From the NCBI GenBank assembly GCA_029860345.1, contig JAOUBJ010000008.1, positions 62,001 to 126,000 of the forward strand: a DNA stretch of 64,000 nt. The letters are read 5' to 3'. Of the stretch, positions 1-64,000 are shown piece after piece (positions within the stretch are counted from its first letter, which is position 1; the number at the start of each line of letters is the position of its first letter). The translations under genes and the position numbers were made by a program. Below the pieces are notes generated by a model. It was not told the DNA's origin, did not search any database, and was given only the letters and a program-made list of their open reading frames with translations. The stretch is from Candidatus Zixiibacteriota bacterium (GTDB lineage Bacteria > Zixibacteria > MSB-5A5 > GN15 > FEB-12).

Positions 1-950
1 AGTCCGGCCACGCCGCCGTACTCATCGACCACGATGGCAATGTGCAGCCGCTTGGATTTGAACTCCTGCAACAGCTCACCGATAATTTTCGTCTCCGGAA
101 CGAAGTATGGATCACGCAGGTAGTTTTCAATCACAAATTTCTCACCCGGCTCGGGCATATTGGAGAACAGATCCTTCACGTAGACCAAGCCTACAATCTT
201 GTCGATGGTATTGTCATAGACTGGATAGCGCGAGTGGCCGTCCTTGAGGACCAGCTGGCGAATACTTTTGAAACTCATGCCCCGCTCGATCCCGGTGATG
301 TCGATTCGTGGGATCAGAATTTCTCGCACAACCGTTTGATCCAGCAGAAAAATCTGACCTATCATCTGCTTTTCGTCGTCCTCGACAATAGACTCCCCAA
401 TGCCGGCTTCCTCGGCCAGTGTTTCAATGGCCCGCTCGACAATCTCCTCTTTCTCTTCCTCAGACACCGGTTGACTCTCCTGCGCCCGGCCCAGAGCGCT
501 GCGATATACCAACAGTACCGGATAGCACAGATAGTATATGGATGCTATGATCCAGACATGGCGCAACATACGTGGACTTACGGCGCGGCGTGAAGCGCGT
601 CGAGTCGAGTATTCAACCACCATCACGTAAGAGAGCCATATCCAAGCAAGACCCGGAACGACCAACAGATAAGGCGCTAGTTCCAGTTTGGCGGCCAGCC
701 CGACCAACAGTAAGGTCGTGAGGACAGATACCACTATCAGCGCCGCCGTTTTATAGACCACTGCAACTTGAACGAAGGTGCGCGGATCATCGGCCAACCG
801 CATAAGAAACCTCGTTTGCCCGGCGGCCTGCCCCGGGTCGATCTCCTCGACTTCATCCGGATCGATGTAAACAGCGCGCGAATACAGTGAAATCAGATAC
901 GCCGTGAAATAGCATATTACTATCACCAGTATGCCGACCAGCTCCATCAT
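1..950 (-). CDS. CNNM/CorC-type membrane protein with CBS domains, 3' end cut by window edge
   Basis: Reading the minus strand from an ATG at 950 gives an open frame that leaves the window at base 1, so the C-terminus is missing. The first 150 residues or so hold several hydrophobic segments typical of the CNNM (DUF21) membrane domain, starting MMELVGILVIVICYFTAYL. A charged helix rich in Glu and Lys follows, then a CBS pair with the recognisable stretches VREILIPRIDI, GHSRYPVYD and HIAIVVDEYGG. Family members are implicated in magnesium or cobalt transport or in metal resistance; the substrate cannot be read here. The ATG overlaps the ybeY stop as ATGA, so the two are translationally coupled. 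YbeY followed by CNNM/CorC is a common bacterial order, which supports the call. Confidence 0.85.
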   Translation of the reverse strand, partial: MMELVGILVIVICYFTAYLISLYSRAVYIDPDEVEEIDPGQAAGQTRFLMRLADDPRTFVQVAVVYKTAALIVVSVLTTLLLVGLAAKLELAPYLLVVPGLAWIWLSYVMVVEYSTRRASRRAVSPRMLRHVWIIASIYYLCYPVLLVYRSALGRAQESQPVSEEEKEEIVERAIETLAEEAGIGESIVEDDEKQMIGQIFLLDQTVVREILIPRIDITGIERGMSFKSIRQLVLKDGHSRYPVYDNTIDKIVGLVYVKDLFSNMPEPGEKFVIENYLRDPYFVPETKIIGELLQEFKSKRLHIAIVVDEYGGVAG

Positions 951-1384
951 CTCTTGTTCGCCTCTCTCACAGCAGTCAGGTATTTATCCTCGCGCGTCTG
1001 CATTCGCTTTTGTTCGGCCTGCTTTTCGTGATCATACCCGAATAGATGCAGCAAGCCGTGGCAGGTCAGGCGCAAGTACTCCTGGTACCGGCTGTGTCCG
1101 TACTGCTCAGCCTGACGATGAGCCCTGGTGACGCTGATATAGACTTCACCGAAAGTCTCCCCGTCGTGGTCGGGTTCATCAAGGTTGAAGGACAGGACAT
1201 CGGTGGTTTTATCTAGATTACGATACTGTCGATTCAGCCGACGCATTCCGGCGTCGGTTGTAAATACCAGATTGACCTCGCCGGATTGCCTTGGCGCCTC
1301 GGTCCGGGACACTATTTCAAACAGTTGCCGTAGACGTGCGGCCGGAACACGAGCCGTTGTTTCCTTAAAGATCGACAACTTCAC
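947..1384 (-). CDS. ybeY: endoribonuclease YbeY (rRNA maturation factor)
   Basis: This 145-residue protein carries the zinc-binding signature CHGLLHLFGYDH near residue 110, whose three histidines coordinate the catalytic metal in the UPF0054/YbeY family. The upstream stretch TTDVLSFNLDEP is also typical of the family. YbeY is a single-strand endoribonuclease needed for 16S rRNA 3' end maturation and ribosome quality control. Length is normal for the family. It begins 2 bases after the end of the PgpH-like gene and overlaps the CNNM gene by four bases. The order phoH, HD-family phosphodiesterase, ybeY, CNNM/CorC is a widely conserved neighbourhood. Confidence 0.95.
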   Translation of the reverse strand: MKLSIFKETTARVPAARLRQLFEIVSRTEAPRQSGEVNLVFTTDAGMRRLNRQYRNLDKTTDVLSFNLDEPDHDGETFGEVYISVTRAHRQAEQYGHSRYQEYLRLTCHGLLHLFGYDHEKQAEQKRMQTREDKYLTAVREANKR

Positions 1385-1385
1385 T

Positions 1386-3635
1386 TTACACCCCTTCCGC
1401 CTCTGCCGGCGAGGACGGATAGACTACGCGATGATGGAAAGATGCAATCAGCACCTGGGCGAAGGCTCTTCTGATTCTGGCCAGGTCCTTCAGAGTAAGG
1501 GGGCATTGATCGAGTTCGCCGGAACCGAAACGGTCATTGATAATACGCTGGATCAGGTTTTCTATGCGGGCCGGCTTGGGATCATCAAGAGTGCGACTGG
1601 CCGCCTCGACGGCATCGGCCAACATGGCGATGGCGGTCTCTCTAATCTGCGGCTTGGGACCAGGGTAGCGATATTTGTCGATAACCGATTCGTCCTCGCC
1701 CAGTTCCAGAGCCCGGTTGTAGAAGAACGATTGCACCATTGTGCCGTGATGCTCTTCTATGAAATTGAGCACGTCGTCGGGGATTTCGGCATCTTCACCC
1801 AGTTGCCTTCCGCGTTTGACATGCGACGAAAGAATCAAAGATGACATCGACGGAGACAAGGCATCGTGTTTGGATTTGACACTGAGTTGGTTTTCGACAA
1901 AGTATTCCGGTACGTCAATCTTACCGATGTCGTGATAGTAGGCGCCCACGCGAGCCAGCAACGAGTTGGCGCCGATAGCCTTGGCCGCGGCTTCCGACAG
2001 ATTACCGACGATAATGGAATGTTGGTATGTCCCGGGCGCTTCAACGGCCAGACGTTTCAGCAGTGGATGATTCATGTCGGACAATTCCAGGAGAGTAATG
2101 TCGGTGGTAATTCCGAAAATCGACTCAAAGAACGGCAAGAATACGATCGTCGACAACACCGCCACCATGCCGCTGAGTAGTCCATAACCGACCTCGGTCA
2201 GCACCTCATCGGCCGGAGCGAACTTCAGGTTCTCCACCAACAGCACATATATTCCACTGGCCAGCGCGGTAGTAATCATTATCCCAAAGAAATTCGAGCG
2301 TCTGCGCACCCGCCTTGAACCCAACGCCGCCACGGTCCCGACGGTCATCGTAGCCAGCGTGATGGTGAAATCGAACCGATGCATCATCCCCAAGAGCAGG
2401 GCCAGAGTCAATGTTGAGAGCAAGCCGACCTCGGTGTCAAACAGAATGGTCACCAAAACCGGCAGAATAGCCAGCGGATACAGATACCCAGAGGCGCCCC
2501 ATCGCGCCACCAGATGTATGAGGAACAGTTGCAGCGCAAAGACCATGAACAAGGCCAACAACTTGGGATTAGAATAGAAAATCTCACGGCGAAAGAAGTA
2601 GAGAAAGACATACAAACTCGAAAAAGCCGCCAGCACAAGAAAGGCTCGAGCCAACACCGGCAGGAAGGCCATAAACCAACCCTGTTGAATGGCTTCCGAG
2701 CGACGAATACGTTCCATTTCCGCAAGTATATTCTCCTGCCTCTCGGTGATGCGAACACCGTCGCGAACGATGATCTCTCCTTCCCTGACCTCCTCTTTGA
2801 TATCGCTGGCGTAGGACAGTTCCAACTTGAGGCGACGCTGGAATTCCGTGTCGTTGAGGGTCAAGTTGGGTCTGATAAAAGCGTGACCGATCAGATAGGC
2901 AAACTCAACGTCCAGCGAGTCGGTATCACGGAGGTGATTGAGCGCCGTCAGCAACCGTCCGTTGGCTTCGGCAGAATTCAACAGTCGGTCACGCGTGTAG
3001 ATGTTCTCTCTTTCACCTCGACGGACCAGCACGTTTCGTCCCACCAGGTTGTTCAGCGCCCGATGATCGTCCATGACGCCGATTTTGTAAATGTCATTGC
3101 GCATCAATTCACCCAACACCGCGACGGTGGCCGCCAGGTCGGATCGGTGAAAGGACTGAAAGATGGCCTCCCTGCTCAACATGGGAAACCGTTCCGACAG
3201 AATGGCCACCACTTCGCTTTCGCTGGGCGGTATATCCGACCCGGTAGTATCCTTCAAGGAGTCAACGGCCATCAGGTAGTCCTGCAACTGTCGAAATATC
3301 TGTCGTGTTACGTTGGTATCACAGTCAACCACCGGCGGTACGGTGAGGCGGATTACCCGATCTTCATCTTCCAATTCCCGGTCGGTTTTGTAGACGGTGA
3401 TCTTGTAGGGAGCGATGACGTCTTCTTGTGCAATCTCCCCCTGGCGCGGCATGTCCAGGGGATCATACAAAGCCTCGCCCGGGTAGAACACGCCGATGAG
3501 TAGCGAGGCCAAGAGCAACAAGAGCAGCTTTCTGGTGCGTGAATGGACGGAGCTCCGTTGGAGCTGTCGGCTCTCGCTCTGGACCTTGAGAACCTTCTTG
3601 ATGCGACGCTTGATTTTTAGTATCAGCGTAAACAT
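1386..3635 (-). CDS. PgpH-like 7TM-HD phosphodiesterase (likely c-di-AMP hydrolase)
   Basis: The 749-residue protein has the architecture of the 7TMR-HD family: a positively charged N-terminus, one membrane helix (about residues 37-50, LLLLLLASLLIGVFY), a long extracytoplasmic 7TMR-HDED domain (about 60-310), a block of seven hydrophobic helices (about 320-500) and a cytosolic HD domain. The HD domain shows the metal-binding histidine in GTYQHSIIVGNLSEAAA and the HD pair in GAYYHDIGKIDVPEYF. In Listeria and related Firmicutes the orthologue PgpH degrades cyclic di-AMP; whether this organism makes c-di-AMP cannot be seen, because no DisA or CdaA gene lies in the window. It sits between phoH and ybeY, the standard place for this family. 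Confidence 0.88.
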   Translation of the reverse strand: MFTLILKIKRRIKKVLKVQSESRQLQRSSVHSRTRKLLLLLLASLLIGVFYPGEALYDPLDMPRQGEIAQEDVIAPYKITVYKTDRELEDEDRVIRLTVPPVVDCDTNVTRQIFRQLQDYLMAVDSLKDTTGSDIPPSESEVVAILSERFPMLSREAIFQSFHRSDLAATVAVLGELMRNDIYKIGVMDDHRALNNLVGRNVLVRRGERENIYTRDRLLNSAEANGRLLTALNHLRDTDSLDVEFAYLIGHAFIRPNLTLNDTEFQRRLKLELSYASDIKEEVREGEIIVRDGVRITERQENILAEMERIRRSEAIQQGWFMAFLPVLARAFLVLAAFSSLYVFLYFFRREIFYSNPKLLALFMVFALQLFLIHLVARWGASGYLYPLAILPVLVTILFDTEVGLLSTLTLALLLGMMHRFDFTITLATMTVGTVAALGSRRVRRRSNFFGIMITTALASGIYVLLVENLKFAPADEVLTEVGYGLLSGMVAVLSTIVFLPFFESIFGITTDITLLELSDMNHPLLKRLAVEAPGTYQHSIIVGNLSEAAAKAIGANSLLARVGAYYHDIGKIDVPEYFVENQLSVKSKHDALSPSMSSLILSSHVKRGRQLGEDAEIPDDVLNFIEEHHGTMVQSFFYNRALELGEDESVIDKYRYPGPKPQIRETAIAMLADAVEAASRTLDDPKPARIENLIQRIINDRFGSGELDQCPLTLKDLARIRRAFAQVLIASFHHRVVYPSSPAEAEGV

Positions 3636-3656
3636 ACAGCGAATTCCGTTTTCGCC

Positions 3657-4646
3657 CTACTCCTTGCGTCTCGGTTTTTCGAACCGTTCATACGCTTTAA
3701 TGATTCTCTGGACCAGGCGGTGTCTAACGACATCCTTGTCGCTCAAGTATACGAAACTGATACCGTCGATCCCCTTTAGGATTTTCTGCACTTTCACCAG
3801 GCCGGAATTCTGGGGACGATCCAGATCGATCTGAGTTATATCGCCGGTGATAATAGCTTTGGAATCTTCTCCGATTCTGGTGAGGAACATCTTCATCTGG
3901 GCGCTGGTGGTATTCTGGGCTTCATCCAGCACGACAAAGGCCTCGTTCAAAGTTCGGCCGCGCATAAACGCCAGGGGAGCTATCTCGATGACTCCCAGGT
4001 CCAGAAGTTTGCGAATCTTGTCCGGTTGCAACATATCGTACAGGGCATCGTACACCGGTCGAAGATATGGATCCACCTTGGCTCGAAGGTCGCCCGGCAG
4101 GAAGCCCAGCGACTCGCCCGCCTCGACAGCCGGTCGTGTGAACACCAGTCGTTTGACTCGATTGGCCTTCAACTCGGCCACCGCCATGGCCACGGCCAGA
4201 TAGGTTTTACCGGTCCCGGCCGGGCCGATGGAAAAAACGAGATCGTGCTGGTCGACTGCCTCGACATAACGTGATTGGCCGACTGTTTTGGGTTTGATCG
4301 CCTTCTTGAGCGCACTTGTCAACAGGTTTTCAGTCGAGATTTCCGAGGCCGGTCCGAAGCCATTCTCCTTTACCATACTGATGGCATAGTGCAGGTATTG
4401 CTCCGTTATTACATCCCCCTGCCGAACTCGTGTCACCAGGTCATCCACCAGGCGGGCAACCTGGTCGACATCCGACGGTGCTCCCTCGATTGTGAGCCGG
4501 TCACCACGAGCTATCATCCGAGCCACAAAACTGGATTCTATTATGCGAAGAGAGATATCATTCTGTCCGAACAACAGCCGTTGATCTACTCCCTCCAGAA
4601 GAATACTTAACGACTTCTTCTCAGCTAGTTCCATGGTCCGCCCCAT
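3657..4646 (-). CDS. PhoH-family ATPase
   Basis: This 329-residue protein has a P-loop in SIGPAGTGKTYLAVAMAV (Walker A, about residue 140) and a Walker B in AFVVLDEAQNTTSAQMKMFLTRIG, both characteristic of PhoH/YbeZ. The N-terminal 100 residues contain the KH-like half usual in the family. PhoH proteins are RNA-associated ATPases or helicases of poorly defined role that often travel with ybeY. An ATG at 4646 lies 3 bases downstream of the aspS stop; a second ATG at 4634 (MELAEKK) is an equally possible start. The gene belongs to the chain aspS, phoH, PgpH-like, ybeY, CNNM. Confidence 0.92.
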   Translation of the reverse strand: MGRTMELAEKKSLSILLEGVDQRLLFGQNDISLRIIESSFVARMIARGDRLTIEGAPSDVDQVARLVDDLVTRVRQGDVITEQYLHYAISMVKENGFGPASEISTENLLTSALKKAIKPKTVGQSRYVEAVDQHDLVFSIGPAGTGKTYLAVAMAVAELKANRVKRLVFTRPAVEAGESLGFLPGDLRAKVDPYLRPVYDALYDMLQPDKIRKLLDLGVIEIAPLAFMRGRTLNEAFVVLDEAQNTTSAQMKMFLTRIGEDSKAIITGDITQIDLDRPQNSGLVKVQKILKGIDGISFVYLSDKDVVRHRLVQRIIKAYERFEKPRRKE

Positions 4647-4649
4647 AGC

Positions 4650-6479
4650 TCACGATTCGTCATCGTTTTTCAGGCTCAAGCCAAGTTCCTCCAACTGCTC
4701 CGGGTCCACCTCGGACGGCGCTCCATCCATCAAGGACATTGCGTTGGTTGTTTTGGGAAAGGCAATGACGTCGCGGATCGACCGCGTGCCGCACATAAGC
4801 GCTACGATCCGATCCAGGCCGGGGGCCAGCCCGGCATGCGGCGGCGCACCATACTCAAGCGCCCGCAAAAGGAATCCAAACATGCGCTCGGCCCGTTGGT
4901 TGTCGATACCCAAAATCTCAAGGACTTTCTCCTGCAGGTCACGGCGGTTGATCCGCTGACCGCCCGAGGCTATCTCCCATCCGTTCAGTACAAGGTCGTA
5001 TTGCTGGGCTCGCACCCGCCGCCAGGGATGGTTCTCGTCCGACAAAGGCAGATCGGTGGTGTACCCTTCATCGATCATGGACATGTCTTCTTCAACCGGA
5101 TGTGATACGATATTGTGCATGGCCTGAAGAGCATCTCGTTCACTGTTGTATTCGAACAGCGGAAACTGAGTTACCCAGAGAAACTTCCATTCGTTTGAGC
5201 TAGCCAGCTCGTGCTTCTGGCCCAGATGAAGACGTAGTTGCCCTAGTATCTCTTGAGTCTTCATTGGTGCATCGGAAATCATGAACAGGGCATCTCCTTT
5301 ATCCGCGCCGGCTGCCTTGGTCAGCTCTGCTACCTTTTCGTCGCCGAGGAATTTCGCAATCGGCGACTTATCCGTATCCTGTGTGCGAAGTATATATGCC
5401 AGGCCGCCGGCACCGAATTTCTTGGCTTGCTCGGTCAGTTCGTCTACCTGCTTGCGGGAGTATCCACCTCCCTCTTTGAGCACGATCCCCATGACCGCGC
5501 CACCTGCAGCAACGTTGTCCGCGAACAGTTTGAAACTACAATCGCGCACGACATCGGTGAGGTCGACAAGTTCCATTGCGAATCTCAGATCGGGCTTGTC
5601 TATCCCCCAGCGTCTCATCACCTCTTGGAAGCTGTATCGCGGGAAGGGCGTCTCGACCTTGGCGCTGAGTACTTTGTCGAAAAGATCAGCCATCATCCCT
5701 TCGGCCGCGGCGAAGACATCATCGGGCGTCACATAGGACATTTCCAGGTCGATCTGAGTGTGCTCGGGCTGCCGATCGCTTCTGAGGTCTTCATCGCGCA
5801 TGCATCGCGCCAGCTGAAAGTACTTGTCGAAACCGGATACCATCAGAATCTGCTTAAGCAATTGCGGTGACTGCGGCAGAGCATAGAAATGTCCTTTGGA
5901 TACCCGACTGGGTACCACGTAATCGCGCGCGCCCTCGGGCGTTGAACGAATCAGCATCGGCGTTTCGATCTCATAGAAGCCTTGCCCGCTGAGATAATTG
6001 CGGACGGTCAGGGTGGCCTGATGGCGTAGTCGCATCATTTCTTGCATGGGATTGCGGCGCAGGTCCAGGTATCGAAATTCAAGACGAAGCTGTTCGTGGG
6101 CGCTGCATTCATCGGCAATTTCAAACGGCGGCGTCTTCGATTCCGAAAGGGTATGGAAGGAATCGACGACCACCTCGATTTCACCGGTCGGCATCTTTGG
6201 ATTGACCGTTCCTTCAGGCCGCGCCCGAACTGTCCCCTTAACGGCCACCACGTACTCGTGACGAGCCAGGTTGGCCTCGGCCAACATATCGGGATCGAGC
6301 GTTTCCGGATTTATAACGACCTGGGTCAGACCATAGCGGTCGCGCAGATCGATGAAAAACAGACCGCCCAGATTGCGGTAACTATTGACCCAGCCGTTCA
6401 GTCTGACTTCGCCATCGATATCGGCGGGTCCTAACTCTCCACAGCTATGAGTGCGCTTCAACTCTGAAAATGGGGGCAT
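4650..6479 (-). CDS. aspS: aspartyl-tRNA synthetase
   Basis: The protein (609 residues from the chosen start) charges tRNA-Asp with aspartate. It shows the OB-fold anticodon-binding domain (GEVRLNGWVNSYRNLGGLFFIDLRDRYG), class II motif 2 (FYALPQSPQLLKQILMVSGFDKYFQLARCMRDEDLRSDRQPEHTQIDLEMSY), a GAD insertion in the middle, and motif 3 (GAPPHAGLAPGLDRIVALM). Length matches bacterial AspRS. The frame is open for 91 codons further upstream, but that translation is not AspRS-like. The ATG at 6479 (MPPFSELKRTHSCGEL) is preceded by AAGAGGTTTG, a good ribosome binding site. Whether it is discriminating or also charges tRNA-Asn cannot be decided here. Confidence 0.97.
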   Translation of the reverse strand: MPPFSELKRTHSCGELGPADIDGEVRLNGWVNSYRNLGGLFFIDLRDRYGLTQVVINPETLDPDMLAEANLARHEYVVAVKGTVRARPEGTVNPKMPTGEIEVVVDSFHTLSESKTPPFEIADECSAHEQLRLEFRYLDLRRNPMQEMMRLRHQATLTVRNYLSGQGFYEIETPMLIRSTPEGARDYVVPSRVSKGHFYALPQSPQLLKQILMVSGFDKYFQLARCMRDEDLRSDRQPEHTQIDLEMSYVTPDDVFAAAEGMMADLFDKVLSAKVETPFPRYSFQEVMRRWGIDKPDLRFAMELVDLTDVVRDCSFKLFADNVAAGGAVMGIVLKEGGGYSRKQVDELTEQAKKFGAGGLAYILRTQDTDKSPIAKFLGDEKVAELTKAAGADKGDALFMISDAPMKTQEILGQLRLHLGQKHELASSNEWKFLWVTQFPLFEYNSERDALQAMHNIVSHPVEEDMSMIDEGYTTDLPLSDENHPWRRVRAQQYDLVLNGWEIASGGQRINRRDLQEKVLEILGIDNQRAERMFGFLLRALEYGAPPHAGLAPGLDRIVALMCGTRSIRDVIAFPKTTNAMSLMDGAPSEVDPEQLEELGLSLKNDDES

Positions 6480-6612
6480 CAAACCTCTTATCTTATTGCT
6501 GCTACATGTTATCGGCACTTTAATCCGAACGTTAAGAGGAGTTCCTCTTGTGCTGACAAAGGTATGGCCTTCACCTTGGCAAGTCAAGAGCGGTCGGGTC
6601 AATCTGATCAGG

Positions 6613-7401
6613 TCAATGGAAATCTGAGGGGATCGCGGCGAATAGCGATGAAGACTCTCGGCCCTGCCAGTAGTGGTCCCAGGCGGTGGTGAAGGCATCC
6701 TTAAGATCATCGGGCATGAGAGTCTGTTCGGTGAAGTAGCCGTCGTACACAACGCGGCCGCTCAGCACGGTGAAGACCCAGTACTCGGAGTAAAGGCAAC
6801 CGGATGGGCAGTCACCCCAGGCATTGCGAAAGAAATAGAGGATACGACCATCATCGGTGGCGCTCGGCAAGAGCATCGGGCTTTCCCCCATGTACCGATT
6901 TGGTACGGCAAAGCGCACTCCTGGCAGTTGTCGGTAAATGTCAGCCAGGACCTCGGAATTCAGCCAATCGTCGAATTTCAGTTTGAGCATATTGAAAGCC
7001 GGCATCGACAAGTCGACCCGAACCATGTTATAGAGAGAATTGAGGGAGTCCCAAGCTGTGTATTTTCCATCGGAGACCGCTTGGTAGCTGTCCGGATCAA
7101 AACCGAGAATCAAGCGACCGGGTTCCCAGGGCTTGAGAAACCTCAGGTCCACGGCGGGTAGACTGTCGCGAAAACCTGTACGTATCAGAATCAGGTCGGA
7201 ACGAACGCGCTGGTAGAGTTCGGTCGGCGCTCGCAAGTCGTGAGACAACCAGAGGGCCATGGCCAATGCTTCAGGCTCCGGCTGAGTCGGCGCCTGGTCT
7301 GGTCCGTCGTTGCCATCCAAGTGCGGCTTTAACGAAAACTCTCCGCATCCGGCAAGTGTGAGTACAACTGCAAGCAATCCGACAATCCGGAAAATCCGCA
7401 T
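6613..7401 (-). CDS. predicted lipoprotein of unknown function
   Basis: From the ATG at 7401 the protein has 262 residues and opens with a lipoprotein signal peptide, MRIFRIVGLLAVVLTLAGCG, in which LAGC is a clear lipobox. The start is decided by the ribosome binding site: AGGAGGT sits directly against an ATG at 7410 but nine bases before the ATG at 7401. The mature part is rich in aromatic residues (for example AWGDCPSGCLYSEYWVF, with a possible disulfide pair) and matches no family I recognise. It lies 133 bp upstream of aspS on the same strand and may share its transcript. Confidence 0.75.
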   Translation of the reverse strand: MRIFRIVGLLAVVLTLAGCGEFSLKPHLDGNDGPDQAPTQPEPEALAMALWLSHDLRAPTELYQRVRSDLILIRTGFRDSLPAVDLRFLKPWEPGRLILGFDPDSYQAVSDGKYTAWDSLNSLYNMVRVDLSMPAFNMLKLKFDDWLNSEVLADIYRQLPGVRFAVPNRYMGESPMLLPSATDDGRILYFFRNAWGDCPSGCLYSEYWVFTVLSGRVVYDGYFTEQTLMPDDLKDAFTTAWDHYWQGRESSSLFAAIPSDFH

Positions 7402-7538
7402 CTGGCACATACCTCCTGTTTGATTTATCGGTAGCTGCCGTTGTTTCTTGACGTTGCGCAACGGAGAGCGGCCCAGCCTCACCCTACATCACCTAACATC
7501 GAGTGACGACGCGCGAAGCGCGAATAACAGGCTTGCCT

Positions 7539-7652
7539 GTGTCGGGCGAGGTCGCCGCGACACCACTCTCGAATTGATGGTGCTGTCAGGCGACTCGCCT
7601 GACAGCTCTCGGACCGGCAGGCAGGTGTCGGGCGAGGTCGCCGCGACACCAC
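7539..7652. repeat. REP-like cluster: 28-nt direct repeat pair around a 25-nt palindrome
   Basis: An identical 28-base unit occurs at 7539-7566 and 7625-7652. It starts GTGTCGGGCGAGG, ends CGCGACACCAC, and can itself fold (TGTCG with CGACA, GGCGA with TCGCC). Between the copies, at 7582-7606, lies a perfect palindrome with 12-base arms and a one-base centre, built from the related core GTCAGGCGA / TCGCCTGAC. The block lies in the 543-bp gap between the lipoprotein and ptsN-like genes and resembles REP/BIME-type intergenic repeats. Other explanations, such as a structured RNA, are possible. Confidence 0.8.
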
Positions 7653-7666
7653 CTGATATGTAAGTT

Positions 7667-7711
7667 CCACTGGTTCCTGCGTTCGCCAATGGCGAGCGTG
7701 TGAACCAGTGG
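7667..7711. repeat. long imperfect palindrome (cruciform-capable)
   Basis: CCACTGGTTC at 7667 pairs perfectly with GAACCAGTGG ending at 7711. Inside, CGTTCGCC and GGCGAGCG pair with one mismatch around an AAT loop. The result is a 45-base two-tier hairpin, directly next to the repeat cluster. No T-tract follows on either strand, so it does not look like a simple terminator. Confidence 0.75.
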
Positions 7712-7749
7712 TTCATTAGGTTACTATCGCAGAATGTCACAGAGAGAAC

Positions 7750-7792
7750 CGCAGGGTCACACCTCCGACTTTGTCGAAATCAGGACCCTGCG
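7750..7792. repeat. inverted repeat with 9-base arms
   Basis: CGCAGGGTC at 7750-7758 is exactly complementary to GACCCTGCG at 7784-7792, with an inner CCGAC / GTCG pairing. It is the fourth foldable unit in the same gene-free stretch. Nothing coding is supported between 7402 and 7944; short open frames across the repeats show no protein-like composition. Confidence 0.6.
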
Positions 7793-7876
7793 AAACGCCC
7801 CAGGCTTATCGAGGGAAGCGCGCCCCTCGCTCGCAAAATGCAACCGAACAGACCCTGATAGTGTTTCGTATATGGG

Positions 7877-7906
7877 TTGACAGTCGTGGAGTCGGCATGC
7901 TATTTT
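7877..7906 (+). promoter_or_regulatory. sigma-70-type promoter for the EIIA(Ntr)-like gene
   Basis: A perfect -35 hexamer TTGACA (7877-7882) is separated by 18 bases from TATTTT (7901-7906), four of six matches to the -10 consensus. The coding start follows at 7945, leaving a leader of roughly 30 bases. Confidence 0.55.
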
Positions 7907-7944
7907 GTGTTAAGCTGTAACTTTTTGCAGTCGACAAGGTTACT

Positions 7945-8445
7945 ATGAATATTTCGCGTGCGCTGACAGAAAAGCTGGTTCGTCTGGAAATGACAACAGT
8001 GGTCGAACCGTATGAGGAGGGCGCGTCGTTTGAGAAGTGGCGACAGCAGGGCAAAGAACTTGTCCTCGAAGAGTTGGTCAAGCTTCTGGAAAACGGCAAC
8101 CGGGTCGGTAATCGGGGTAAGCTGGTGACGGACTTTGTCAATAGGGAACGTCAGGCGACCACCGCTATCGGCGACGGCATAGCCATACCCCATATCAGGT
8201 CAAAGCACGCCAAAGAATTCATGGTCGCCTTCGGACGTTCAACTGCCGGATACGATTTCGATTCGCCCGACGGCGAACCCTCGCGACTGTTCTTTGTCAT
8301 GGCCGCGCCGCCATACGACGACTCGCTCTATTTGCGGGTGTTTAAGTCGTTGATGGAGATGCTTCAGTACGAGTCTTTTCGCGAGGAGCTGCTAAACGCA
8401 CCAAGCCCCGGTGAACTGCTCCGGGCCATTCGTGGTATGGAGTAA
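7945..8445 (+). CDS. PTS EIIA-like protein (PtsN / fructose-type EIIA domain)
   Basis: The 166-residue protein has a C-terminal EIIA type-2 domain. The phosphorylatable histidine lies in TTAIGDGIAIPHIRSKHAKEF (about residue 78), and the end SLMEMLQYESFREELLNAPSPGELLRAI is typical of the family. The first 50 residues, with a run of charged helices, are more divergent. EIIA(Ntr) proteins are regulatory phosphocarriers rather than sugar importers, and no EIIB or EIIC gene is nearby, which favours the regulatory reading. It is followed about 100 bp later by a STAS-domain gene on the same strand. Confidence 0.85.
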   Translation: MNISRALTEKLVRLEMTTVVEPYEEGASFEKWRQQGKELVLEELVKLLENGNRVGNRGKLVTDFVNRERQATTAIGDGIAIPHIRSKHAKEFMVAFGRSTAGYDFDSPDGEPSRLFFVMAAPPYDDSLYLRVFKSLMEMLQYESFREELLNAPSPGELLRAIRGME

Positions 8446-8547
8446 ACTCTGTAAGGCAGCCCGGACAACTCAAAAAAAAAGAAACCATCTGGCAGAAAGC
8501 GGCGTTCAAACAGAAAACAGAAGTGAACGCTGTCGAGAGGGATTCAA

Positions 8548-8886
8548 ATGAGATTTGAAGATTCATTATCCGGAGATGTCGCCGTGTTCCAGATTTCCGG
8601 CAAAATCATGGGTGGCGAGGAAGCCACGCTCTTTCACGGTCGGGTGCGCGAGAATATCAATCTAAACAAAAAGAGTATTGTCATCGACCTAACCAAGGTG
8701 GACTGGATCAACTCTGTCGGTCTCGGTATGCTGATTTCGGCATTGACTACGGTAAAGAACGCGGGAGGGCGGCTGGTGTTGGCCAATATTACGTCTATTG
8801 AGTCGATCCTGTCGCTGACCAGGTTGATTAAAGTGTTTGAGAACTACGACAGTCTTCAGGCAGCGCTGGACTCGTTCGGCGATTAA
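8548..8886 (+). CDS. STAS-domain protein (anti-sigma factor antagonist-like)
   Basis: This 112-residue protein is a single STAS domain of the SpoIIAA/RsbV type. The conserved loop VIDLTKVDWINSVGLGMLISAL carries the serine (INSVGLG) that is phosphorylated in the family by a HATPase_c-type anti-sigma kinase. AGAGGG upstream of the ATG is a suitable ribosome binding site. The partner kinase, phosphatase or sigma factor is not in the window, so which pathway it serves is unknown. Confidence 0.88.
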   Translation: MRFEDSLSGDVAVFQISGKIMGGEEATLFHGRVRENINLNKKSIVIDLTKVDWINSVGLGMLISALTTVKNAGGRLVLANITSIESILSLTRLIKVFENYDSLQAALDSFGD

Positions 8887-8918
8887 GCTTCGATCTGTCG
8901 ACCGGCCCCGGATTAATC

Positions 8919-8943
8919 GGCGACCGGGGCGTAGCGCCTTTTT
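8919..8943 (+). terminator. possible rho-independent terminator after the STAS gene
   Basis: GGCGAC and GTAGCGCC can pair with a two-base bulge, and five T residues follow at once. A competing larger stem (GCCCCGG with CCGGGGC) overlaps it. The site lies 33 bp after the STAS stop codon. Confidence 0.4.
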
Positions 8944-9168
8944 CTCTCATTGCAAAAAGTAGTCTAATCATGTATATTTTAGGCTGAACGGCGGTGTCGT
9001 CTGGGCGCCCCCGATTGGTCTCGCGAAGAAAAAAGTTCTGACGTTTGAATGTCACTGAACCCGAAGTTTTCAGCCCGACAGGTTGGTCAGATCGAGTAGC
9101 CGGTCTGCCGGGTCCAACCGACCATTGATAAGATAGTCGCACTTGTTCGGACATGTTAGGAGACGGAG

Positions 9169-10410
9169 ATGATCCCAAGAGTAGCAACCGTTGCGGCAAC
9201 TCTATTGCTGCTTCTACTGGTGGTGACGAGCGCCCCGGTCCAGGCTACATTCTCGATTGTGGCGGTCGACACTATCACCGGTGAAGTAGGTGGCGCTGGA
9301 GCATCCTGCATTGCCGGTTCTCAAATCATCAACGATATTATTGAGTCAGTAGGCGCGGTACACACTCAGGCTTGGTATCAATCGGGCAATCAGAACAACG
9401 CCCACGATCTTCTGGCCGAAGGTCAGACCCCGGACTCGATTCTCCAGTGGCTGTATGCCAACGACATCCAGGACCGGCCTGAGTGGCGGCAGTACGGCGT
9501 GGTAACTTTGGCCGGCGCGGGCGCCTCGGCCGGCTTTACCGGTGTTGCCACCGACCCCTGGAGAGGCCATATTACCGGGCCCGGTTACTCTATACAGGGC
9601 AACATCCTGCTGAGCCAACAGATCATCGACTCGATGGAGTACGAGTTCCTGAATACCGAGGGACCTTTGGAAGAGAAGCTGATGGCCGCCCTGGAAGCAG
9701 CCAAAGTCCCCGGCGCCGACACCCGCTGTCTGCCCAACAACAAATCGGCCATCTCGGCCTTTATCAGAGTAGTGCGACCGGGCGACGGCGGCACTACGTA
9801 CTTATACGAAGTGATCAACAATACGTCCGGCACAACCGAACCGATCGACCTCCTGCGGGTTGCTTATGACGCCTGGAAGCTTCTCAAGCAAGCCGATGCG
9901 GACTCTTCGACGGTCCAGGCCACACCGCTGGTAATCGAGGCCAATGGCTCTGACACAGCCTTGGTAACGGTGACTCCTTTCAACAACGAGGGTAACCCGC
10001 CGTCCGACGGCGTGTCTTCTGTTTCGACGGCAAACAGCGGCAGTGGCAGCATTCAAGCCGGTGCGCAGGACAACGGCGACGGTAGTTTTTCAGCCGTATT
10101 GACCGCCTCAACGACCACCGGACTGGACACCATCACAGCGACTGTGGAGGCGGCCGGGCAGTTTGTCGCCTTAAACCAGCCGCCGGTGGTAACCTACTAT
10201 CGATGCGGCGACCTGGACGGCAGCCTGACCGAGACGGTGGACATTGCCGACCTGGTGTATGTGGTCGACTACATGTTCAACGCCGGGCCGCCACCACCGA
10301 TTTTAGAGGCGAGCGACATTGACGGCTCGGGTGGACCGCTCGATATCGCCGACCTCGTGTATGTAGTCGATTACATGTTCAACGGCGGGCCGTTGCCGCT
10401 GTGCAACTAA
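9169..10410 (+). CDS. secreted DUF1028 protein with Ig-like domain and dockerin-like tail
   Basis: The 413-residue protein starts with a signal peptide (MIPRVATVAATLLLLLLVVTSAPVQA), then a DUF1028 domain (about residues 27-235; opening TFSIVAVDTITGEVGGAGASC). A domain resembling invasin or filamin Ig folds follows (about 240-340; 'NDGDGSFSAVLTAST'-like composition), and the C-terminus holds two calcium-loop repeats (about 345-413) of dockerin type I style, each with DIADLVYVVDYMFN. DUF1028 is an Ntn-hydrolase-like family of unclear activity, so catalysis is not claimed. The tail probably binds calcium and may anchor or sort the protein. GGAGACGGAG precedes the ATG. The next gene carries the same kind of tail. 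Confidence 0.82.
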   Translation: MIPRVATVAATLLLLLLVVTSAPVQATFSIVAVDTITGEVGGAGASCIAGSQIINDIIESVGAVHTQAWYQSGNQNNAHDLLAEGQTPDSILQWLYANDIQDRPEWRQYGVVTLAGAGASAGFTGVATDPWRGHITGPGYSIQGNILLSQQIIDSMEYEFLNTEGPLEEKLMAALEAAKVPGADTRCLPNNKSAISAFIRVVRPGDGGTTYLYEVINNTSGTTEPIDLLRVAYDAWKLLKQADADSSTVQATPLVIEANGSDTALVTVTPFNNEGNPPSDGVSSVSTANSGSGSIQAGAQDNGDGSFSAVLTASTTTGLDTITATVEAAGQFVALNQPPVVTYYRCGDLDGSLTETVDIADLVYVVDYMFNAGPPPPILEASDIDGSGGPLDIADLVYVVDYMFNGGPLPLCN

Positions 10411-10674
10411 ACCATAATAGAACCGGCAGCCGCTGCCGACAGATCATAACAAACACAAGGATAGATTGACATCCGTGACCTTCCCAAACCCCAACGCGCA
10501 CCGACATCTTGATGTGACGGCGACACGGAACATTCCGGGGGTCGGATGGTTCTGGATAGCGACACACATGGAATAGTGTATGATGCCGATCACTTCTTAG
10601 AGAGGCGTAACCAAGGACAGCAGGGTCCTGGAATAATAGGAATATAATAGTATCATCAGATATTGGAGAGCCTA

Positions 10675-13600
10675 ATGAAACCGTATCGCATCCTGGGAAT
10701 CATTTTCACCATCACCGCCCTGGCCACCGGCGCCGCTTTTTCGCAGATTAGTCTGCCTTCCACGCCGGTCAGTCTCGACAAGTCACTCAGCACAAACACT
10801 CCGACAGTCACGACTCCCTCCGTCGATGTCGCGGCCATGTTGGCCGAGGATGAAATCGAGGAAGAGGAAGGTCTTCCGTTTAGATTCGGTGCTCCCTTTG
10901 ACGTCGATTACACACTCGAAAACTCCGGGCAGTGGGAAGAGTTGACTGATGGCGGCCGGGTATGGCGACTGCGTATCAGCAGCCCGGGTGCTTACTCTAT
11001 CAATCTTCTTTATTCGCGCTATGTTCTTCCGCCCGGCGCCACCCTGCATGTTTACAATGAAGACCGCAGCATGACCATAGGCGCCTTCACCGACAGGAAC
11101 AACAAAGACCACGGCGAAATGGCAACCTCACCGGTGAAAGGCGATGTCAGTATTGTTGAGTACTACGAGCCGGCCGACGTGCGCGGCGAAGGTGAGATTG
11201 CTATCACTCGAATTGTGCACGCTTACAAAGACATCTTCAGCTGGTTTGCCAAGGACACCGACGGTTTCGGCAGTTCCGGTTCGTGCAACAATAACACCAA
11301 TTGCCCGGAAGCGGTCGACTGGCAGGACGATAAGCGAGGCGTGGCCATGGTCCTGTTGTCCGGCGGTACGCGCTGGTGCTCAGGCTCATTGATTAATAAC
11401 GTGCGGCAGGATGAGACACCTTACTTCCTTACGGCCAATCACTGTCTCGGTAGTTCCAACACCTGGATTTTCATGTTCAATTACGAAAGTCCCTCCTGTT
11501 CCAATATCAACGGCCCCACTTATATGACGACCCAGGGTTCTACGCTGAAGGCCAGCTACTCCAGTTCCGACTTCGGCCTGCTTTTGTTAAGCGAACAACC
11601 TCCGGAAAGCTACGCTCCCTACTACAACGGCTGGTCGAATATCAACTCGGCGGCATCCTCGGCCGTGGGTATCCATCATCCGGCCGGTGACATCAAGAAG
11701 ATTTCATGGGAAAACAACCCCCTGACGTCCACCAACTACCTTCAAACCAGCGGCACCACCCACTGGCGCGTGGCTCAGTGGGATGACGGCACCACCGAAG
11801 GCGGCTCGTCCGGTAGCCCGTTGTTTGACCCCCAGCATCGCATCGTTGGGCAGTTGCACGGCGGCTATGCATCGTGCGCCAGCCTCACGGCCGACTGGTA
11901 CGGTAAAGTCTCATTGTCCTGGACCGGCGGTGGGTCGTCATCGAACCGCCTGAGCACCTGGCTCGACCCCGACAACACAGGAGCACAGGTTCTGGATGGA
12001 TGGGACCCTTATGCCGGAGTTAACATCACGCATACACCCCTGCCCGACACCAAGGACACTTCGAATAGCTACGAGGTAGTGGCCGTGATTACATCGAACG
12101 CGACGCTTGTTCCCGATTCGTTGCTTCTGTACTACGATGCGGGAACGGGATGGGTCCTTGATACCCTGATACCCGGCGCTGGTCCTGACGAATATGTGGG
12201 CTATATCGACGCTCAGTCACCCGGTACCGATGTCGACTACTATCTGTTCGGATTAGATGCCAACGGGAAGGCCGACACCACCGACACCTACTCATTCAGC
12301 GTGATTGACTATGCCGTTGCCATGTCACCCGAAAACGAAAACCAAAACCAACCGGCTTTCGATACCGCCTGGTATAGTCTCACCGTCACCAACGACGGTG
12401 TGCTTGATGATGAATACGACCTTACGTTCTCGGGCAATAACTGGTCAACGGCGATGTGGGACGAAACAGCAACGTCGCCGGTTACTGAAACCGGCTACCT
12501 GACTGCAGATCAAACGTTCAACTTCGTGATTAGTGTGGAAGTGCCTTATAGTGCCTTTGGCGACTATGACAGTGTGGAAGTCGTGGCGACATCGGTGGCC
12601 GATCCGTCTCAGACGGCCGCAGCCGAACTCAAGACTTACTCCAACGGAACCACCGGATCGTTCCCCTGGTCGGACCAGTTCCCCGAGGATACTTTGTTCC
12701 AGATTCGCTGGGTGTATAACTCCGGCGCTGACGTCTCATTCGAGGCGATCGACCCGCCCAGTCCGCCATACACTCTCAATCTCAACGGCGAATATGACAC
12801 CATCATCACCCAACCGATTGATCTCACCGGACAAAGCGGTGCCGTGCTGTCGTACTACTTTGAACGAGGCGGCGCCGGTAACGCCCCGGCGGTCGGCGAT
12901 GACCTCTGGGTGGACTACTACAATTCCGGCGGTTCCTGGATTAACCTGGCCAATCATCCGGGTGGCGGCTCGGCCATGACAGCGTTCGAACTGGCTTTTG
13001 CGGACCTACCTGGTGATGCCCTGCACAACGGTTTCCAACTGCGTATCCACTCGGCCGGTGATTGTTCGACATGCGACGACTGGTACGTTGACAATATTCG
13101 CCTCGACTTCGCCCCGGACATTACCGCAGGCCCGACATCGATGATGGAGACCCTGGCGCAGGGTGACTCCACGACCCGCGATCTGATTATCGACAACAGC
13201 GGCCAGGGTAGCCTGGACTATAGTGTGAACGTGCAACTCGCCCTCAAAGACGGCAACCCTTTCGCCGGTCTCGTCGAAGCCGGGCGGGTCGAACCGGCCC
13301 AGCGTGATCATCAGATCGATGAAGGCTTCTTCCTTGAGGCCAAAGGTTCGGAAAGCGGCAACATGGGTCTTCCCGTACTGTACGATGCGGGTGGTCCGGA
13401 TGCTTTCGGCTATTTCTGGATCGACTCCGACGAACCGGGCGGTCCCACTTTTGCGTGGGAAGATGTATCCGGCACCGGCACCGACTTGGTCGGCGACCTC
13501 GGTGATGACAACTCGATCGGTCCTATCGATATCGGTTTCGATTTCCCGTTCTACGGCAACACATATAACTTCATCTACCTTGGATCGAACGGCATCATCG

Positions 13601-14403
13601 GTTTTGCGCCCACCGCTATGAACGCCCGGACCGAAACGCCTTTTCCCAACAGCGCCGAGCCGAACAACATTATTGCGTTATTGTGGGACGACCTCAATCC
13701 TGACGACGGCAACAATCCGGGCGCTCATGTATACATAGACACGACCGGAGGACGTTGTGTCATTCAGTTCGTCGACTATCCGGAGTATTCCGCCTCACCC
13801 GGCGATGTCATGAACGCCGAGATCATTCTGGAGCCCAACGGTTCGATCAAGTTGCAGTACCTTAGCCTGGCGCCGGGCTTTGACATTCTCTCCTGCGCCG
13901 CCGGTATCGAGAACAGCGACGGCACCGACGGACTTGAGATAGTCTACCAATCCGCCTACCTGCACGACAGCCTGGCTGTTCAGATCGTCAACCCGTATCA
14001 ATGGCTGAGTGTGAACAAGACATCGGGCATGATCGCACCCGGTGACGCTGACACTATTCTCTGCAGTTTCCAAACAGCCGAGTTGGACACCGGGTCGTAT
14101 CAGGCTACGATCACGATTGCCTCCAACGATCCGGACCCCGGCGACAATCCGCTGATGGTCCCGGTTGACCTCACCGTAACCGACGGTGGTCCCGGATGGA
14201 TTTGCGGCGACATTGACAACGACGGCGAAGGACCCAATATCGGCGACCTGATCTACCTGGTCGACTTCATGTTCAACGCCGGTCCGCCCCCGGTCTATGA
14301 AGACGCGGCCAATGTTGACGGACTCAGCGGCATCGATGTCGGCGATCTCGTCTACCTGGTGGATTTCATGTTCAACTTAGGACCGGCGCCGGCCTGCCCA
14401 TAA
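10675..14403 (+). CDS. secreted lysyl-endopeptidase-like serine protease, multidomain, dockerin-like tail
   Basis: From the ATG at 10675 (GGAGAG four bases upstream; a TTG twelve bases earlier is less likely) the protein has 1242 residues. A signal peptide ends near AAFS. An S1-type catalytic domain follows, with the triad visible as His256 in FLTANHC, Asp299 in SSDFGLLLL and Ser379 in EGGSSGSPLF; the surrounding sequence and cysteine pattern fit the lysyl endopeptidase (Achromobacter protease I) group. Beta-rich domains of several kinds fill residues about 450-1160, including a segment IDIGFDFPFYGNTYNFIYLGSNGIIGF. The last 70 residues are two dockerin-like repeats (IGDLIYLVDFMFN and VGDLVYLVDFMFN). 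It is probably exported and either surface-held or released; substrate preference for lysine is inferred from the family. Confidence 0.85.
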   Translation: MKPYRILGIIFTITALATGAAFSQISLPSTPVSLDKSLSTNTPTVTTPSVDVAAMLAEDEIEEEEGLPFRFGAPFDVDYTLENSGQWEELTDGGRVWRLRISSPGAYSINLLYSRYVLPPGATLHVYNEDRSMTIGAFTDRNNKDHGEMATSPVKGDVSIVEYYEPADVRGEGEIAITRIVHAYKDIFSWFAKDTDGFGSSGSCNNNTNCPEAVDWQDDKRGVAMVLLSGGTRWCSGSLINNVRQDETPYFLTANHCLGSSNTWIFMFNYESPSCSNINGPTYMTTQGSTLKASYSSSDFGLLLLSEQPPESYAPYYNGWSNINSAASSAVGIHHPAGDIKKISWENNPLTSTNYLQTSGTTHWRVAQWDDGTTEGGSSGSPLFDPQHRIVGQLHGGYASCASLTADWYGKVSLSWTGGGSSSNRLSTWLDPDNTGAQVLDGWDPYAGVNITHTPLPDTKDTSNSYEVVAVITSNATLVPDSLLLYYDAGTGWVLDTLIPGAGPDEYVGYIDAQSPGTDVDYYLFGLDANGKADTTDTYSFSVIDYAVAMSPENENQNQPAFDTAWYSLTVTNDGVLDDEYDLTFSGNNWSTAMWDETATSPVTETGYLTADQTFNFVISVEVPYSAFGDYDSVEVVATSVADPSQTAAAELKTYSNGTTGSFPWSDQFPEDTLFQIRWVYNSGADVSFEAIDPPSPPYTLNLNGEYDTIITQPIDLTGQSGAVLSYYFERGGAGNAPAVGDDLWVDYYNSGGSWINLANHPGGGSAMTAFELAFADLPGDALHNGFQLRIHSAGDCSTCDDWYVDNIRLDFAPDITAGPTSMMETLAQGDSTTRDLIIDNSGQGSLDYSVNVQLALKDGNPFAGLVEAGRVEPAQRDHQIDEGFFLEAKGSESGNMGLPVLYDAGGPDAFGYFWIDSDEPGGPTFAWEDVSGTGTDLVGDLGDDNSIGPIDIGFDFPFYGNTYNFIYLGSNGIIGFAPTAMNARTETPFPNSAEPNNIIALLWDDLNPDDGNNPGAHVYIDTTGGRCVIQFVDYPEYSASPGDVMNAEIILEPNGSIKLQYLSLAPGFDILSCAAGIENSDGTDGLEIVYQSAYLHDSLAVQIVNPYQWLSVNKTSGMIAPGDADTILCSFQTAELDTGSYQATITIASNDPDPGDNPLMVPVDLTVTDGGPGWICGDIDNDGEGPNIGDLIYLVDFMFNAGPPPVYEDAANVDGLSGIDVGDLVYLVDFMFNLGPAPACP

Positions 14404-14434
14404 TTGCGCCAACATAAAAGTCGCACCCAAAACG

Positions 14435-14464
14435 AACGGCTACCTGTTGTCAGGTAGCCGTTTT
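14435..14464. terminator. bidirectional terminator between convergent genes
   Basis: AACGGCTACCTG and CAGGTAGCCGTT form a perfect 12-bp stem with a TTGT loop, followed by TTC on the plus strand and flanked by A residues that give a T-run on the minus strand. It sits between the convergent protease and TonB receptor genes. Confidence 0.85.
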
Positions 14465-14489
14465 CATGTGGATAGATGTTATCCTTAGA

Positions 14490-17357
14490 TCAGAACTCAG
14501 CGCGAATACCGAAAAACACCTGCCGGGGCGGGCCGTAGTTCTGAGGGTTGGCTTGTTTTAACATATACTTCTGCTCGTAGTTCAAGCCGGTCTCGTCGGG
14601 GTCCGGCTGGTACTCGATCATGATTTGGCCCATTTCGGTGTCCAGGTATCCGTTGTAATCAGGTTCGCCTGTAACGTTCCAAACATCGGCAATATTTTCG
14701 GTATCCAGCAGGTTTTTGATCCACAGAAAAGGAACGAAACTCATCCCGCCGAATGAGACTCTCCGCTGGACCCTCAGGTCAACAGTCGAGACCCACTCGG
14801 ACCGCTCTGAGTTAACTGACCCCAGCAAAACCCGACGGTGAAGGCGCTCCGAGGCACCATCATACGGAGCCAAAGGAGTGTAAGGACGACCACTACTGAC
14901 CCTGGCCGTTAGGTTCACATTGAGACCTTGCAGCGGGTAGATGCCGCCGATGCGTGGTCCGGTCGACTCGGCCATATTCAGATCAACGCCCCCCACGAAT
15001 TTGTGCCTGCGATCATAGTTCAAAGCACTGGAAGCAAGCTGCACGGCGCTCCAGTTGATACCAAATGAAGAGAGTCCGATCTGTGGGACTCCAGTGGGCT
15101 CGGTCCAGGTGTAAGTAAGCGAAGTCCGAAGCAGAGAAGTCAATCGCGACTCGACTCCGGCGGTGAAACCTTTGGCCTTGGTCTCCAATCCTCCGGCATA
15201 AATGACGTAGCTCGAAATTGTGCCGGCCACAGAATCTACCGAGGCGATACCAATTTCATCAGTCGTCTTTCGCCAAAAGGCAGCGAAGGAGAACGTCAGT
15301 TGGTCCGAAGCGCGGATAGCCAAGCCCACATCAAGGTTACTTGACTTTACAGTTTCGATCCTCGCATCGGAGTGGGGATGGAACCTTGCACTCGTAACTC
15401 TGTTTTCGAAAAGCGCCCAATCATTGTAGATCTGCCGGAGCGGGGGCAGCTGGTGGCTGATGGCGAATCCGGCGTGTACCCTCAGCAAATCCCGGACACG
15501 ATAGGACGCCCGAAAACTCGGCGATAGTTTGCCGAATGAAGATGTTTTGGTCAGATCGACCTGATCAATCTTCTCAGGGTCACCCAGGCCAAAGGGATTG
15601 GTGTAGCTACGCAGCAGGTAATCTTTGTGATCGAACTTCTCCCACCGCAGTCCGGCGGTCAGAGCGAACCCCATGTAACTTAGCCGGTCTTGAGCAAAAA
15701 AGGCGAAGCTCACCGGGTGTTTGGTGTCATGCCTCCAGTCCTCACTGTCTGATTCCCGCCCGAGTGAATCATAGCCATACCGAATGAGATACCTATCCGA
15801 GTTACTGTTGGTAGCGTCCAGATTCTCAAAGTAACGAAGCGTGTGACGACGGTACTCAAAACCGGCGCTCAATATGTTGTGGTCTCCCAAACGCGCACTC
15901 AACTCACTCTGGAATCCAAGCGTGGACGACTTGTAGTGCATGAAATTGGCGAAATAATGGTCGTAAGGCATGTAAACCTCATTGCCCGAAGTATCGGTAG
16001 CCCGGGTAAGCTCATCCGACACGTAAAACAGGTCAAAACCATCTAATTCAGGATTTCCTATGTCAGTAACCCAGCCGTCCGGCCATACATAGTGTCGACG
16101 GTAGGCTTCGTAGTTGTCAAACACGACACCATCGCCCTGAATCCGTTCGGTCTCTCGGTAGTTGCCGACAATAGAGGCGCTTACTTTGTCGTTGATTCGA
16201 CAGGCAAGGCGACCACTGAGTCCCAGGTTGTCGTCTTTGAAGCGAGGCGTATGCGCTATATCAAACAGAAAAACGTGACGGTACTCACTCCACTCATCAC
16301 TTGACTTGTCTCCGGTAACGGTCAGAGATAGATCATCGGTAAAATCGTAGTCGGCCCGTCCGTGATACGTCCAACCGCTCTGCCAGTTGTTGGGCAGTCG
16401 GTCCGGCGCACCTGGAAGGACCTCTTTGGTTTTGGGCGAAGGATTGCGATCGGCCAGCCATCGGCGCTCCACGGTCGACATGAAGTAGCCGCGCTTAAGC
16501 AACGGAATCGGCCCGCTCAATCGAGCGGTGTACCAGTTTTGATCGTATCCGGAACCGATACCGTTGTCCGTCACCGCCTCCACCATGCCGGAATACTGTT
16601 CGCCGCCACCTCGGGTGAGTATTTCTATAGCCCCTGAGTTTCCGTCGGAAGCCGTAGCCGAGTTTAATGACGACCTGAAGACCAACTGTTCTATGGCGTG
16701 CGGACTCACCGACGCGGTATAGTTTCTACTGATCGGCTCAGTGAAACTCACGCCGTTGACTGCATATCCCTCATCCCACAGACGGCCACCCATGGCGTGC
16801 ACCTGCGTCGAATTCTGAGGATCGTGAGCCGCCTGGATTTCGTGAAGTTGGATCGCGTTGGATCGCGACTCGGTGACCGTCGGCTGCAAAAGTAGAAAGT
16901 CCTGCAGTGTGCGGGCGGGCAGCCGGGTGATCTCATCCCTGGCGACCATTGCAGCGCCGACTGCGTTTTGCGTCGTTGTGGAAACACCGGACGAGGCCTC
17001 ACCGACCAAAGCCAGGCGGCCGGGTTGAACAGTCGTAACTCCCGCCACAACATGCAACTCGTCGACCACAAGGGAATCATACCCAATGGCTGCTATCACC
17101 AAGCGGTAGCGACCGGCAATCAAGTTGCCCACTCGGTAATCGCCCAGGCTGTCGGTCACCGCCTCCGTCAGGTGACCCGGCCGACTTATCGATACCACCG
17201 CTCCCACCAACGGCGAGCCTGATTGGCGGTCGTGCACGGCACCCTCAACGGCTCCGAAGGTCGCGGCGTGGCCCGTCGATAGAGGCATCAGCATCACCAT
17301 TAGACATACCACCGCCAAGCTTCCAGCCGGCGAAGGGACAAAACTGGGTTTGAACAT
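14490..17357 (-). CDS. TonB-dependent outer membrane receptor
   Basis: From the ATG at 17357, placed six bases after GGAGG, the protein has 955 residues. A signal peptide (ending STGHA) precedes a carboxypeptidase-regulatory-like beta domain (GAVEGAVHDRQSGSPLVGAVVSI) and a plug domain (LQDFLLLQPTV, then GGRLWDEGYAVNGVSFTEPISRNY). The remaining 700 residues alternate aromatic and polar positions as in a 22-strand barrel, and the protein ends with a terminal phenylalanine (FFGIRAEF), the usual Bam recognition signature. The ligand is unknown. It has its own promoter and operator and faces away from the two-component genes only by position; it is transcribed in the same direction as they are. 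Confidence 0.88.
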   Translation of the reverse strand: MFKPSFVPSPAGSLAVVCLMVMLMPLSTGHAATFGAVEGAVHDRQSGSPLVGAVVSISRPGHLTEAVTDSLGDYRVGNLIAGRYRLVIAAIGYDSLVVDELHVVAGVTTVQPGRLALVGEASSGVSTTTQNAVGAAMVARDEITRLPARTLQDFLLLQPTVTESRSNAIQLHEIQAAHDPQNSTQVHAMGGRLWDEGYAVNGVSFTEPISRNYTASVSPHAIEQLVFRSSLNSATASDGNSGAIEILTRGGGEQYSGMVEAVTDNGIGSGYDQNWYTARLSGPIPLLKRGYFMSTVERRWLADRNPSPKTKEVLPGAPDRLPNNWQSGWTYHGRADYDFTDDLSLTVTGDKSSDEWSEYRHVFLFDIAHTPRFKDDNLGLSGRLACRINDKVSASIVGNYRETERIQGDGVVFDNYEAYRRHYVWPDGWVTDIGNPELDGFDLFYVSDELTRATDTSGNEVYMPYDHYFANFMHYKSSTLGFQSELSARLGDHNILSAGFEYRRHTLRYFENLDATNSNSDRYLIRYGYDSLGRESDSEDWRHDTKHPVSFAFFAQDRLSYMGFALTAGLRWEKFDHKDYLLRSYTNPFGLGDPEKIDQVDLTKTSSFGKLSPSFRASYRVRDLLRVHAGFAISHQLPPLRQIYNDWALFENRVTSARFHPHSDARIETVKSSNLDVGLAIRASDQLTFSFAAFWRKTTDEIGIASVDSVAGTISSYVIYAGGLETKAKGFTAGVESRLTSLLRTSLTYTWTEPTGVPQIGLSSFGINWSAVQLASSALNYDRRHKFVGGVDLNMAESTGPRIGGIYPLQGLNVNLTARVSSGRPYTPLAPYDGASERLHRRVLLGSVNSERSEWVSTVDLRVQRRVSFGGMSFVPFLWIKNLLDTENIADVWNVTGEPDYNGYLDTEMGQIMIEYQPDPDETGLNYEQKYMLKQANPQNYGPPRQVFFGIRAEF

Positions 17358-17400
17358 AACATTCCTCCCGGAAAAAGATGTGTCTCTGCCTGATGTCCTT

Positions 17401-17418
17401 ACTATACCGGGGTATAGT
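17401..17418. promoter_or_regulatory. palindromic operator at the TonB receptor promoter
   Basis: ACTATACC and GGTATAGT form a perfect 8+2+8 palindrome. It starts about 7 bases downstream of the TATAAT box of the receptor promoter, so it covers the expected transcription start, the classical place for a repressor site. The regulator is not identified. Confidence 0.6.
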
Positions 17419-17424
17419 TTATTC

Positions 17425-17453
17425 ATTATAGCGATGTTTACCGACAGAAACAA
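17425..17453 (-). promoter_or_regulatory. promoter of the TonB receptor gene
   Basis: On the minus strand a perfect -10 box TATAAT (17430-17425) is preceded, after 17 bases, by TTGTTT (17453-17448), a weak -35. A weak -35 with a strong -10 fits a controlled promoter. Confidence 0.6.
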
Positions 17454-17482
17454 GACAACCAAGTGTTATTTCAGAGCAGTTT

Positions 17483-18823
17483 TCAGAAGCGCATGGTGAA
17501 TCTTGTGTGCACCTCGGGCGTGGACATGACGAACAAGTCACCGCGATGCAATCGCATGATCTGACGAGCCAGACTTAGACCAATCCCGGAGCCACCTTTG
17601 CGAGTCGTATAGAAAGGTACAAATATCTTTTCCAGAGCGTCGGGAACAATCCCCGGTCCGTTGTCGGACACATGGATGACGGCGCGACCGCGATCATCAA
17701 TACCCGCCTCGATATCTACGCGCGCCCCGTCACGCCCGCCCGCTGCCTGGATGGCATTCAAGACCAGGTTTATCAACGCCTGTTCCACCAGTTGTGGGTC
17801 AGCTACCAGTTGAAGGTTGTCCGGATGCACGGTACAGTCGAACTCGACGCCCTGTTCGGCCAGTTGCGATTTGATCAGTTGCGCCACTCGATCCAGCAAT
17901 TCGCCCAATGGAAAATTGAGATACTCCGGTTTGGGCAGGTGAGTAAGGTCGCGGTAGGCATCGACAAATTGTGTGAGACCGCCCGCCCTCTTCTGGATGG
18001 TCTGCAATGCGTCTCGGATATCGGCGCTACTGTCGTAGGCATCATCGGCCGACCGATCCGAAGCCACCAGGTCCTCAACGGTTGCCGCCAACGAGGCAAT
18101 TGGCGTGAGCGAGTTTTTGATTTCGTGGGTGAGCACTCGGATAAGATTCTGCCAGGCTTCCATCTCCTTCGCATTCAATTCGCTGCTGATATTCTGAAGC
18201 GTGACCAGTGTTATCGCCTTGCCACGCTGCCTTAGCTCGGTGGCGTAAACGGACAACTGCATCAGCTCTTCGTTGAGGGTCACGGTGACCAAGGTGCGTT
18301 GACCCGACTTTATGTTCAACAGTTTGTCGACCAGGGCTGGACAACTCTCCTGCAGGGAACGGATGTTTCTCAATCGGGGCAGGTTGAACATCCGCTTGGC
18401 AGCCGGGTTCAGAAGTTCGACATCGCCGCTTTTTTGAAACGCCAATAACCCGATTCCGATATGCTGCACCACCGTTTGGAGATAGTGCAAGCTCTCTTCA
18501 CGCTCGGCGCGGACCTCGCGGAATCTCGACATCACTTCACCAAAGGCAAGGTTCAGCTCCTCGAACGAGGCACCCTTCAGGCCGCCGGTGAAGGTCTGCG
18601 AAAAATCGGAATGGGCGATCGACAGCAGGAAGCGCTGCAGGTTACGATTGGTGGTCTCAATGAACCTGATCAAGCCGAATATCTGATAGACGATGGTGAT
18701 AGCGACGATAATGGTGGTAGCATACAAACTGGTGGCCAAGAGTAGGTGGACGAACAAAACGATAGTAGCGCCCAGGACAAGCACTCGCAGAAGACAGAGC
18801 GTCCGAAAGCGCTTAGAGGCCAT
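17483..18823 (-). CDS. NtrY-like sensor histidine kinase
   Basis: The 446-residue protein has two N-terminal membrane helices (about residues 12-55) with almost no periplasmic loop, a HAMP-like linker, a PAS-like segment ([31 protein letters not shown]), and the kinase core. The phospho-acceptor histidine is in [20 protein letters not shown]. The ATP-binding boxes are N ([11 protein letters not shown]), G1 ([13 protein letters not shown]) and G2 ([14 protein letters not shown]). The arrangement suggests sensing within the membrane or cytosol. It overlaps the end of the response regulator gene by 11 bp, so the two form one operon and a cognate pair. Confidence 0.92.
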
Positions 18824-20189
18824 AGCGATCCAATCTGCGGTAGAGCGCCGCCCGTGTCAAACCGAGTTCTCTGGCCGTGCGTGTTACATTGCCGTCATGC
18901 TTGGCCAGAGCCTTGCGAATGACTGTCTTTTCCACTTCCTCCAGGCGGAAGCTGTCAATCAACAGATCACCCGAAGCTTTGCCGGCCGAGGAAAGAACGA
19001 AATCTTCCGGCTGCAAAGTCGATGCGTCGCACATAATAACGGCTCGCTCGATTGTATGCTCCAGCTCACGCACGTTCCCCGGCCAACCATAAGCTCGGAG
19101 CTTGGTAAGGCACGAGGCGCTTAGTTTGGTAACGGTGCGCCGGTACTTGTGTGCGTATCGGCGCATGAAATGCTCGGCCAGTACCGCCATGTCATCCGGC
19201 CTCTCACGCAACGGTGGCAATTGAACCTCGACCGTGTTGATGCGATAGAGCAGATCCTCGCGAAACTTGCCCTCACGCGCCAACTCGATCAAGGAGACGT
19301 TGGAAGCGCAGATCAGTCTGATATCGATAGGTATCTCACTGTTGGAGCCGACTCGCGTCACCTTGCGGTTTTGAAGAACAGTAAGTAGTTTGACCTGCAA
19401 GGGCAGCGGAAGGTTTCCAATCTCATCAAGAAACAGCGTCCCCCCTGTGGCTGTCTCAAAACGTCCGGCTCGATCTTCGCGGGCATCGGTGAAAGCGCCC
19501 TTGACATGGCCGAACAATTCACTCTCAAAAAGCGTCTCGCTGATAGAACCCATGTCTACCTTGACAAACACTTCCCCGGCCCGGGCCGATTGCCGGTGAA
19601 CGGCACGCGCTGCCAACTCTTTGCCGGTGCCGTTCTCCCCAAGGATCAAAACATTGGCCTCGGTAACGGCAACTTTCGAAATCACGCCGAACACTTTTTG
19701 CATGGCATCACATGATCCGATGAAGTCCCTGAACGGAAGGTCGAGCTCCTCACTCAGCGCTAACTGCCGCTGGCGCAGAGTTCCCACTTCGCGACGCGAA
19801 CGACTTAGTTTCAGCGCCGACATAACGGTCGCCAACAGCTTTTCGTTTTGCCAGGGCTTCTCCACGAAATCGGTTGCGCCATATTTGATCGCCTTCACGG
19901 CCAGGTCGACATCGGCAAAGGCGGTGATCAATATCACCACCGCACCGGGATCGATCTGCAAAATCTTGTCAAGCCAGGTAAGCCCCTCCTGTCCGCTGGT
20001 GACATCCTTGGTGAAGTTCATGTCGAGCATGTAGACGTCGAACTCCTCATCGTTCACCAGATCAGGCAGACACTCCGGACTAGTCTCGGTGCGCACTCGG
20101 CTGACATGCTGTTTCAAAAACAGCCGAGCCGCCTGAAGAACGTCTTCATCATCATCGACAACTAAGATTCTACCGTATTTTTCAGTCAT
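18813..20189 (-). CDS. NtrC-family sigma-54-dependent response regulator
   Basis: From the ATG at 20189 (AGGA seven bases upstream) the protein has 458 residues in three parts: a receiver domain (VVDDDEDVL; phospho-acceptor Asp in VYMLDMNF; conserved Lys in DFVEKPW), an AAA+ ATPase (Walker [11 protein letters not shown], Walker [12 protein letters not shown], arginine-finger region typical of the family), and a C-terminal Fis-type helix-turn-helix ([25 protein letters not shown]). The sigma-54-contacting GAFTGA loop reads GAFTDA, a substitution seen in other active family members. It is transcribed away from the adaptor/ABC cluster, whose upstream region contains a sigma-54-like promoter, so that cluster is the likely target. 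Confidence 0.93.
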
Positions 20190-20282
20190 GGTGTCCTGCC
20201 AGAATATAATATGCTTTCGTCTGCCATATTTCAAGGACTTCAATAGCAGATTCCGTTCCGAATGCGACGGGCCGACCTAAGT

Positions 20283-20299
20283 CGTTGTGAATCACAACG
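20283..20299. promoter_or_regulatory. palindromic candidate enhancer site for the NtrC-type regulator
   Basis: CGTTGTGA and TCACAACG flank a single A as a perfect 17-bp palindrome. It lies about 140-155 bases upstream of the -24 element of the sigma-54-like promoter, a normal distance for an NtrC-type upstream activating sequence. Only one full copy is visible. A short direct repeat (CCAGCGGAC at 20352 and 20374, 22 bases apart) lies between the palindrome and the promoter. Confidence 0.5.
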
Positions 20300-20438
20300 T
20301 CATGCGCCCGGGAACATTCCTGCGAAAGTCGCGGATCACCTTGACTGTACGCCAGCGGACACCCTATGTTTCACCAGCGGACGGTTTTGAGGTCGACTTG
20401 ATCGTGCAAGCCCTTGGCTTCCAGCCAGTTCTGGCGTT

Positions 20439-20454
20439 GGGCACACTTTTTGTT
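20439..20454 (+). promoter_or_regulatory. sigma-54-type (-24/-12) promoter of the ABC cluster
   Basis: GGGCAC at 20439 and TTG at 20450-20452 match the -24/-12 consensus TGGCAC-N5-TTGC with correct spacing; mismatches are the first T and the final C (here TTGT). Transcription would start near 20465, and the adaptor gene begins at 20509. The divergent neighbour encodes a sigma-54 activator, which strengthens the assignment. Confidence 0.55.
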
Positions 20455-20508
20455 CGTAACATGGGCAAGTGAGATTGCGTAACAAAAAAGTGTCAACGGA
20501 TAGAATCT

Positions 20509-21762
20509 ATGGATAGACAGATACAAAAGAGAAAGTGGCCGCCCAAGAAAATCGCCTGGGTATCGGTCTCCGCCTTGTTCATACTGGCGATAGCTTACAA
20601 TTTGATTTTCGGCGATCACTCCTCCAAACTCAATGTGCGGGCCGAGAGACTGACTGTCTCGACGGTATATAACGGTGAGTTTCAGGAGTTCATTCCGGTG
20701 ACCGGTGCAGTCATTCCGATCAAAACCAATTACCTTGACGCCATCGAAGGTGGCCGTGTGGACACCGTGTTCCTTGAGGCCGGTACCACTGTTGAGAAAG
20801 GTGACAGAATCCTGAAACTGGGCAACACCAACCTGCTTTTGGACATCATGTATCGCGAAGCGGAGTTGGTCCAGCAAAGCAACAACCTCAGAAACACCAG
20901 GCTAACCATGGCCCAACGTCGGCTGGCCGTGCAGGGTCAGATTCTGGAGCTTGACTATCAGATCAAGCAGCAAAAGCGTGTCTTTGAACAGTCCTCGGAA
21001 CTGAAGCAAAAAGGTCTGATCGCCGGTCAAGAATACGAGGAGGCCAGCGATGAATACGAGTACCTGGTGGCCACCCGTGAACTGACCATGGAGCAATATC
21101 GACAGGACTCCATCTATCGCGAAACGCAGATTGCGCAACTGGAAGGTTCGTTGGCCAGAATGGAATCCAACCTCGAAGTCGTCAGACAAAACCTGGATAA
21201 CCTGGTTCTCAGAGCACCGATATCGGGCCAGCTTACGTCGTTAAACGCGGAGGTGGGTGAGAGCAAAGGACGCGGCGAACGCCTGGGACAGATCGATGTA
21301 TTGGAAGGTTTCAAAGTGCGCGTGCCGATCGATGAACACTATATCGCACGGGTAGACATGGGACTGGCCGGCGAGTGTACTTACAACGATAGCGTATACC
21401 ATCTCACCATCAAGAAAGTGTACCCCGAGGTGCTCAATGGCCGCTTCGAAGTTGACATGGTGTTCGTCGACCAGTCTCCGCCGGAGATCCGTCGCGGCCA
21501 AACGCTGCGCATTCGGCTTGAGCTGGGTGATTTGTCTCAGGCTTTGCTATTGGCCAGCGGCGGTTTCTACCAAAAGACCGGAGGACGATGGGTCTTTGTG
21601 GTCGACGAGTCGGGAGACATGGCCGTGAAACGAGATATCCAACTGGGACGCCAGAACCCCCTCAACTATGAGGTCCTGTCCGGACTCAGCGCCGGTGAGC
21701 GGGTCATTACATCATCGTATGACAGTTTCGGCGAAGTCGAGAAATTAGTATTGAAAAAATAA
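20509..21762 (+). CDS. periplasmic adaptor (membrane fusion protein) of an ABC exporter
   Basis: The 417-residue protein has one N-terminal membrane helix (about residues 14-32), a first half of the biotinyl-lipoyl-like domain (AIEGGRVDTVFLEAGTTVEKGDRILKLG), a long coiled-coil hairpin (about 110-235, rich in Glu, Gln, Leu and Arg), the second half of the lipoyl domain (LVLRAPISGQLTSLNAEVGE), and beta-barrel and membrane-proximal parts. This is the MacA/HlyD layout. It would bridge the inner membrane permease to an outer membrane channel; no TolC-like gene is in the window. First gene after the sigma-54-like promoter. Confidence 0.9.
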   Translation: MDRQIQKRKWPPKKIAWVSVSALFILAIAYNLIFGDHSSKLNVRAERLTVSTVYNGEFQEFIPVTGAVIPIKTNYLDAIEGGRVDTVFLEAGTTVEKGDRILKLGNTNLLLDIMYREAELVQQSNNLRNTRLTMAQRRLAVQGQILELDYQIKQQKRVFEQSSELKQKGLIAGQEYEEASDEYEYLVATRELTMEQYRQDSIYRETQIAQLEGSLARMESNLEVVRQNLDNLVLRAPISGQLTSLNAEVGESKGRGERLGQIDVLEGFKVRVPIDEHYIARVDMGLAGECTYNDSVYHLTIKKVYPEVLNGRFEVDMVFVDQSPPEIRRGQTLRIRLELGDLSQALLLASGGFYQKTGGRWVFVVDESGDMAVKRDIQLGRQNPLNYEVLSGLSAGERVITSSYDSFGEVEKLVLKK

Positions 21763-21818
21763 TCGTACCATCCGGGAGGTCGACAGTCTGTCGCGCTCGG
21801 GTTTGTTGGAGATACATC

Positions 21819-22508
21819 ATGATAAAAATCGAAAACCTCGAAAAAGTCTACCGCACTGAAGAAGTCGAGACGACCGCCCTTAACAAAGTCAATGTCGAAA
21901 TCAACGAGGGCGAATTCGTGGCCATAATGGGTCCTTCCGGCTGCGGCAAATCGACACTTCTAAACGTGCTGGGTTTGCTGGACAATCCCTCCTCGGGTAA
22001 GTACCACCTGTTGGGCCAGGAGGTCTCGGGTTACACCGAAAGACAACGCGCTCAGCTTAGAAAGAACAACATTGGGTTTGTCTTTCAGAGCTTCAACCTG
22101 ATCGATGAACTCACCGTGTTGGAAAACATCGAATTGCCGCTGTTATACCTTGGACAGTCGGCGGGCATGCGCAAACTGCGAGTTCACGACGTCATGGAGC
22201 AAATGCAATTGACGCCACGCAAAGGCCACTTCCCGCAGCAACTCTCCGGTGGTCAGCAGCAGCGCGTGGCGGTGGCCCGGGCCGTTGTGGCCGAACCCAA
22301 ACTGATCCTGGCTGATGAGCCGACCGGTAATCTCGACTCCAGTCACGGCGACGAAGTGATGAATCTTCTGTCGTCGTTGAACGAGGCCGGCACAACTATC
22401 GTCATGGTAACTCACTCACCGGCCTACGCAGAACATGCCAGGCGCACGATTCACCTGTTCGACGGGGCCGTAGTTACAGAAGATTTCTCATCGCAGCATC
22501 ATGTATAG
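21819..22508 (+). CDS. ABC transporter ATP-binding protein (MacB/LolD type)
   Basis: All motifs are intact in this 229-residue subunit: Walker A GPSGCGKST, Q-loop FQSFNLIDEL, signature LSGGQQQRVAVARA, Walker B LILADEPTGNLDS, and the switch histidine in VMVTHSPAYAEHA. This class energises MacB-type mechanotransmission transporters rather than moving substrate across the inner membrane. The stop overlaps the next permease by eight bases, so the two are coupled. Confidence 0.95.
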   Translation: MIKIENLEKVYRTEEVETTALNKVNVEINEGEFVAIMGPSGCGKSTLLNVLGLLDNPSSGKYHLLGQEVSGYTERQRAQLRKNNIGFVFQSFNLIDELTVLENIELPLLYLGQSAGMRKLRVHDVMEQMQLTPRKGHFPQQLSGGQQQRVAVARAVVAEPKLILADEPTGNLDSSHGDEVMNLLSSLNEAGTTIVMVTHSPAYAEHARRTIHLFDGAVVTEDFSSQHHV

Positions 22509-24855
22509 CAACTACCTTAAAGTCGCCCTGCGCAACATCGTTCGGCACAAGACCCACGCGGTCATCAATGTGGTCGGACTGGCTGTCGGCATTGCTTGCT
22601 GTCTGATGATTCTAATCTGGGTCGACAGCGAGTTGGGCTTCGATGAGTTTCACAGCAAGGTCGATCGGCTTTACCGGGTGGTGCGCTATACTACCGAAAG
22701 CGAGTCGAGCGAGTTCAGAGCCATCACGCCCTCTCCCCTGGGTCCGGCGCTGGTCGAGGAGCTGCCCGAGGTCGTTGCCGCGACGCGGTCCGGCGGCGAC
22801 CATCCGCGCCTGGTCAAAAAGGACGACCGTTTGTTTCAGGATGATAAGATAGCCTTTGTCGATCCATCCCTGTTTACACTGTTCTCGCTACCATTGTTGT
22901 ACGGCGACTCGTTAACGGCCTTGACCGATCCCTCTTCGGTGGTCATATCCGAAAGTATGAGCCGCAAGTATTTCGGAGACGACAATGCCGTGGGACAGGT
23001 ACTGAATATCGAACGATCCGACTATACGATCTCGGCCATCATGAGGGATTTGCCGGACAAATCGCACCTGGCCTTTGACGCCGCGCTGCCGTTTGAGTCG
23101 CGCTCGGATCATGTCAAAGAAGTCAGCGATCGCTGGGAGGCTTCCGGCTACTACACCTATGTGCTCCTCGACGACGATGCATCCACGGCCCAAGCCACCG
23201 AGAAGATGAACGCGATTCTTAACCAACACCTGGAGAACCCAGAGTACCGTCTTGAGTTGCAACCCATAACGAAGGTGCATTTGCATTCGGCCGGCATCTT
23301 CGGCGAGAAAGCCAAGGGCATTGTGTATGTCTACATGTTCAGTGCTATGGCTATTCTGATCCTTATTGCCGCCTGTATCAACTTCGCCAACCTGACCACC
23401 GCCCGCTCAAGCGTGCGGGCTACCGAAATCGGCGTTCGCAAGGTTATGGGTGCGCGGCGGACTGATCTGGTGCGGCAGTTCCTGGCCGAAGCGGTGATCA
23501 TGTCCGGTGTGGCAGCCATCATTGCCTTCGGGTTGGTGGAAATACTGTTGCCCGCCTTTTCCGTTTGGGCTGGTAAAGACCTCGGCCTGCACTTCGCATC
23601 CAACTATCAGCTACTGTTGGCCATTCTGGCCGTGACCGGAGTGACCGGACTGGCCGCAGGCGCCTATCCCGCCTTGTGCCTCTCATCATTGATACCAATC
23701 CGGGTACTCAAGGGAGAACGCTCGGGACGACGCGGCAAGAGCCTGCTGAGAAGAATCCTGGTCGTGACACAGTTTGCGCTCTCCATATTCTTGCTGGTGT
23801 GCGCGTCGCTGGTCTATCAACAGCTTACCTTCATGACCTCCGGCGATCTCGGATTTGTGCATGACGATGTAATGAGTATATACATGCGGGGCGGTTTTTC
23901 AAGTGAATATCCGGCCCTGCGGCAGGAATTGCTGGCCATGCCCGGCGTCGTCGACGTTACGGCCGGTACACCGCCGGTGGAATTGAGTTGGGGGAGTGCT
24001 GACCTGGAATGGGAGGGCAAGGACCCCGACCTCCGTTTTGGAATGGGACGCTACAACATAGATTATCAGTACATCAGTCTTTTCCAGATGGAGATGCTAA
24101 AGGGACGCGGGTTCTCGCAGGACCATCCAACCGACCTGACGGAAGCCTACATCCTGAACGAGGCGGCCTTGAGTAAGATGAAGCTCGATGACCCTATCGG
24201 CAAATCATTCGCGATGGACGGTCGCCAGGGTAGTATCATAGGCGTCGTAAAGGATTTTCATATTTTCTCCATGCACGACGAGATCATCCCGCTGGCGCTC
24301 CAGATGGACCCCGACGGATTGGAGAATCTGATCATACGCACGACACCGGAACAGGCTGCGACCGTCATGAGTTTTATCGAGTCGCGATGGCGGGAGCTCT
24401 CGCCCGAATATGCCTTCGACGCCCAGTATCTGGATGCGACCATCGAAGGCTTCTATAGATCGGAACACCAGACGGCTACACTGGTCGGATGGTCGGCCGG
24501 AATAGCCGTTGTCATCGCCTGCCTGGGACTGTTTGGGCTTGCCTCGTACATGGTGGAACGGCGCACCAAGGAGATAGGTATCCGCAAACTGCTCGGTGCC
24601 GGCGTGACCGGTATCGTTCGAATGTTGTCGACGGAATCGACCTGGCTGATTATCGCAGCCAACGCCCTGGCCTGGCCCGCGGCCTACTATGCTGCCGATC
24701 TATGGCTGGCGCGGTTCGCCTACACTATTGAAATCAACCTGATTACATTCTTCACTGCCGGCTTCTTCGTGCTCGCCATAGCGTTGGTGATAATCGCAGG
24801 TCACACCATCAGAGCGGCACGAGCCAACCCGGTGAATGCCCTTCGGAATGAGTAG
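22501..24855 (+). CDS. MacB/FtsX-type ABC permease, first of three
   Basis: The 784-residue protein is a tandem-domain permease: N-terminal helix (MYSNYLKVALRNIVRHKTHAVINVVGLAVGIACC), a periplasmic MacB_PCD domain, an FtsX domain (coupling segment TEIGVRKVMGARRTDLVRQFLAEAV), a second periplasmic domain, and a second FtsX domain (KEIGIRKLLGAGVTGIVRML) ending ARANPVNALRNE. MacB itself has a single such unit, so this is the doubled form. Its neighbour ATPase is complete and overlapping, making it the likely partner. Confidence 0.9.
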   Translation: MYSNYLKVALRNIVRHKTHAVINVVGLAVGIACCLMILIWVDSELGFDEFHSKVDRLYRVVRYTTESESSEFRAITPSPLGPALVEELPEVVAATRSGGDHPRLVKKDDRLFQDDKIAFVDPSLFTLFSLPLLYGDSLTALTDPSSVVISESMSRKYFGDDNAVGQVLNIERSDYTISAIMRDLPDKSHLAFDAALPFESRSDHVKEVSDRWEASGYYTYVLLDDDASTAQATEKMNAILNQHLENPEYRLELQPITKVHLHSAGIFGEKAKGIVYVYMFSAMAILILIAACINFANLTTARSSVRATEIGVRKVMGARRTDLVRQFLAEAVIMSGVAAIIAFGLVEILLPAFSVWAGKDLGLHFASNYQLLLAILAVTGVTGLAAGAYPALCLSSLIPIRVLKGERSGRRGKSLLRRILVVTQFALSIFLLVCASLVYQQLTFMTSGDLGFVHDDVMSIYMRGGFSSEYPALRQELLAMPGVVDVTAGTPPVELSWGSADLEWEGKDPDLRFGMGRYNIDYQYISLFQMEMLKGRGFSQDHPTDLTEAYILNEAALSKMKLDDPIGKSFAMDGRQGSIIGVVKDFHIFSMHDEIIPLALQMDPDGLENLIIRTTPEQAATVMSFIESRWRELSPEYAFDAQYLDATIEGFYRSEHQTATLVGWSAGIAVVIACLGLFGLASYMVERRTKEIGIRKLLGAGVTGIVRMLSTESTWLIIAANALAWPAAYYAADLWLARFAYTIEINLITFFTAGFFVLAIALVIIAGHTIRAARANPVNALRNE

Positions 24856-24870
24856 TCACAGGAGAACGTA

Positions 24871-27318
24871 ATGCTAAGAAACTACCTTCTGGTTGCCCTG
24901 AGAAACCTCTACCGCAACAAGCTGTATTCCGCTATTGGCGTCATCGGGTTATCACTGGGAGTGACCTGCTGTCTGTTGAGCTTTCTCTACATTCGGCATG
25001 AGTTGTCCTTTGACCGCTTTCATGCCAACGGCGACAACATCTACCGACTGATCCAGACGGAGAGTGAAAGCCACTCAAGTTCTGCAGGCTCCTCCTCTAC
25101 CTCGCCAATGCTGAGAGAGGCGGTGAAAACGGGCATATCGTCGGTAACGCAGGCCACACTGGTAACAGGTTCAGAGCATGTGGTTTCACGCGGCGCCAAG
25201 TCGTTCACCGAATCGGTGCTGAGTGTTGACAATGATTTCTTACAGATGTTCTCTTTCGAACTCCGTGGAGGTGACCCGGCCACAGCCCTTCTGGACCCGT
25301 CGTCGGTGGTGGTGACTGAAGACATTGCCCAAAAGTACTTCGGTTCAGGAGATCCGATCGGTGAAACCGTTACAATCCTATTGGGTGAAACCAACGTCGA
25401 TCTAATTGTCTCGGCAATCATAGAAGCCGCCCCCGTTACTTCCAGTATTCAATACGATTGTCTCATCTCTGCATCGTTACTCAAACATACCATCCCTGAA
25501 GAAGTGACACAGAGTTGGACCAACGTGCTGGTCTCGACCTATGTTCAAATACCACCGGGCACCGATATTGGGTCGCTGGAAAGAGCCATGTCGTCACATA
25601 TCACCGGCTTGGCGTCGAAAGACCATCCGGATTTACAACTCAGTTTTTCTCTCCAGCCGCTGGCCGACATCCACCTTGAGCCTCGCTACGAAGGCGAATC
25701 GATCTCCTCCACCGATCCAATCTACCATATTGTACTGTCAGCCATCGCTCTGGCGATCCTGACCATTGCCAGTATCAATTTCGTCACCTTATCGGTGGGA
25801 CGTTCCAGCACTCGCACGCGCGAAGTCGGGTTGCGCAAAGTTCTGGGGGCTCGCCGCGGCCAACTCATGAAACAGTTCTGGGGTGAACCGCTCCTTTTGT
25901 GTGTCGCAGCCGGGATACTTGGTGTGGCCCTGACCGAAGGGTTTCTGCCGACCTTCAGTGAGCTGGCCCAAAGACAGTTATCGCTCGATCTTTTTACCGA
26001 CTGGACAATCCTGCCCACTTTGCTGGCCGTGGTCTTAATTACGGCATTCCTGGCCGGAATCTATCCTGCCGCTTTGCTGTCACGATTGGCCCCAACAGAC
26101 GCCATGCGCGGGACCGCTGCTTTCGGCGGGCGCCGCCGCATAATACAAACCCTGGTGGTGTCGCAGTTTGCGCTGTCTGTTTTTCTGATCCTCAGTACGT
26201 TGGTGATATCATCGCAATTGGATTTTGTCCGCAGCAGACCGTTGGGTTACGACAAGGATTACGTTGTGAGTGTGACCACCAACACAGAAGGCGAGGAGGC
26301 GGCCGACCTGGTCGCACGTTTCCGTAACGAGCTGGCGGGTCAACCGGGCATCGTTGACATTTCCGGATACTCGTATCCGTTCGGCCAGTCGTGGCTCTAC
26401 GTCCGAATCCCCGACGAGGGTGGGACAACTGTTCTGATAGGAGAGGATGTAACCGGACCGGCCTTCTCCATCGCCGGCGACACGGCTGTCTACTTCTATC
26501 TGAATTGGATTGATCCATATTATATTCCGACCATGGGGATCAAGATGGTTGCCGGACGCAACTTTTCCCCGGACTATTCCTCAGACCAAAACGGAGCTAT
26601 CCTGATCAATGAAACGGCAGCCAGACATTTGGGCCTTGATAACCCGGTTGGGCAGAAACTGCCGAAGGGTTTCAGCGATGCCACGATTGTGGGTGTGGTC
26701 GAGGACTTTCACTACTATCCACTGCACCGCAAGATCGATCCGCTGGTGTTTCACATGCCGCGACACGACAATCTGAGCAGCCTGTTTGAAATCGCGGTAC
26801 GTGTTCGGTCGGACGATGTCCCGGCCACTCTTGCCCGCATCGAGAACGCCTGGGACCGTACCAGCAACGGCAAACCGTTTGCATACGAGTTTGTGGATGA
26901 GACCGTCGATCAACAATACGCAGACGAACGACGCTGGCGGGAAATCGTGCGCAATGCCTCAGCTCTGTCTATCCTGATCACCTGCCTGGGTCTGTTCGGA
27001 CTGACCTCGCTGGCCGCAGCCAAACGGACCCGTGAAATCGGCATCCGCAAAGTGCTGGGTGCCACGGAGTCGAACATCGTTCGATTAGTCTCCAAGGAGT
27101 TCATTGTTCTCGCCGCTATCGGCATCGCCGTCGCCAGCCCGATAGGGTATCTTTCGTTAAGCCGATGGCTGGACAGGTTCGCCTATCATCCAAGTCTCGG
27201 TTGGGAGACCATTGCACTCGCGGGATCGGTTTCCCTGGCCATTGCTCTCACATCGGTGAGTGTTCAGGCGCTGAAAGCTGCCCGCGCCAATCCAGTAGAC
27301 TCAATCAAGTATGAATAG
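24871..27318 (+). CDS. MacB/FtsX-type ABC permease, second of three
   Basis: This 815-residue paralogue has the same doubled layout: N-terminus MLRNYLLVALRNLYRNKLYSAIGVIGLSLG, FtsX coupling segments TREVGLRKVLGARRGQLMKQFWGEP and TREIGIRKVLGATESNIVRLVSKEF, and C-terminal ARANPVDSIKYE. GGAGAACGTA precedes the ATG, 15 bases after the previous stop. It is closer to the third permease than to the first at the N-terminus (shared ALRNLYRNKLY). It has no ATPase of its own directly beside it. Confidence 0.9.
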   Translation: MLRNYLLVALRNLYRNKLYSAIGVIGLSLGVTCCLLSFLYIRHELSFDRFHANGDNIYRLIQTESESHSSSAGSSSTSPMLREAVKTGISSVTQATLVTGSEHVVSRGAKSFTESVLSVDNDFLQMFSFELRGGDPATALLDPSSVVVTEDIAQKYFGSGDPIGETVTILLGETNVDLIVSAIIEAAPVTSSIQYDCLISASLLKHTIPEEVTQSWTNVLVSTYVQIPPGTDIGSLERAMSSHITGLASKDHPDLQLSFSLQPLADIHLEPRYEGESISSTDPIYHIVLSAIALAILTIASINFVTLSVGRSSTRTREVGLRKVLGARRGQLMKQFWGEPLLLCVAAGILGVALTEGFLPTFSELAQRQLSLDLFTDWTILPTLLAVVLITAFLAGIYPAALLSRLAPTDAMRGTAAFGGRRRIIQTLVVSQFALSVFLILSTLVISSQLDFVRSRPLGYDKDYVVSVTTNTEGEEAADLVARFRNELAGQPGIVDISGYSYPFGQSWLYVRIPDEGGTTVLIGEDVTGPAFSIAGDTAVYFYLNWIDPYYIPTMGIKMVAGRNFSPDYSSDQNGAILINETAARHLGLDNPVGQKLPKGFSDATIVGVVEDFHYYPLHRKIDPLVFHMPRHDNLSSLFEIAVRVRSDDVPATLARIENAWDRTSNGKPFAYEFVDETVDQQYADERRWREIVRNASALSILITCLGLFGLTSLAAAKRTREIGIRKVLGATESNIVRLVSKEFIVLAAIGIAVASPIGYLSLSRWLDRFAYHPSLGWETIALAGSVSLAIALTSVSVQALKAARANPVDSIKYE

Positions 27319-27332
27319 AAACGGAGAACATC

Positions 27333-29717
27333 GTGGTCAAGAACTATCTGGTAATAGCCCTTAGAAACCTCTACCGCAACAAACTCTACACGGTGGTTAA
27401 CCTGGTCGGGCTGGGTGTAGCCATGGCCTTGTGTGTTGGCGCCTACGTCAACTATGAGTTCGGCGCCGACTTTGACTCCTTTCATGAAAAGGCCGATCAA
27501 ATCCACACGATAAACAGCTACCGCTTGGTGGACGGCAACCGTCAAAACTGGTCACTGACACCTGAGCCGATGGCCCCGGCCATGGCCTCGGAAATCCCGG
27601 GCATAAAGAACTGGAGCAGGGTAACACGCAGCGGCGGCATCATGCGCCATGAAGAACAAGTGTTCAACGAGACCTTCTACTACGTGGACGATGGTTTCTT
27701 TGACATGATCTCGTTTGACATTATATCCGGCACGGAGGATACCTTCGACGATCACGCCGGCATCATCATAACCGAGGACCTGGCTCAGAAATACTTTGGG
27801 AACGAAACCGCCGTCGGAAAACGCATGATTCTCTCGCCCGATGGACAACAAGAGTATGACTTCGTCGTCTACGGCGTCATGGCCAAGCCACCCAAGAACT
27901 CCTCGATGCAACCGAACGTACTCGTGCCTTACGCAAAGTCCGCCGACCTGCGGGAGCGTGATCTGACCAGTTGGGACCGATGGACTCGGGCCGTTCTGAT
28001 TGAAACCGAACCGGGGGTCTCAATAGCATCGATCGAGACTCAATTGGATAGGTATCTTTCGCACACCAACGAAGCCAACCCGACTTTTGAAATGGCCGGG
28101 TTTTATGTTTCACCTCTGACCGAACTGGCCGAACACTCACGCAACGTCTACGGCGGCCCGTTCTGGCAGGGCATGCACCCGGCGGCAGTTTACGGCCCGA
28201 CTGTCACCGCAATTCTCGTACTGCTGTTGGCCTGTTTTAACTTCATCAATACGTCAATCGCGTTTTCCTCAAGACGGCTCAAAGAGATCGGCATCCGCAA
28301 AGTCATCGGCGGGCAGCGCGGACAGTTGGTCAAGCAGTTCATAGGCGAAAACTTGTTGTTGTGCCTGGTCTCACTGGTCGTAGCCGCCGCTTTGGCCGAG
28401 GTGATCGTGCCTGCCTATTCCAGCCTCTGGCCGGATTTGGAACTGACCATGAACTATGCCGACAATCTGGGGTTAGTCGGCTTCCTGGTTGGATTACTCC
28501 TGTTCACCGGTCTCGCGGCGGGGGCTTATCCGGCCCTATACGTTAGCAAGTTCAACCCCGTGGCTATATTCAAGGGCAAGCAAAAACTGGGCGGCAACAA
28601 CACCATCACCCGGATCCTACTAACTTTCCAGTTTGCTCTGGCCATGACGACTATCATTGCCGCGGTCGTTTACAGCAAGAACGCTGAGTTCATCCAAACT
28701 ATGGAACTTGGTTTTGACCGAAACACCGTCTTACTCGTTCGCGTCTCCAACGAGACTGAATTTGAAATCATGCGCAACGCCGTGAAGGATCATCCGAAGA
28801 TACTCAGCGTTGGTGGCACCGAACACTTGATGGGTTGGTCATTCGCCGCCGATGACGCCATTTATGAGGAAGAACGTCGGCGGGTCCATCTGTTCAATGT
28901 CGGCGAGAATCACTTTGAAACAATGGGCTTCACCCTGCTTGAGGGACGCACGTTCGATTCCGAACTCGCAATAGATTATGAGGAGGCAGTGATCGTCAAC
29001 GAGCTGCTGGTCGAGGAGTTCGGATGGTCGTCCGCTCTCGACAAATACCTCACTTTTGAAATTACCGACAGTACCACCGAACAGTGCCGCGTGGTCGGCG
29101 TGGTCAAGAACTTCTATCCCAACGGCGTCGACTCGAAGCTGCGACCGACGGTAATGCGACTGGTGCGCCCGGAAGCGTACACCTTTCTGTCCGTAAAATC
29201 CGATCCCGCTACGACAACAGAGGTGGCTGGATTCGTTCAGGAGACCTTCACCCGTCTAATCCCCACTCGACCCTACGACGGCTTCTGGCAGGATGAAACG
29301 CTGGCTGATGAAACGCTGACCAACAACGCCATCCGACTTGTATTCCTCTGGATTGCCGGAATGGTTGTCATAATATCCGGTATGGGTCTTTTTGCGCTGG
29401 TGTCGCTGAAAATAGCACGCCGAACCAAGGAGCTTGGCATACGCAAGATTCTCGGCGCTACAATGATGAACATCAGTTACCTGATCTCCAGAGAGCTGTT
29501 AGTAATGATTACCCTCGGATGCATTCTGGCCTCCGGCCTGGGCTACTACCTGGTCGACGCCCTCTGTTCAAGCATCTGGACCTATTACACCGATTTCGGT
29601 GTGACGCCATACTTATCCTCCGGACTACTGGTCATGGGCGTGGCGGCACTGACGGTTGGCTTTCAAGTGTACCGAGTGTCCTCCAACAATCCAGTGGAGG
29701 CCATTCGAGACGAATGA
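27333..29717 (+). CDS. MacB/FtsX-type ABC permease, third of three
   Basis: The 794-residue paralogue starts at a GTG (27333) behind ACGGAGAACATC. It repeats the doubled architecture: MVKNYLVIALRNLYRNKLYTVVNLVGLG, coupling segments KEIGIRKVIGGQRGQLVKQFIGEN and KELGIRKILGATMMNISYLISRELL, ending SSNNPVEAIRDE. No alternative ATG offers a better ribosome binding site. It is separated from the second ATPase by about 150 bp containing a hairpin, and those two are plausible partners. Confidence 0.9.
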   Translation: MVKNYLVIALRNLYRNKLYTVVNLVGLGVAMALCVGAYVNYEFGADFDSFHEKADQIHTINSYRLVDGNRQNWSLTPEPMAPAMASEIPGIKNWSRVTRSGGIMRHEEQVFNETFYYVDDGFFDMISFDIISGTEDTFDDHAGIIITEDLAQKYFGNETAVGKRMILSPDGQQEYDFVVYGVMAKPPKNSSMQPNVLVPYAKSADLRERDLTSWDRWTRAVLIETEPGVSIASIETQLDRYLSHTNEANPTFEMAGFYVSPLTELAEHSRNVYGGPFWQGMHPAAVYGPTVTAILVLLLACFNFINTSIAFSSRRLKEIGIRKVIGGQRGQLVKQFIGENLLLCLVSLVVAAALAEVIVPAYSSLWPDLELTMNYADNLGLVGFLVGLLLFTGLAAGAYPALYVSKFNPVAIFKGKQKLGGNNTITRILLTFQFALAMTTIIAAVVYSKNAEFIQTMELGFDRNTVLLVRVSNETEFEIMRNAVKDHPKILSVGGTEHLMGWSFAADDAIYEEERRRVHLFNVGENHFETMGFTLLEGRTFDSELAIDYEEAVIVNELLVEEFGWSSALDKYLTFEITDSTTEQCRVVGVVKNFYPNGVDSKLRPTVMRLVRPEAYTFLSVKSDPATTTEVAGFVQETFTRLIPTRPYDGFWQDETLADETLTNNAIRLVFLWIAGMVVIISGMGLFALVSLKIARRTKELGIRKILGATMMNISYLISRELLVMITLGCILASGLGYYLVDALCSSIWTYYTDFGVTPYLSSGLLVMGVAALTVGFQVYRVSSNNPVEAIRDE

Positions 29718-29730
29718 ACTCACGTCGCTG

Positions 29731-29780
29731 CCGGCGTCCGGACGGAGTTCCACTATCGAGCATCCGACACCGGACGCCGG
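29731..29780 (+). promoter_or_regulatory. intercistronic hairpin between permease 3 and ATPase 2
   Basis: CCGGCGTCCGG (29731-29741) and CCGGACGCCGG (29770-29780) are perfect inverted repeats with a 28-base loop. No T-tract follows, so it is more likely an RNA processing or stabilising stem, or a partial attenuator, than a full terminator. It occupies the only sizeable gap in the cluster. Confidence 0.5.
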
Positions 29781-29870
29781 TGGTAAAACCAAAACATTGA
29801 TAGATGGACAACGACTTGAAAACCGCGTACCTTTAACCAAAGCGCAGGCCTCAAGATAGGACACAAGCCC

Positions 29871-30536
29871 ATGATTTCACTGAAGAACATTTCCAAAGTT
29901 TATCGCGCCAAACCGTTCGACACCTGGGTCCTGCGTGGGATCGACCTTGAGATTGAAGCCGGTGAGTTCGTTACTATCATGGGACCCTCGGGCGCCGGTA
30001 AGTCGACGCTGTTGCACATCATTGGTATGCTCGACGCCGCTTCAGAAGGTGAGTACACTTTCATGGGCGAATCAGTGATGACCCTGAAGGAAAAAGAGCG
30101 GACCCATTTGTTTCAACAACACATTGGCTTCGTGTTTCAGAGTTATCATTTGATCGACGAGTTGAACGTTTACGAGAATCTCGACACGCCGCTCTTGTAT
30201 CGCAAAGTCAAGGGAGCCGAGCGAAAGAGCCTGGTCTGCGACACTCTGGATAAGTTTCAGATAGTCGGCAAGAAGGATTTGTTCCCGAGCCAGTTGTCGG
30301 GCGGACAACAGCAACTGGTCGGGGTGGCCCGAGCGTTGATAGGTTCGCCCAGGTTGCTGCTGGCCGACGAACCGACCGGAAACCTGCATTCCTCGCAGGG
30401 CGAAGAGATCATGGAACTGTTCAAGAAGCTCAACGAGGAAGGTACGACGATCATTCAGGTGACGCACTCGGAGAAAAACGCCGCCTACGGCAATCGCATC
30501 ATTCAATTGCACGACGGCTTGGTCAGCAAAGGATAG
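29871..30536 (+). CDS. ABC transporter ATP-binding protein, second of cluster, with motif variants
   Basis: The 221-residue subunit has Walker A GPSGAGKST, Q-loop FQSYHLIDEL, a signature reading LSGGQQQLVGVARA, Walker B LLLADEPTGNLHS and switch histidine in IQVTHSEKNAA. Two positions differ from the first ATPase and from most of the family: the usual QR after the signature is QL, and the D-loop reads NLHS instead of NLDS. Neither removes a catalytic residue, so it is probably active, but coupling may differ. Last gene of the cluster, convergent with the YbjQ-family gene. Confidence 0.92.
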   Translation: MISLKNISKVYRAKPFDTWVLRGIDLEIEAGEFVTIMGPSGAGKSTLLHIIGMLDAASEGEYTFMGESVMTLKEKERTHLFQQHIGFVFQSYHLIDELNVYENLDTPLLYRKVKGAERKSLVCDTLDKFQIVGKKDLFPSQLSGGQQQLVGVARALIGSPRLLLADEPTGNLHSSQGEEIMELFKKLNEEGTTIIQVTHSEKNAAYGNRIIQLHDGLVSKG

Positions 30537-30579
30537 GGCCGCTCGGATTGGTGAAGGGCCTCTCACGGCTGGTCAATGA

Positions 30580-30915
30580 TCAGGCGGAAACACGCTCCAC
30601 AAGCACGGCCGTTCCATAACACAACACCTCGGTTACACCATCGGCAACTTCGGTGGCATCGTAGCGAACAGCCACCACGGCATTGCCACCCGACTCTTCG
30701 GCATGGGCCATCATCATCTCAAAAGCCTCGCCGCGTGTCTTTTCGCAAAGCTCGGTGAACAGGGTAATATTGCCACCAACAATCGTTTGCAGTGACGCAC
30801 CCAATCGGCCAAAGATGGATCGCGACCGAACAGTGATGCCCCGAACCACGCCGAGAGATTTGGTTACTCGATAGCCTTCAAGCTCGAAAGTGGTGGTTGT
30901 CATGGCGATGTTCAC
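30580..30915 (-). CDS. YbjQ/UPF0145 family protein
   Basis: The family motifs are clear: [70 protein letters not shown]. YbjQ proteins are small pentamer-forming proteins sometimes annotated as heavy-metal binding; their role is not established. The frame is open to an ATG at 30942, but a GTG at 30915 stands seven bases after AAGGAG and is the best-supported start (111 residues). It lies downstream of the DusB gene in the same orientation. Confidence 0.82.
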
Positions 30916-30969
30916 AGGATATCTCCTTATATTGAATGTCACTAAAACGCTTATGTTAGCAGAGCGCGT

Positions 30970-31947
30970 CTAACGGATGGCGCGAAGGTCTAAGTACTCC
31001 TTGAAGACCCTGTCAATGTCCACCAGAGTGGTTATCTGAAACAGTTTCGGACGCAGCGTGGTGGCGCCGGGGAATCCCTTGGTGTACCAACCCAGGTAAC
31101 GACGCATCTTTATCACGCCCCGCGTTTCGCCATATTCCTCTACCATCAGGAGTGCGTGCCTTTTTGCCGTTTCTATATGCTCGGCAATAGTCGGTTCGAC
31201 CGGCAGTTCACCGGTTTCGACAAAATGATGCATCTGTCTGATGATATCCGGGTTACCCAGGGCGGCGCGGCCGATCATAACGCCGTCGCAGCCGGTCTCA
31301 TCGAGCATTCTCCGTGCATCCTCCGGCGTGCTCACGTCGCCGTTGCCGATTACCGCTATATCAACCGCCTCTTTCAGCTTCTTAATAGCCGCCCAGTCGG
31401 CCTTACCGCTGAATCCTTTGGACCTGCTTCTTGCATGCAGGGTAATGGCAGCAGCGCCGCATTTCTGCGCGATTTGCCCAACCTCCCGATACACGGGACT
31501 GTCATCCCCCCATCCGGTGCGAATCTTGATACTCACCGGGGTGTCGCCGGCTCCTTCGACTGTGGCGGCGACAATCTCTTCAGTGAGCTTGAGGTCTTTC
31601 AGGACCGCCGCCCCCCCGTTCTTGTTGACGACTTTTTTGACCGGGCAGCCGAAATTTATGTCGACCATGTCCGGATCGAAATCGCCAACAGTGATTTCCG
31701 CCGCCATTCTCATAGTCTCCGGATTGGCCCCAAACAACTGGATACCCAGCGGCTGCTCATCATTGCCAAAGGCCATCATCGACCGGGTTTTTCCCTGGCT
31801 GCGGATCAATCCTTCCGAGGAGATCATCTCGGTGAAGGACATCGCCGCTCCGGCCTGAAGGGCCATAACTCTGAACGGTCGGTTGGATACACCGGCCAGT
31901 GGCGCACAAAGCACCCGACCATTCAGGTTCAGTTTTCCTATTCTCAT
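30970..31947 (-). CDS. dusB: tRNA-dihydrouridine synthase, DusB type
   Basis: From the ATG at 31947 the protein has 325 residues and begins MRIGKLNLNGRVLCAPLAGVSNRPFR, the usual Dus N-terminus. FMN-binding and catalytic regions are visible: DINFGCPVKKVVNKNGGAAVLKD, with the catalytic cysteine in FGCP; IKIRTGWGDDSP; and IGNGDVSTPEDARRMLDETGCDGVMIGRAALGNPDI. It reduces uridines to dihydrouridine in tRNA using NADPH. The frame extends 23 codons upstream without family similarity. The gene diverges from the FHA operon. Confidence 0.93.
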   Translation of the reverse strand: MRIGKLNLNGRVLCAPLAGVSNRPFRVMALQAGAAMSFTEMISSEGLIRSQGKTRSMMAFGNDEQPLGIQLFGANPETMRMAAEITVGDFDPDMVDINFGCPVKKVVNKNGGAAVLKDLKLTEEIVAATVEGAGDTPVSIKIRTGWGDDSPVYREVGQIAQKCGAAAITLHARSRSKGFSGKADWAAIKKLKEAVDIAVIGNGDVSTPEDARRMLDETGCDGVMIGRAALGNPDIIRQMHHFVETGELPVEPTIAEHIETAKRHALLMVEEYGETRGVIKMRRYLGWYTKGFPGATTLRPKLFQITTLVDIDRVFKEYLDLRAIR

Positions 31948-32077
31948 GCCGACAATATAAACATGTGTCGGGTGTACGGCAAGACCGTGTGCCGAATTCC
32001 GGCTATGGACGGCCAAGTTTAAGACAGCACTAAGCTTAGGTAGAAAAAGCTCGGTCCATACACGAAAGGACTCTCAC

Positions 32078-32773
32078 ATGCCGGAGATTACTGTAAAATA
32101 TGAAGACAAGGTCATTGAGCGAATCGTCACGGAGAAGAAGCGCATCTCAATCGGCCGTGGGAACGACAACGATATCGTCCTGGAGAATCGCGGCGTCTCG
32201 CGCCGACATGCCATGATCGAATTCAATGATAATGCCGCCGTTCTTATAGACAACGAGTCGCTCAACGGCACCTTTGTCAACAGCCGTAAAGTATCCGAAG
32301 AAGTGCTCCGCGATCAGGACGTCATCACCATCGGCAAGTACGCGCTGGTCTACAATACCGAGACCACCCATGAAGGCGCCGATGGAGCCAATTTCGACGG
32401 CACCATGGTCCTGAACACCAAGCAGCAGAAGAAAATGCTGGAGAATGATAAAATCGAGCGACAGATTGTCGAAAAGTATGGCGGTTCGGTCCTCCTGGGA
32501 ATGGAGAATGCCGACTTTGCAGAGCATCGGCTCGATCGCGATGTGTCCACGATTGGGAAAGCCAAATTTGTTCATGTACGCGCCAAAGGTTTCTGGCTTT
32601 CCGGTATTCAGGCCAAAATCGTCATAGAAGGTCAGGTCTTCTCCATCTACAATCTCGGCAAACAGGGAAAACTTAAAGTCAACGGCGAACCAACCACTCA
32701 GTGTGTGCTGAAAAACGGCGATTTGATCTCGGTGGGCAAATCCACATTCAAATTCGTAGAAAGCAAAAGTTGA
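32078..32773 (+). CDS. FHA-domain protein with a second degenerate FHA-like domain
   Basis: Residues about 5-95 form a canonical FHA domain with the phosphothreonine-binding pattern ISIGRGNDNDIVLENRGVSRRHAMIEF and ESLNGTFVNSRKV. Residues about 145-231 look like a second FHA fold (DRDVSTIGKAKFVHVRAKGFWLSGIQAKIVIEGQVFSIYNLGKQGKLKVNGE) that has lost the usual SRxH arginine and histidine. The protein should bind phosphothreonine peptides. AAAGGA stands upstream of the ATG. Its stop overlaps the phosphoesterase start as TGATG. The kinase two genes downstream is the obvious source of its ligand. Confidence 0.9.
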   Translation: MPEITVKYEDKVIERIVTEKKRISIGRGNDNDIVLENRGVSRRHAMIEFNDNAAVLIDNESLNGTFVNSRKVSEEVLRDQDVITIGKYALVYNTETTHEGADGANFDGTMVLNTKQQKKMLENDKIERQIVEKYGGSVLLGMENADFAEHRLDRDVSTIGKAKFVHVRAKGFWLSGIQAKIVIEGQVFSIYNLGKQGKLKVNGEPTTQCVLKNGDLISVGKSTFKFVESKS

Positions 32774-33501
32774 TGAAGTACGGACTCATTTCCGACATAC
32801 ACGGTAACGTCGAAGCGCTACGGGCAGTGCTCTCGGATATCAAGAGACACCGGGTGGATAGTATCCACTGCCTGGGTGACGTTGTCGGCTACGGTGCCGA
32901 TCCGACCGCCTGCTTGAAACTGGTCCTCGAAAACTGTGACACCAAACTCCTGGGCAATCATGAATATGCCGCCCTTGGTTTGCAGTCGTGTGACAACTTC
33001 AACGATGCGGCCAAAACCTCCACCGAATGGACCCAGCAAACGCTCGACGATGATTGGATTGCAGTCATGTCGGACTTCGCCGTTGATCGACCCATGGACG
33101 ATATGTACCTGGTGCATGCATCACCGTTTGAACCTTCCGAGTGGCATTACATTCTCTCTGCGACGGATGCTATCAATGCTTTCGAGCATCTCAAACAGAG
33201 AATCGGTTTTTTCGGACATTCGCACATCCCGACCATACTCAGAGAAAAACCGGAAGGCCTGCCGAGCATTCAAACCGGCCACGACTTCACCGCCGACCCC
33301 GAAGGCAGATACCTTGTCAATGTAGGATCGGTAGGACAGCCGCGCGACAACGATCCCCGCGCCAGTTACGTTGTTTTTGATTCTGAAGAATTGGACATAG
33401 AATTCCATCGTGTCGAGTACGACATCGAGGCCGCCCAACACAAGATGAGCGAGGCGAATCTGCCGTCAACTTTGATCAGCCGCCTATCGGCAGGAATCTG
33501 A
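32773..33501 (+). CDS. calcineurin-like metallophosphoesterase
   Basis: The 242-residue protein has the metal-binding motifs in order: GLISDIHGN (DxH), CLGDVVGYGAD (GDxxG), LLGNHEYA (GNHE), VHASP and GHSHIP (GHxH). This composition fits the YfcE/PrpE-like group of Mn-dependent phosphoesterases, which includes protein phosphatases as well as nucleotide and phosphodiester hydrolases. The start is fixed by the one-base overlap with the FHA stop (TGATG at 32771). Between a phosphopeptide-binding protein and a Ser/Thr kinase, a phosphatase role is attractive but is inference. Confidence 0.9.
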   Translation: MKYGLISDIHGNVEALRAVLSDIKRHRVDSIHCLGDVVGYGADPTACLKLVLENCDTKLLGNHEYAALGLQSCDNFNDAAKTSTEWTQQTLDDDWIAVMSDFAVDRPMDDMYLVHASPFEPSEWHYILSATDAINAFEHLKQRIGFFGHSHIPTILREKPEGLPSIQTGHDFTADPEGRYLVNVGSVGQPRDNDPRASYVVFDSEELDIEFHRVEYDIEAAQHKMSEANLPSTLISRLSAGI

Positions 33502-33513
33502 GAGGGATAAAAC

Positions 33514-35991
33514 ATGAGCAAGTATACATCATACGTGCTTTTTCTTCTGATCTCCATTTTCGTGGTGATCCTGTACGTTAATAACTTCGGACCCCTCCAG
33601 AGCTTGCAACAGACGGTGACCGATCTGCTGGTAACCATGACCACATCAGATAGTGAGCGCTCGAATGTCGTGCTGGTAACTATCGACGGTCGGGCCCAGG
33701 ATGAATTTGGAACCTGGCCGTGGAATCGTGATCTGATCGCCGATCTACTGGCGGCAACAGCAACCGGCGAACCGAAGGTTATCGTGGCCGATTTTGACCT
33801 TAGCGAGGATGCCTTCCAGGATTCCGCCGGTTACACCGGTGTTTTGGCCGGGCAATTGTCATGGATGGAAAACGTAGTCCTGACCTACGATATCGCCCTG
33901 GCCACCTATCGCAGCAGTAAGACCAACAATCCAAAGCATCTGTTCAACCATTCACTGGCCGTTGAAAACCCGCTGGGGCTTATGGACGAAGACGCCAGCC
34001 TGCAGGTCCGGAAAGTGTTTCTGCCGGCTGAGAAACTCCTTGAGAATGACCCCTTACTCGGGTTCAACTACATCATGCCGGATGACGACCGTGTGCTCAG
34101 ACATCAACCTCTGGTGATGAACTATGAAGGCTACTACTATCCGTCGACGTCGCTCCTTGCGGCCGCTGCTTTTCTGGATGTCAAGGCCGATGATGTCAGA
34201 ATCACCGAAGGCAATCTGATCGAGGTCACCGGGCATGGCGCAATCCCGGTCAACAATTCCAGCGCCAGCTATATTCGACACCACCAAGCCAGCTCTTTCA
34301 AACACTTCTCAGCCTCCGATGTGCTGGGTGAGGGATTTGATTTCAGCCGGATAAAAGACAAGGTAGTACTGGTTACCCTGGATGATCCATCAATCACCGA
34401 GACGTTTCACACTCCCAAGGACGCTGTAACTCCCAAGTACCACATTACGGCCAGTGTGATCGATAACATTATTAGCCGGGACGTACTCAAAATCCAACAT
34501 GGACGCACAGGCATGAACCTGATAGTTCTGTTCCTGCTTGGCGCCGTCTGTGCTTTTGTACTGCCCCAGGTATCGTTGCTCCATCGAATCATCATTTTGG
34601 TGAGTGGATTGATTATTCTGGGTAACATCAATTACTTTATGATCAGTTCGTTCAACATGGCTCCGACAACGGTTTTTATCGGCCTTGAGATATTGCTGTT
34701 CGTATTTGCCGCAGCTATCCTGGAAGCGGGATTTCTCAAGGGAACAGCCGAGGCAACACCGGACAAAGTCGCCAAAACATCCAAGCCCGTGGCGGCTCAG
34801 CCAACACCAATGGCTGCCGTTCCCGTCCGTGAGATCACCGCGGGCACCAACGATCAGGATAATCTGGAGACGGCCGTACTCAGCGTTGATAACGAGAAGG
34901 CACCCAGCATATCCGACCACCAAGCTATAGATATCGACACACCGGTCGATGAAACCAGCGCCACCCCGGCCATGGCCGAATCGGTGCCGCAATCGCAGGA
35001 TCGCACCATCGATGCCGACATTCCCATAGCCGACACGGCCGCCCCCGAACCGGAGATAATCTCGCCACAGTCGACTGCTGAGGGGGATACTTTTGTGGAA
35101 GCCGAGCCACCATCTCCGACAATGGATACACCGCCATCCGGTATCATGGCGACGGAGTTGAAGAGTCTCGGACGCTATCAGATTACCGGCATTCTCGGCA
35201 AGGGCGCTATGGGCACCGTCTACCGCGGTGTCGATCCGGCCATTAACAGACCGGTCGCGCTCAAAACAATCAGACTCGATTTCGTCAGCGATCCGGAAGA
35301 AATGGCCGAACTCAAAGAACGCTTGCATCGCGAAGCCCAGGCGGCGGGGAAACTCTCGCATCCCAACATCGTGACCATCTACGACGTCGGCAGCGAGGGA
35401 CACCTGCAATACATCGCCATGGAATACCTGGAAGGTCGTACCCTCGAAGACATGATCAAGAAAAAGACCAAGTTCAATTATCGGATCATTGCCGAGATTA
35501 TCATGCAGATTTGTTCGGCCCTTGAGTACGCGCACCAACAGGGCATCGTCCATCGCGATATCAAACCGGCCAATATCATGATAACAAAAGACTACCGGGC
35601 CAAAGTCATGGATTACGGTATCGCCCGCGTTGAATCCAGTTCTATGACCAAAACCGGTATCGCCATGGGCACGCCCAACTACATGTCGCCCGAACAACTC
35701 AAAGGCCAGGCTTCGGATCAGCGAGCCGACTTGTTCAGCCTCGGTGTGGTTATGTATGAACTACTGCTGGGACGACGACCGTTCAAAGGCGAGAACATCA
35801 CTTCGTTGATTTATTCGATTCTGCATCAGGAACCGCAGAAGCCGTCGAACATCAACCCGCAGGTGCCGTTGTTGTTCGATCGTATTGTCGACCGCGCGCT
35901 CAAAAAGAATGTGGATGAACGATACCAGAAGGCCACCGATGTCATGGGCGACCTGAAGGATTTCGTAGCAGCCTTCGCCGGTAAGGGTTGA
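33514..35991 (+). CDS. CHASE2-domain receptor serine/threonine protein kinase
   Basis: The 825-residue protein has an N-terminal membrane helix (about 5-24), an extracytoplasmic CHASE2 sensor (about 35-320; TIDGRAQDEFGTWPWNRDLIADLL), three closely spaced helices (about 328-410), a Pro/Ala/Thr-rich linker (about 415-545) and a Hanks-type kinase (about 550-815). Kinase motifs: GKGAMGTVYRG, VALKTIRL (Lys), HRDIKPANIM (catalytic Asp), MDYGIA (DYG in place of DFG), and GTPNYMSPEQL. The threonines in the activation loop (SSSMTKTGIAMGTPNY) are likely autophosphorylation sites and FHA targets. Follows the phosphoesterase by 12 bases. Confidence 0.93.
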   Translation: MSKYTSYVLFLLISIFVVILYVNNFGPLQSLQQTVTDLLVTMTTSDSERSNVVLVTIDGRAQDEFGTWPWNRDLIADLLAATATGEPKVIVADFDLSEDAFQDSAGYTGVLAGQLSWMENVVLTYDIALATYRSSKTNNPKHLFNHSLAVENPLGLMDEDASLQVRKVFLPAEKLLENDPLLGFNYIMPDDDRVLRHQPLVMNYEGYYYPSTSLLAAAAFLDVKADDVRITEGNLIEVTGHGAIPVNNSSASYIRHHQASSFKHFSASDVLGEGFDFSRIKDKVVLVTLDDPSITETFHTPKDAVTPKYHITASVIDNIISRDVLKIQHGRTGMNLIVLFLLGAVCAFVLPQVSLLHRIIILVSGLIILGNINYFMISSFNMAPTTVFIGLEILLFVFAAAILEAGFLKGTAEATPDKVAKTSKPVAAQPTPMAAVPVREITAGTNDQDNLETAVLSVDNEKAPSISDHQAIDIDTPVDETSATPAMAESVPQSQDRTIDADIPIADTAAPEPEIISPQSTAEGDTFVEAEPPSPTMDTPPSGIMATELKSLGRYQITGILGKGAMGTVYRGVDPAINRPVALKTIRLDFVSDPEEMAELKERLHREAQAAGKLSHPNIVTIYDVGSEGHLQYIAMEYLEGRTLEDMIKKKTKFNYRIIAEIIMQICSALEYAHQQGIVHRDIKPANIMITKDYRAKVMDYGIARVESSSMTKTGIAMGTPNYMSPEQLKGQASDQRADLFSLGVVMYELLLGRRPFKGENITSLIYSILHQEPQKPSNINPQVPLLFDRIVDRALKKNVDERYQKATDVMGDLKDFVAAFAGKG

Positions 35992-36027
35992 TCCCGCTGG
36001 AGTGCAGGTACACGCAAAAGCAAACAG

Positions 36028-36058
36028 CCGCTGTGACCTAAGTCGCAGCGGTTTATTT
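36028..36058 (+). terminator. rho-independent terminator of the FHA-kinase operon
   Basis: CCGCTGTGAC and GTCGCAGCGG pair over ten positions with one G-U wobble around a CTAA loop, followed by TTTATTT. It begins 37 bp after the kinase stop. Confidence 0.8.
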
Positions 36059-36098
36059 CACTGTGTCATCATGCACGCACCATAGTGTGCTCAATACT

Positions 36099-36171
36099 TC
36101 ACCCTGAGCGGCGCCGAAGGGTGATTTGACTACGACTTGACCGTGTCACCCTGAGCGGAGTCGAAGGGTGA
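36099..36171. repeat. two copies of a 26-nt REP-like element
   Basis: A 26-base unit with TCACCCT and AGGGTGA ends occurs at 36099-36124 and 36146-36171; the copies differ at two central positions (GGCGCC versus GGAGTC). Each can fold on its 7-base arms. From memory this type of intergenic element is common in many environmental genomes. The second copy runs into the 3' end of the flavoprotein gene. Confidence 0.75.
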
Positions 36172-37299
36172 GTCAATAGCTGTAAACCCACCGCCAGTGG
36201 ATGGTCGAATTCGCCCAGAAAGTGGTGCCGTCGTTTTGGCATCACTCCGATGACGCCAACCGGTCGTGATTCTCCCTATGGACTCAGCAAGATCCTCGGA
36301 AAACGAAGTAGAGGTTAAACCGATGAAGCAGTCGGTCAGAAGCCTGTTCTTGAGAATCATCTCGGCAAATAGTTCCTTCTTCCCAAAATAGTGAAACACA
36401 TTCTTAAGGAAGTTTGCGATTTCGATCAGAGCGTGCTTTCTGAAGTTATTCCTCAGAAAAGAACCCGCGTTATAGTCTTCAAAGGCTCGCCATAACCCGT
36501 AGTTTATTCCATCTACAATGGAATCCGAGAAACCGAAGTAGAACAAGCTGTCGTTTATCCCTCTCATTGTCCCAATCATGTTACGCTGGTAAGGATCACG
36601 CAACCGGGTCGGCATGGGATATACAAAAGGGGTACAGGTGAATTCAATTGAACCATCAATCACGCTTCTCAAACGATTCCTGTAGTAATCTGCTACCACT
36701 CTATCCTCCAGATCACGCTTGGATAGAAGAACTATTGTGACGCTACTCCCGAGCCTTGCAGCATAACAATATGAGTCGGTGATGGAGCAAACATCAAAGA
36801 GCACGCTTTTGTCTGGAATCCTGCATTCAACATTGAACCGCCACCCATAGAGACAATAATCGAATTGACTAGCCCCGTTTCCCATTGCCAGAACCACCTC
36901 CTGATCTGAACCGGTGTCAGGGATCACAGCTGGCTGACTTTGGAACTTTGCTCCGAGTTGGGCTGCTACACTGTGTAACCTGCTATTAAAGGAGTTCCTC
37001 GTGTAGCCCTTCCGAGCGATTCGGAATCGGTCGCATGGGATCACATAACTCCCTTTATTGCTTAAACAGGTTACTTTGGAGGCAGATACAAAGGTAGTTT
37101 CCAATAGACTCTCGATCAGTAATTTGTCTGATTCACCTAAGACAAACACGTTGACATCATCGCTAACATCGCTCTGCTCAAAAGTGGTTCCACTCTGAAA
37201 CTCGTCTATCACTGTAACATCATATCCTACCTTAAGCAAGGTGATTGCACATGATAGACCTGCAATACCACCGCCACATATAGTCACTTTACTCTTCAT
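36130..37299 (-). CDS. orphan FAD/NAD(P)-binding oxidoreductase in AT-rich island
   Basis: From the ATG at 37299 (seven bases after the upstream gene ends) the protein has 389 residues. The N-terminus KVTICGGGIAGLSCAITLLKVGYDVTVIDE is a dinucleotide-binding Rossmann fold with GxGxxG-type glycines. A later segment, FYFGFSDSIVDGINYGLWRAFEDY, resembles the second flavin-contact region of FAD monooxygenases and geranylgeranyl reductases, although the usual GDA is absent. I do not recognise the substrate. The last residues (FDSAQGDTVKS) are encoded by the repeat at 36146-36171, so the original C-terminus may have been replaced. Base composition is clearly more AT-rich than neighbouring operons. 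Confidence 0.7.
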   Translation of the reverse strand: MKSKVTICGGGIAGLSCAITLLKVGYDVTVIDEFQSGTTFEQSDVSDDVNVFVLGESDKLLIESLLETTFVSASKVTCLSNKGSYVIPCDRFRIARKGYTRNSFNSRLHSVAAQLGAKFQSQPAVIPDTGSDQEVVLAMGNGASQFDYCLYGWRFNVECRIPDKSVLFDVCSITDSYCYAARLGSSVTIVLLSKRDLEDRVVADYYRNRLRSVIDGSIEFTCTPFVYPMPTRLRDPYQRNMIGTMRGINDSLFYFGFSDSIVDGINYGLWRAFEDYNAGSFLRNNFRKHALIEIANFLKNVFHYFGKKELFAEMILKNRLLTDCFIGLTSTSFSEDLAESIGRITTGWRHRSDAKTTAPLSGRIRPSTGGGFTAIDSPFDSAQGDTVKS

Positions 37300-37306
37300 A
37301 GTTGAC

Positions 37307-38332
37307 CTACGAGCTTTCCTTAGGGCCGTGGAGGGTCCCCTCAAACCTCAGTGTGATTATTTTTGAGTAAACGATGAATAAGTACACGAATACCAATATC
37401 AGTGAGGCCAAGGATATTCTGAAAATCCACTTCAGATACCACCGCACCTCTGAGACGCTCTGCCCATTTGGATTATCCAGTGAATACCTTACTATTGCTC
37501 GGATGACCTCTGGATGGTGCCCAATGCTCTGATTAAGCGAATATACAATTGCCTTTCTCTTCGTGGCGCCGGCGGTGTCAGACTCAGTCTTGGGGTAGTT
37601 CTGGAGTGCCCCTTCAACAAAAGGTGAGTCATTTGGTAAACTAACAAGATCTGCAATAACATCATCCTGATCTATAATCCTGCTATACTGCTCATCGATC
37701 TTGTGCAGGAAGAACAAGACAACTAAACAAATCGCTACAGCAAGAGTATGGGTAGTACCCCACAGAGCCCAATGAGTTTTTATTGTCTTCGTGTCCTTTA
37801 TGAATTGCCTATCCACCCAACCTCTGACAAGCAATAGCACAAACAAGATTAGCATTAGCACCGCAATTGGCTCAACCTTGTCGACGTGTAGATAGTTCTC
37901 AGTCAGTTCATCCATGGAAAGATGAACCACTCCAGACAGACCGGTAATGAAGTCAGCATAATCACTCAGAAACGATGCCGATAACATAAATGTCCCGAGA
38001 ATGAAGAAGATGTCAAAAAGGAAAATAAACAAAACGAGGTTGGGTGTAATGTTCGTGATGTAATCACCTTCATCTAACCTCAAGAAGGTCTCGATAATAG
38101 CTATAAAAAGTATGATCGAGATGAAAAGAAGGTAGCTTACACCTACTTTGAACGTAAACGGAATCGTGCTCAGAACGCTCGCCGCCACAATGGAGTAAAA
38201 AATGAGTCTAAAACTCAATAGCTTCTCGAATTTTCGAATGTCCTTCAGGGCCTCCTTTAGGGCATGCTTCAGATCGGCTTCCGCGACAACCTTCTTACCA
38301 TTTCCTAGCTCGTCTTGGCTATCAGTTTTCAT
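37307..38332 (-). CDS. polytopic membrane protein of unknown function in AT-rich island
   Basis: The 341-residue protein has about six hydrophobic segments: residues 40-60, 65-85, 97-122, 155-170, 190-212 and 308-330. A charged N-terminal helix (DLKHALKEALKDIRKFEKLL) precedes them, and a soluble stretch of about 90 residues lies before the last helix. No family was recognised. It is directly upstream of the flavoprotein gene with an eight-base gap, so the two are probably one transcript. Two 60-base lines that I counted in this island gave 24 and 26 G+C, against 32 in a line of the kinase gene. Confidence 0.7.
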   Translation of the reverse strand: MKTDSQDELGNGKKVVAEADLKHALKEALKDIRKFEKLLSFRLIFYSIVAASVLSTIPFTFKVGVSYLLFISIILFIAIIETFLRLDEGDYITNITPNLVLFIFLFDIFFILGTFMLSASFLSDYADFITGLSGVVHLSMDELTENYLHVDKVEPIAVLMLILFVLLLVRGWVDRQFIKDTKTIKTHWALWGTTHTLAVAICLVVLFFLHKIDEQYSRIIDQDDVIADLVSLPNDSPFVEGALQNYPKTESDTAGATKRKAIVYSLNQSIGHHPEVIRAIVRYSLDNPNGQSVSEVRWYLKWIFRISLASLILVFVYLFIVYSKIITLRFEGTLHGPKESS

Positions 38333-38501
38333 AGTCCCAAGTTTCCCCTTGCCATGCGTTATATCGTCTTATCCAGAATCTCTCCAGCGTCGCCTGCGAA
38401 TTATAACCGTTGTGGCCGTATCAGGCATGGAAGCAAAATGCCCACCAACAGACAGCGGCAGGTAGATACCTCCGCATCTCTCCCATCCAGTTCCCAACTG
38501 A

Positions 38502-38954
38502 CTAGTCTTTCTCCTCGTCGGTAGTCAGGATATCTTCGACCAAAGACATAGCCACACCGGAAAGCATGGCCTCAACACCGAGTTGTGTAAAGTCGGACGA
38601 AATCAAGTCGCGGTGCATGCCGCCGTACAACGAACAGGATGCGCCGCGCTCTACCACCAAACCGGAAAGTTGGGCCGGTTTCTCAGACACGAAAGTAACC
38701 TCGCCAAGTTCCTCCGAGGTTACATAGCCGGTGCAATTGTGCAGCTGCAGATGCGAGTTGCCGGTGTACACCACCACCAACATCCCACGCGCTTTTCCCA
38801 GAGTCACCTCGGGGTAGATTTGCAGGACCAGAGTCCGTCGCTCTTCTTCGTTATTCAACTTGAGACGATAATGATCGGACTCGAAACTGACCGACTCAGC
38901 AGCCAGCACCTCACCGATTTTGTCGGCATCACTCTGGGCGAAGTTAGCACTCAT
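38502..38954 (-). CDS. conserved-looking hypothetical protein, 150 aa
   Basis: I do not recognise this protein. It is acidic and soluble, with no signal peptide or membrane segment, and predicted beta-rich in the middle (RRTLVLQIYPEVTLGKARGMLVVVYTGNSHLQLHNCTGYV), ending in an acidic helix (AMSLVEDILTTDEEKD). It is the last gene of the ecfT-to-tatA operon, 24 bases after tatA, which supports it being real. Confidence 0.65.
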   Translation of the reverse strand: MSANFAQSDADKIGEVLAAESVSFESDHYRLKLNNEEERRTLVLQIYPEVTLGKARGMLVVVYTGNSHLQLHNCTGYVTSEELGEVTFVSEKPAQLSGLVVERGASCSLYGGMHRDLISSDFTQLGVEAMLSGVAMSLVEDILTTDEEKD

Positions 38955-38978
38955 ATGAATTAGACAACAGCTTTTTGC

Positions 38979-39218
38979 TTATTCAGGTTTCTTGTTACTA
39001 TCCGTACTCGGTGGCGGATCCACCCTCGGCGCCGGCGGGCTTTTGGGCGCCTCATCGAGCGAGCCTTTCAGTTCATCGGTCGTTTCCTTGACCGACTTCT
39101 TAAACTCTCTAATCCCCTTACCCAGCCCGGAGGCGATCTCCGGCAACCTTTTGGCGCCAAACAACAAGAGAACCGCCACAAATATCAGCAATAATTCGGG
39201 CCAACCCAGGCCAAACAT
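38979..39218 (-). CDS. tatA: Sec-independent translocase protein TatA/TatE
   Basis: The 79-residue protein has the TatA layout: a short N-terminal hydrophobic helix ([25 protein letters not shown]) with the conserved FGAKRLPE hinge, an amphipathic helix ([15 protein letters not shown]) and a polar, proline-rich tail. It forms the pore of the twin-arginine export system for folded proteins. No tatC is present in the window. It lies in the purine/phospholipid operon, downstream of the DUF4321 gene. Confidence 0.93.
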
Positions 39219-39245
39219 GGTACACCTCTTAAGTTTTCAGCCGGT

Positions 39246-39512
39246 CTACAAGTACCACCATCGGAAATAGACTATCACCAACAACAGTACCAGCATCGAC
39301 ATGAAGTTTATCTTCAAGGTCAACCCAAAGGTAAATGAAATTGCGTAAAAATCAACCTTAAAGGTATCGCATCCGATCTCAATCGACTTGGTAAACAACG
39401 TCTTGGCCGCGCCCGGGGGGAGAAATGTCCCTATGATATCACCAACCAAACCGCCGACTACGGCGCCAAGTAGGAGAGCGACAATTATAAATGTCAACTC
39501 GCGCCGTTTCAT
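39246..39512 (-). CDS. small DUF4321-type membrane protein
   Basis: The 88-residue protein has two hydrophobic stretches, [28 protein letters not shown] at the N-terminus and [19 protein letters not shown] at the C-terminus, with a short polar middle. The pattern matches DUF4321, a family of unknown function often found near cell envelope and housekeeping genes. The start overlaps the purQ stop by four bases, so it is coupled to purQ. Confidence 0.75.
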
Positions 39513-40222
39513 TTGCTTCCCGCCTCGGCCATCTGAGCGCAGGCCGCCCTGACCGATCCAAATATTTCAAGCCCGTCGGTGGAGCCAATCAGTTCTTCCA
39601 CCGCCCGCTCTGGATGCGGCATCATGCCCAGAACGTTTCCTTCACGGTTAAGGATACCGGCAATGTTGTTCAACGATCCGTTCGGATTGGCTTCATCGGT
39701 CACCTTCCCCGCCCGGTCACAATACCTGAGAAGCACTTGCCCGTTGTCCTCCAACTCACGAATCCGATCATCGTGGAAGTAGTAGTTTCCTTCACCGTGC
39801 GCTATCGGAATCTTGAGCACCGCGCCCACGGCGCTTTCACAGGTAAACCGGCTGTCCGAGTTTTCGACCCGCAGGTAAACGAACTTACAACTGAAACGGA
39901 GATGCCGATTGCGAAGTAAGGCGCCGGGCAGCAATCCGCATTCGGTCAGCACTTGAAAGCCGTTGCAAATACCCAGCACCAAACCGCCTGCATGGGCGAA
40001 CTTTATGACCTCTTCCATGATGGGCGAAAAGCGTGCGATAGCTCCGGCCCGCAAATAGTCTCCGTAGGCGAATCCACCCGGCAGAACCACCATGTCGCAT
40101 CCGGCCAGGTCGGTCGATTGGTGCCACAGAAACTCCACCTCCTCTTTGAGGATATGCCTGACCGCCGAGTAAGAATCGTAGTCACAGTTTGAGCCGGGAA
40201 ATGTTACTACGCCTACCTTCAC
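39509..40222 (-). CDS. purQ: phosphoribosylformylglycinamidine synthase, glutaminase subunit
   Basis: The 237-residue class I glutamine amidotransferase supplies ammonia for the fourth step of purine synthesis. The nucleophile is the cysteine in [12 protein letters not shown], and the His-Glu pair is in [14 protein letters not shown]. The N-terminus [17 protein letters not shown] is typical of PurQ. The GTG start at 40222 shares its G with the purS stop (TAGTG) and has GGAG nine bases upstream. The synthetase subunit PurL is not in the window. Confidence 0.96.
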
Positions 40223-40470
40223 TACATTTTCTCCACCACGTAATTCTCGATCACCGGATTCGCCAAGAGCTTGGAGCAAACTTCATCGATCTTACGCTCG
40301 ACATCACCGCTTGAGGCATCGATCTCAAGCTCAAAGAAACGCCCTGACCGAACCGACACAAAATCATCGTATCCCATCTGCAGAAGCGCTTTGTGAATTG
40401 TCACACCCTGGGGGTCCAGGACTCCCTCCTTGAGTTTCACGTAGACAACAGCTTTTTTGTTCTCACTCAT
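40222..40470 (-). CDS. purS: phosphoribosylformylglycinamidine synthase, PurS subunit
   Basis: This 82-residue protein is the small structural subunit that joins PurQ to PurL. The family pattern is clear: [43 protein letters not shown], then [24 protein letters not shown]. The ATG at 40470 overlaps the pssA stop by eight bases. An in-frame ATG six codons earlier is less likely. PurS plus PurQ implies the three-subunit form of the enzyme. Confidence 0.95.
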
Positions 40471-41221
40471 CCTGATTGTTCCTGTCATTTCGACGTCTGG
40501 GGTATGGTCTTCCGGTTACTTTTTCTATACTCTTGCCGAACAGCCGGACGAGCTCCCTTACTATTCCGAACAATATATAGGCGGCGCCGAGCGGAAACAA
40601 CAATAGTCTTGGACTGAAAAGTATGGCCGCCGAAGCGATGATGAGCGCGATGAGTTTGATACGGTTCTCTCGGCTACCGAAGTTTTCCGGCAGTGCGTCG
40701 TAACGCACTTGCGACACCATCAGGAAGGCAAACAGGATTATCATCGACACCAGGATGCGATCATACTGTAACTCACCCCATAAGTCAAAACAGAATATAA
40801 TGTAGGATACTATTACCACTGCCGGGACCGGTACCGCCAGACCGACAAAGTCTTTCTTTTCCTCGGTTTCGGCCAACAGATTGAACCTGGCCAACCGGTA
40901 AGCAGCCGCCATGATGTAGACAACTGAGACCAGCCAACCCCATTTGCCCAGGTCATTCAGTTTGATTGCATAGACCACTACCGCCGGGGCTACCCCAAAG
41001 GACAGAAAATCGGCCAACGAGTCCAGCTCGACCCCGAACCTTGAGGAACTACCGCTCAGCCGCGCCACCTTCCCGTCGAGTGCATCAAGAAAAGCGGCCA
41101 GAATTATCAGCCAGCAGGCGGTTGTAATATTCCCCTCAAAGGAGGACAGGATGGCCAGGAATCCACAGACAACATTGCCCATGGTGAATGTGCCCGGGAA
41201 AATGCCTTTATAGTTCGACAT
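40463..41221 (-). CDS. pssA: CDP-diacylglycerol-serine O-phosphatidyltransferase
   Basis: The 252-residue membrane enzyme shows the CDP-alcohol phosphotransferase signature DALDGKVARLSGSSSRFGVELDSLADFLSFG (DG, AR, G, D, D pattern) after the N-terminal MGNVVCGFLAI. About eight hydrophobic segments follow. It makes phosphatidylserine at the inner membrane. The ATG at 41221 (MSNYKGIFPGTFTMGN) lies within the end of psd, an overlap of 14 bases. Its product is the substrate of the upstream gene's enzyme, so the pair makes phosphatidylethanolamine. Confidence 0.95.
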   Translation of the reverse strand: MSNYKGIFPGTFTMGNVVCGFLAILSSFEGNITTACWLIILAAFLDALDGKVARLSGSSSRFGVELDSLADFLSFGVAPAVVVYAIKLNDLGKWGWLVSVVYIMAAAYRLARFNLLAETEEKKDFVGLAVPVPAVVIVSYIIFCFDLWGELQYDRILVSMIILFAFLMVSQVRYDALPENFGSRENRIKLIALIIASAAILFSPRLLLFPLGAAYILFGIVRELVRLFGKSIEKVTGRPYPRRRNDRNNQDE

Positions 41222-41909
41222 TGTGCGCCTGTGATGAGTCACTGAGATCAGTCCCCATGGCCTCGACCAGCTTGCCGATAACAGTGGCTCCACCCTTGAC
41301 ATGATCTCCCTCGGCGACCAGAATTTTCGAATCTATCGGCACAAGCAGTTCGGTACGCGAGCCGAATTTGATCAGACCGAAGCGCGCCCCGGTTGTTACC
41401 TGGTCATCCGGGTGCAACCGGCAAACTATCCGCCGGGCGATGAGTCCGGCAATCTGTTTCACGATCAAATGCTGCCCCGTTGGTGTGGTCATGCCGATCT
41501 CGGTATGTTCGTTCTCATCGGACGCCTTGTCCAAAAACGCTTTGAAGAACTTGCCCGGATTGTACTTGACGTAATCTATAGAGCCCGTGCAGGGGATACG
41601 ATTCACATGAACATCAAAGACGGACAAGAAAATCGAGACCTTCCAGGCAGGGCCGCCGATGAAATCATGATGCTCTATTTTCTCCACGCTGAGAATGCGC
41701 CCATCAGCGGGCGACACCAGCATACCGGGTTCGCCGTCGAAATTACGGGCCGGATCGCGGAAGAAAAACACGGTGAAAACTGTCAGCAATGCGAACAGCG
41801 CGGCTGCACAGGCCAGGATTCGACTGTCGAACCGCGAGGCCAGCAGCAGAACCACGACCGTGAGACAGAGCATGATGAAAATAATTGAGAGACCTTCTCG
41901 TACAATCAT
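41208..41909 (-). CDS. psd: phosphatidylserine decarboxylase, short form
   Basis: The 233-residue proenzyme has two N-terminal membrane segments (about residues 8-48) and the decarboxylase fold with FLSVFDVHVNRIPCTGSIDYVKYNPGKF. The self-cleavage and pyruvoyl-forming serine is in IKFGSRTELLVP (the FGS site of the short Psd family). It converts phosphatidylserine to phosphatidylethanolamine. It overlaps purB by four bases upstream and pssA downstream. Confidence 0.95.
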   Translation of the reverse strand: MIVREGLSIIFIMLCLTVVVLLLASRFDSRILACAAALFALLTVFTVFFFRDPARNFDGEPGMLVSPADGRILSVEKIEHHDFIGGPAWKVSIFLSVFDVHVNRIPCTGSIDYVKYNPGKFFKAFLDKASDENEHTEIGMTTPTGQHLIVKQIAGLIARRIVCRLHPDDQVTTGARFGLIKFGSRTELLVPIDSKILVAEGDHVKGGATVIGKLVEAMGTDLSDSSQAHNVEL

Positions 41910-43201
41910 CGGCCGAATACCCGTTTGAAAATCGCATCGACGTTGCGCATATAGTGTTCCAATTCAAAGCAGTTGTCTATGTCATCCTTGCTGAGGTATT
42001 TGCTGATCTCAGAGTCGTTCTCGACGTTCTCTCGAAACAGGCCGTGACCTTCCGCCGCGGCCATGGCATGCCGCTGCACCATTCGGTACGCCTTGTCACG
42101 CGAGCCGACCGGTCCGGTCAGTTTCAAGAGCAGTCGCTGCGAAAACACCAGGCCGCCGCCATAGTAAACATTCTCAAGCATACGTTTCTTATCTACGACC
42201 AAACCCTGCAATAGATCGACAAACTTTTGCAGACCATAATCGCTGATGATCGTGGCGTCCGGAAGTATCACCCGCTCCACCGAAGAATGAGCGATATCCC
42301 GCTCATGCCACAGCGGCACATTCTCCATGGCGGATAATGCATAACCGCGTAACAATCGGGCGATCCCGGTGATGCGCTCGGCCGTTATCGGGTTCTTCTT
42401 GTGTGGCATGGCCGATGAACCCTTTTGACCTTTGGTGAATCCTTCGGCCATTTCTCCAATCTCGGTGCGCTGGAGATTACGTATCTCCGTCGCAAACTTC
42501 TCAAGCGACGAACCCAGCAAAGCCAGTGAAGTCAGATACTCGGCATGGCGATCCCGTTGAATCACCTGTGTCGACACCTCGGCCGGGCGTAGCTTAAGTC
42601 GGCGACAGAGGTCGGCTTCGATCTTTGGGTCTACGTTGGCGAAATTACCCACCGCACCTGAAATCATGCCGACAGCGACACCGTCGGCCGCTGCCTTGAA
42701 GGCAAGTCGCCGTCGGCTCAGCTCGGTATACCAAACGGCGAATTTCAAACCGACGGAGGTAGGCTCGGCCAGAACTCCGTGAGTACGTCCGATGCACGGC
42801 GTTTTGCGAAACTTGAGGCTAAGTGCTTTGATCAGTTTTAGCGCTTGAGCAATCTTTTTGTCGATAAGGGCGGAGGCGCGCTTGAGCGTTAACGACAGGG
42901 CCGTGTCCAACATGTCGGAAGATGTCATGCCGAAATGCAGGTATTTTGCCTCCTGACCGACGAATTCTGACACCGATGTCAGAAAAGCAATAACGTCGTG
43001 ATTGACTTCGGCTTCGATTTCGTTGATGCGATCTACATCGAAGGCAGCCTTCTTCTCGATAACTTTCGCCGCCTTGGCCGGAATCACTTTGTGCCGAGCC
43101 ATAGCCAGGGCTGCCTCCACCTCGACTTCCAGCCATGTCCCAAATTTCGCTTCATCGGTCCAGAGCGCTCCCATCTCCGGCAATGTGTATCTTTCGATCA
43201 T
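41906..43201 (-). CDS. purB: adenylosuccinate lyase
   Basis: The 431-residue enzyme of the fumarase/aspartase superfamily carries the signature loop GSSAMPHKKNPITAERITGIARLL, with the catalytic serine, plus FGMTSSDMLDTALSL and the histidine region RTHGVLAEPTSVG. It acts twice in purine synthesis (SAICAR to AICAR, and adenylosuccinate to AMP). Start ATG at 43201 overlaps the transaldolase stop by one base. Confidence 0.97.
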   Translation of the reverse strand: MIERYTLPEMGALWTDEAKFGTWLEVEVEAALAMARHKVIPAKAAKVIEKKAAFDVDRINEIEAEVNHDVIAFLTSVSEFVGQEAKYLHFGMTSSDMLDTALSLTLKRASALIDKKIAQALKLIKALSLKFRKTPCIGRTHGVLAEPTSVGLKFAVWYTELSRRRLAFKAAADGVAVGMISGAVGNFANVDPKIEADLCRRLKLRPAEVSTQVIQRDRHAEYLTSLALLGSSLEKFATEIRNLQRTEIGEMAEGFTKGQKGSSAMPHKKNPITAERITGIARLLRGYALSAMENVPLWHERDIAHSSVERVILPDATIISDYGLQKFVDLLQGLVVDKKRMLENVYYGGGLVFSQRLLLKLTGPVGSRDKAYRMVQRHAMAAAEGHGLFRENVENDSEISKYLSKDDIDNCFELEHYMRNVDAIFKRVFGR

Positions 43202-43847
43202 CAGCCCTGCGGCACTTTCTTCGCGTCAGCGAGAAACTTGTCAAGACCTATGTCGGTCAATGGATGCTTGATCAGTTTTGTGATTACATCGTAAGGCATG
43301 GTGATTACATCGGCACCCATCATAGCCGACTCGACTACATGCATGGGGTGACGCGAAGAGGCCACCAGCACTTCTGTTTCAAAATCATAGTTGCGGTATA
43401 TGGTCAGGATTTTTCCGATGAGATCCATGCCGTCGGAGGATATGTCATCGAGCCGACCGACAAACGGCGAGACGAAACCAGCCCCCGCCTTGGCCACCAA
43501 TAGCGCCTGCGAGGCCGAGAAGACAAGCGTGGCGTTGGTAGTGATGCCGCGTTCTGTCAGGGTGCGAATCGTTTTCAAACCTTCGAGGATTGTAGGTATC
43601 TTAACGACGATATTGTCGGCAATGGCCGCGAGTTCATCGGCCTCTTTAAGCATCCCGTCGTGATCGGTCGCGAATACTTCCGCCGAAACCGGTCCGGGAA
43701 CAACTTTGCAGATTTGCGCGAGCAGTTCGCGATAGGGCGTACTCTCTTTGGCGGCCAGCGAGGGGTTGGTTGTAACGCCGTCCAGCACCCCCATCGATGC
43801 AGCCGCTTTGATTTCATCGAGATTAGCGGTGTCAATAAAGAACTTCA

Positions 43848-43848
<1 letters not shown>
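43201..43848 (-). CDS. transaldolase / fructose-6-phosphate aldolase-like (TalC type)
   Basis: The 215-residue protein begins [35 protein letters not shown] and has the Schiff-base lysine in [16 protein letters not shown], the pattern of the short TalC/Fsa family. Members act as transaldolase in the pentose phosphate pathway or as fructose-6-phosphate aldolase; the sequence alone does not separate them. It shares one base with truA and one with purB. Confidence 0.93.
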
Positions 43849-44618
<770 letters not shown>

Positions 44619-44619
44619 C

Positions 44620-45402
44620 TCAACCCGTCACAACAAATGCCACCAACACCAGAAGCACCGAGCCGACACAGAACAATGATTCCGGGCGTCCAAAGTGCGA
44701 ACTCAGATAGCTGGTGCGAGCGCGACCACATCGATATCCGCGCGCCTGCATGGCCTGAGCGATGTCATCGGCTCGCTGAATGGCCGCCACAAACACCGGG
44801 ATGATGATAAAACTACTTTTCCTGAGACGGCTCAAGGCCGAACCGGAGAAGTCAACGCCGCGGATGATTTGAGCATTCCGAACCGCCGCGAACTCTTCGT
44901 ATAGAATCGGAATGAATCGGATGGCCATAAACAGAATCATCGATAGTTCCAACACCGGTAGTCGCAGTCTGGCCAAAGGTCTCAGGCTTGTGCTGAATGC
45001 TTCGGCCAATTCAGATGGTGAGTTGGTCAGCGTCATCAGGAAAGCAATGGAGACAAACAACAACAGCCGCATCGAATAAAACCCGGCCAGCCAGGCTGCC
45101 TCAGTGGTGATGGACCAGCCGAAAATATCGACCAGCACATCCGAGTTGCCACCCGAAAAAACCAAGTGATAGGCCGAAGTCAGCACGACCAGTAGAATGA
45201 CCGGCCGGAAATTACGCATTAGGTTGCGCGGCCTTATTCCGCTGGTCAATAGCGCCGCAATCAGAATCATCATGATCACACCATAGAAGACGATGGAATC
45301 GGTCAACAAGGCCAGCGTAAGTACCAGCACAATAGGCAGAAGTTTGGCCCGGGCGTCTAGCCGATGGAGATAGGAATCGATGGGGCGATACTGCCCCAAC
45401 AT
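44620..45402 (-). CDS. energy-coupling factor transporter transmembrane protein EcfT
   Basis: From the ATG at 45402 the protein has 260 residues with five or six hydrophobic segments and the two coupling helices typical of EcfT/CbiQ, ending in QIIRGVDF and MQARGYRCG (Ala/Ile-Arg-Gly motifs that dock on the ATPases). ECF transporters import vitamins or metal ions with an S-component. No EcfA1/A2 ATPase or S-component gene is in the window. A TTG at 45423 is a possible earlier start. Confidence 0.88.
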   Translation of the reverse strand: MLGQYRPIDSYLHRLDARAKLLPIVLVLTLALLTDSIVFYGVIMMILIAALLTSGIRPRNLMRNFRPVILLVVLTSAYHLVFSGGNSDVLVDIFGWSITTEAAWLAGFYSMRLLLFVSIAFLMTLTNSPSELAEAFSTSLRPLARLRLPVLELSMILFMAIRFIPILYEEFAAVRNAQIIRGVDFSGSALSRLRKSSFIIIPVFVAAIQRADDIAQAMQARGYRCGRARTSYLSSHFGRPESLFCVGSVLLVLVAFVVTG

Positions 45403-45483
45403 TATCGGAACATCTGCAAACAAACTCTCTACTACCTCACTTTCACCGGAATATATGCGCCCCCTCTGGCCGAGTCAAATGAC

Positions 45484-45648
45484 TTAGAGACGCCTGAGAT
45501 CACCGCGATCCAGAACATCGTTCTTCTTGCAGCGACACCGCGTACAAACGGCTTTCCGATCCGGACGACGAATGGCTCGTCGTATAAGATAGGCGCCGGC
45601 CGCGACCAGCGCAGCCACTATAATGACCTGCTGCCACAGAATGTCCAT
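45484..45648 (-). CDS. FeoB-associated Cys-rich membrane peptide
   Basis: A 54-residue peptide starts at an ATG that overlaps the feoB stop (TGATG at 45650-45646). It has one N-terminal membrane helix (ILWQQVIIVAALVAAGAYLIRRA) and a cytosolic tail with CTRCRC, the pattern of the short FeoB-associated Cys-rich family. Such peptides replace FeoC in many non-proteobacteria; the cysteines may bind iron or a cluster, which is inference. The open frame continues upstream inside feoB, but that part is not peptide-like. Confidence 0.75.
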   Translation of the reverse strand: MDILWQQVIIVAALVAAGAYLIRRAIRRPDRKAVCTRCRCKKNDVLDRGDLRRL

Positions 45649-48083
45649 CAGTACCCCATACCACTGAAAATTTGATACACAGCCAGTGCCGCCAGGTAAG
45701 CGCTGGTAGTCATGTAGACAAACACCACACCGGAGTATAACCATCGCCCGGCCTCGTGGCGGATTGTTACCAGAGTTGCACCACATTGACAACACAGAGC
45801 GAAAAAGACCACGATCGACAAGGCCACGGCCACAGTGAAAACCGGTTGGCCTGCTTTCGGGCCGGACTCCCAGGTAGCCCGTCGCATTTTGTCTACCAGC
45901 GTGGAAGTTTCCGCGTCAACATCGGTGCCCATGTTGTAGATGGTACCGAGGGTGGCGATAATCACCTCGCGGGCCGGAAAAGAAGCCAGCACGGCCATCG
46001 AGACCCGCCAGTCCCAGCCCAGCGGCGCGAACAACGGCTCCACCCGATGGCCGAAACGGGCCAGGTAAGAGTCGCGCATGTAGGCTCCGGCCAGTTCGTT
46101 GTCCATGTCCGCCAGCGTCTGTTCGTTGATCCACTGGTGTCGGTGGAGATCGTACAAGGTCTGGGCGGCAGCCGCTGGTACGTCTGAGTAGTTCGATACA
46201 TCGGCAAAGAACCTATCCAACTCGACAACACTGTTCTGTTGTTCAAGGCCAGCATGGAAGTTGTTTGTAGTCTGTCGCTGCGCCTCATCGTACCCGGCCG
46301 TTATGGCAACCAGGGCGGCTTCTCGGTCGGAGTGCGCCCGTTGGTATTCCCGAGTGAGAGCAGCCACCTGGCTATCGTGGCTGGCCCTTATGTCCTTCGA
46401 ATGCGGATAGTAACTGAGCGCCCAGATAATAATAGTAATGGCAAAAATCACGGTGCCGGCTCTGACCACGAACGATTTGGCGCGGTGGAAAACACGGATC
46501 AGTACCGACCGCAAGGTGGGCACCTTGTACGACGGCATTTCCATCATAAACGTCCCGCGCTCAGTTTTCAGAACAGTCTTTTGCAGTATAAACGACACAA
46601 TCACAGCCACCACCATGCCCAACAAGTACAGCGATGTCAGCACCAGTCCCTGCAGATTGAGCGGTCCCAGAAAACTCTGGTAGGGCACAAAGGCGGCGAT
46701 CATAATGGCGTACACCGGCAATCGCGCCGAACAGGTCATCAGGGGTGCGATCATAATCGTTATCAGACGAAGCTTGCGGTCCTCAATCGTGCGCGTTGCC
46801 ATGATCCCCGGTACTGCGCAGGCGAAAGACGACAACATAGGGATAAAACTCTTGCCCGACAAACCACACCAACGAAACATGCGGTCAACGAGAAAGGCGG
46901 CCCGGGACATATAACCGGAGTCTTCAAGCAGCGCGATGAATAGAAACAGTATTACGATCTGCGGCAAAAACACTAACACCGATCCGACACCGCCCACGAC
47001 ACCGTCGGCCAACAACGATTGCAGCGGACCGGCCGGGACAACTCCCTCAATGTAGGCGGCCAGCACGCCAAAACCGGAGTCGATGAACTCCATGAACGGC
47101 TCGGACCAACTGAAAATAGATTGGAAAACCATGGTCATAGTGAGCACCAACACAATTGGTCCCAGCACCGGGTGAAGCAGGTAGCGATCCACCTGCTCCG
47201 ACACCGACTTCCTGCCGTCCGACTCTCGTTCCACCACCCGGTTGCAAATCTCGGCAGCGCGATTGGTTAGCAGATTGGTTTCAGCCGACGACAGTGAACC
47301 GGATTGCTTCGTGATTGCCAGACGGCCGCCTTCGAGCATCTGCATTATCGACACGGCCTTGTTCTGCTCCTGGGCATCGGCCATAAACTTCTGTTCGGCT
47401 GGACCGCTGGGGTCAAAGATGACTCGCATGAGTTCCGCCCGCGTGCGATGACGAGCATTGTGGCTGCCGGCAAGCCCGGAAACCAACCGTTCGGTTTCGT
47501 CGTCGAATCTATCCCAGGCCGGCGGGAACGGATGCTCGGCCATGCGGATCGCTTCCTTTTTTAACCGCTCGATCCCCACACCACGGTTGCCTACGACCGG
47601 CACGACCGGTAAACCACCCAAAGCCCGCGAAAGCTCAGCCGTGTTGATTTTGGTTTTGTGCCGCTCGGCCAGATCGATCATGTTCAGCGCCACCACCACC
47701 GGCAGACCTATCTGAAGTATCTGCAATAACAGGTAAAGCCCCCGACGAAGATTGGTCGCATCGACAACGCAGATCAATACATCGGGTCGATCCTGACCTT
47801 CCACCCCTTCGTACAGAGCTCTGGCCGCAATGTACTCGTCAGGCGAGAAGGCGGCCAGCGAGTAAGTCCCCGGGACATCGATCAAATCGAACTGGCGACG
47901 ATCCTCTTCGCCTGAGAAGAACCTGCCGGTAACTTTTTCGACGGTAACGCCGGGATAGTTGCCCACCTTCTGGGCCAGCCCGGTTATCGCATTGAAAATG
48001 GTAGTCTTGCCGCTATTGGGATTGCCGCATATAGCCAAAAGGCCTGAGCGGGAGGTCGAACTGCTTTCAGCGGGTAGCCGCAT
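45648..48083 (-). CDS. feoB: ferrous iron transport protein B
   Basis: From the ATG at 48083 the protein has 811 residues. The N-terminal G domain shows G1 GNPNSGKTT, G3 DVPGTYSL and G4 NMID; a GDI-like spacer follows, then the membrane part with paired gate domains (LLEDSGYMSRAAFLVDRMF and FPAREVIIATLGTIYNMG). Compared with the 773-residue E. coli protein, there is an extra soluble stretch of roughly 100 residues after the helix ending ALSYYPHSK, rich in Ala, Gln and charged residues and probably coiled coil. It imports Fe(II) across the inner membrane. Thirteen bases downstream of feoA. Confidence 0.97.
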   Translation of the reverse strand: MRLPAESSSTSRSGLLAICGNPNSGKTTIFNAITGLAQKVGNYPGVTVEKVTGRFFSGEEDRRQFDLIDVPGTYSLAAFSPDEYIAARALYEGVEGQDRPDVLICVVDATNLRRGLYLLLQILQIGLPVVVALNMIDLAERHKTKINTAELSRALGGLPVVPVVGNRGVGIERLKKEAIRMAEHPFPPAWDRFDDETERLVSGLAGSHNARHRTRAELMRVIFDPSGPAEQKFMADAQEQNKAVSIMQMLEGGRLAITKQSGSLSSAETNLLTNRAAEICNRVVERESDGRKSVSEQVDRYLLHPVLGPIVLVLTMTMVFQSIFSWSEPFMEFIDSGFGVLAAYIEGVVPAGPLQSLLADGVVGGVGSVLVFLPQIVILFLFIALLEDSGYMSRAAFLVDRMFRWCGLSGKSFIPMLSSFACAVPGIMATRTIEDRKLRLITIMIAPLMTCSARLPVYAIMIAAFVPYQSFLGPLNLQGLVLTSLYLLGMVVAVIVSFILQKTVLKTERGTFMMEMPSYKVPTLRSVLIRVFHRAKSFVVRAGTVIFAITIIIWALSYYPHSKDIRASHDSQVAALTREYQRAHSDREAALVAITAGYDEAQRQTTNNFHAGLEQQNSVVELDRFFADVSNYSDVPAAAAQTLYDLHRHQWINEQTLADMDNELAGAYMRDSYLARFGHRVEPLFAPLGWDWRVSMAVLASFPAREVIIATLGTIYNMGTDVDAETSTLVDKMRRATWESGPKAGQPVFTVAVALSIVVFFALCCQCGATLVTIRHEAGRWLYSGVVFVYMTTSAYLAALAVYQIFSGMGY

Positions 48084-48099
48084 CAAAAATCTGTCGGAG

Positions 48100-48330
48100 C
48101 TACTTCTCCACCTCCACCGCCACTAGCGAGGCTTCGGCCCGACGTAGCGACAAGAAGCTGGCCCCGACCTTTATCTCAAGCGGATCGCGCAACGGTGCGT
48201 TTCTGAGGTACTCCAGTAACTGGCCCGGAATTACACCCAGCTCCACCAGCCGTCGTGCCACCGGACTGTCATCGGCAAAACCAATTACTTTCCCACGCTG
48301 CCCCGGCTGCATTCGATCCAGATAGGTCAT
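48100..48330 (-). CDS. feoA: ferrous iron transport protein A
   Basis: This 76-residue SH3-like protein has the typical FeoA pattern: MQPGQRGKVIGF, ARRLVELGVIPGQLLEYLRNAPLRDPLEIKVGASFLSLRRAEASLVAVE. It interacts with FeoB in other bacteria. Its start overlaps the fur stop as ATGA. Confidence 0.95.
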   Translation of the reverse strand: MTYLDRMQPGQRGKVIGFADDSPVARRLVELGVIPGQLLEYLRNAPLRDPLEIKVGASFLSLRRAEASLVAVEVEK

Positions 48331-48809
48331 TTAACATTACCTCTTACGTTGTTGTCATCGTTCGATGGGCGCTGCTCGTCGCTGTCCTGATCGCTCAGAC
48401 CCAGTTCCTTCTGACAGTCGGAGCAGTAACCCTGAATCTCAATCTTGAACCCGACCGGCTGAAACCGGCTCTCCTGAGTCGTCCCATTCAGCAGGTTCAG
48501 GACATTGCCGACGTCGAACTCCACCAGTTTCTTGCACTCCATGCAAAACAAGTGACCGTGCGGCTCCGGGGTGGTACGATCATAGCGCGTGATACCATCA
48601 CCGATATTGACTTCCTCCGCCAGTCCCAGTTTGCAGATCAGTTTCAGGTTACGCCAAACCGTGCTGTGTCCAACCGAAGGGTCTTGCTGACGAACCTTCT
48701 GGTACAACTCGTCGACCGTTATGTGCCGACCAGCCGACAAAAAGCAATCGAATATCAACTCCCGTTGCGGGGTCGACTTGAATCCTTTGGTTCTGAGCAG
48801 GTCCTTCAC
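48327..48809 (-). CDS. fur: Fur-family ferric uptake regulator
   Basis: The 160-residue regulator has the winged helix (TPQRELIFDCFLSAGRHITVDELYQKVRQQDPSVGHSTVWRNLKLICKLGLA), the metal-site histidines (PHGHLFCMECKKLVEF) and two CxxC pairs, CMEC and CSDC, that bind structural zinc. The tail is acidic and polar. It is the first gene of the fur-feoA-feoB operon, and a Fur-box-like palindrome lies 18 bases upstream, so autoregulation is expected. Members of the family can also sense zinc, manganese or peroxide; the feo context favours iron. Confidence 0.93.
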   Translation of the reverse strand: MKDLLRTKGFKSTPQRELIFDCFLSAGRHITVDELYQKVRQQDPSVGHSTVWRNLKLICKLGLAEEVNIGDGITRYDRTTPEPHGHLFCMECKKLVEFDVGNVLNLLNGTTQESRFQPVGFKIEIQGYCSDCQKELGLSDQDSDEQRPSNDDNNVRGNVK

Positions 48810-48827
48810 AGGTCATCCTTTACGGCC

Positions 48828-48848
48828 AAATGAAAACGACTTTCATTT
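48828..48848. promoter_or_regulatory. Fur-box-like operator
   Basis: AAATGAAA and TTTCATTT are perfect 8-base arms around ACGAC; a second palindrome (TGAAAA with TTTTCA on the minus strand) overlaps it. AT-rich overlapping hexamer repeats of this kind are characteristic of Fur sites. It lies between the -10 element and the fur start codon. Confidence 0.7.
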
Positions 48849-48878
48849 TCAATAACGGCATATTTCAGAGAATGTCAA
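48849..48878 (-). promoter_or_regulatory. promoter of the fur-feo operon
   Basis: On the minus strand TTGACA (48878-48873) is a perfect -35, with TATTGA (48854-48849) after 18 bases as a weak -10 touching the Fur-like palindrome. Confidence 0.5.
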
Positions 48879-48940
48879 GTGATTTTCGTAACAATGTCGA
48901 TTTATTTTAGGTGGCGTAACATCTTGTCCGGCAATAAATT

Positions 48941-48960
48941 AGCCGCCCACGGGGGCGGCT
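48941..48960 (-). terminator. hairpin downstream of the M6 protease gene
   Basis: AGCCGCCC and GGGCGGCT form an 8-bp GC stem with an ACGG loop. On the minus strand AATTTATT follows, a poor T-tract, so termination is likely but not certain. Confidence 0.55.
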
Positions 48961-48988
48961 GTAAAAAGAAAAGTTGCAGCAAAAGTTG

Positions 48989-51742
48989 CTACTTGAGTAG
49001 AATCATCTTCTTGGACTGGCTATCGGTGCCTCGGCTCAATTTGTAGAAGTAGACGCCGGAAGCGACAGGTTGTCCGGTATGGGCTGAGCCGTCCCACTCG
49101 ACTTCGTAGGTACCGGGAATCTGGACTTTATCGACCAACGTGACCACGCGACGCCCCAGCAGATTGTAGATGGACAGATTTGTCGTTGGCAGGCTCCCAT
49201 CGGTCGGACGGCGCAACGTGTATGAGATGGTCGTCGATGGGTTGAACGGGTTGGGATAGTTCTGGTGGAGATCGAAGTTATCCGGCAGCGCGGCGTGCGG
49301 GTCGCCGTCGTCGACACCCAAAGGTATCCCACCGAAGAAGTCAACAACGCGTGCGAACAGTTCCGCCTTGGTGTTGTACGATTGATGAGTGAAGGCGTCC
49401 GAAAGATACTCGATAGGGAATGTCAACAGAATAGAATTATAGGTGGTCTGTTTCGACACTCCACAAATGTCGGTTTTGCCACCCAGGGTGAACGCAGCCT
49501 GCCCACCGGAGACGGTAGTCACCAGATCGAGCATCGACGACGGCGCCGACGGCATGTAGCGGTACTTGGTGCCATCGCCGAGTTGATTTCCGCTGACTCC
49601 CTGGAAGAACGGCCACAACAAGGAGCCGGTATAATTGGCCCCAAGGTAGTCGTTCAGAAAGCCAACATCGAGAGCATTCAGCGATTGGGCGCCGGAGATT
49701 GACGAGATCATAAGGTCTCCCCCGGCGTCAAGATACGCTTTCATGGCCGTAACATCGGCCGCCGTGAATACGTCCTCAGCCCAGTCGCCGGTGTGCCAGA
49801 AAACCTTGGGATACTTTTTGAGTTCATCCCCGGTGGGTGAACTCTTGTCCGCCTTGTGCCAGACAGAATATGGAATGCCCAGGTCGTAGTGCACCGCCTG
49901 AGTGTAGACGTTTTCATAATCGGCACCGCGGTCATCGTCGACTATCAGAATTTGGGGCGGACCGAGACTGACCTCCAGGCCAAATGTTTTCGATGTCCAG
50001 CCGTTGTAAGGAGTACCGGCTATGGAATCACACTCGATGGTCAGGGAGAAAGAATCGATAGTGGGGACAAAAGTCTCAGCCAATGTAAAAGTAATAGGGG
50101 TCAGATTGCTTTGATCTGAATCATCGAACTGCGGTGACAATAGCACCTCATCGGTATTGAATGTAACACTGGGGTGGTTCGTTTCAAGTCTGATGGTGGC
50201 ATTGTACGAAAGACGCATGGCGTTGGTCATAGTGACGTAAAAACTGATCGTCTCCCCCGGATCGAGAATGCCGTCGCCATCACCACCCGGTTGAGCGTCA
50301 TCGAAAAACACCGAATCATGATCGACCAGGAGCGGCCAGGGATGTGACCAGTCTTCATCCAGGTCGGCTGTCATGGTCATCCCGGAGTTTGAGATATTCC
50401 AGAGACCGATACGAGTGGTAACACCGTTTGAAAGGGTCCCCAAAAGATTGGTTCGTGAGTTGGGTACGCTCTGGTCGTGGAATTCACGGGAATCGCTGCT
50501 CCCCGGCCAGACATCGCCGCCATCGCCTCGGCTTCCGCCGAAAGCCAGCGCGTTTTCGCCGTCTGCTTGTTCCATGGCTACTCTGTACCACTCGGGATTC
50601 TGATTGCTTGGGCCGGGTGCCTGTTTGTCGACATGATAGATACACAATCCCGACGAAGGCAACCCAACATCGAATCCTACCTGCTGTCGATTCTCCACGA
50701 TCCAGTACTCGTAAGCGGTCGAGAGACTGTTCTGCAAGCGGTAGGCGACGCGGTTTTCTTCCACGTGTGGAAACTCAACCTGGGACATGTTGCTGTTAAC
50801 TTCCAAAAGACTCAGAAACCCTATCTCAGCTTTAGACCAGGCGGTCAGGTGGGCGGGCTGTCGGGACCCGGCGTTATAACTTCCGGTCGCCATCAGGGCC
50901 CAATCGCCCAGTCCATTTGAACCTACGGCATCGGATATATCGTAGAGGTCGGGCAAGCCCAAAAAGTGGCCATACTCATGGCAGAACACGCCGATGGGTG
51001 AGATTTCGTTGCCGGTCTCCTCCGGATTCATGGTGTAGGCGGATATTTGCACGCCGTCGATATAAACCGCGGGGATGTTGCTTTTGTGTGACCAGATACC
51101 AACGGCCCCGGCTTCGGCGCCGGCCCCGGCGTGGATTATCACCAAGCCATCACAGATATCATCGTTGTTGATGTCGTACTGGTTCCAGTTTGCCACATGC
51201 AGCCGGGCCGAATCCAGGGCATCGGCTGTCAACTCGGGTCCGCGGCTAAGACCATCGTCATTCCCTACGTAGTAGGCGTATGGCAGGGTCATACGGTAGG
51301 GGCCAAGAATGTCACCTCTAACAACAAAATCACCGTAGGAGTTTTCTTTGTAGTAGTCGACCATGGAACCGGTCGGGTTGTGGTAGTCATTGGAGAAGAG
51401 AACGGAGTCAAACTGAGCAGGCGTTGTGCTGACCCCTGCGGACATCTCATTGTCGCTGAAGTCCACCAATATGACGATAATGGAGGCCTGGAAAGTTTGA
51501 TCACTCGCCAGAGCCAGGGGACGGCCGAAGCGATCCAGGCTGATCGGCGTGTGCTCTTCGGCGCTGCACCCACCTGCTTCTTTGAAGGCCCTGAGATTGG
51601 CCAGCTTCTGTTCAAGGACACCCTCGGCTTTCCACTTCTCAATCGCATCGGGATGGGGCGCCACTGCCGACACCGGCGAGGTTAGAATCACGAAACCTAT
51701 CAACAGTATGATCAGTAATACTCCGAGCCTGGATTTTTCCAT
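48989..51742 (-). CDS. secreted M6-family metalloprotease with Por/T9SS-type C-terminal tail
   Basis: From the ATG at 51742, nine bases after AAAGG, the protein has 917 residues with a signal peptide (MEKSRLGVLLIILLIGFVILTSPVSA). The M6 (immune inhibitor A-like) catalytic domain has the zinc motif HEYGHFLGLPDLYD at about residue 250. Central beta domains follow, then a region with a GATase-like open sheet (PPQILIVDDDRGADYENVYTQAV). The last 90 residues are a FlgD-like Por secretion tail (LHQNYPNPFNPSTTISYTL, then GVYFYKLSRG, ending KMILLK). It is probably exported across the outer membrane. Earlier in-frame ATGs at 51748, 51760 and 51769 cannot be excluded. Confidence 0.87.
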   Translation of the reverse strand: MEKSRLGVLLIILLIGFVILTSPVSAVAPHPDAIEKWKAEGVLEQKLANLRAFKEAGGCSAEEHTPISLDRFGRPLALASDQTFQASIIVILVDFSDNEMSAGVSTTPAQFDSVLFSNDYHNPTGSMVDYYKENSYGDFVVRGDILGPYRMTLPYAYYVGNDDGLSRGPELTADALDSARLHVANWNQYDINNDDICDGLVIIHAGAGAEAGAVGIWSHKSNIPAVYIDGVQISAYTMNPEETGNEISPIGVFCHEYGHFLGLPDLYDISDAVGSNGLGDWALMATGSYNAGSRQPAHLTAWSKAEIGFLSLLEVNSNMSQVEFPHVEENRVAYRLQNSLSTAYEYWIVENRQQVGFDVGLPSSGLCIYHVDKQAPGPSNQNPEWYRVAMEQADGENALAFGGSRGDGGDVWPGSSDSREFHDQSVPNSRTNLLGTLSNGVTTRIGLWNISNSGMTMTADLDEDWSHPWPLLVDHDSVFFDDAQPGGDGDGILDPGETISFYVTMTNAMRLSYNATIRLETNHPSVTFNTDEVLLSPQFDDSDQSNLTPITFTLAETFVPTIDSFSLTIECDSIAGTPYNGWTSKTFGLEVSLGPPQILIVDDDRGADYENVYTQAVHYDLGIPYSVWHKADKSSPTGDELKKYPKVFWHTGDWAEDVFTAADVTAMKAYLDAGGDLMISSISGAQSLNALDVGFLNDYLGANYTGSLLWPFFQGVSGNQLGDGTKYRYMPSAPSSMLDLVTTVSGGQAAFTLGGKTDICGVSKQTTYNSILLTFPIEYLSDAFTHQSYNTKAELFARVVDFFGGIPLGVDDGDPHAALPDNFDLHQNYPNPFNPSTTISYTLRRPTDGSLPTTNLSIYNLLGRRVVTLVDKVQIPGTYEVEWDGSAHTGQPVASGVYFYKLSRGTDSQSKKMILLK

Positions 51743-51822
51743 CGTCATCAACCTTTGCATGTCTTTCATATTTTCATCTCGTTCGACCAACATTCCACTT
51801 GAACATTATAACCTTAAGCGGC

Positions 51823-54720
51823 CTATTTCAAAAGCAGCATTTTCCTGGAGTGCGATGTTTGGGAGGTACTCAACCTGTAAAAGTACACACCACTGGCAAT
51901 CCGACCGCCTGAAGCATTGGTCGCGTTCCATAAGACCTCGTGCGATCCGGCCGGCAAACGACCGTCGACAAGCTGTGAAACCTTCTGTCCCAACGCATTG
52001 TACACCACCAGAGAGACGTCCGAGGCGGTGGAAAGGCTGAATGAAATCGTCGTGGTCGGATTGAACGGGTTGGGATAATTCTGGTGCAGAGTCACCGCTG
52101 TCGGCAGGCTGCTTTGGTGCCCTTCATCGACCGCGGTTGCCAGGTCGAAGCGCTCACGAGCGTGCTGCGCGTTTTCATACAGCTCGGCCAGATCGGTCCC
52201 GATCACTACGGCAAAAGCCACTTCGTTGGAATCCCATCCCTGAATGGCAAACGAGCCGGAGTTCAGAAACATCATGAGGTCTCCGGTAAGACCGGGATCG
52301 TGTTGCGTGGCATCCAAAGCAATCAAGTCAAATTTGTCGGCGCGCGAAAAACCACGCTTGGCAGCGCCGTTGTCCAAAGACTTGAAAGAGTCGAGATTCT
52401 TCAAAGAGACCAGGCCGACCAGAGGACCGTCGCCGCCTGTCTGGTACATAAGAGCGGCCCCATCGTCGTAAACGACCTGATCGCCGGCTATATCCAGATC
52501 AAAATCGGTTAGGAATCCAAAGTGCAGACCAGTCAACCATCCGGGAGTCATGTTACGCATTTGGAATCTAAAGATGATAAAACCGCCGTCATCGACATAA
52601 CTAATAGTCTCTTGGGTCAATTCAATCGGGATAGGTATCTCCGAACGCGAGTCGGCATAACCGGCGGTTACATGCAGACCACCTTCCTCGTCAATCGTAG
52701 ATGTACTCAGATCCACCGTTGGCTCGTAGTCGGAAACCTGGTACCTACCCTGGGCATCCCTTATCGAGCTGGAAAGCTGCAGGGCGTTCCGACCCAGCAC
52801 GATACCGGCTTCGTAGAGCAGGTTGTCGGAGCCGTCGACGCGCAGCCCCTTGCCGCCCGCGTTGTACAGCGAACCTGTGCCGAATCCGAACTGGGCGAAG
52901 TCCGAGACTGAGAAGCCAATGCGTGAACTGCTGTGGTCGGCGATGTGACCGCTTGGCGGCACACCCACGGTGCCAACGAAGGCAATAGTATCTAAACTAC
53001 CGCCCTCCGGTGTTTGCAGGTACAGCACGAAATCGACCGTGTGGCCGTGGTGGAAACCGGAGTCGTATCGGATTTGATACGGGGCCATACTAAGGGCACT
53101 ACTGCCGCCGACACCGAAGAGATAGGTCGCCGAATCAGACATTACTACCACTCCGGCCGTACCGGTTTCGAGAACGCCGATCACCTCGGCGATATTGCCG
53201 GCCGGATTGTTTATCAGAATATCCAGACCGAATTCTTCACCGGGCCAGGCGATACCGTCGTCGCTGACCTGGGTGCTGGTGATCTTAAAGCTCGGAGATA
53301 CCGGCAAGGGAAGCAAAGCGAGCAGGCGTGAAGCATCGACCAGGCCATTGCCGTAAATGTTGTCCTCACCGGTGGCGCCGAGGTCCTCGGTCGCCTGCAA
53401 AAGAGCCTGCTTTATTTCCTCGACCGTGGCATCGGGGCTGTACTGGCGCATCAGCACCACTAGTCCGGCGATGTAAGGGGCGGCCATCGACGTGCCGCTC
53501 ATATAAGTATAGCCGCCACCTTTCTGTGACGAACGGACACTTACGCCGGGTGCTACCAGCTCGGGCTTGATCTGAGTCTGATCGCACGATGAAGGTCCCC
53601 GGCTGGAAAAGGAAGCTATATCCTTGTCCATGTTGACCGCTCCCACCGCCAGCGAGTTGGTGGGGGTGGAAGCCTGATCGGCCGGGCTGCGAAGTGACAT
53701 CGGGTCGGGACCCTCGTTGCCGGCGGCAAAGATAGTGACGATTCCGGCTGCTTCGACAACGTCTACGATTTGTGTGAAAGTTTCATCGCAGGGGGCAAAG
53801 AGTCCTTTCGGCACACCCCAACTGTTCAGAATAACGTCCGGGACATCATCGGTCGTACTGGTATCACCGTCCGGATTGAGCGCCCATTGAAAGGCTTCGA
53901 TAATATCGGACAGAGTGGTCTGGAGCGGACGTCCCTGGTCGATAACACCGGCCGTGATCCACTGTGCATGCGGCGCTACGCCAAAAGTGTCTGCTTCGGT
54001 TGCGCCAACCATCAGACCCATGGTGTGAGTACCGTGACCGGCTGCATCATAGGGCAGCTCATTCGGGGCTACCTTGGAAAACCAGGTCGAGGACAAAGGC
54101 TCTGAGTTTCCGCGCCACTTGTCGGCCAACGCCGGGTGGTCCCAGTCTACACCGGTATCAAAGGAACAGATTAAACGACCGGTGCCTTTCAGACCCTGCT
54201 GCCACAACGTGGGAACTTTCAACAGCGCCAACTCATTCGACACCGACGATACAGCCACCGAGGCCGGAGATTCAGACACCGGTGTCACGTAGTCCAGGGT
54301 GAGGTTTTCCACCACTAATCTCACCCCCGGCTGGGCCGTCAACTCAAGAATCCGGTCGGGTGACAGAGTGGCCGTGAAAGCAGGCACGACCCAGTGCCTG
54401 AGCACCGGTTGGCTGGAACTTTCGATCAGGAACCGATGAATACGCTCGGTTGATTCTTTGGACTCATGCAACCGTTCGCCCAAAACACGTTTGATCCTCT
54501 GCCCTCGTCTCAAACCGGCCATGGATTCCAGTTGAACCAAACCTGTGGGTAGTTCATCTTCCAGGAATACGACTACCGGAATCGGACCCCTGGCGCCGGA
54601 CCAAGCCGATACTGCTATCTTGTCTTCCAGGCTGGGACCGAGGGCTTCCCCGGTCGCTGCCGCCAGGTTGAGCGATCCGCAGCAGAGGGCTATTATGACT
54701 ATAATTGATACTCGTCTCAT
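51823..54720 (-). CDS. secreted subtilisin-like (S8) protease with Por/T9SS-type tail
   Basis: The 965-residue protein has a signal peptide (MRRVSIIVIIALCCGSLNLAAA), an inhibitor-like prodomain (about 60-150), and an S8 catalytic domain with Asp in CSFDTGVDWDHP (about 187), His in AAGHGTHTMGLMVG (about 232) and Ser in MSGTSMAAPYIAGLVVLM (about 408). The oxyanion asparagine is in AAGNEGPDP. Beta domains follow, and the tail repeats the neighbour's pattern: LHQNYPNPFNPTTTISFSL, GVYFYRLSTS and KMLLLK at the end. AGGAAG stands just before the ATG. The M6 protease lies 80 bases downstream in the same direction. Confidence 0.92.
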   Translation of the reverse strand: MRRVSIIVIIALCCGSLNLAAATGEALGPSLEDKIAVSAWSGARGPIPVVVFLEDELPTGLVQLESMAGLRRGQRIKRVLGERLHESKESTERIHRFLIESSSQPVLRHWVVPAFTATLSPDRILELTAQPGVRLVVENLTLDYVTPVSESPASVAVSSVSNELALLKVPTLWQQGLKGTGRLICSFDTGVDWDHPALADKWRGNSEPLSSTWFSKVAPNELPYDAAGHGTHTMGLMVGATEADTFGVAPHAQWITAGVIDQGRPLQTTLSDIIEAFQWALNPDGDTSTTDDVPDVILNSWGVPKGLFAPCDETFTQIVDVVEAAGIVTIFAAGNEGPDPMSLRSPADQASTPTNSLAVGAVNMDKDIASFSSRGPSSCDQTQIKPELVAPGVSVRSSQKGGGYTYMSGTSMAAPYIAGLVVLMRQYSPDATVEEIKQALLQATEDLGATGEDNIYGNGLVDASRLLALLPLPVSPSFKITSTQVSDDGIAWPGEEFGLDILINNPAGNIAEVIGVLETGTAGVVVMSDSATYLFGVGGSSALSMAPYQIRYDSGFHHGHTVDFVLYLQTPEGGSLDTIAFVGTVGVPPSGHIADHSSSRIGFSVSDFAQFGFGTGSLYNAGGKGLRVDGSDNLLYEAGIVLGRNALQLSSSIRDAQGRYQVSDYEPTVDLSTSTIDEEGGLHVTAGYADSRSEIPIPIELTQETISYVDDGGFIIFRFQMRNMTPGWLTGLHFGFLTDFDLDIAGDQVVYDDGAALMYQTGGDGPLVGLVSLKNLDSFKSLDNGAAKRGFSRADKFDLIALDATQHDPGLTGDLMMFLNSGSFAIQGWDSNEVAFAVVIGTDLAELYENAQHARERFDLATAVDEGHQSSLPTAVTLHQNYPNPFNPTTTISFSLSTASDVSLVVYNALGQKVSQLVDGRLPAGSHEVLWNATNASGGRIASGVYFYRLSTSQTSHSRKMLLLK

Positions 54721-55012
54721 AAGCTTCCTGGTTCCTTGTCCTGATCCTACCCCGTTTGAGCAAAGGTTGTGCCGTGTCCGATCTTAACCGTCCGCTCATC
54801 GACGCCTGCATCGGTTTGCACCAGGGTGATCAACCGCATACTTAAGTGACAAGAAAACAGTGGATTGGACCTCGAAAAGACCTTCAGGTCCGACCGCCGG
54901 TAAGACCGGTATATGACCTGCCTTGCGCAGTATGCTGGAAACTGCAAATCTGGTCGATTCTGATCGCAAAGTTTTACAGGCCATCCAGGGTACCTGTGCC
55001 TATATTTGGCAA

Positions 55013-57193
55013 ATGGATTCACTTCCAACGAAAAGTAGACCCAGTCGCTGGGCCTTGCCGATCTTGTTGCTGGCCGCCTTGCTGATTCGCGTTGTCTACC
55101 TATGGCTGTATCAGGATATGCTTCAGTGGGACCAGCTTACCGTGGATAATTACTACCAGCACCATTGGTCGGAGTCGATTGCTCGCGGCAATCTTCTGGG
55201 CGACGCGACCTACTTTCGAGCACCCCTGTACGCTTATATCCTGGGTCTGGCCTACGCCCTGTTCGGTGTCTCCGTGTGGGTGGCGCGCATTCTGGGCTTG
55301 CTGATCGGATTGACCTCTATCTACTGCACCTATCTCTTGGGACGTCGAGCTTTCTCGCACCAGGTCGGCCTCGTCGCGGCAGCCGTGCATAGTCTGACAC
55401 CGGTCATATTGTACTTTGAGTTCGAGTTGCTTTTGGATATGACCTTTACCCTCACTCTTCAACTTTCTTTGTTGGCTCTCTGGCGCTGGCTGAAAGGTCG
55501 CATGCCCGGTCAACTTTTGATGGCCGGGCTGGTCACCGGTCTGGCCGCAATCTGCCGCCCTACCGCTCTGGTTTTAGCTGTCATTGTTGGCCTGTGGTTA
55601 CCCCTGATGTCCGGGTCTGCCCTGGCCAGAATGAAGCGTATGGCCCTGTTTGCAGTCGGCCTTGCACTGGTTATTGGACCGATCTTTCTGCGCAATCTGC
55701 TGGTGGCCGATGATCCGGCCCTGATCGCCTCACAGGGCGGGATCAACTTTAACATCGGCAACAACGAACTGGCCGATGGCGTCTCGTCACAATTGCCCGA
55801 ACCTCTCGGTCTGAACTGGCGACAAAGGCAGGTGGCCGGCATAGCCGAAGAAGCCTCCGGGCGGGCACTGAAGCCCAGCGAGGTCTCAAGCTACTGGACC
55901 TGGCGAACAATCGATTGGATAGCCGACAACCCAGGGAGGGCGGCCTCTCTTTTCATGAAAAAGCTGTACTACTTTCTGGGTGATCGTGAAGTGTCTAACA
56001 ATCGAGAGCTTCGCAGGTTTTTTGTGGCTATGCCACTTTTGCAATACAACCCAATCTCGTTCGCGATCCTCTTTGGCTTCGGAGTGATGGGAATATTCGT
56101 GGCCTGGCGCTCTGGTGACAGCCGAATTAAATCACTGATCTGCCTGCTCCTGTTCTACCCACCGGTGGTGGCGCTGTTCTTCTTCAACAGTCGTTTTCGG
56201 CTGCCGATTCTGCCGCTGTTGACTGTTCTGGCCGCTGTCGGCGCCCTGACCGTCCTTAATCTGTTCGCAACTGAGATCAAGCGAGGATTCATCGCGCTAG
56301 GCGTGGTTATCGTCGCCTGGGCGTGCTCATACTATCCAATAGTGAACCTGCCTAAGGGATCGCCAAATCAGGACTATATCTCACGAGGGATACATTTCTA
56401 TGTCGAACAAGACTACCGGCAGGCGCTCCAGTATTTCTACACTGCTCGTATGCTCGACCCATCCTTCCCGGAGACCAACCTGAATATCGGCGCCTGCTAC
56501 TTGCGTCTCGGTCAGGCCGACTCCGCCCGCTTCTACTTTGAACAAGAACGGAGTTTGCACCCTGAGAGACCCAAAACCTATTCCAACCTGGCTTCTTTGC
56601 ATCTGGTCAACAGGCAGTTTGAACAGGCGGCAACTCAAGCCGGGAAAGCACTCACCCTGGCCCACTGGGACGCCAACAACAACATGATCTACCTGCGTTC
56701 GCTGGCCGGTTTGGATTCTGTAGCCACCGACATCCTGCGAACAGAAATCGAGAAAGCTACCACCCGAACGTCCAACGATCTATACTTGCTCAATGACGCC
56801 GCCATGCTTTTGCTTGGCCGGGGGGACACTCTCGAAGCTGTCTCGATGCTGCAACGGGCACTGCATACTGAGGCGCCACCGATTGAGACCGACGACGGCG
56901 CCTTCGATCGTGACTTTCCGAATCATTATCTAAGGCGATTGAAAGAGAAAGCCATCAGTCACTACCACCTTGGTTTGCTGGCCGGACTGTCCGGGCGATA
57001 CTACCTGGCCATCAGCCACAACAGTCAAGCCATAGCTGCCGACTCCGGTCTGATTGAGGCCTACCTCAACCTGGCCGGCGGCCACCGTTTGCTCGGACAG
57101 TTCGAAATCGCCGACAGCATATTGACAGTAGCGAACCGAAGATTCCCCGACAACGAACTGGTCCGCCGCACAATTCAACTCCGACAGCCATAA
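55013..57193 (+). CDS. GT-C glycosyltransferase (GT39/ArnT-like) fused to C-terminal TPRs
   Basis: The protein has about 726 residues from the ATG at 55013; TTG (54923) and ATG (54932) starts upstream are possible, and none has a good ribosome binding site. The first 430 residues contain ten or more membrane helices. The first loop has acidic residues (LIRVVYLWLYQDMLQWDQLTVDNYYQHHWSESIARGN), as in lipid-linked-sugar-dependent PMT/ArnT enzymes. From about residue 455 TPR-like repeats follow (YVEQDYRQALQYFYTARMLDPSFPETNLNIGACYLRLGQADSARFYFEQE). The acceptor is unknown. Divergent from the S8 protease gene. Confidence 0.83.
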   Translation: MDSLPTKSRPSRWALPILLLAALLIRVVYLWLYQDMLQWDQLTVDNYYQHHWSESIARGNLLGDATYFRAPLYAYILGLAYALFGVSVWVARILGLLIGLTSIYCTYLLGRRAFSHQVGLVAAAVHSLTPVILYFEFELLLDMTFTLTLQLSLLALWRWLKGRMPGQLLMAGLVTGLAAICRPTALVLAVIVGLWLPLMSGSALARMKRMALFAVGLALVIGPIFLRNLLVADDPALIASQGGINFNIGNNELADGVSSQLPEPLGLNWRQRQVAGIAEEASGRALKPSEVSSYWTWRTIDWIADNPGRAASLFMKKLYYFLGDREVSNNRELRRFFVAMPLLQYNPISFAILFGFGVMGIFVAWRSGDSRIKSLICLLLFYPPVVALFFFNSRFRLPILPLLTVLAAVGALTVLNLFATEIKRGFIALGVVIVAWACSYYPIVNLPKGSPNQDYISRGIHFYVEQDYRQALQYFYTARMLDPSFPETNLNIGACYLRLGQADSARFYFEQERSLHPERPKTYSNLASLHLVNRQFEQAATQAGKALTLAHWDANNNMIYLRSLAGLDSVATDILRTEIEKATTRTSNDLYLLNDAAMLLLGRGDTLEAVSMLQRALHTEAPPIETDDGAFDRDFPNHYLRRLKEKAISHYHLGLLAGLSGRYYLAISHNSQAIAADSGLIEAYLNLAGGHRLLGQFEIADSILTVANRRFPDNELVRRTIQLRQP

Positions 57194-57196
57194 GAA

Positions 57197-57221
57197 ACGG
57201 GACCGAGTAACTCGGTCCCGT
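57197..57221. terminator. palindromic hairpin between convergent genes
   Basis: ACGGGACCGAGT and ACTCGGTCCCGT form a perfect 12+1+12 palindrome three bases after the glycosyltransferase stop. No T-run follows, but the position between converging genes suggests a bidirectional terminator. Confidence 0.65.
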
Positions 57222-57263
57222 GACTCATTTGACATATATCCGGCACCCGAGGGTGCGTGAATA

Positions 57264-59405
57264 TTATTCGATAATCATCAATCCCTGGTCCTTCTTACGG
57301 TAGGCCTCTTCACGAACTCTCAGATTCTCGCGGGCTTCGGACAGCGACATCTTAACCTGGGCATCCGGATTGCGATTCTCAGAAATGAGAATACTTCCCA
57401 GATCAGGGTCGTAGAGCCAGTTGAGCAGTGAGTCAACGACCACTTGCATCTGGATTGAGTCTATAGCCATCGGCGTGAAGTTGAAGTGCGCCGTTTTGAA
57501 GAGACTGGTCGTCAGACGATGCGCCACCGGGCGGCCGTTGAAGGATTGCGCATTACCCAGCGGATGGGAGGGTCCATAACAAGATTTATACTTGTACAGG
57601 ATCTCAGTCCCGAACGACCGGACACTCCAGTCAACATACGGAAGAGCCGGACAGTCCTCATTCCAGTAAGGGATCGAGAAACTTGTCCCCTCCAGCACCC
57701 ATTTGTATCGCTGGTGCAACAGTGCTGAGTCAATCTCAAGATCGGGCCACTCACCCGGTTTTCTCGAGTAGGTTCCGACAAAGTCCTGCCAGAGACCCGA
57801 AGGCTCCTGGCGACCGAAAGGTGGAATGTAGCTGTGCCAACCGAAGTGACCTACCGAGTCTACACCAAAGTAGAACTGATACTGAAATGACGGCGCTCCG
57901 CCGGTTGGCGGCTGCTGGGGACTACCTGCGATGGTAGTCGTTCTCCCGGTCATCCAGGCATTGATACCGGCATCGATGGACTTGTAAATGGTCAGCCACT
58001 GGTCGGGCTGCGGCATACCGGGCACATCGTCATAAATGATCATCACTTTGTGTTTCAGTAGCTCGGCAATAGGAGCACCTTCGAGTAGTTTACCCATATA
58101 GAGGTAATCGGGGCTGACATCTTTGGTCCTCAGAGGACCTTCACGGATGGTGGTAGTGTCAAAGACTATGTGCCGTCCCGTGTTGGCACCCCATTTATCA
58201 ATAGTAGTCTTCCAATATGCCTTGGAGGTATCGATGTCAATGGGATCGTTCAATCCAGCCGGCGTCGGCTTACTGAAATCGATGACGGCGATATCACGTT
58301 CGTAGCGCGGATCGATAACAGGAATCTCTCGGTAATACGGCACCAGGTCCGGCACCTGGGCATCATCGCGCGACCTGAGCCAGAAGATGAAGGTCATCTG
58401 AACGGTGGTGTCGGACTCTTTGCCTGCGAATACATTCCACAAAGTGTCGTAGGTGTTGGTTACCCAACCCTCGCTCTGTTGAATGGTGTTGTACTTAGAA
58501 CCAATAAAGTCCGGATCATCAATCCGGAAGTATGGTTCCAAGCCGCCGAAAGCCGTTGTGGGTGTTAACGGATTCACAACCAGCGTGTCGCACGTTTCGG
58601 TAAAGGAGGTGTCGAGGTAGAACGTGTCACACCGAATCACCGTGTCACCCATGCGATACACTCCGCCATCGTTGGTGACGTAGACCGAATCCTGGAAAGA
58701 ATCACGGATGACTTCCATGTCTTCGTCAAAATACGGACCGTACAGACGCCAATCAAACTCAAACGGCGGTGGATCGCTTGGATAATCGATCAGATCCTCA
58801 CCCTGCCAGTGCAGTTTGACACCAGTGATGATTCCGCCCGGCTCGACGGAATTAACGAAAGGTATATCGCGTGAGTGGAAGCCAAAAACAAACGAGTTGG
58901 GTGGGTTGTCGTTTCGTGAAAAGACACGGTAGACGATATCAGAGCCCAGACCTTCCTCATCGTAGGCTTGCAGGAAGACAAACTGGTCTACGTATGTCAA
59001 CACCGGATCGGTCAGATTGGCCGACATGGCCACAATATTGGACGTCATCGGATCAGGACCCTTGGGGTCAACATCCAGCCTGACCCAGGCGTTGGCGGCT
59101 ACCAGTTCAATGTAGTCCATCGGGTCTATTCCGCCCAACTCTTCCGCGGTTGCAACGTGATAACGGAAGTAGGAGATTAGCCCGTCACGGTCGGTCCCAA
59201 CCCAGTGAATCTCGGGGTTACGCGAGAACTTGTGTCCCTCTGGTGGGATATTGACGAAATACACCACCGGTTTCTGGTTGGGGTTCAACTCACCATCAAG
59301 ACGTTTGGTACAACCAATGGAGAGTATCACCGACATGGAAATAACGACCAGGGCCATAAGGACAAGTCCCGCCGCTATTCTTGCTTTACTGAATTTCTTA
59401 TTCAT
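57264..59405 (-). CDS. large predicted lipoprotein, third gene of the receptor-PorV operon
   Basis: The 713-residue protein opens with a hydrophobic signal ending in LSIGC, a slightly atypical lipobox. The mature part starts TKRLDGELNPNQKPVVYFVNIPPEGHKFSRNPEIHWVGTDRDGLISYFRYHV, resembling Ig-like or fibronectin-like beta domains, and the C-terminal half contains an open-sheet region (VMIIYDDVPGMPQPDQWLTIYKSIDAGINAWMTG) reminiscent of glutamine-amidotransferase-like folds without visible catalytic residues. I do not recognise a family. It is 19 bases downstream of the PorV-like gene and probably acts at the outer membrane with its neighbours. Confidence 0.75.
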   Translation of the reverse strand: MNKKFSKARIAAGLVLMALVVISMSVILSIGCTKRLDGELNPNQKPVVYFVNIPPEGHKFSRNPEIHWVGTDRDGLISYFRYHVATAEELGGIDPMDYIELVAANAWVRLDVDPKGPDPMTSNIVAMSANLTDPVLTYVDQFVFLQAYDEEGLGSDIVYRVFSRNDNPPNSFVFGFHSRDIPFVNSVEPGGIITGVKLHWQGEDLIDYPSDPPPFEFDWRLYGPYFDEDMEVIRDSFQDSVYVTNDGGVYRMGDTVIRCDTFYLDTSFTETCDTLVVNPLTPTTAFGGLEPYFRIDDPDFIGSKYNTIQQSEGWVTNTYDTLWNVFAGKESDTTVQMTFIFWLRSRDDAQVPDLVPYYREIPVIDPRYERDIAVIDFSKPTPAGLNDPIDIDTSKAYWKTTIDKWGANTGRHIVFDTTTIREGPLRTKDVSPDYLYMGKLLEGAPIAELLKHKVMIIYDDVPGMPQPDQWLTIYKSIDAGINAWMTGRTTTIAGSPQQPPTGGAPSFQYQFYFGVDSVGHFGWHSYIPPFGRQEPSGLWQDFVGTYSRKPGEWPDLEIDSALLHQRYKWVLEGTSFSIPYWNEDCPALPYVDWSVRSFGTEILYKYKSCYGPSHPLGNAQSFNGRPVAHRLTTSLFKTAHFNFTPMAIDSIQMQVVVDSLLNWLYDPDLGSILISENRNPDAQVKMSLSEARENLRVREEAYRKKDQGLMIIE

Positions 59406-59424
59406 GTTTGCACATACCCTCTAT

Positions 59425-60417
59425 CTAAAACGCAAAGGCGAGACTAAAACGGTGAACCTGTGTCAGGATACCGAAATCCTGAAAGGCGTAGTCAACGTGA
59501 ATCTCAGCGTCGTCTCCAAACGGCACGGCCAAACCACCGCCGGCCGTGAAGCCGTCTTCGTCGTAGTTAAACCGGCGCCCTGCTCTGAGCGAGTATCGGT
59601 CGTTAAACGTGTACTCGAGGCCGGTATTGTATTTTTCCAGGTTGTCCGACGGGTGGCCACCCTCGGCGGCAAAAGTAACCAGATGATCCTCTTGTTCGAG
59701 AATATTGATCGAGCCGCCGAATTTGAAGTTGATCGGCAGGGGATATGAGTTGCTGATCATGGTCAAGTCGGGGCCGAAGTTGGTAATCACCATGGCGATT
59801 TTGAACCCACGGTGGCCCGTATCGTAGACTGTTCCCACATCTGCCGACCAGCCACTGGCGCTGTAATCATGCACGAACTGACCGACGAATTTAACCGTGA
59901 AGCCAACCGAAAAGCGATCAGTCAGATACCTTCCGTAGCTCAGACCGAGGGCGAAATCATTCCACCCGAAGGTCCTTCCGGTTCCCCCCGGCTCACCACT
60001 ACCCCAGGTGCGCTCGATCATTTCACCCGACGACAGCCCGTACATACTGACTCCCAGAACGCCACCGATGGCCTCAAGCGGCATACCGGCGCCCAAAAAA
60101 CCATATCCGACGTCGGCAGGCATGTCAATATATGTCACGGCCACCTCGCGCCCGTAGAGCGAGGTCAATCCGGCCGGGTTGTAATAAACGGCCGAAATGT
60201 CATCCGTGACGGCCGTGAAGGCCTCAGCCATTCCCATGGCCCGAGCTGAAACACCGAGTTCCAGAAACTGAGCGCCGGTCGTTCCGACCTTGGCCTGAGC
60301 ACTGACCTCACTGGGCCACCATACCACAGTGGCACAAAGCAAGAGCAGTCCCACCAGCACAATTCGGGAATGATTCGCCCGCTTCATCGGAAACGAACTA
60401 TTATGTCTCACAAGCAT
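59425..60417 (-). CDS. PorV/PorQ-family outer membrane barrel protein
   Basis: From the ATG at 60417 (GAGG five bases upstream) the protein has 330 residues; ATGs at 60453 and 60387 are alternatives. After a signal peptide (ending SEVSAQA) comes the family hallmark GAQFLELGVSARAMGMAEAFTAVTDDISAVYYNPAGLTSL, followed by amphipathic strands and a terminal aromatic residue (FSLAFAF). PorV-type proteins shuttle cargo in type IX secretion; other members are general outer membrane barrels. It sits between the receptor and lipoprotein genes in one operon. Confidence 0.88.
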   Translation of the reverse strand: MLVRHNSSFPMKRANHSRIVLVGLLLLCATVVWWPSEVSAQAKVGTTGAQFLELGVSARAMGMAEAFTAVTDDISAVYYNPAGLTSLYGREVAVTYIDMPADVGYGFLGAGMPLEAIGGVLGVSMYGLSSGEMIERTWGSGEPGGTGRTFGWNDFALGLSYGRYLTDRFSVGFTVKFVGQFVHDYSASGWSADVGTVYDTGHRGFKIAMVITNFGPDLTMISNSYPLPINFKFGGSINILEQEDHLVTFAAEGGHPSDNLEKYNTGLEYTFNDRYSLRAGRRFNYDEDGFTAGGGLAVPFGDDAEIHVDYAFQDFGILTQVHRFSLAFAF

Positions 60418-60467
60418 CTCATCCTCATCTATTGTAAATTCAGACTTCTTCATCAAACAAAGGTTGC

Positions 60468-63400
60468 CTATAGGTTGACCTCGATCCCCAATCGAATCTG
60501 ACGACCGTAGTCCCAGTTGTATGGATTCAGATCATAAGGCGTACCACCTTTAATGATCTGACTTTGATTCTGTCGCGTGTCCGGACGACCGGTGTTGGAA
60601 TACACAGTGTTGACATTACGACTGTCAAATATATTCTCGACCCACATGATCATACTGTAATCGAGCCCAACAAACTCGAAGTCCTTGGTGAACCGGACAT
60701 CGACATTGAATATCCCCGGTTTGCGCATTGAGTTGCGCTGGATGTCCTCGCCCGTGGTGAGGGCCAGGTTGGGGAAGGATCGATCGGGTGTGAACGGACG
60801 GCCGCTCTCAATGATCAGGTTCATGGCCAATGACCAACCGTTGGGAATCGGTATGCCGAACAAACGCGGCTTGACCGAAGTAGGCACAAACACCTGGATG
60901 TTAGCGTTGATACGGTGTCTGATATCGTTGTCAAGAGCCGCCTCGGAAAGGGGCTCACGCGAAAGCTCGAAGTCGCTCATGTAGTTCTGATTGGTCTGCG
61001 ATGCCTTGCCGAAAGCGAAGGCGTAGACATAACTCAACTGACCGTTCACATAGCCACCGCCACGTTTTTCAAGAGTCAACTCAAAACCACGGCTGCGACC
61101 GTAATCTGAGTTCTGATACTGCTGGCGAGTCAGACCACCGACCCGAACCTGAGCCGAGTTAATCTTGTCGAATTCGTCCTTAAAGTAACCGGAGACGTCC
61201 AGCGAGTAGTTTTCGGACATGGCATACTTGACACCAAATGAATACTGAATCGTCTTCTGGTAGTCCAGGTTGTAGTTGCCGATCACAACGTTCTGAGCCA
61301 CCGACGAAGTGTTCCGCTTGTACATATACTCCAGCGACGGAAGCTGGAAGAAGTGACCATAGTTGAAATGGATTTTGGCCTTGTCCGAAATCGGGTAAGA
61401 GAATCCGATTCGGGGTGAGAATTTCTGACGGTCACCAAGGATCGTTCCGGACCCAAGATCGTCGTTCTTGGCCACATCCACCAAACCGTACCGATCCTGC
61501 AGGAAGAAGTCCCAGCGGAATCCAAGCGAGGCGATCATGGAACCATACTCAAGCTTGTCACGGAAGTAGACACTGCCGCGGTACGGTTCATACTCAAACA
61601 TATCTCTGAACGATCCGCGGCCGGGGTAAGGACCGCCATCCTCACGACCACTGTAGGGATAGTATGGTTTTTCGATTTCTTCGTAGTCGAACTGATTGGA
61701 CTCCATCGAGATGCCACCTTTCAGTTCGTGCGAACCCAATTGCCAGAAGACCTTGCCTTCCAGACGGTAGGTGTCGGTGCTTCGGAAATGCCACACTGCC
61801 GTCTCGTCGTAGTTGCCCGGGTTCAGGAAGTTGGAACTGCCCCCGTAGTCGTAGGCGCCGTTTCCGTTTCGATCCACAAACGGCTCACCTTGATCATAGC
61901 GAGCGTTCGGCGGGCTGTAGACGCCGTCGCCGTTTAGATCGATATATGGAATGCCCGGCTCCCAGGGATCCAGCGGGCCGTCGTGTTTCCCGTTGTCGTT
62001 GTAGTCCATATTGTCGGCGCCGACCGACATGACAAAAAGATCAATACCGGGATCGTAGAGGTTGTTGCTATTAATGTCAACATACGGCTCACCGACAATC
62101 GAGTCTCCATCGCGATACACTTCCGGGTCACGATTGTTGATTCGACTGACACGACCCTCGTCCAGGATTCCATTGCCGTTTTTATCTCTCAGGAAGTCGC
62201 CCTGGTCCCAGACACCGTTGCCGTTGAGATCAATGAACGGCTCGCCTTCCAGATTGTCGATTATGCCGTTCTCATTGAAGCGAAAGTCCGAAAAAGTGAA
62301 TGTTCCACCTTGCTGGTTGATCTCGATAAGGCCGCTCTCACCATAAGTGTAGGCGGGTCCGGTGAAGTCGAAACCATAGCTCGCGGTGTCGGGGAACAAA
62401 TTGATGATCGGCTCCGGCGGGTCGTAGACACCGTTACCGTTGCGGTCATCGTAATCTTCCCACTCCGTGTTCAGCATGAAGTCTTCGGGATCAAGCCCGT
62501 GCCCGGGACTGGCCGGATCGCCCGGTCGGCGGTTCAGACTGTTCTTGGTGTAAGAAATAACCGCCTCGTAGTTCATGTTGCGCGACACTGACTGCGAAAC
62601 CTCAAGCGAGGCCGACTTCCAGCGATCAACCTGAACCGGAGCGGTGTTCGGTGAATAACGATAACTCCAGTTGAAGTGCGTCCACCGATTCTGAGAATCT
62701 TTGTATGAGAAAATAAGCTTCAGGTTCTGCAGAGGCCTGAACTTCAGGTTGGCCATCCAGTAGTACTTATTGTTCTTACGTTCAGGAACATCCAGCCCGA
62801 ACAAATTGAACGACCCATAATTGCGGCGAGTCAAAGGAGAGTCGTATGACTCGTACTGGTAGATGCCGTCGTCTTTATCGACCTCGCCATAGAAATAGTA
62901 GGTGAACTCTTTGTCTGCCATGTAGCCCAATCCGAGGGCCGGCAGGATCTTGTTTTTGAAAATCGGGTCCGGACCGCTGACGGATGCACGAACATAATCG
63001 TTGTTACGCGAGTATTTGTTAAGCGAGTTGTTACCGAAGTCATCGGTGATAAACTGGAAATTGATCCGGGTGTTATCTTTCGAACCTGTTTGCGTGGTAA
63101 TCTTGACGATACCCGACAAAGCGTTGCCATACTCCGGATCGAATCCGTCTTTGATAACCGTAAACTCCTGGATGGAACCTGACACCAACGAAAGATTGGC
63201 CCCGGCTTCACCCAGACCACCCAACGGATCACCGATCGGCACACCATCAACGATGTAGGCAACCTCACCGGCGCGTCCACCGCGAATGAAAATCTCACCG
63301 GAAGCGTTGGTCACAACACCAGCCACCTGGGTCAACAACTCATCGACCGAGGTTACCGGCTGGGTCATGATCTGTTCCTTGGTGATGGTGAGCTGGTGAG

Positions 63401-63806
63401 AAGTCTCGAACTTATCGATGATATCCACCTCGCCCCGGACGGTGATAACCTCACCGATGTCGGTGACTTTCTTGTCCAGTATCTGAGATACCTCAACGGT
63501 AAGGTCCGACTTGACTTCGACATCGGTCACCTCGACCACATTGTATTCGAGATGCGATATCTTCACCGTGTACTTGCCCGGTTCCAGCCTTCGGATGGTG
63601 TACTTTCCCTCGAAGTTGGTCATAGCGCCGAAACTGGTGCCCGCAATCGAGACGGAAGCACCGACGACCCCTTCACCTGTTTCTTTATCGGTAATAGTAC
63701 CCTTGATCTGTCCGACAGCCGCTGCGTAGAGGTTCACCGGCCCAATTACAATCAACAAAGCCAGAACCGTTAATGGAATCAAAAATTTCCTGAGCCCAAA
63801 AGGCAT
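60468..63806 (-). CDS. TonB-dependent-receptor-like outer membrane protein with calcium-loop repeats
   Basis: From the ATG at 63806, seven bases after AGGAGG, the protein has 1112 residues; an ATG at 63812 lies too close to the binding site. After the signal peptide comes a carboxypeptidase-regulatory domain (GQIKGTITDKETGEGVVGASVSI), a plug (EQIMTQPVTSVDELLTQVAGVVTNASGEIFIRGGRAGEVAYIVDGVPIGDP) and a long barrel ending RQIRLGIEVNL. Residues about 450-655 form an insertion containing eight DxNxNGxxD-type loops. The substrate is unknown; no TonB, ExbB or ExbD gene is in the window. Confidence 0.87.
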   Translation of the reverse strand: MPFGLRKFLIPLTVLALLIVIGPVNLYAAAVGQIKGTITDKETGEGVVGASVSIAGTSFGAMTNFEGKYTIRRLEPGKYTVKISHLEYNVVEVTDVEVKSDLTVEVSQILDKKVTDIGEVITVRGEVDIIDKFETSHQLTITKEQIMTQPVTSVDELLTQVAGVVTNASGEIFIRGGRAGEVAYIVDGVPIGDPLGGLGEAGANLSLVSGSIQEFTVIKDGFDPEYGNALSGIVKITTQTGSKDNTRINFQFITDDFGNNSLNKYSRNNDYVRASVSGPDPIFKNKILPALGLGYMADKEFTYYFYGEVDKDDGIYQYESYDSPLTRRNYGSFNLFGLDVPERKNNKYYWMANLKFRPLQNLKLIFSYKDSQNRWTHFNWSYRYSPNTAPVQVDRWKSASLEVSQSVSRNMNYEAVISYTKNSLNRRPGDPASPGHGLDPEDFMLNTEWEDYDDRNGNGVYDPPEPIINLFPDTASYGFDFTGPAYTYGESGLIEINQQGGTFTFSDFRFNENGIIDNLEGEPFIDLNGNGVWDQGDFLRDKNGNGILDEGRVSRINNRDPEVYRDGDSIVGEPYVDINSNNLYDPGIDLFVMSVGADNMDYNDNGKHDGPLDPWEPGIPYIDLNGDGVYSPPNARYDQGEPFVDRNGNGAYDYGGSSNFLNPGNYDETAVWHFRSTDTYRLEGKVFWQLGSHELKGGISMESNQFDYEEIEKPYYPYSGREDGGPYPGRGSFRDMFEYEPYRGSVYFRDKLEYGSMIASLGFRWDFFLQDRYGLVDVAKNDDLGSGTILGDRQKFSPRIGFSYPISDKAKIHFNYGHFFQLPSLEYMYKRNTSSVAQNVVIGNYNLDYQKTIQYSFGVKYAMSENYSLDVSGYFKDEFDKINSAQVRVGGLTRQQYQNSDYGRSRGFELTLEKRGGGYVNGQLSYVYAFAFGKASQTNQNYMSDFELSREPLSEAALDNDIRHRINANIQVFVPTSVKPRLFGIPIPNGWSLAMNLIIESGRPFTPDRSFPNLALTTGEDIQRNSMRKPGIFNVDVRFTKDFEFVGLDYSMIMWVENIFDSRNVNTVYSNTGRPDTRQNQSQIIKGGTPYDLNPYNWDYGRQIRLGIEVNL
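61846..62455 (-). other. eight calcium-binding-loop-like repeats inside the receptor
   Basis: In reading order the loops are DDRNGNGVYD, RFNENGIIDN, DLNGNGVWDQGD, DKNGNGILDEG, DINSNNLYDPG, DYNDNGKHDG, DLNGDGVYSPP and DRNGNGAYDYG. All follow the acidic/Asn plus Gly spacing of EF-hand or thrombospondin type 3 loops. Phrases such as GEPFIDLNGNG and GEPFVDRNGNG show that they arose by internal duplication. Confidence 0.75.
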
Positions 63807-64000
63807 CACCATTCCTCCTACGGTCTATGTAGTATCACTTATATTTTTTCCCAACCAACCTTAATCATGACACTACAGACAGAGCTTGATACAACGTGTG
63901 AACCGTTCAACCGATTCGATCGTTATGCATTAGCTAATAGTTGCCTGTAGTCTCCAGTATCTTTTGATTCCCAGGGTCTTTCGCCTAAGCGGGAACCAGC
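63807..64000. other. upstream region of the receptor gene, no gene seen
   Basis: Apart from the ribosome binding site AGGAGG and an AT-rich segment (TATAAG on the minus strand near 63841, a weak -10 candidate), I see no gene, repeat or clear regulatory site in the last 190 bases. Confidence 0.5.

Follow-up and report, generated by a model that had tools for sequence, protein, structure and literature searches.

Positions 20190-20508 of the window (the whole 64,000-nucleotide stretch analysed here, from a Candidatus Zixiibacteriota genome of 4.76 Mb that is 99% complete) separate a divergent regulator gene from an ABC transporter cluster, which raises the question of which elements in this DNA are regulatory and whether they control only the neighboring genes. 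The preliminary description of this region had proposed a 17-bp palindrome as the enhancer and a self-contained, signal-induced transporter locus. The analyses point instead to a sigma-54 regulon controlled from this region, with a hub of adaptor, ATPases and permeases that would very probably be co-expressed with dispersed permease genes.

Gene content of the locus

The gene calls held, with the hub genes ordered as adaptor, ATPase, three permeases and ATPase (Table 1). The regulator had been described as NtrC-type, and Pfam matches recovered its receiver, sigma-54 activator (PF00158, E=9.8e-65) and Fis-type HTH (PF02954, E=1.5e-15). As expected from the earlier proposal of a sigma-54 promoter, the genome possessed one match to rpoN (PF04552, E=6.9e-57). 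The presence of rpoN in the genome and, at the locus, of a GG/-12 element with its spacing and an activator with a sigma-54 domain and HTH is as in a sigma-54 system. The reported divergence of the regulator and kinase genes from a promoter facing the adaptor and ABC cluster was found here and, beside the adaptor, in 10 of the 10 orthologs with upstream DNA.

Table 1. Positions in the window of the hub genes, the regulatory genes and the elements of the intergenic region.
Feature	Positions	Strand	Remarks
Sensor histidine kinase	17483..18823	-	Pfam HisKA + HATPase_c
NtrC-type response regulator (receiver, sigma-54 activator AAA+, Fis-type HTH)	18813..20189	-	Pfam
17-bp palindrome CGTTGTGA-A-TCACAACG	20283-20299		Arms 8 nt, 1-nt centre
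Enhancer site 1 (predicted) TGTACGCCAGCGGACA	20346..20361	+	Consensus TGTnCG-N4-CGnACA; conserved in alignment
Direct repeat CCAGCGGAC	20352-20360 and 20374-20382		Start-to-start 22
Enhancer site 2 (predicted)	20368..20383	+	22 bp downstream of site 1; CGGAC kept
Sigma-54 -24/-12 promoter GGGCACACTTTTTGTT	20439-20454	+	GG 20440-20441; GT, not GC, 20452-20453
Periplasmic adaptor (HlyD/MacA-like), hub gene	20509..21762	+	Pfam HlyD_3, NCBIfam RND_mfp
ABC ATPase 1 (LolD/MacB/DarD-like)	21819..22508	+	Orthologs 71-81% identical
Permease 1, duplicated MacB_PCD/FtsX (ADOP-like)	22501..24855	+	
Permease 2, duplicated MacB_PCD/FtsX	24871..27318	+	
Permease 3, duplicated MacB_PCD/FtsX	27333..29717	+	
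ABC ATPase 2 (DarD-like)	29871..30536	+	70-74% identical in orthologs that have ATPase 2

Hydropathy of the kinase and of nine orthologs indicated, in 10/10, an N-terminal hydrophobic stretch for two helices within the first ~58 residues, the loop between these two adjacent transmembrane helices being very short. Because almost no loop is left between them, the kinase probably detects its signal inside the membrane or in the cytoplasm; its stretch 95-205 was PAS-like when read by eye. Profile scans recognized no outer-membrane factor in the hub operon. A TonB-type barrel of 990 aa with a CarboxypepD_reg domain (14490-17462, minus strand) lay 20 bp after the kinase gene and is probably in one transcript with it. 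It was considered as a part of the system and rejected, as it was not found adjoining the kinase in any of 10 ortholog stretches.

Elements of the intergenic region

The palindrome and the direct repeat with 22-base spacing were present as first described, and the -24/-12 element had the correct spacing and the GG dinucleotide, only its -12 dinucleotide departing from the GC expected. Neither the palindrome nor the promoter alone was far beyond chance: perfect palindromes (arms 8 nt or longer, loop 0-5 nt) occurred in 2.4% of mononucleotide shuffles of the 319-bp region and in 7 of 200 window tiles of that length, and the promoter score was reached in 10.7% of such shuffles. The promoter and the direct repeat can nevertheless be read as real regulatory DNA because both are conserved in orthologs.

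The repeated unit corresponded to the spacer and right half of two tandem sites. In site 2 the right half was conserved and the left half was weaker (TGTTTC from 20367). Not the 17-bp palindrome but this direct-repeat region, in which two 16-bp palindromes stand in tandem, is most likely the enhancer. An inverted repeat (ACACTTTTTGTT / AACAAAAA..GTGT, 20443-20454 and 20481-20493) overlapped both the -24/-12 element and the adaptor mRNA leader.

Conservation of the module in the order

Adaptor matches (E<=1e-60) were found in 12 of 80 genomes of the order, including the genome studied here; the eleventh ortholog (G025), cut by a contig end, was left out of the upstream comparison. All 11 intergenic regions (240-403 bp) contained the tandem sites and a sigma-54 promoter, with site 1 at 89-93 bp from the promoter and a second, weaker copy 21-22 bp after site 1 at every hub locus. 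The GG dinucleotide and the spacing were also kept in 11/11 hub promoters, with GC at -12 in six, GT in three (window included) and GA in two. The regulator orthologs were 59-69% identical and retained the HTH sequence LGLTRxxLYRR.

Unlinked permease genes preceded by the same module

A sequence-only model (R1), built from 11 adaptor promoters alone, was run on 79 genomes and recovered 33 held-out sites at E<=1e-5. The 12 genomes that have an adaptor ortholog accounted for 29 of these, and four lay elsewhere. Downstream of the 29 sites were 27 duplicated MacB/FtsX permeases, one masked stretch and one lipoprotein-like ORF, and the four other sites preceded a distant adaptor-ATPase-permease cluster (three) or a lipoprotein-like ORF (one). 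The genome studied here possessed two such satellite permeases, at C4:35982 (R1 E=3.2e-11) and C3:142080 (E=4.6e-5); at the former, a near-identical double site before an unlinked permease had first been seen by pattern search. The earlier prediction of a self-contained locus is therefore not borne out, since the same promoter module also precedes unlinked permease genes, here and in related genomes.

Permease 2 had a close relative (51% identity) in G071 that was a stand-alone satellite with its own site (L172), and relatives of permease 3 in G071 and G032 (48% and 45%) were likewise satellites with their own sites (L173 and L175). Each of the ten satellites scanned had two stretches of MacB_PCD and two of FtsX domains, and no relative of the hub ATPases (E<=1e-15) was found in 31 satellite stretches. 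A strict regular expression found the coupling motif in both halves of 14 of the 24 satellite frames and in one or both halves of 22. In 36 of 42 promoters that scored well for sigma-54, the gap between site 1 and the promoter was again 89-93 bp, and one of the six outliers (L168) was an artefact of a trimmed end. No recognizable sigma-54 element was present at satellites L127 and L131, whose sites are clear.

Proteins similar to permease 1 (E<=1e-60) occurred in 13 of 79 genomes, namely all 12 with the adaptor locus but only one of 67 without it (Fisher p=2.5e-13, a value that ignores shared ancestry); the exception, G059, had two such permeases and no adaptor ortholog. Among the 105 permeases listed, 33 were in hub operons, six were second in tandem pairs and four were cut by contig ends. 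A site preceded 31 of the remaining 62, and one more when filters were removed (32/62), so that the regulon would cover about half of the stand-alone permeases. Four of the 30 siteless permeases were cut by a contig edge or stood behind another permease; in the genome studied here, no site was found for the permeases on C6, C10, C11 and C16.

A single-site search with TGTnCG-N4-CGnACA gave six exact matches in the 4.76-Mb genome, site 1 of the window among them. Such single boxes are weak evidence, as the full module stood at only two of the six (window and C4) and the others were in ORFs or had no recognizable module. Matches to the tandem pattern with one mismatch in other genomes often looked like chance, and an exact match in G059 had neither promoter nor permease.

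Association of box and regulator across phyla

The comparison was extended to 80 named loci from several phyla, 72 of them not from training genomes. R1 matched in the 450 bp preceding the adaptor at 43 of the 80 loci (35 of the 72 non-training loci), and five further loci had a palindrome with 9-10 of 10 positions together with a sigma-54 element. Leaving out four loci with too little upstream DNA, 76 were usable, and the box was present in 41 of 42 with a divergent regulator vs six of 34 without. The HTH sequence LGLTRxxLYRR, or one close to it, was found in the regulators of the named loci and differed in those paralogs of the own genome that could be read. From this co-occurrence and from the conservation of the HTH, the box appears tied to the adjacent divergent regulator.

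Proposed mechanism and alternative explanations

NtrC-type proteins, once phosphorylated, bind upstream sites and activate the sigma-54 polymerase. From the sites, promoters, spacing and co-distribution described above we infer a corresponding course for regulator binding, signal, partner sharing and substrate. On receiving a signal in or beneath the membrane, the kinase would phosphorylate the regulator, which would oligomerize on the tandem pair of palindromic sites (TGTnCG-N4-CGnACA), spaced by about two turns of the helix. Bound to both on one face of the helix, it would open the sigma-54 promoter ~90 bp downstream and drive the hub operon with its adaptor, two ATPases and three permeases. 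Because unlinked permease operons of one gene each are preceded by this module too, hub and satellite permeases would be induced together. The sensor-regulator pair thus probably switches on both the neighboring transporter genes and scattered genes for matching channels. Since the satellites have no adjoining ATPase, their likeliest partners would be the hub ATPases and adaptor. Such a hub-and-spoke exporter, with one conserved adaptor/ATPase hub powering many interchangeable orphan MacB-type permeases dispersed along the chromosome, and an intramembrane-type kinase with its NtrC-type regulator synchronizing them by way of a fixed sigma-54 promoter module, is proposed tentatively, at close to an even chance.

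Co-regulation of hub and satellites is strongly supported by these sequence comparisons, with some observations standing against it: about half of the non-hub, first-in-line permeases are siteless, lipoprotein-like ORFs instead of permeases follow two of the 33 held-out sites, G059 has its permeases without an adaptor ortholog, and 5/11 hub promoters depart from GC at -12. As for the enhancer, the 17-bp palindrome is perfect, lies between regulator and promoter, and occurs in its exact form once in the genome, all of which speaks for it as the regulator's binding site in a self-contained locus. That reading is now highly improbable. The palindrome was absent from 10/10 ortholog intergenic regions, even that of the closest ortholog (best match 8-11 of 16 positions), while the tandem sites were kept in all. 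Forms with up to three mismatches occurred at 29 places in the genome vs 19 for a reversed-pattern control. Without conservation, and not being repeated at the satellites, the palindrome was rejected as an operator, and the unlinked permeases preceded by the module contradict self-containment. It is also quite unlikely that a different NtrC-type paralog recognizes the tandem boxes, even with 16 matches to the regulator in the own genome (E<=1e-60, itself included), as the box accompanies the adjacent regulator across phyla and the HTH conserved in that regulator differs in the paralogs read.

A weightier alternative is that hub and satellites are co-regulated but share no partners, the satellites using other ATPases, such as a general LolD-like one, or none. 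A LolD-like ATPase, ~46-49% identical, was found in many of 18 genomes searched, including some without an adaptor ortholog, and the half of the stand-alone permeases that have no site also fits this reading, which we place somewhat below an even chance. Against it, the permease family hardly occurs outside genomes that have the adaptor locus. Hub-type ATPases (at least 68% identity) number one or two per genome vs one to at least 13 permeases, a lower bound with at most 13 candidates scored per genome. In addition, hub ATPase 1 shows 71-81% identity from genome to genome, compared with mostly 30-40% for the permeases, whose number varies. This conservation and these numbers are what a shared motor would be expected to look like, co-regulation being in itself no proof of sharing. 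Joint induction with the hub nevertheless suggests that many orphan channels have one central motor and adaptor in common.

Comparison with known systems

The closest published logic is that of PrsK/PrsR. In PMC1569441, the PEP-CTERM system is described as dispersed single-gene operons, in each of which a regulator motif and a -24/-12 promoter are separated by a rather constant distance, with a motif distribution that matches that of the regulator. It resembles the window in its NtrC-like response regulator, transmembrane kinase and dispersed boxed operons, and differs in its box (a 17-mer ended by TTTACA vs TGTnCG-N4-CGnACA) and in its targets, which are PEP-CTERM proteins and not ABC permeases (PMC1569441). 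The best NCBIfam match of the window regulator was the PrsR model (TIGR02915), at 420.2 bits and below the equivalog cut-off of 502.6. Because of this score and the different box, the regulator is not classed as PrsR, although it would work like it.

Bce kinases have almost no extracellular part, and the BceRS regulator is of the OmpR type. The window resembles BceRS-BceAB in a near-loopless kinase adjoining a MacB-like ABC transporter and differs from it in its sigma-54/NtrC regulator, its adaptor and its many permeases. BceRS-BceAB are described as peptide-antibiotic sensing and detoxification modules, and a Bce-like role of the transporter as a sensor is possible (PMC5985334).

The adaptor, LolD-type ATPase and MacB-fold permease also recall MacAB-TolC and DarBCD. 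The nearest NCBIfam models were DarC for the adaptor and DarD for the ATPase, with scores under the cut-offs throughout (DarC 201.8 for 450, DarD 269.5 for 375, DarB at most 94.1 for 700). Annotations list large families of duplicated MacB-type permeases that have no ATPase as orphans, and orphan status is also attached to the ADOP "duplicated permease" family. The satellites share with ADOP (TIGR03434) a length of ~800 aa, two MacB_PCD and two FtsX domains and the lack of an adjoining ATPase, but the three hub permeases of the window do adjoin ATPases; all ten satellites scanned and these three scored 225-349 bits, below the cut-off of 622.3. In group II ECF transporters, which are importers, one energizing module is shared by dispersed substrate-specific membrane partners; their proteins are unrelated to those of the window, where such sharing is proposed.

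Among the open-licence papers listed by literature searches, none linked duplicated orphan permeases to a sigma-54 regulon by title or abstract, and no match was found for Zixibacteria with sigma-54 or for "orphan permease" with a shared ATPase. A term search of the sigma-54 survey PMC3162934 gave no match for any of five terms such as ABC transporter or permease. The shared cis-module links orphan permeases to one ATPase/adaptor locus, a link testable with a single knockout, and its promoter signature predicts targets across several phyla. If true, the hub-and-spoke arrangement would explain how orphan duplicated permeases work without ATPases of their own.

Related loci

The stretch C16:28787-31868 of the own genome (L273, G000) was rejected as a target, having no site; it held a second hub-like ATPase (73% identical) and a permease, with neither adjoining site nor adaptor. 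A stand-alone duplicated permease (L302, G000:C6:150199) lay behind a short ORF that was PadR-like by eye, a layout that suggests a second way to control such permeases. The R1 matches before lipoprotein-like ORFs were at L166 (G032:C101:12466-12574) and L174 (G069:C508:2352-2458), the ORFs reading CSDD... after the signal. The distant adaptor-ATPase-permease cluster (L170, L177 and L178, in G055, G052 and G039) belonged to another family of the order and formed a second, related hub, its box being related as well and its sigma-54 element having GA at -12. Beyond the order, many Neomarinimicrobiota orthologs (L212-L230) kept a sigma-54-like TGGCAC...CTTGTG ~120 bp upstream of the adaptor, without a divergent regulator and without the box; control of these loci may have passed to another activator.

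Follow-up and report, generated by a model that had tools for sequence, protein, structure and literature searches.

A conserved array of calcium-type loops in predicted extracellular loop L4 of a TonB-dependent receptor of Zixibacteria

The receptor gene and the place of its insert

The window analysed here, a 64,000-nucleotide stretch of the genome of a Candidatus Zixiibacteriota bacterium, carries a putative operon that opens with a gene for a TonB-dependent receptor and continues with genes for a PorV/PorQ-family outer-membrane protein and a putative lipoprotein (Table 1). The CarboxypepD_reg-like domain, the plug and the barrel of the receptor each score above their Pfam cut-offs, the plug at 42.6 bits with PF07715 (cut-off 23.9) and the beta-barrel at 62.6 bits with PF00593 (cut-off 27), and the sequence EVITVRG near residues 121–127, judged by eye, resembles a TonB box. 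Two narrower family models stay below their cut-offs on the receptor, namely the SusC/RagA model TIGR04056 (63.8 bits, cut-off 368.25) and the BtuB model TIGR01779 (30.9 bits, cut-off 599.7), as does the PorV equivalog NF033710 on the downstream gene (59.8 bits, cut-off 250).

Table 1. Features of the receptor locus, in positions of the window and residues of the receptor
Feature	Window positions	Strand	Receptor residues	Basis or remark
TonB-dependent receptor, 1114 aa	60468..63812	-		ORF, Pfam domains, predicted barrel
Receptor parts: signal; CarboxypepD_reg-like domain; plug; 22-strand barrel			CarboxypepD_reg-like domain 36-123; plug 142-234	
Extracellular loop L4 (predicted)	61797..62525	-	430-672	bounded by predicted b7 (413-429) and b8 (673-692)
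Array of calcium-type loops	61848..62447	-	456-655	strict motif and orthologue alignment
Loop 1, DRNGNGVYD	62421..62447	-	456-464	strict; position 12 is E467, invariant in 44
Loop 2, RFNENGIID	62256..62282	-	511-519	degenerate
Loop 3, DLNGNGVWD	62205..62231	-	528-536	strict; position 12 is D539, D/E in 44/44
Loop 4, DKNGNGILD	62160..62186	-	543-551	strict
Loop 5, DINSNNLYD	62052..62078	-	579-587	strict
Loop 6, DYNDNGKHD	61980..62006	-	603-611	strict
Loop 7, DLNGDGVYS	61914..61940	-	625-633	strict
Loop 8, DRNGNGAYD	61848..61874	-	647-655	strict
Four-loop module	61845..62123	-	564-656	overlaps the insert segment modelled at pLDDT 91-95
PorV/PorQ-family outer-membrane protein	59425..60456	-		next gene downstream; NF033709 199.4 bits, cut-off 90
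Putative lipoprotein, 713 aa	57264..59405	-		third in the putative operon; matches no known family

The structure of the whole protein was predicted with AlphaFold2 from an alignment of 44 sequences (mean pLDDT 63.5, pTM 0.58), and the model contains 22 barrel strands, counted by hand from the predicted secondary structure, with the insert seated between strands 7 and 8. In known TonB receptors the final strand ends on the periplasmic side, which makes the b7–b8 loop the extracellular loop L4; given the same orientation of the last strand here, the array insert is loop L4 of the modelled receptor. Model confidence is middling, pLDDT lying below 50 in the plug and mostly below 50 at residues 470–525, which makes the initial third of the insert uncertain. 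For the barrel, Foldseek found solved TonB receptors at E values down to 1.8e-19, and structural alignment on them gave Z scores as high as 24.1 (470 residues, rmsd 4.2). The initial annotation had described a TonB-type receptor with an insertion in a probable surface loop and had proposed structure prediction to place it; the 22-strand model, with which homology agrees, puts the insert on the extracellular side.

The coding sequence of the array is also overlain by an antisense open reading frame of 202 residues (window 61983–62591, plus strand), which is probably a by-product of the recurring GAY, AAY and GGN codons.

Loop sequence, ligand conservation and predicted fold

The strict loop motif D-x-[ND]-x-[ND]-[GN]-x-x-[DNES] occurs seven times in the receptor, and the eight loops initially annotated therefore stand as an array at the place assigned to it, composed of seven strict loops and one degenerate loop. 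Position 1 of the latter, loop 2, is Arg in 41 of the 44 orthologues. The orthologue set comes from GTDB species genomes, whose scan yielded 52 loci, labelled mostly as Zixibacteria or GN15 or simply as "bacterium" and in a few cases by other names; 43 near-full-length orthologues and the window receptor make up the 44-row alignment, from which the partial loci L028, L031, L035, L037, L038, L042, L044, L047 and L048 were excluded. All 44 rows hold five to seven strict loops and every loop is kept individually, so the proposed survey of repeat number finds the array preserved throughout, at five to seven strict copies rather than eight. The suggestion that the loops arose by internal duplication fares less well, as Tandem Repeats Finder reports no DNA repeat at the array and each loop is conserved in its own right; recent duplication or copy-number variation is rejected on the absence of a DNA repeat together with the strict-loop counts, and any internal duplication is ancient at best.

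In EF-hand, dockerin and thrombospondin type 3 loops, calcium is liganded by side-chain oxygens at positions 1, 3, 5 and 9. The initial annotation had allowed for loops that lack oxygen ligands; by sequence, a side-chain oxygen is present in 1232 of 1232 residues at the 28 ligand positions across the 44 orthologues, against 2426 of 5910 in the non-loop columns of the insert. With a mean majority residue of 0.95, compared with 0.71 in other loop columns and 0.65 in the insert outside the loops, the ligand columns are the best-conserved portion of the insert in these 44 rows. The insert overall and the barrel are similarly conserved, the mean identity to the window receptor being 0.63 for the former and 0.61 and 0.69 for the two parts of the latter. 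An acid at position 12 is found in loops 1 and 3 (44/44 each) and in degenerate loop 2, and loops 4–8 have no acid majority there; some sites thus appear incomplete as written, namely loop 2 by its degeneracy and five of the seven strict loops by their position 12. The insert is a strongly acidic stretch of about 220 residues with a net charge of −34. That oxygens are kept at all ligand positions of an acidic, predicted extracellular segment strongly implies that the loops bind calcium, and Ca2+ is very probably the ion held.

It is very improbable that the insert is an acidic low-complexity linker that binds no metal and resembles calcium loops by composition. The lack of any curated match for the insert in Pfam and NCBIfam would suit such a linker, whereas its seven strict motifs exceed the maximum of four (mean 0.17) in 10,000 composition-preserving shuffles of the 233-residue insert, 5,000 shuffles of the whole protein gave at most two, and both the placement of the highest conservation in the ligand columns and the high pLDDT of the insert model speak against it. 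Folded alone, the insert reaches a mean pLDDT of 77.6, with residues 569–649 at 91–95, and this confident part contains no helix of four or more residues and no strand of three or more. The spacing of oxygen ligands in DxNxNGxxD is that of EF-hand, dockerin and thrombospondin type 3 loops; unlike in an EF-hand, no flanking helix of four or more residues appears in the insert model, predicted without metal, and no EF-hand, dockerin or thrombospondin type 3 model is among the four weak Pfam matches listed at E up to 10. Comparison with known folds gave a best Foldseek E of 4.3 among the matches listed and no Z of 2 or above among 16 aligned PDB chains, and the array profile met PDB sequences at a best E of 0.18 among the matches listed; for a domain that lacks secondary structure, such an absence of matches says little.

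The confident part of the model nearly coincides with a four-loop module (residues 564–656) that recurs, at 61% and 51% identity, in two small proteins of the same genome (L068, 8285–9346 and 13903–14946, minus strand). These proteins are otherwise unmatched; the lipobox rule, applied by eye, reads both as putative lipoproteins, the second with an atypical residue before the cysteine. Open reading frames of 330–382 residues match the array profile at least 15 times in at least 12 genomes of the phylum. Recurrence of the module in small putative lipoproteins is what a shared surface-interaction module might display and, together with the surface exposure of L4, is compatible with the array acting as a calcium-dependent adhesive or cross-linker to cells, minerals, LPS or a surface layer. 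We nevertheless consider attachment distinctly unlikely, as the array is present once within an otherwise ordinary receptor and is strictly conserved in the 44 orthologues, unlike many adhesins, which are variable.

Distribution, origin and neighbouring genes

Two profiles were used to follow the array and its receptor, an array profile built from 36 of the 44 rows and a loop-free barrel profile built from 19. Within the phylum the former matches 126 of 132 genomes (77 of the 78 good ones) and, with weaker scores, 20 of 254 genomes outside it, where part of the matches are other kinds of protein; the latter, at E 1e-30, matches 130/132 and 51/254, respectively. Non-phylum receptors were compared at all 16 places among the barrel-profile matches listed and in 20 hand-picked, more distant cases. 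Thirteen of these 16 closest receptors carry 4–13 loops in an L4 of 187–571 residues and 0–3 loops elsewhere, L4 of G235 being counted as 216 or 208 residues; G232 has a single loop in an L4 of 111 residues, and G234 and G160 have none there. In the 20 distant receptors L4 spans 31–147 residues with at most one loop, and in two paralogues from the receptor's own genome (921 and 985 residues) it spans 58 and 75 residues with no loop. Since the array is near-universal in the phylum and recurs in L4 of related receptors outside, it appears to be an old, conserved part of the receptor; the hint that it might be a trait individual to one receptor is not borne out, as the array is phylum-wide and common to receptors beyond the phylum. 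Conservation this close to universal in one phylum suggests that the array serves a core function of the envelope and not the uptake of a niche nutrient.

These figures bear on two other roles that L4 might have. Its loop-bound Ca2+ or acidic surface could capture the transported ligand, be it a polyanion, a polysaccharide, a metal chelate or a metal ion, and hand it to the pore, much as Ca2+ takes part in cobalamin binding by BtuB. The predicted position at the mouth of a transporter and the net charge of the insert agree with capture, and an excerpt of PMC7360065 reports that Ca2+ raises the cobalamin affinity of BtuB, which falls 1000-fold at sub-saturating Ca2+. Still, near-identical loops in 126 of 132 genomes and 4–13 loops in relatives are what one would expect of a scaffold more than of a single specific pocket, and capture seems unlikely. 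Alternatively, L4 could be an aid to assembly with no later role, unfolded in the periplasm and folding on Ca2+ outside, so that it pulls itself through or locks the barrel, by analogy with RTX ratchets. The acidity of the domain, its metal-type sites and its near lack of secondary structure would suit this; the paralogues and many relatives, however, build the same barrel with short L4 loops (31–147 residues). The barrel fold thus does not depend on the array, and we regard an assembly aid as clearly improbable.

The tree was built on the C-terminal barrel with 48 rows, 23 of them with the array. The array requires three changes on it, and none of 500 shuffles is as low, on which grounds horizontal spread of the array is not favoured. 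A single array clade is not rejected (p-AU 0.155), and one origin is thereby not established. We read this as one old gain followed by losses, with G235 perhaps separate, which falls short of proof.

A PorV/PorQ-family match adjoins the receptor in 51 of 52 loci, the exception being L035, where the contig ends inside the receptor, and the 713-aa lipoprotein is matched in 46 of 52. In relatives outside the phylum and in its deep branches a further gene, termed here gene2 (about 740–1130 residues), lies between the receptor and the PorV-family gene. The C-terminus of its product weakly resembles those of type IX secretion (T9SS) substrates (PorZ model, E 2.9e-8 at best, below the curated cut-off), with no match in two of five proteins scanned; against Pfam two of three relatives had no match and one a weak match, and the family had no match in PDB. 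The receptor's own genome holds about ten near-full-length gene2 relatives scattered elsewhere (L132–L137 and further places), as well as SprA (617.8 bits joined, cut-off 200; found in none of 14 control genomes), which together make a type IX route plausible. Two peptidases of families M6 and S8, whose type IX sorting tails score over the cut-off of TIGR04183, are encoded near the receptor operon (window 48989–51793 and 51823–54720, minus strand).

The partners are not confined to receptors with the array. A PorV-like match was found at 12 of 17 array loci vs 13 of 25 array-less loci, and a gene2-like reading frame at 15 of 17 array loci and at 12 of 20 array-less loci of a second set, as well as in all five other array-less stretches, including those of both own-genome paralogues. 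Partner genes as a specific explanation of the array are not supported, given the same partners beside array-less receptors, and the gene module is accordingly wider than the array; gene content alone does not show the array to be a docking element. The paralogues (L070 and L071, on C5 and C2 of the genome) each adjoin a gene2-like reading frame, which suggests that every receptor comes with a surface partner of its own. Elsewhere in the genome (L069 on C16, 2736–4901, plus strand) lies a 721-aa reading frame that over its first ~200 residues shares 61% identity with the signal, CarboxypepD and early plug regions of the receptor and continues, by eye, into a domain like von Willebrand A (VWA), forming a chimera of receptor N-terminus and VWA.

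A proposed calcium-built platform and its counterparts in known systems

The best overall explanation, in our assessment as probable as not, is that the array makes L4 a calcium-structured platform that docks a partner. L4 would have expanded into its acidic stretch to become a calcium-structured extracellular domain, each EF- or dockerin-type loop holding Ca2+ through the oxygens at positions 1, 3, 5 and 9, with position 12 added in loops 1 and 3. As no secondary structure is predicted, the metals would carry the fold, bound Ca2+ substituting for an absent core and absent secondary structure, and folding might reach completion only after export, with Ca2+ at hand outside the cell; among the roles initially suggested for the loops, calcium-dependent folding fits best. 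Ca2+ would then stiffen L4 into a platform above the pore, and a rigid platform is somewhat probable. The platform would in turn dock or orient over the barrel a surface partner, either the lipoprotein encoded alongside or a surface protein whose C-terminus is T9SS-like, in a way that may be likened to lipoprotein lids on SusC-like transporters. Docking is a tentative part of this scheme, plausible yet just short of evenly balanced, and is weakened by the partners beside array-less receptors. Doubtful as a whole is the most extensive version, in which an ancient class of TonB receptors, phylum-wide and with scattered relatives, would bear as L4 an autonomous domain built around Ca2+, with no counterpart in Pfam, NCBIfam or PDB, on which a partner exported by the type IX route would dock outside the cell, within a module of receptor, T9SS-like surface protein, PorV-family protein and lipoprotein not found described in the papers searched, the domain having passed to separate lipoproteins.

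TonB receptors and Ca2+ at receptor loops are known already; new is a multi-loop domain of metal type as L4, phylum-wide and beyond. Our search of PMC, where mostly titles and the beginnings of abstracts were available, found no description of this operon or of a TonB receptor with an array of calcium loops. Calcium-dependent folding of L4 would be a directly testable marker trait of the receptor lineage, and in phyla that have been little studied the array receptor connects this receptor class with PorV-family proteins and with putative surface proteins of the type IX route.

The precedents of BamM, BtuB and XusAB underlie the proposed Ca2+-stiffened platform that seats a partner. To our knowledge BtuB, the cobalamin receptor of E. 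coli, has no loop array; it is likewise TonB-dependent, the receptor barrel aligns with its structures at Z 21.9 (1nqe) and 20.1 (1nqh), and its Ca2+ is held by aspartates near the extracellular pocket. Five aspartates form a cage with two such Ca2+ sites (excerpt of PMC7360065). The initial view that surface calcium-binding repeats of this kind are foreign to classical TonB receptors holds for the insert, in that it matched no curated family and no solved structure among those listed; for surface calcium as such, BtuB as excerpted in PMC7360065 is a precedent. SusC/RagA and XusA/BtuB-type receptors share the plug and the 22-strand barrel of the same fold and are capped by surface lipoprotein lids, a lid-type partner of the array receptor being putative. 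In XusAB the lipoprotein caps the receptor like a lid, with the b7–8 loop in contact, according to the accessible part of PMC13142918.

BamM, a lipoprotein of the Flavobacterium johnsoniae BAM canopy, differs from the insert in being no receptor loop. No BamM chain is among the array-profile matches listed in PDB sequences, in a searched copy that may lack it. Its C-terminal domain, as described in an excerpt of PMC12611786, is without well-defined secondary structure and is partly structured by seven metal ions assigned as calcium. The insert would resemble it as a surface domain that has almost no secondary structure in the model and for which metals are predicted, and would be a second likely case, beside BamM, of a surface domain held by metal and not by secondary structure.
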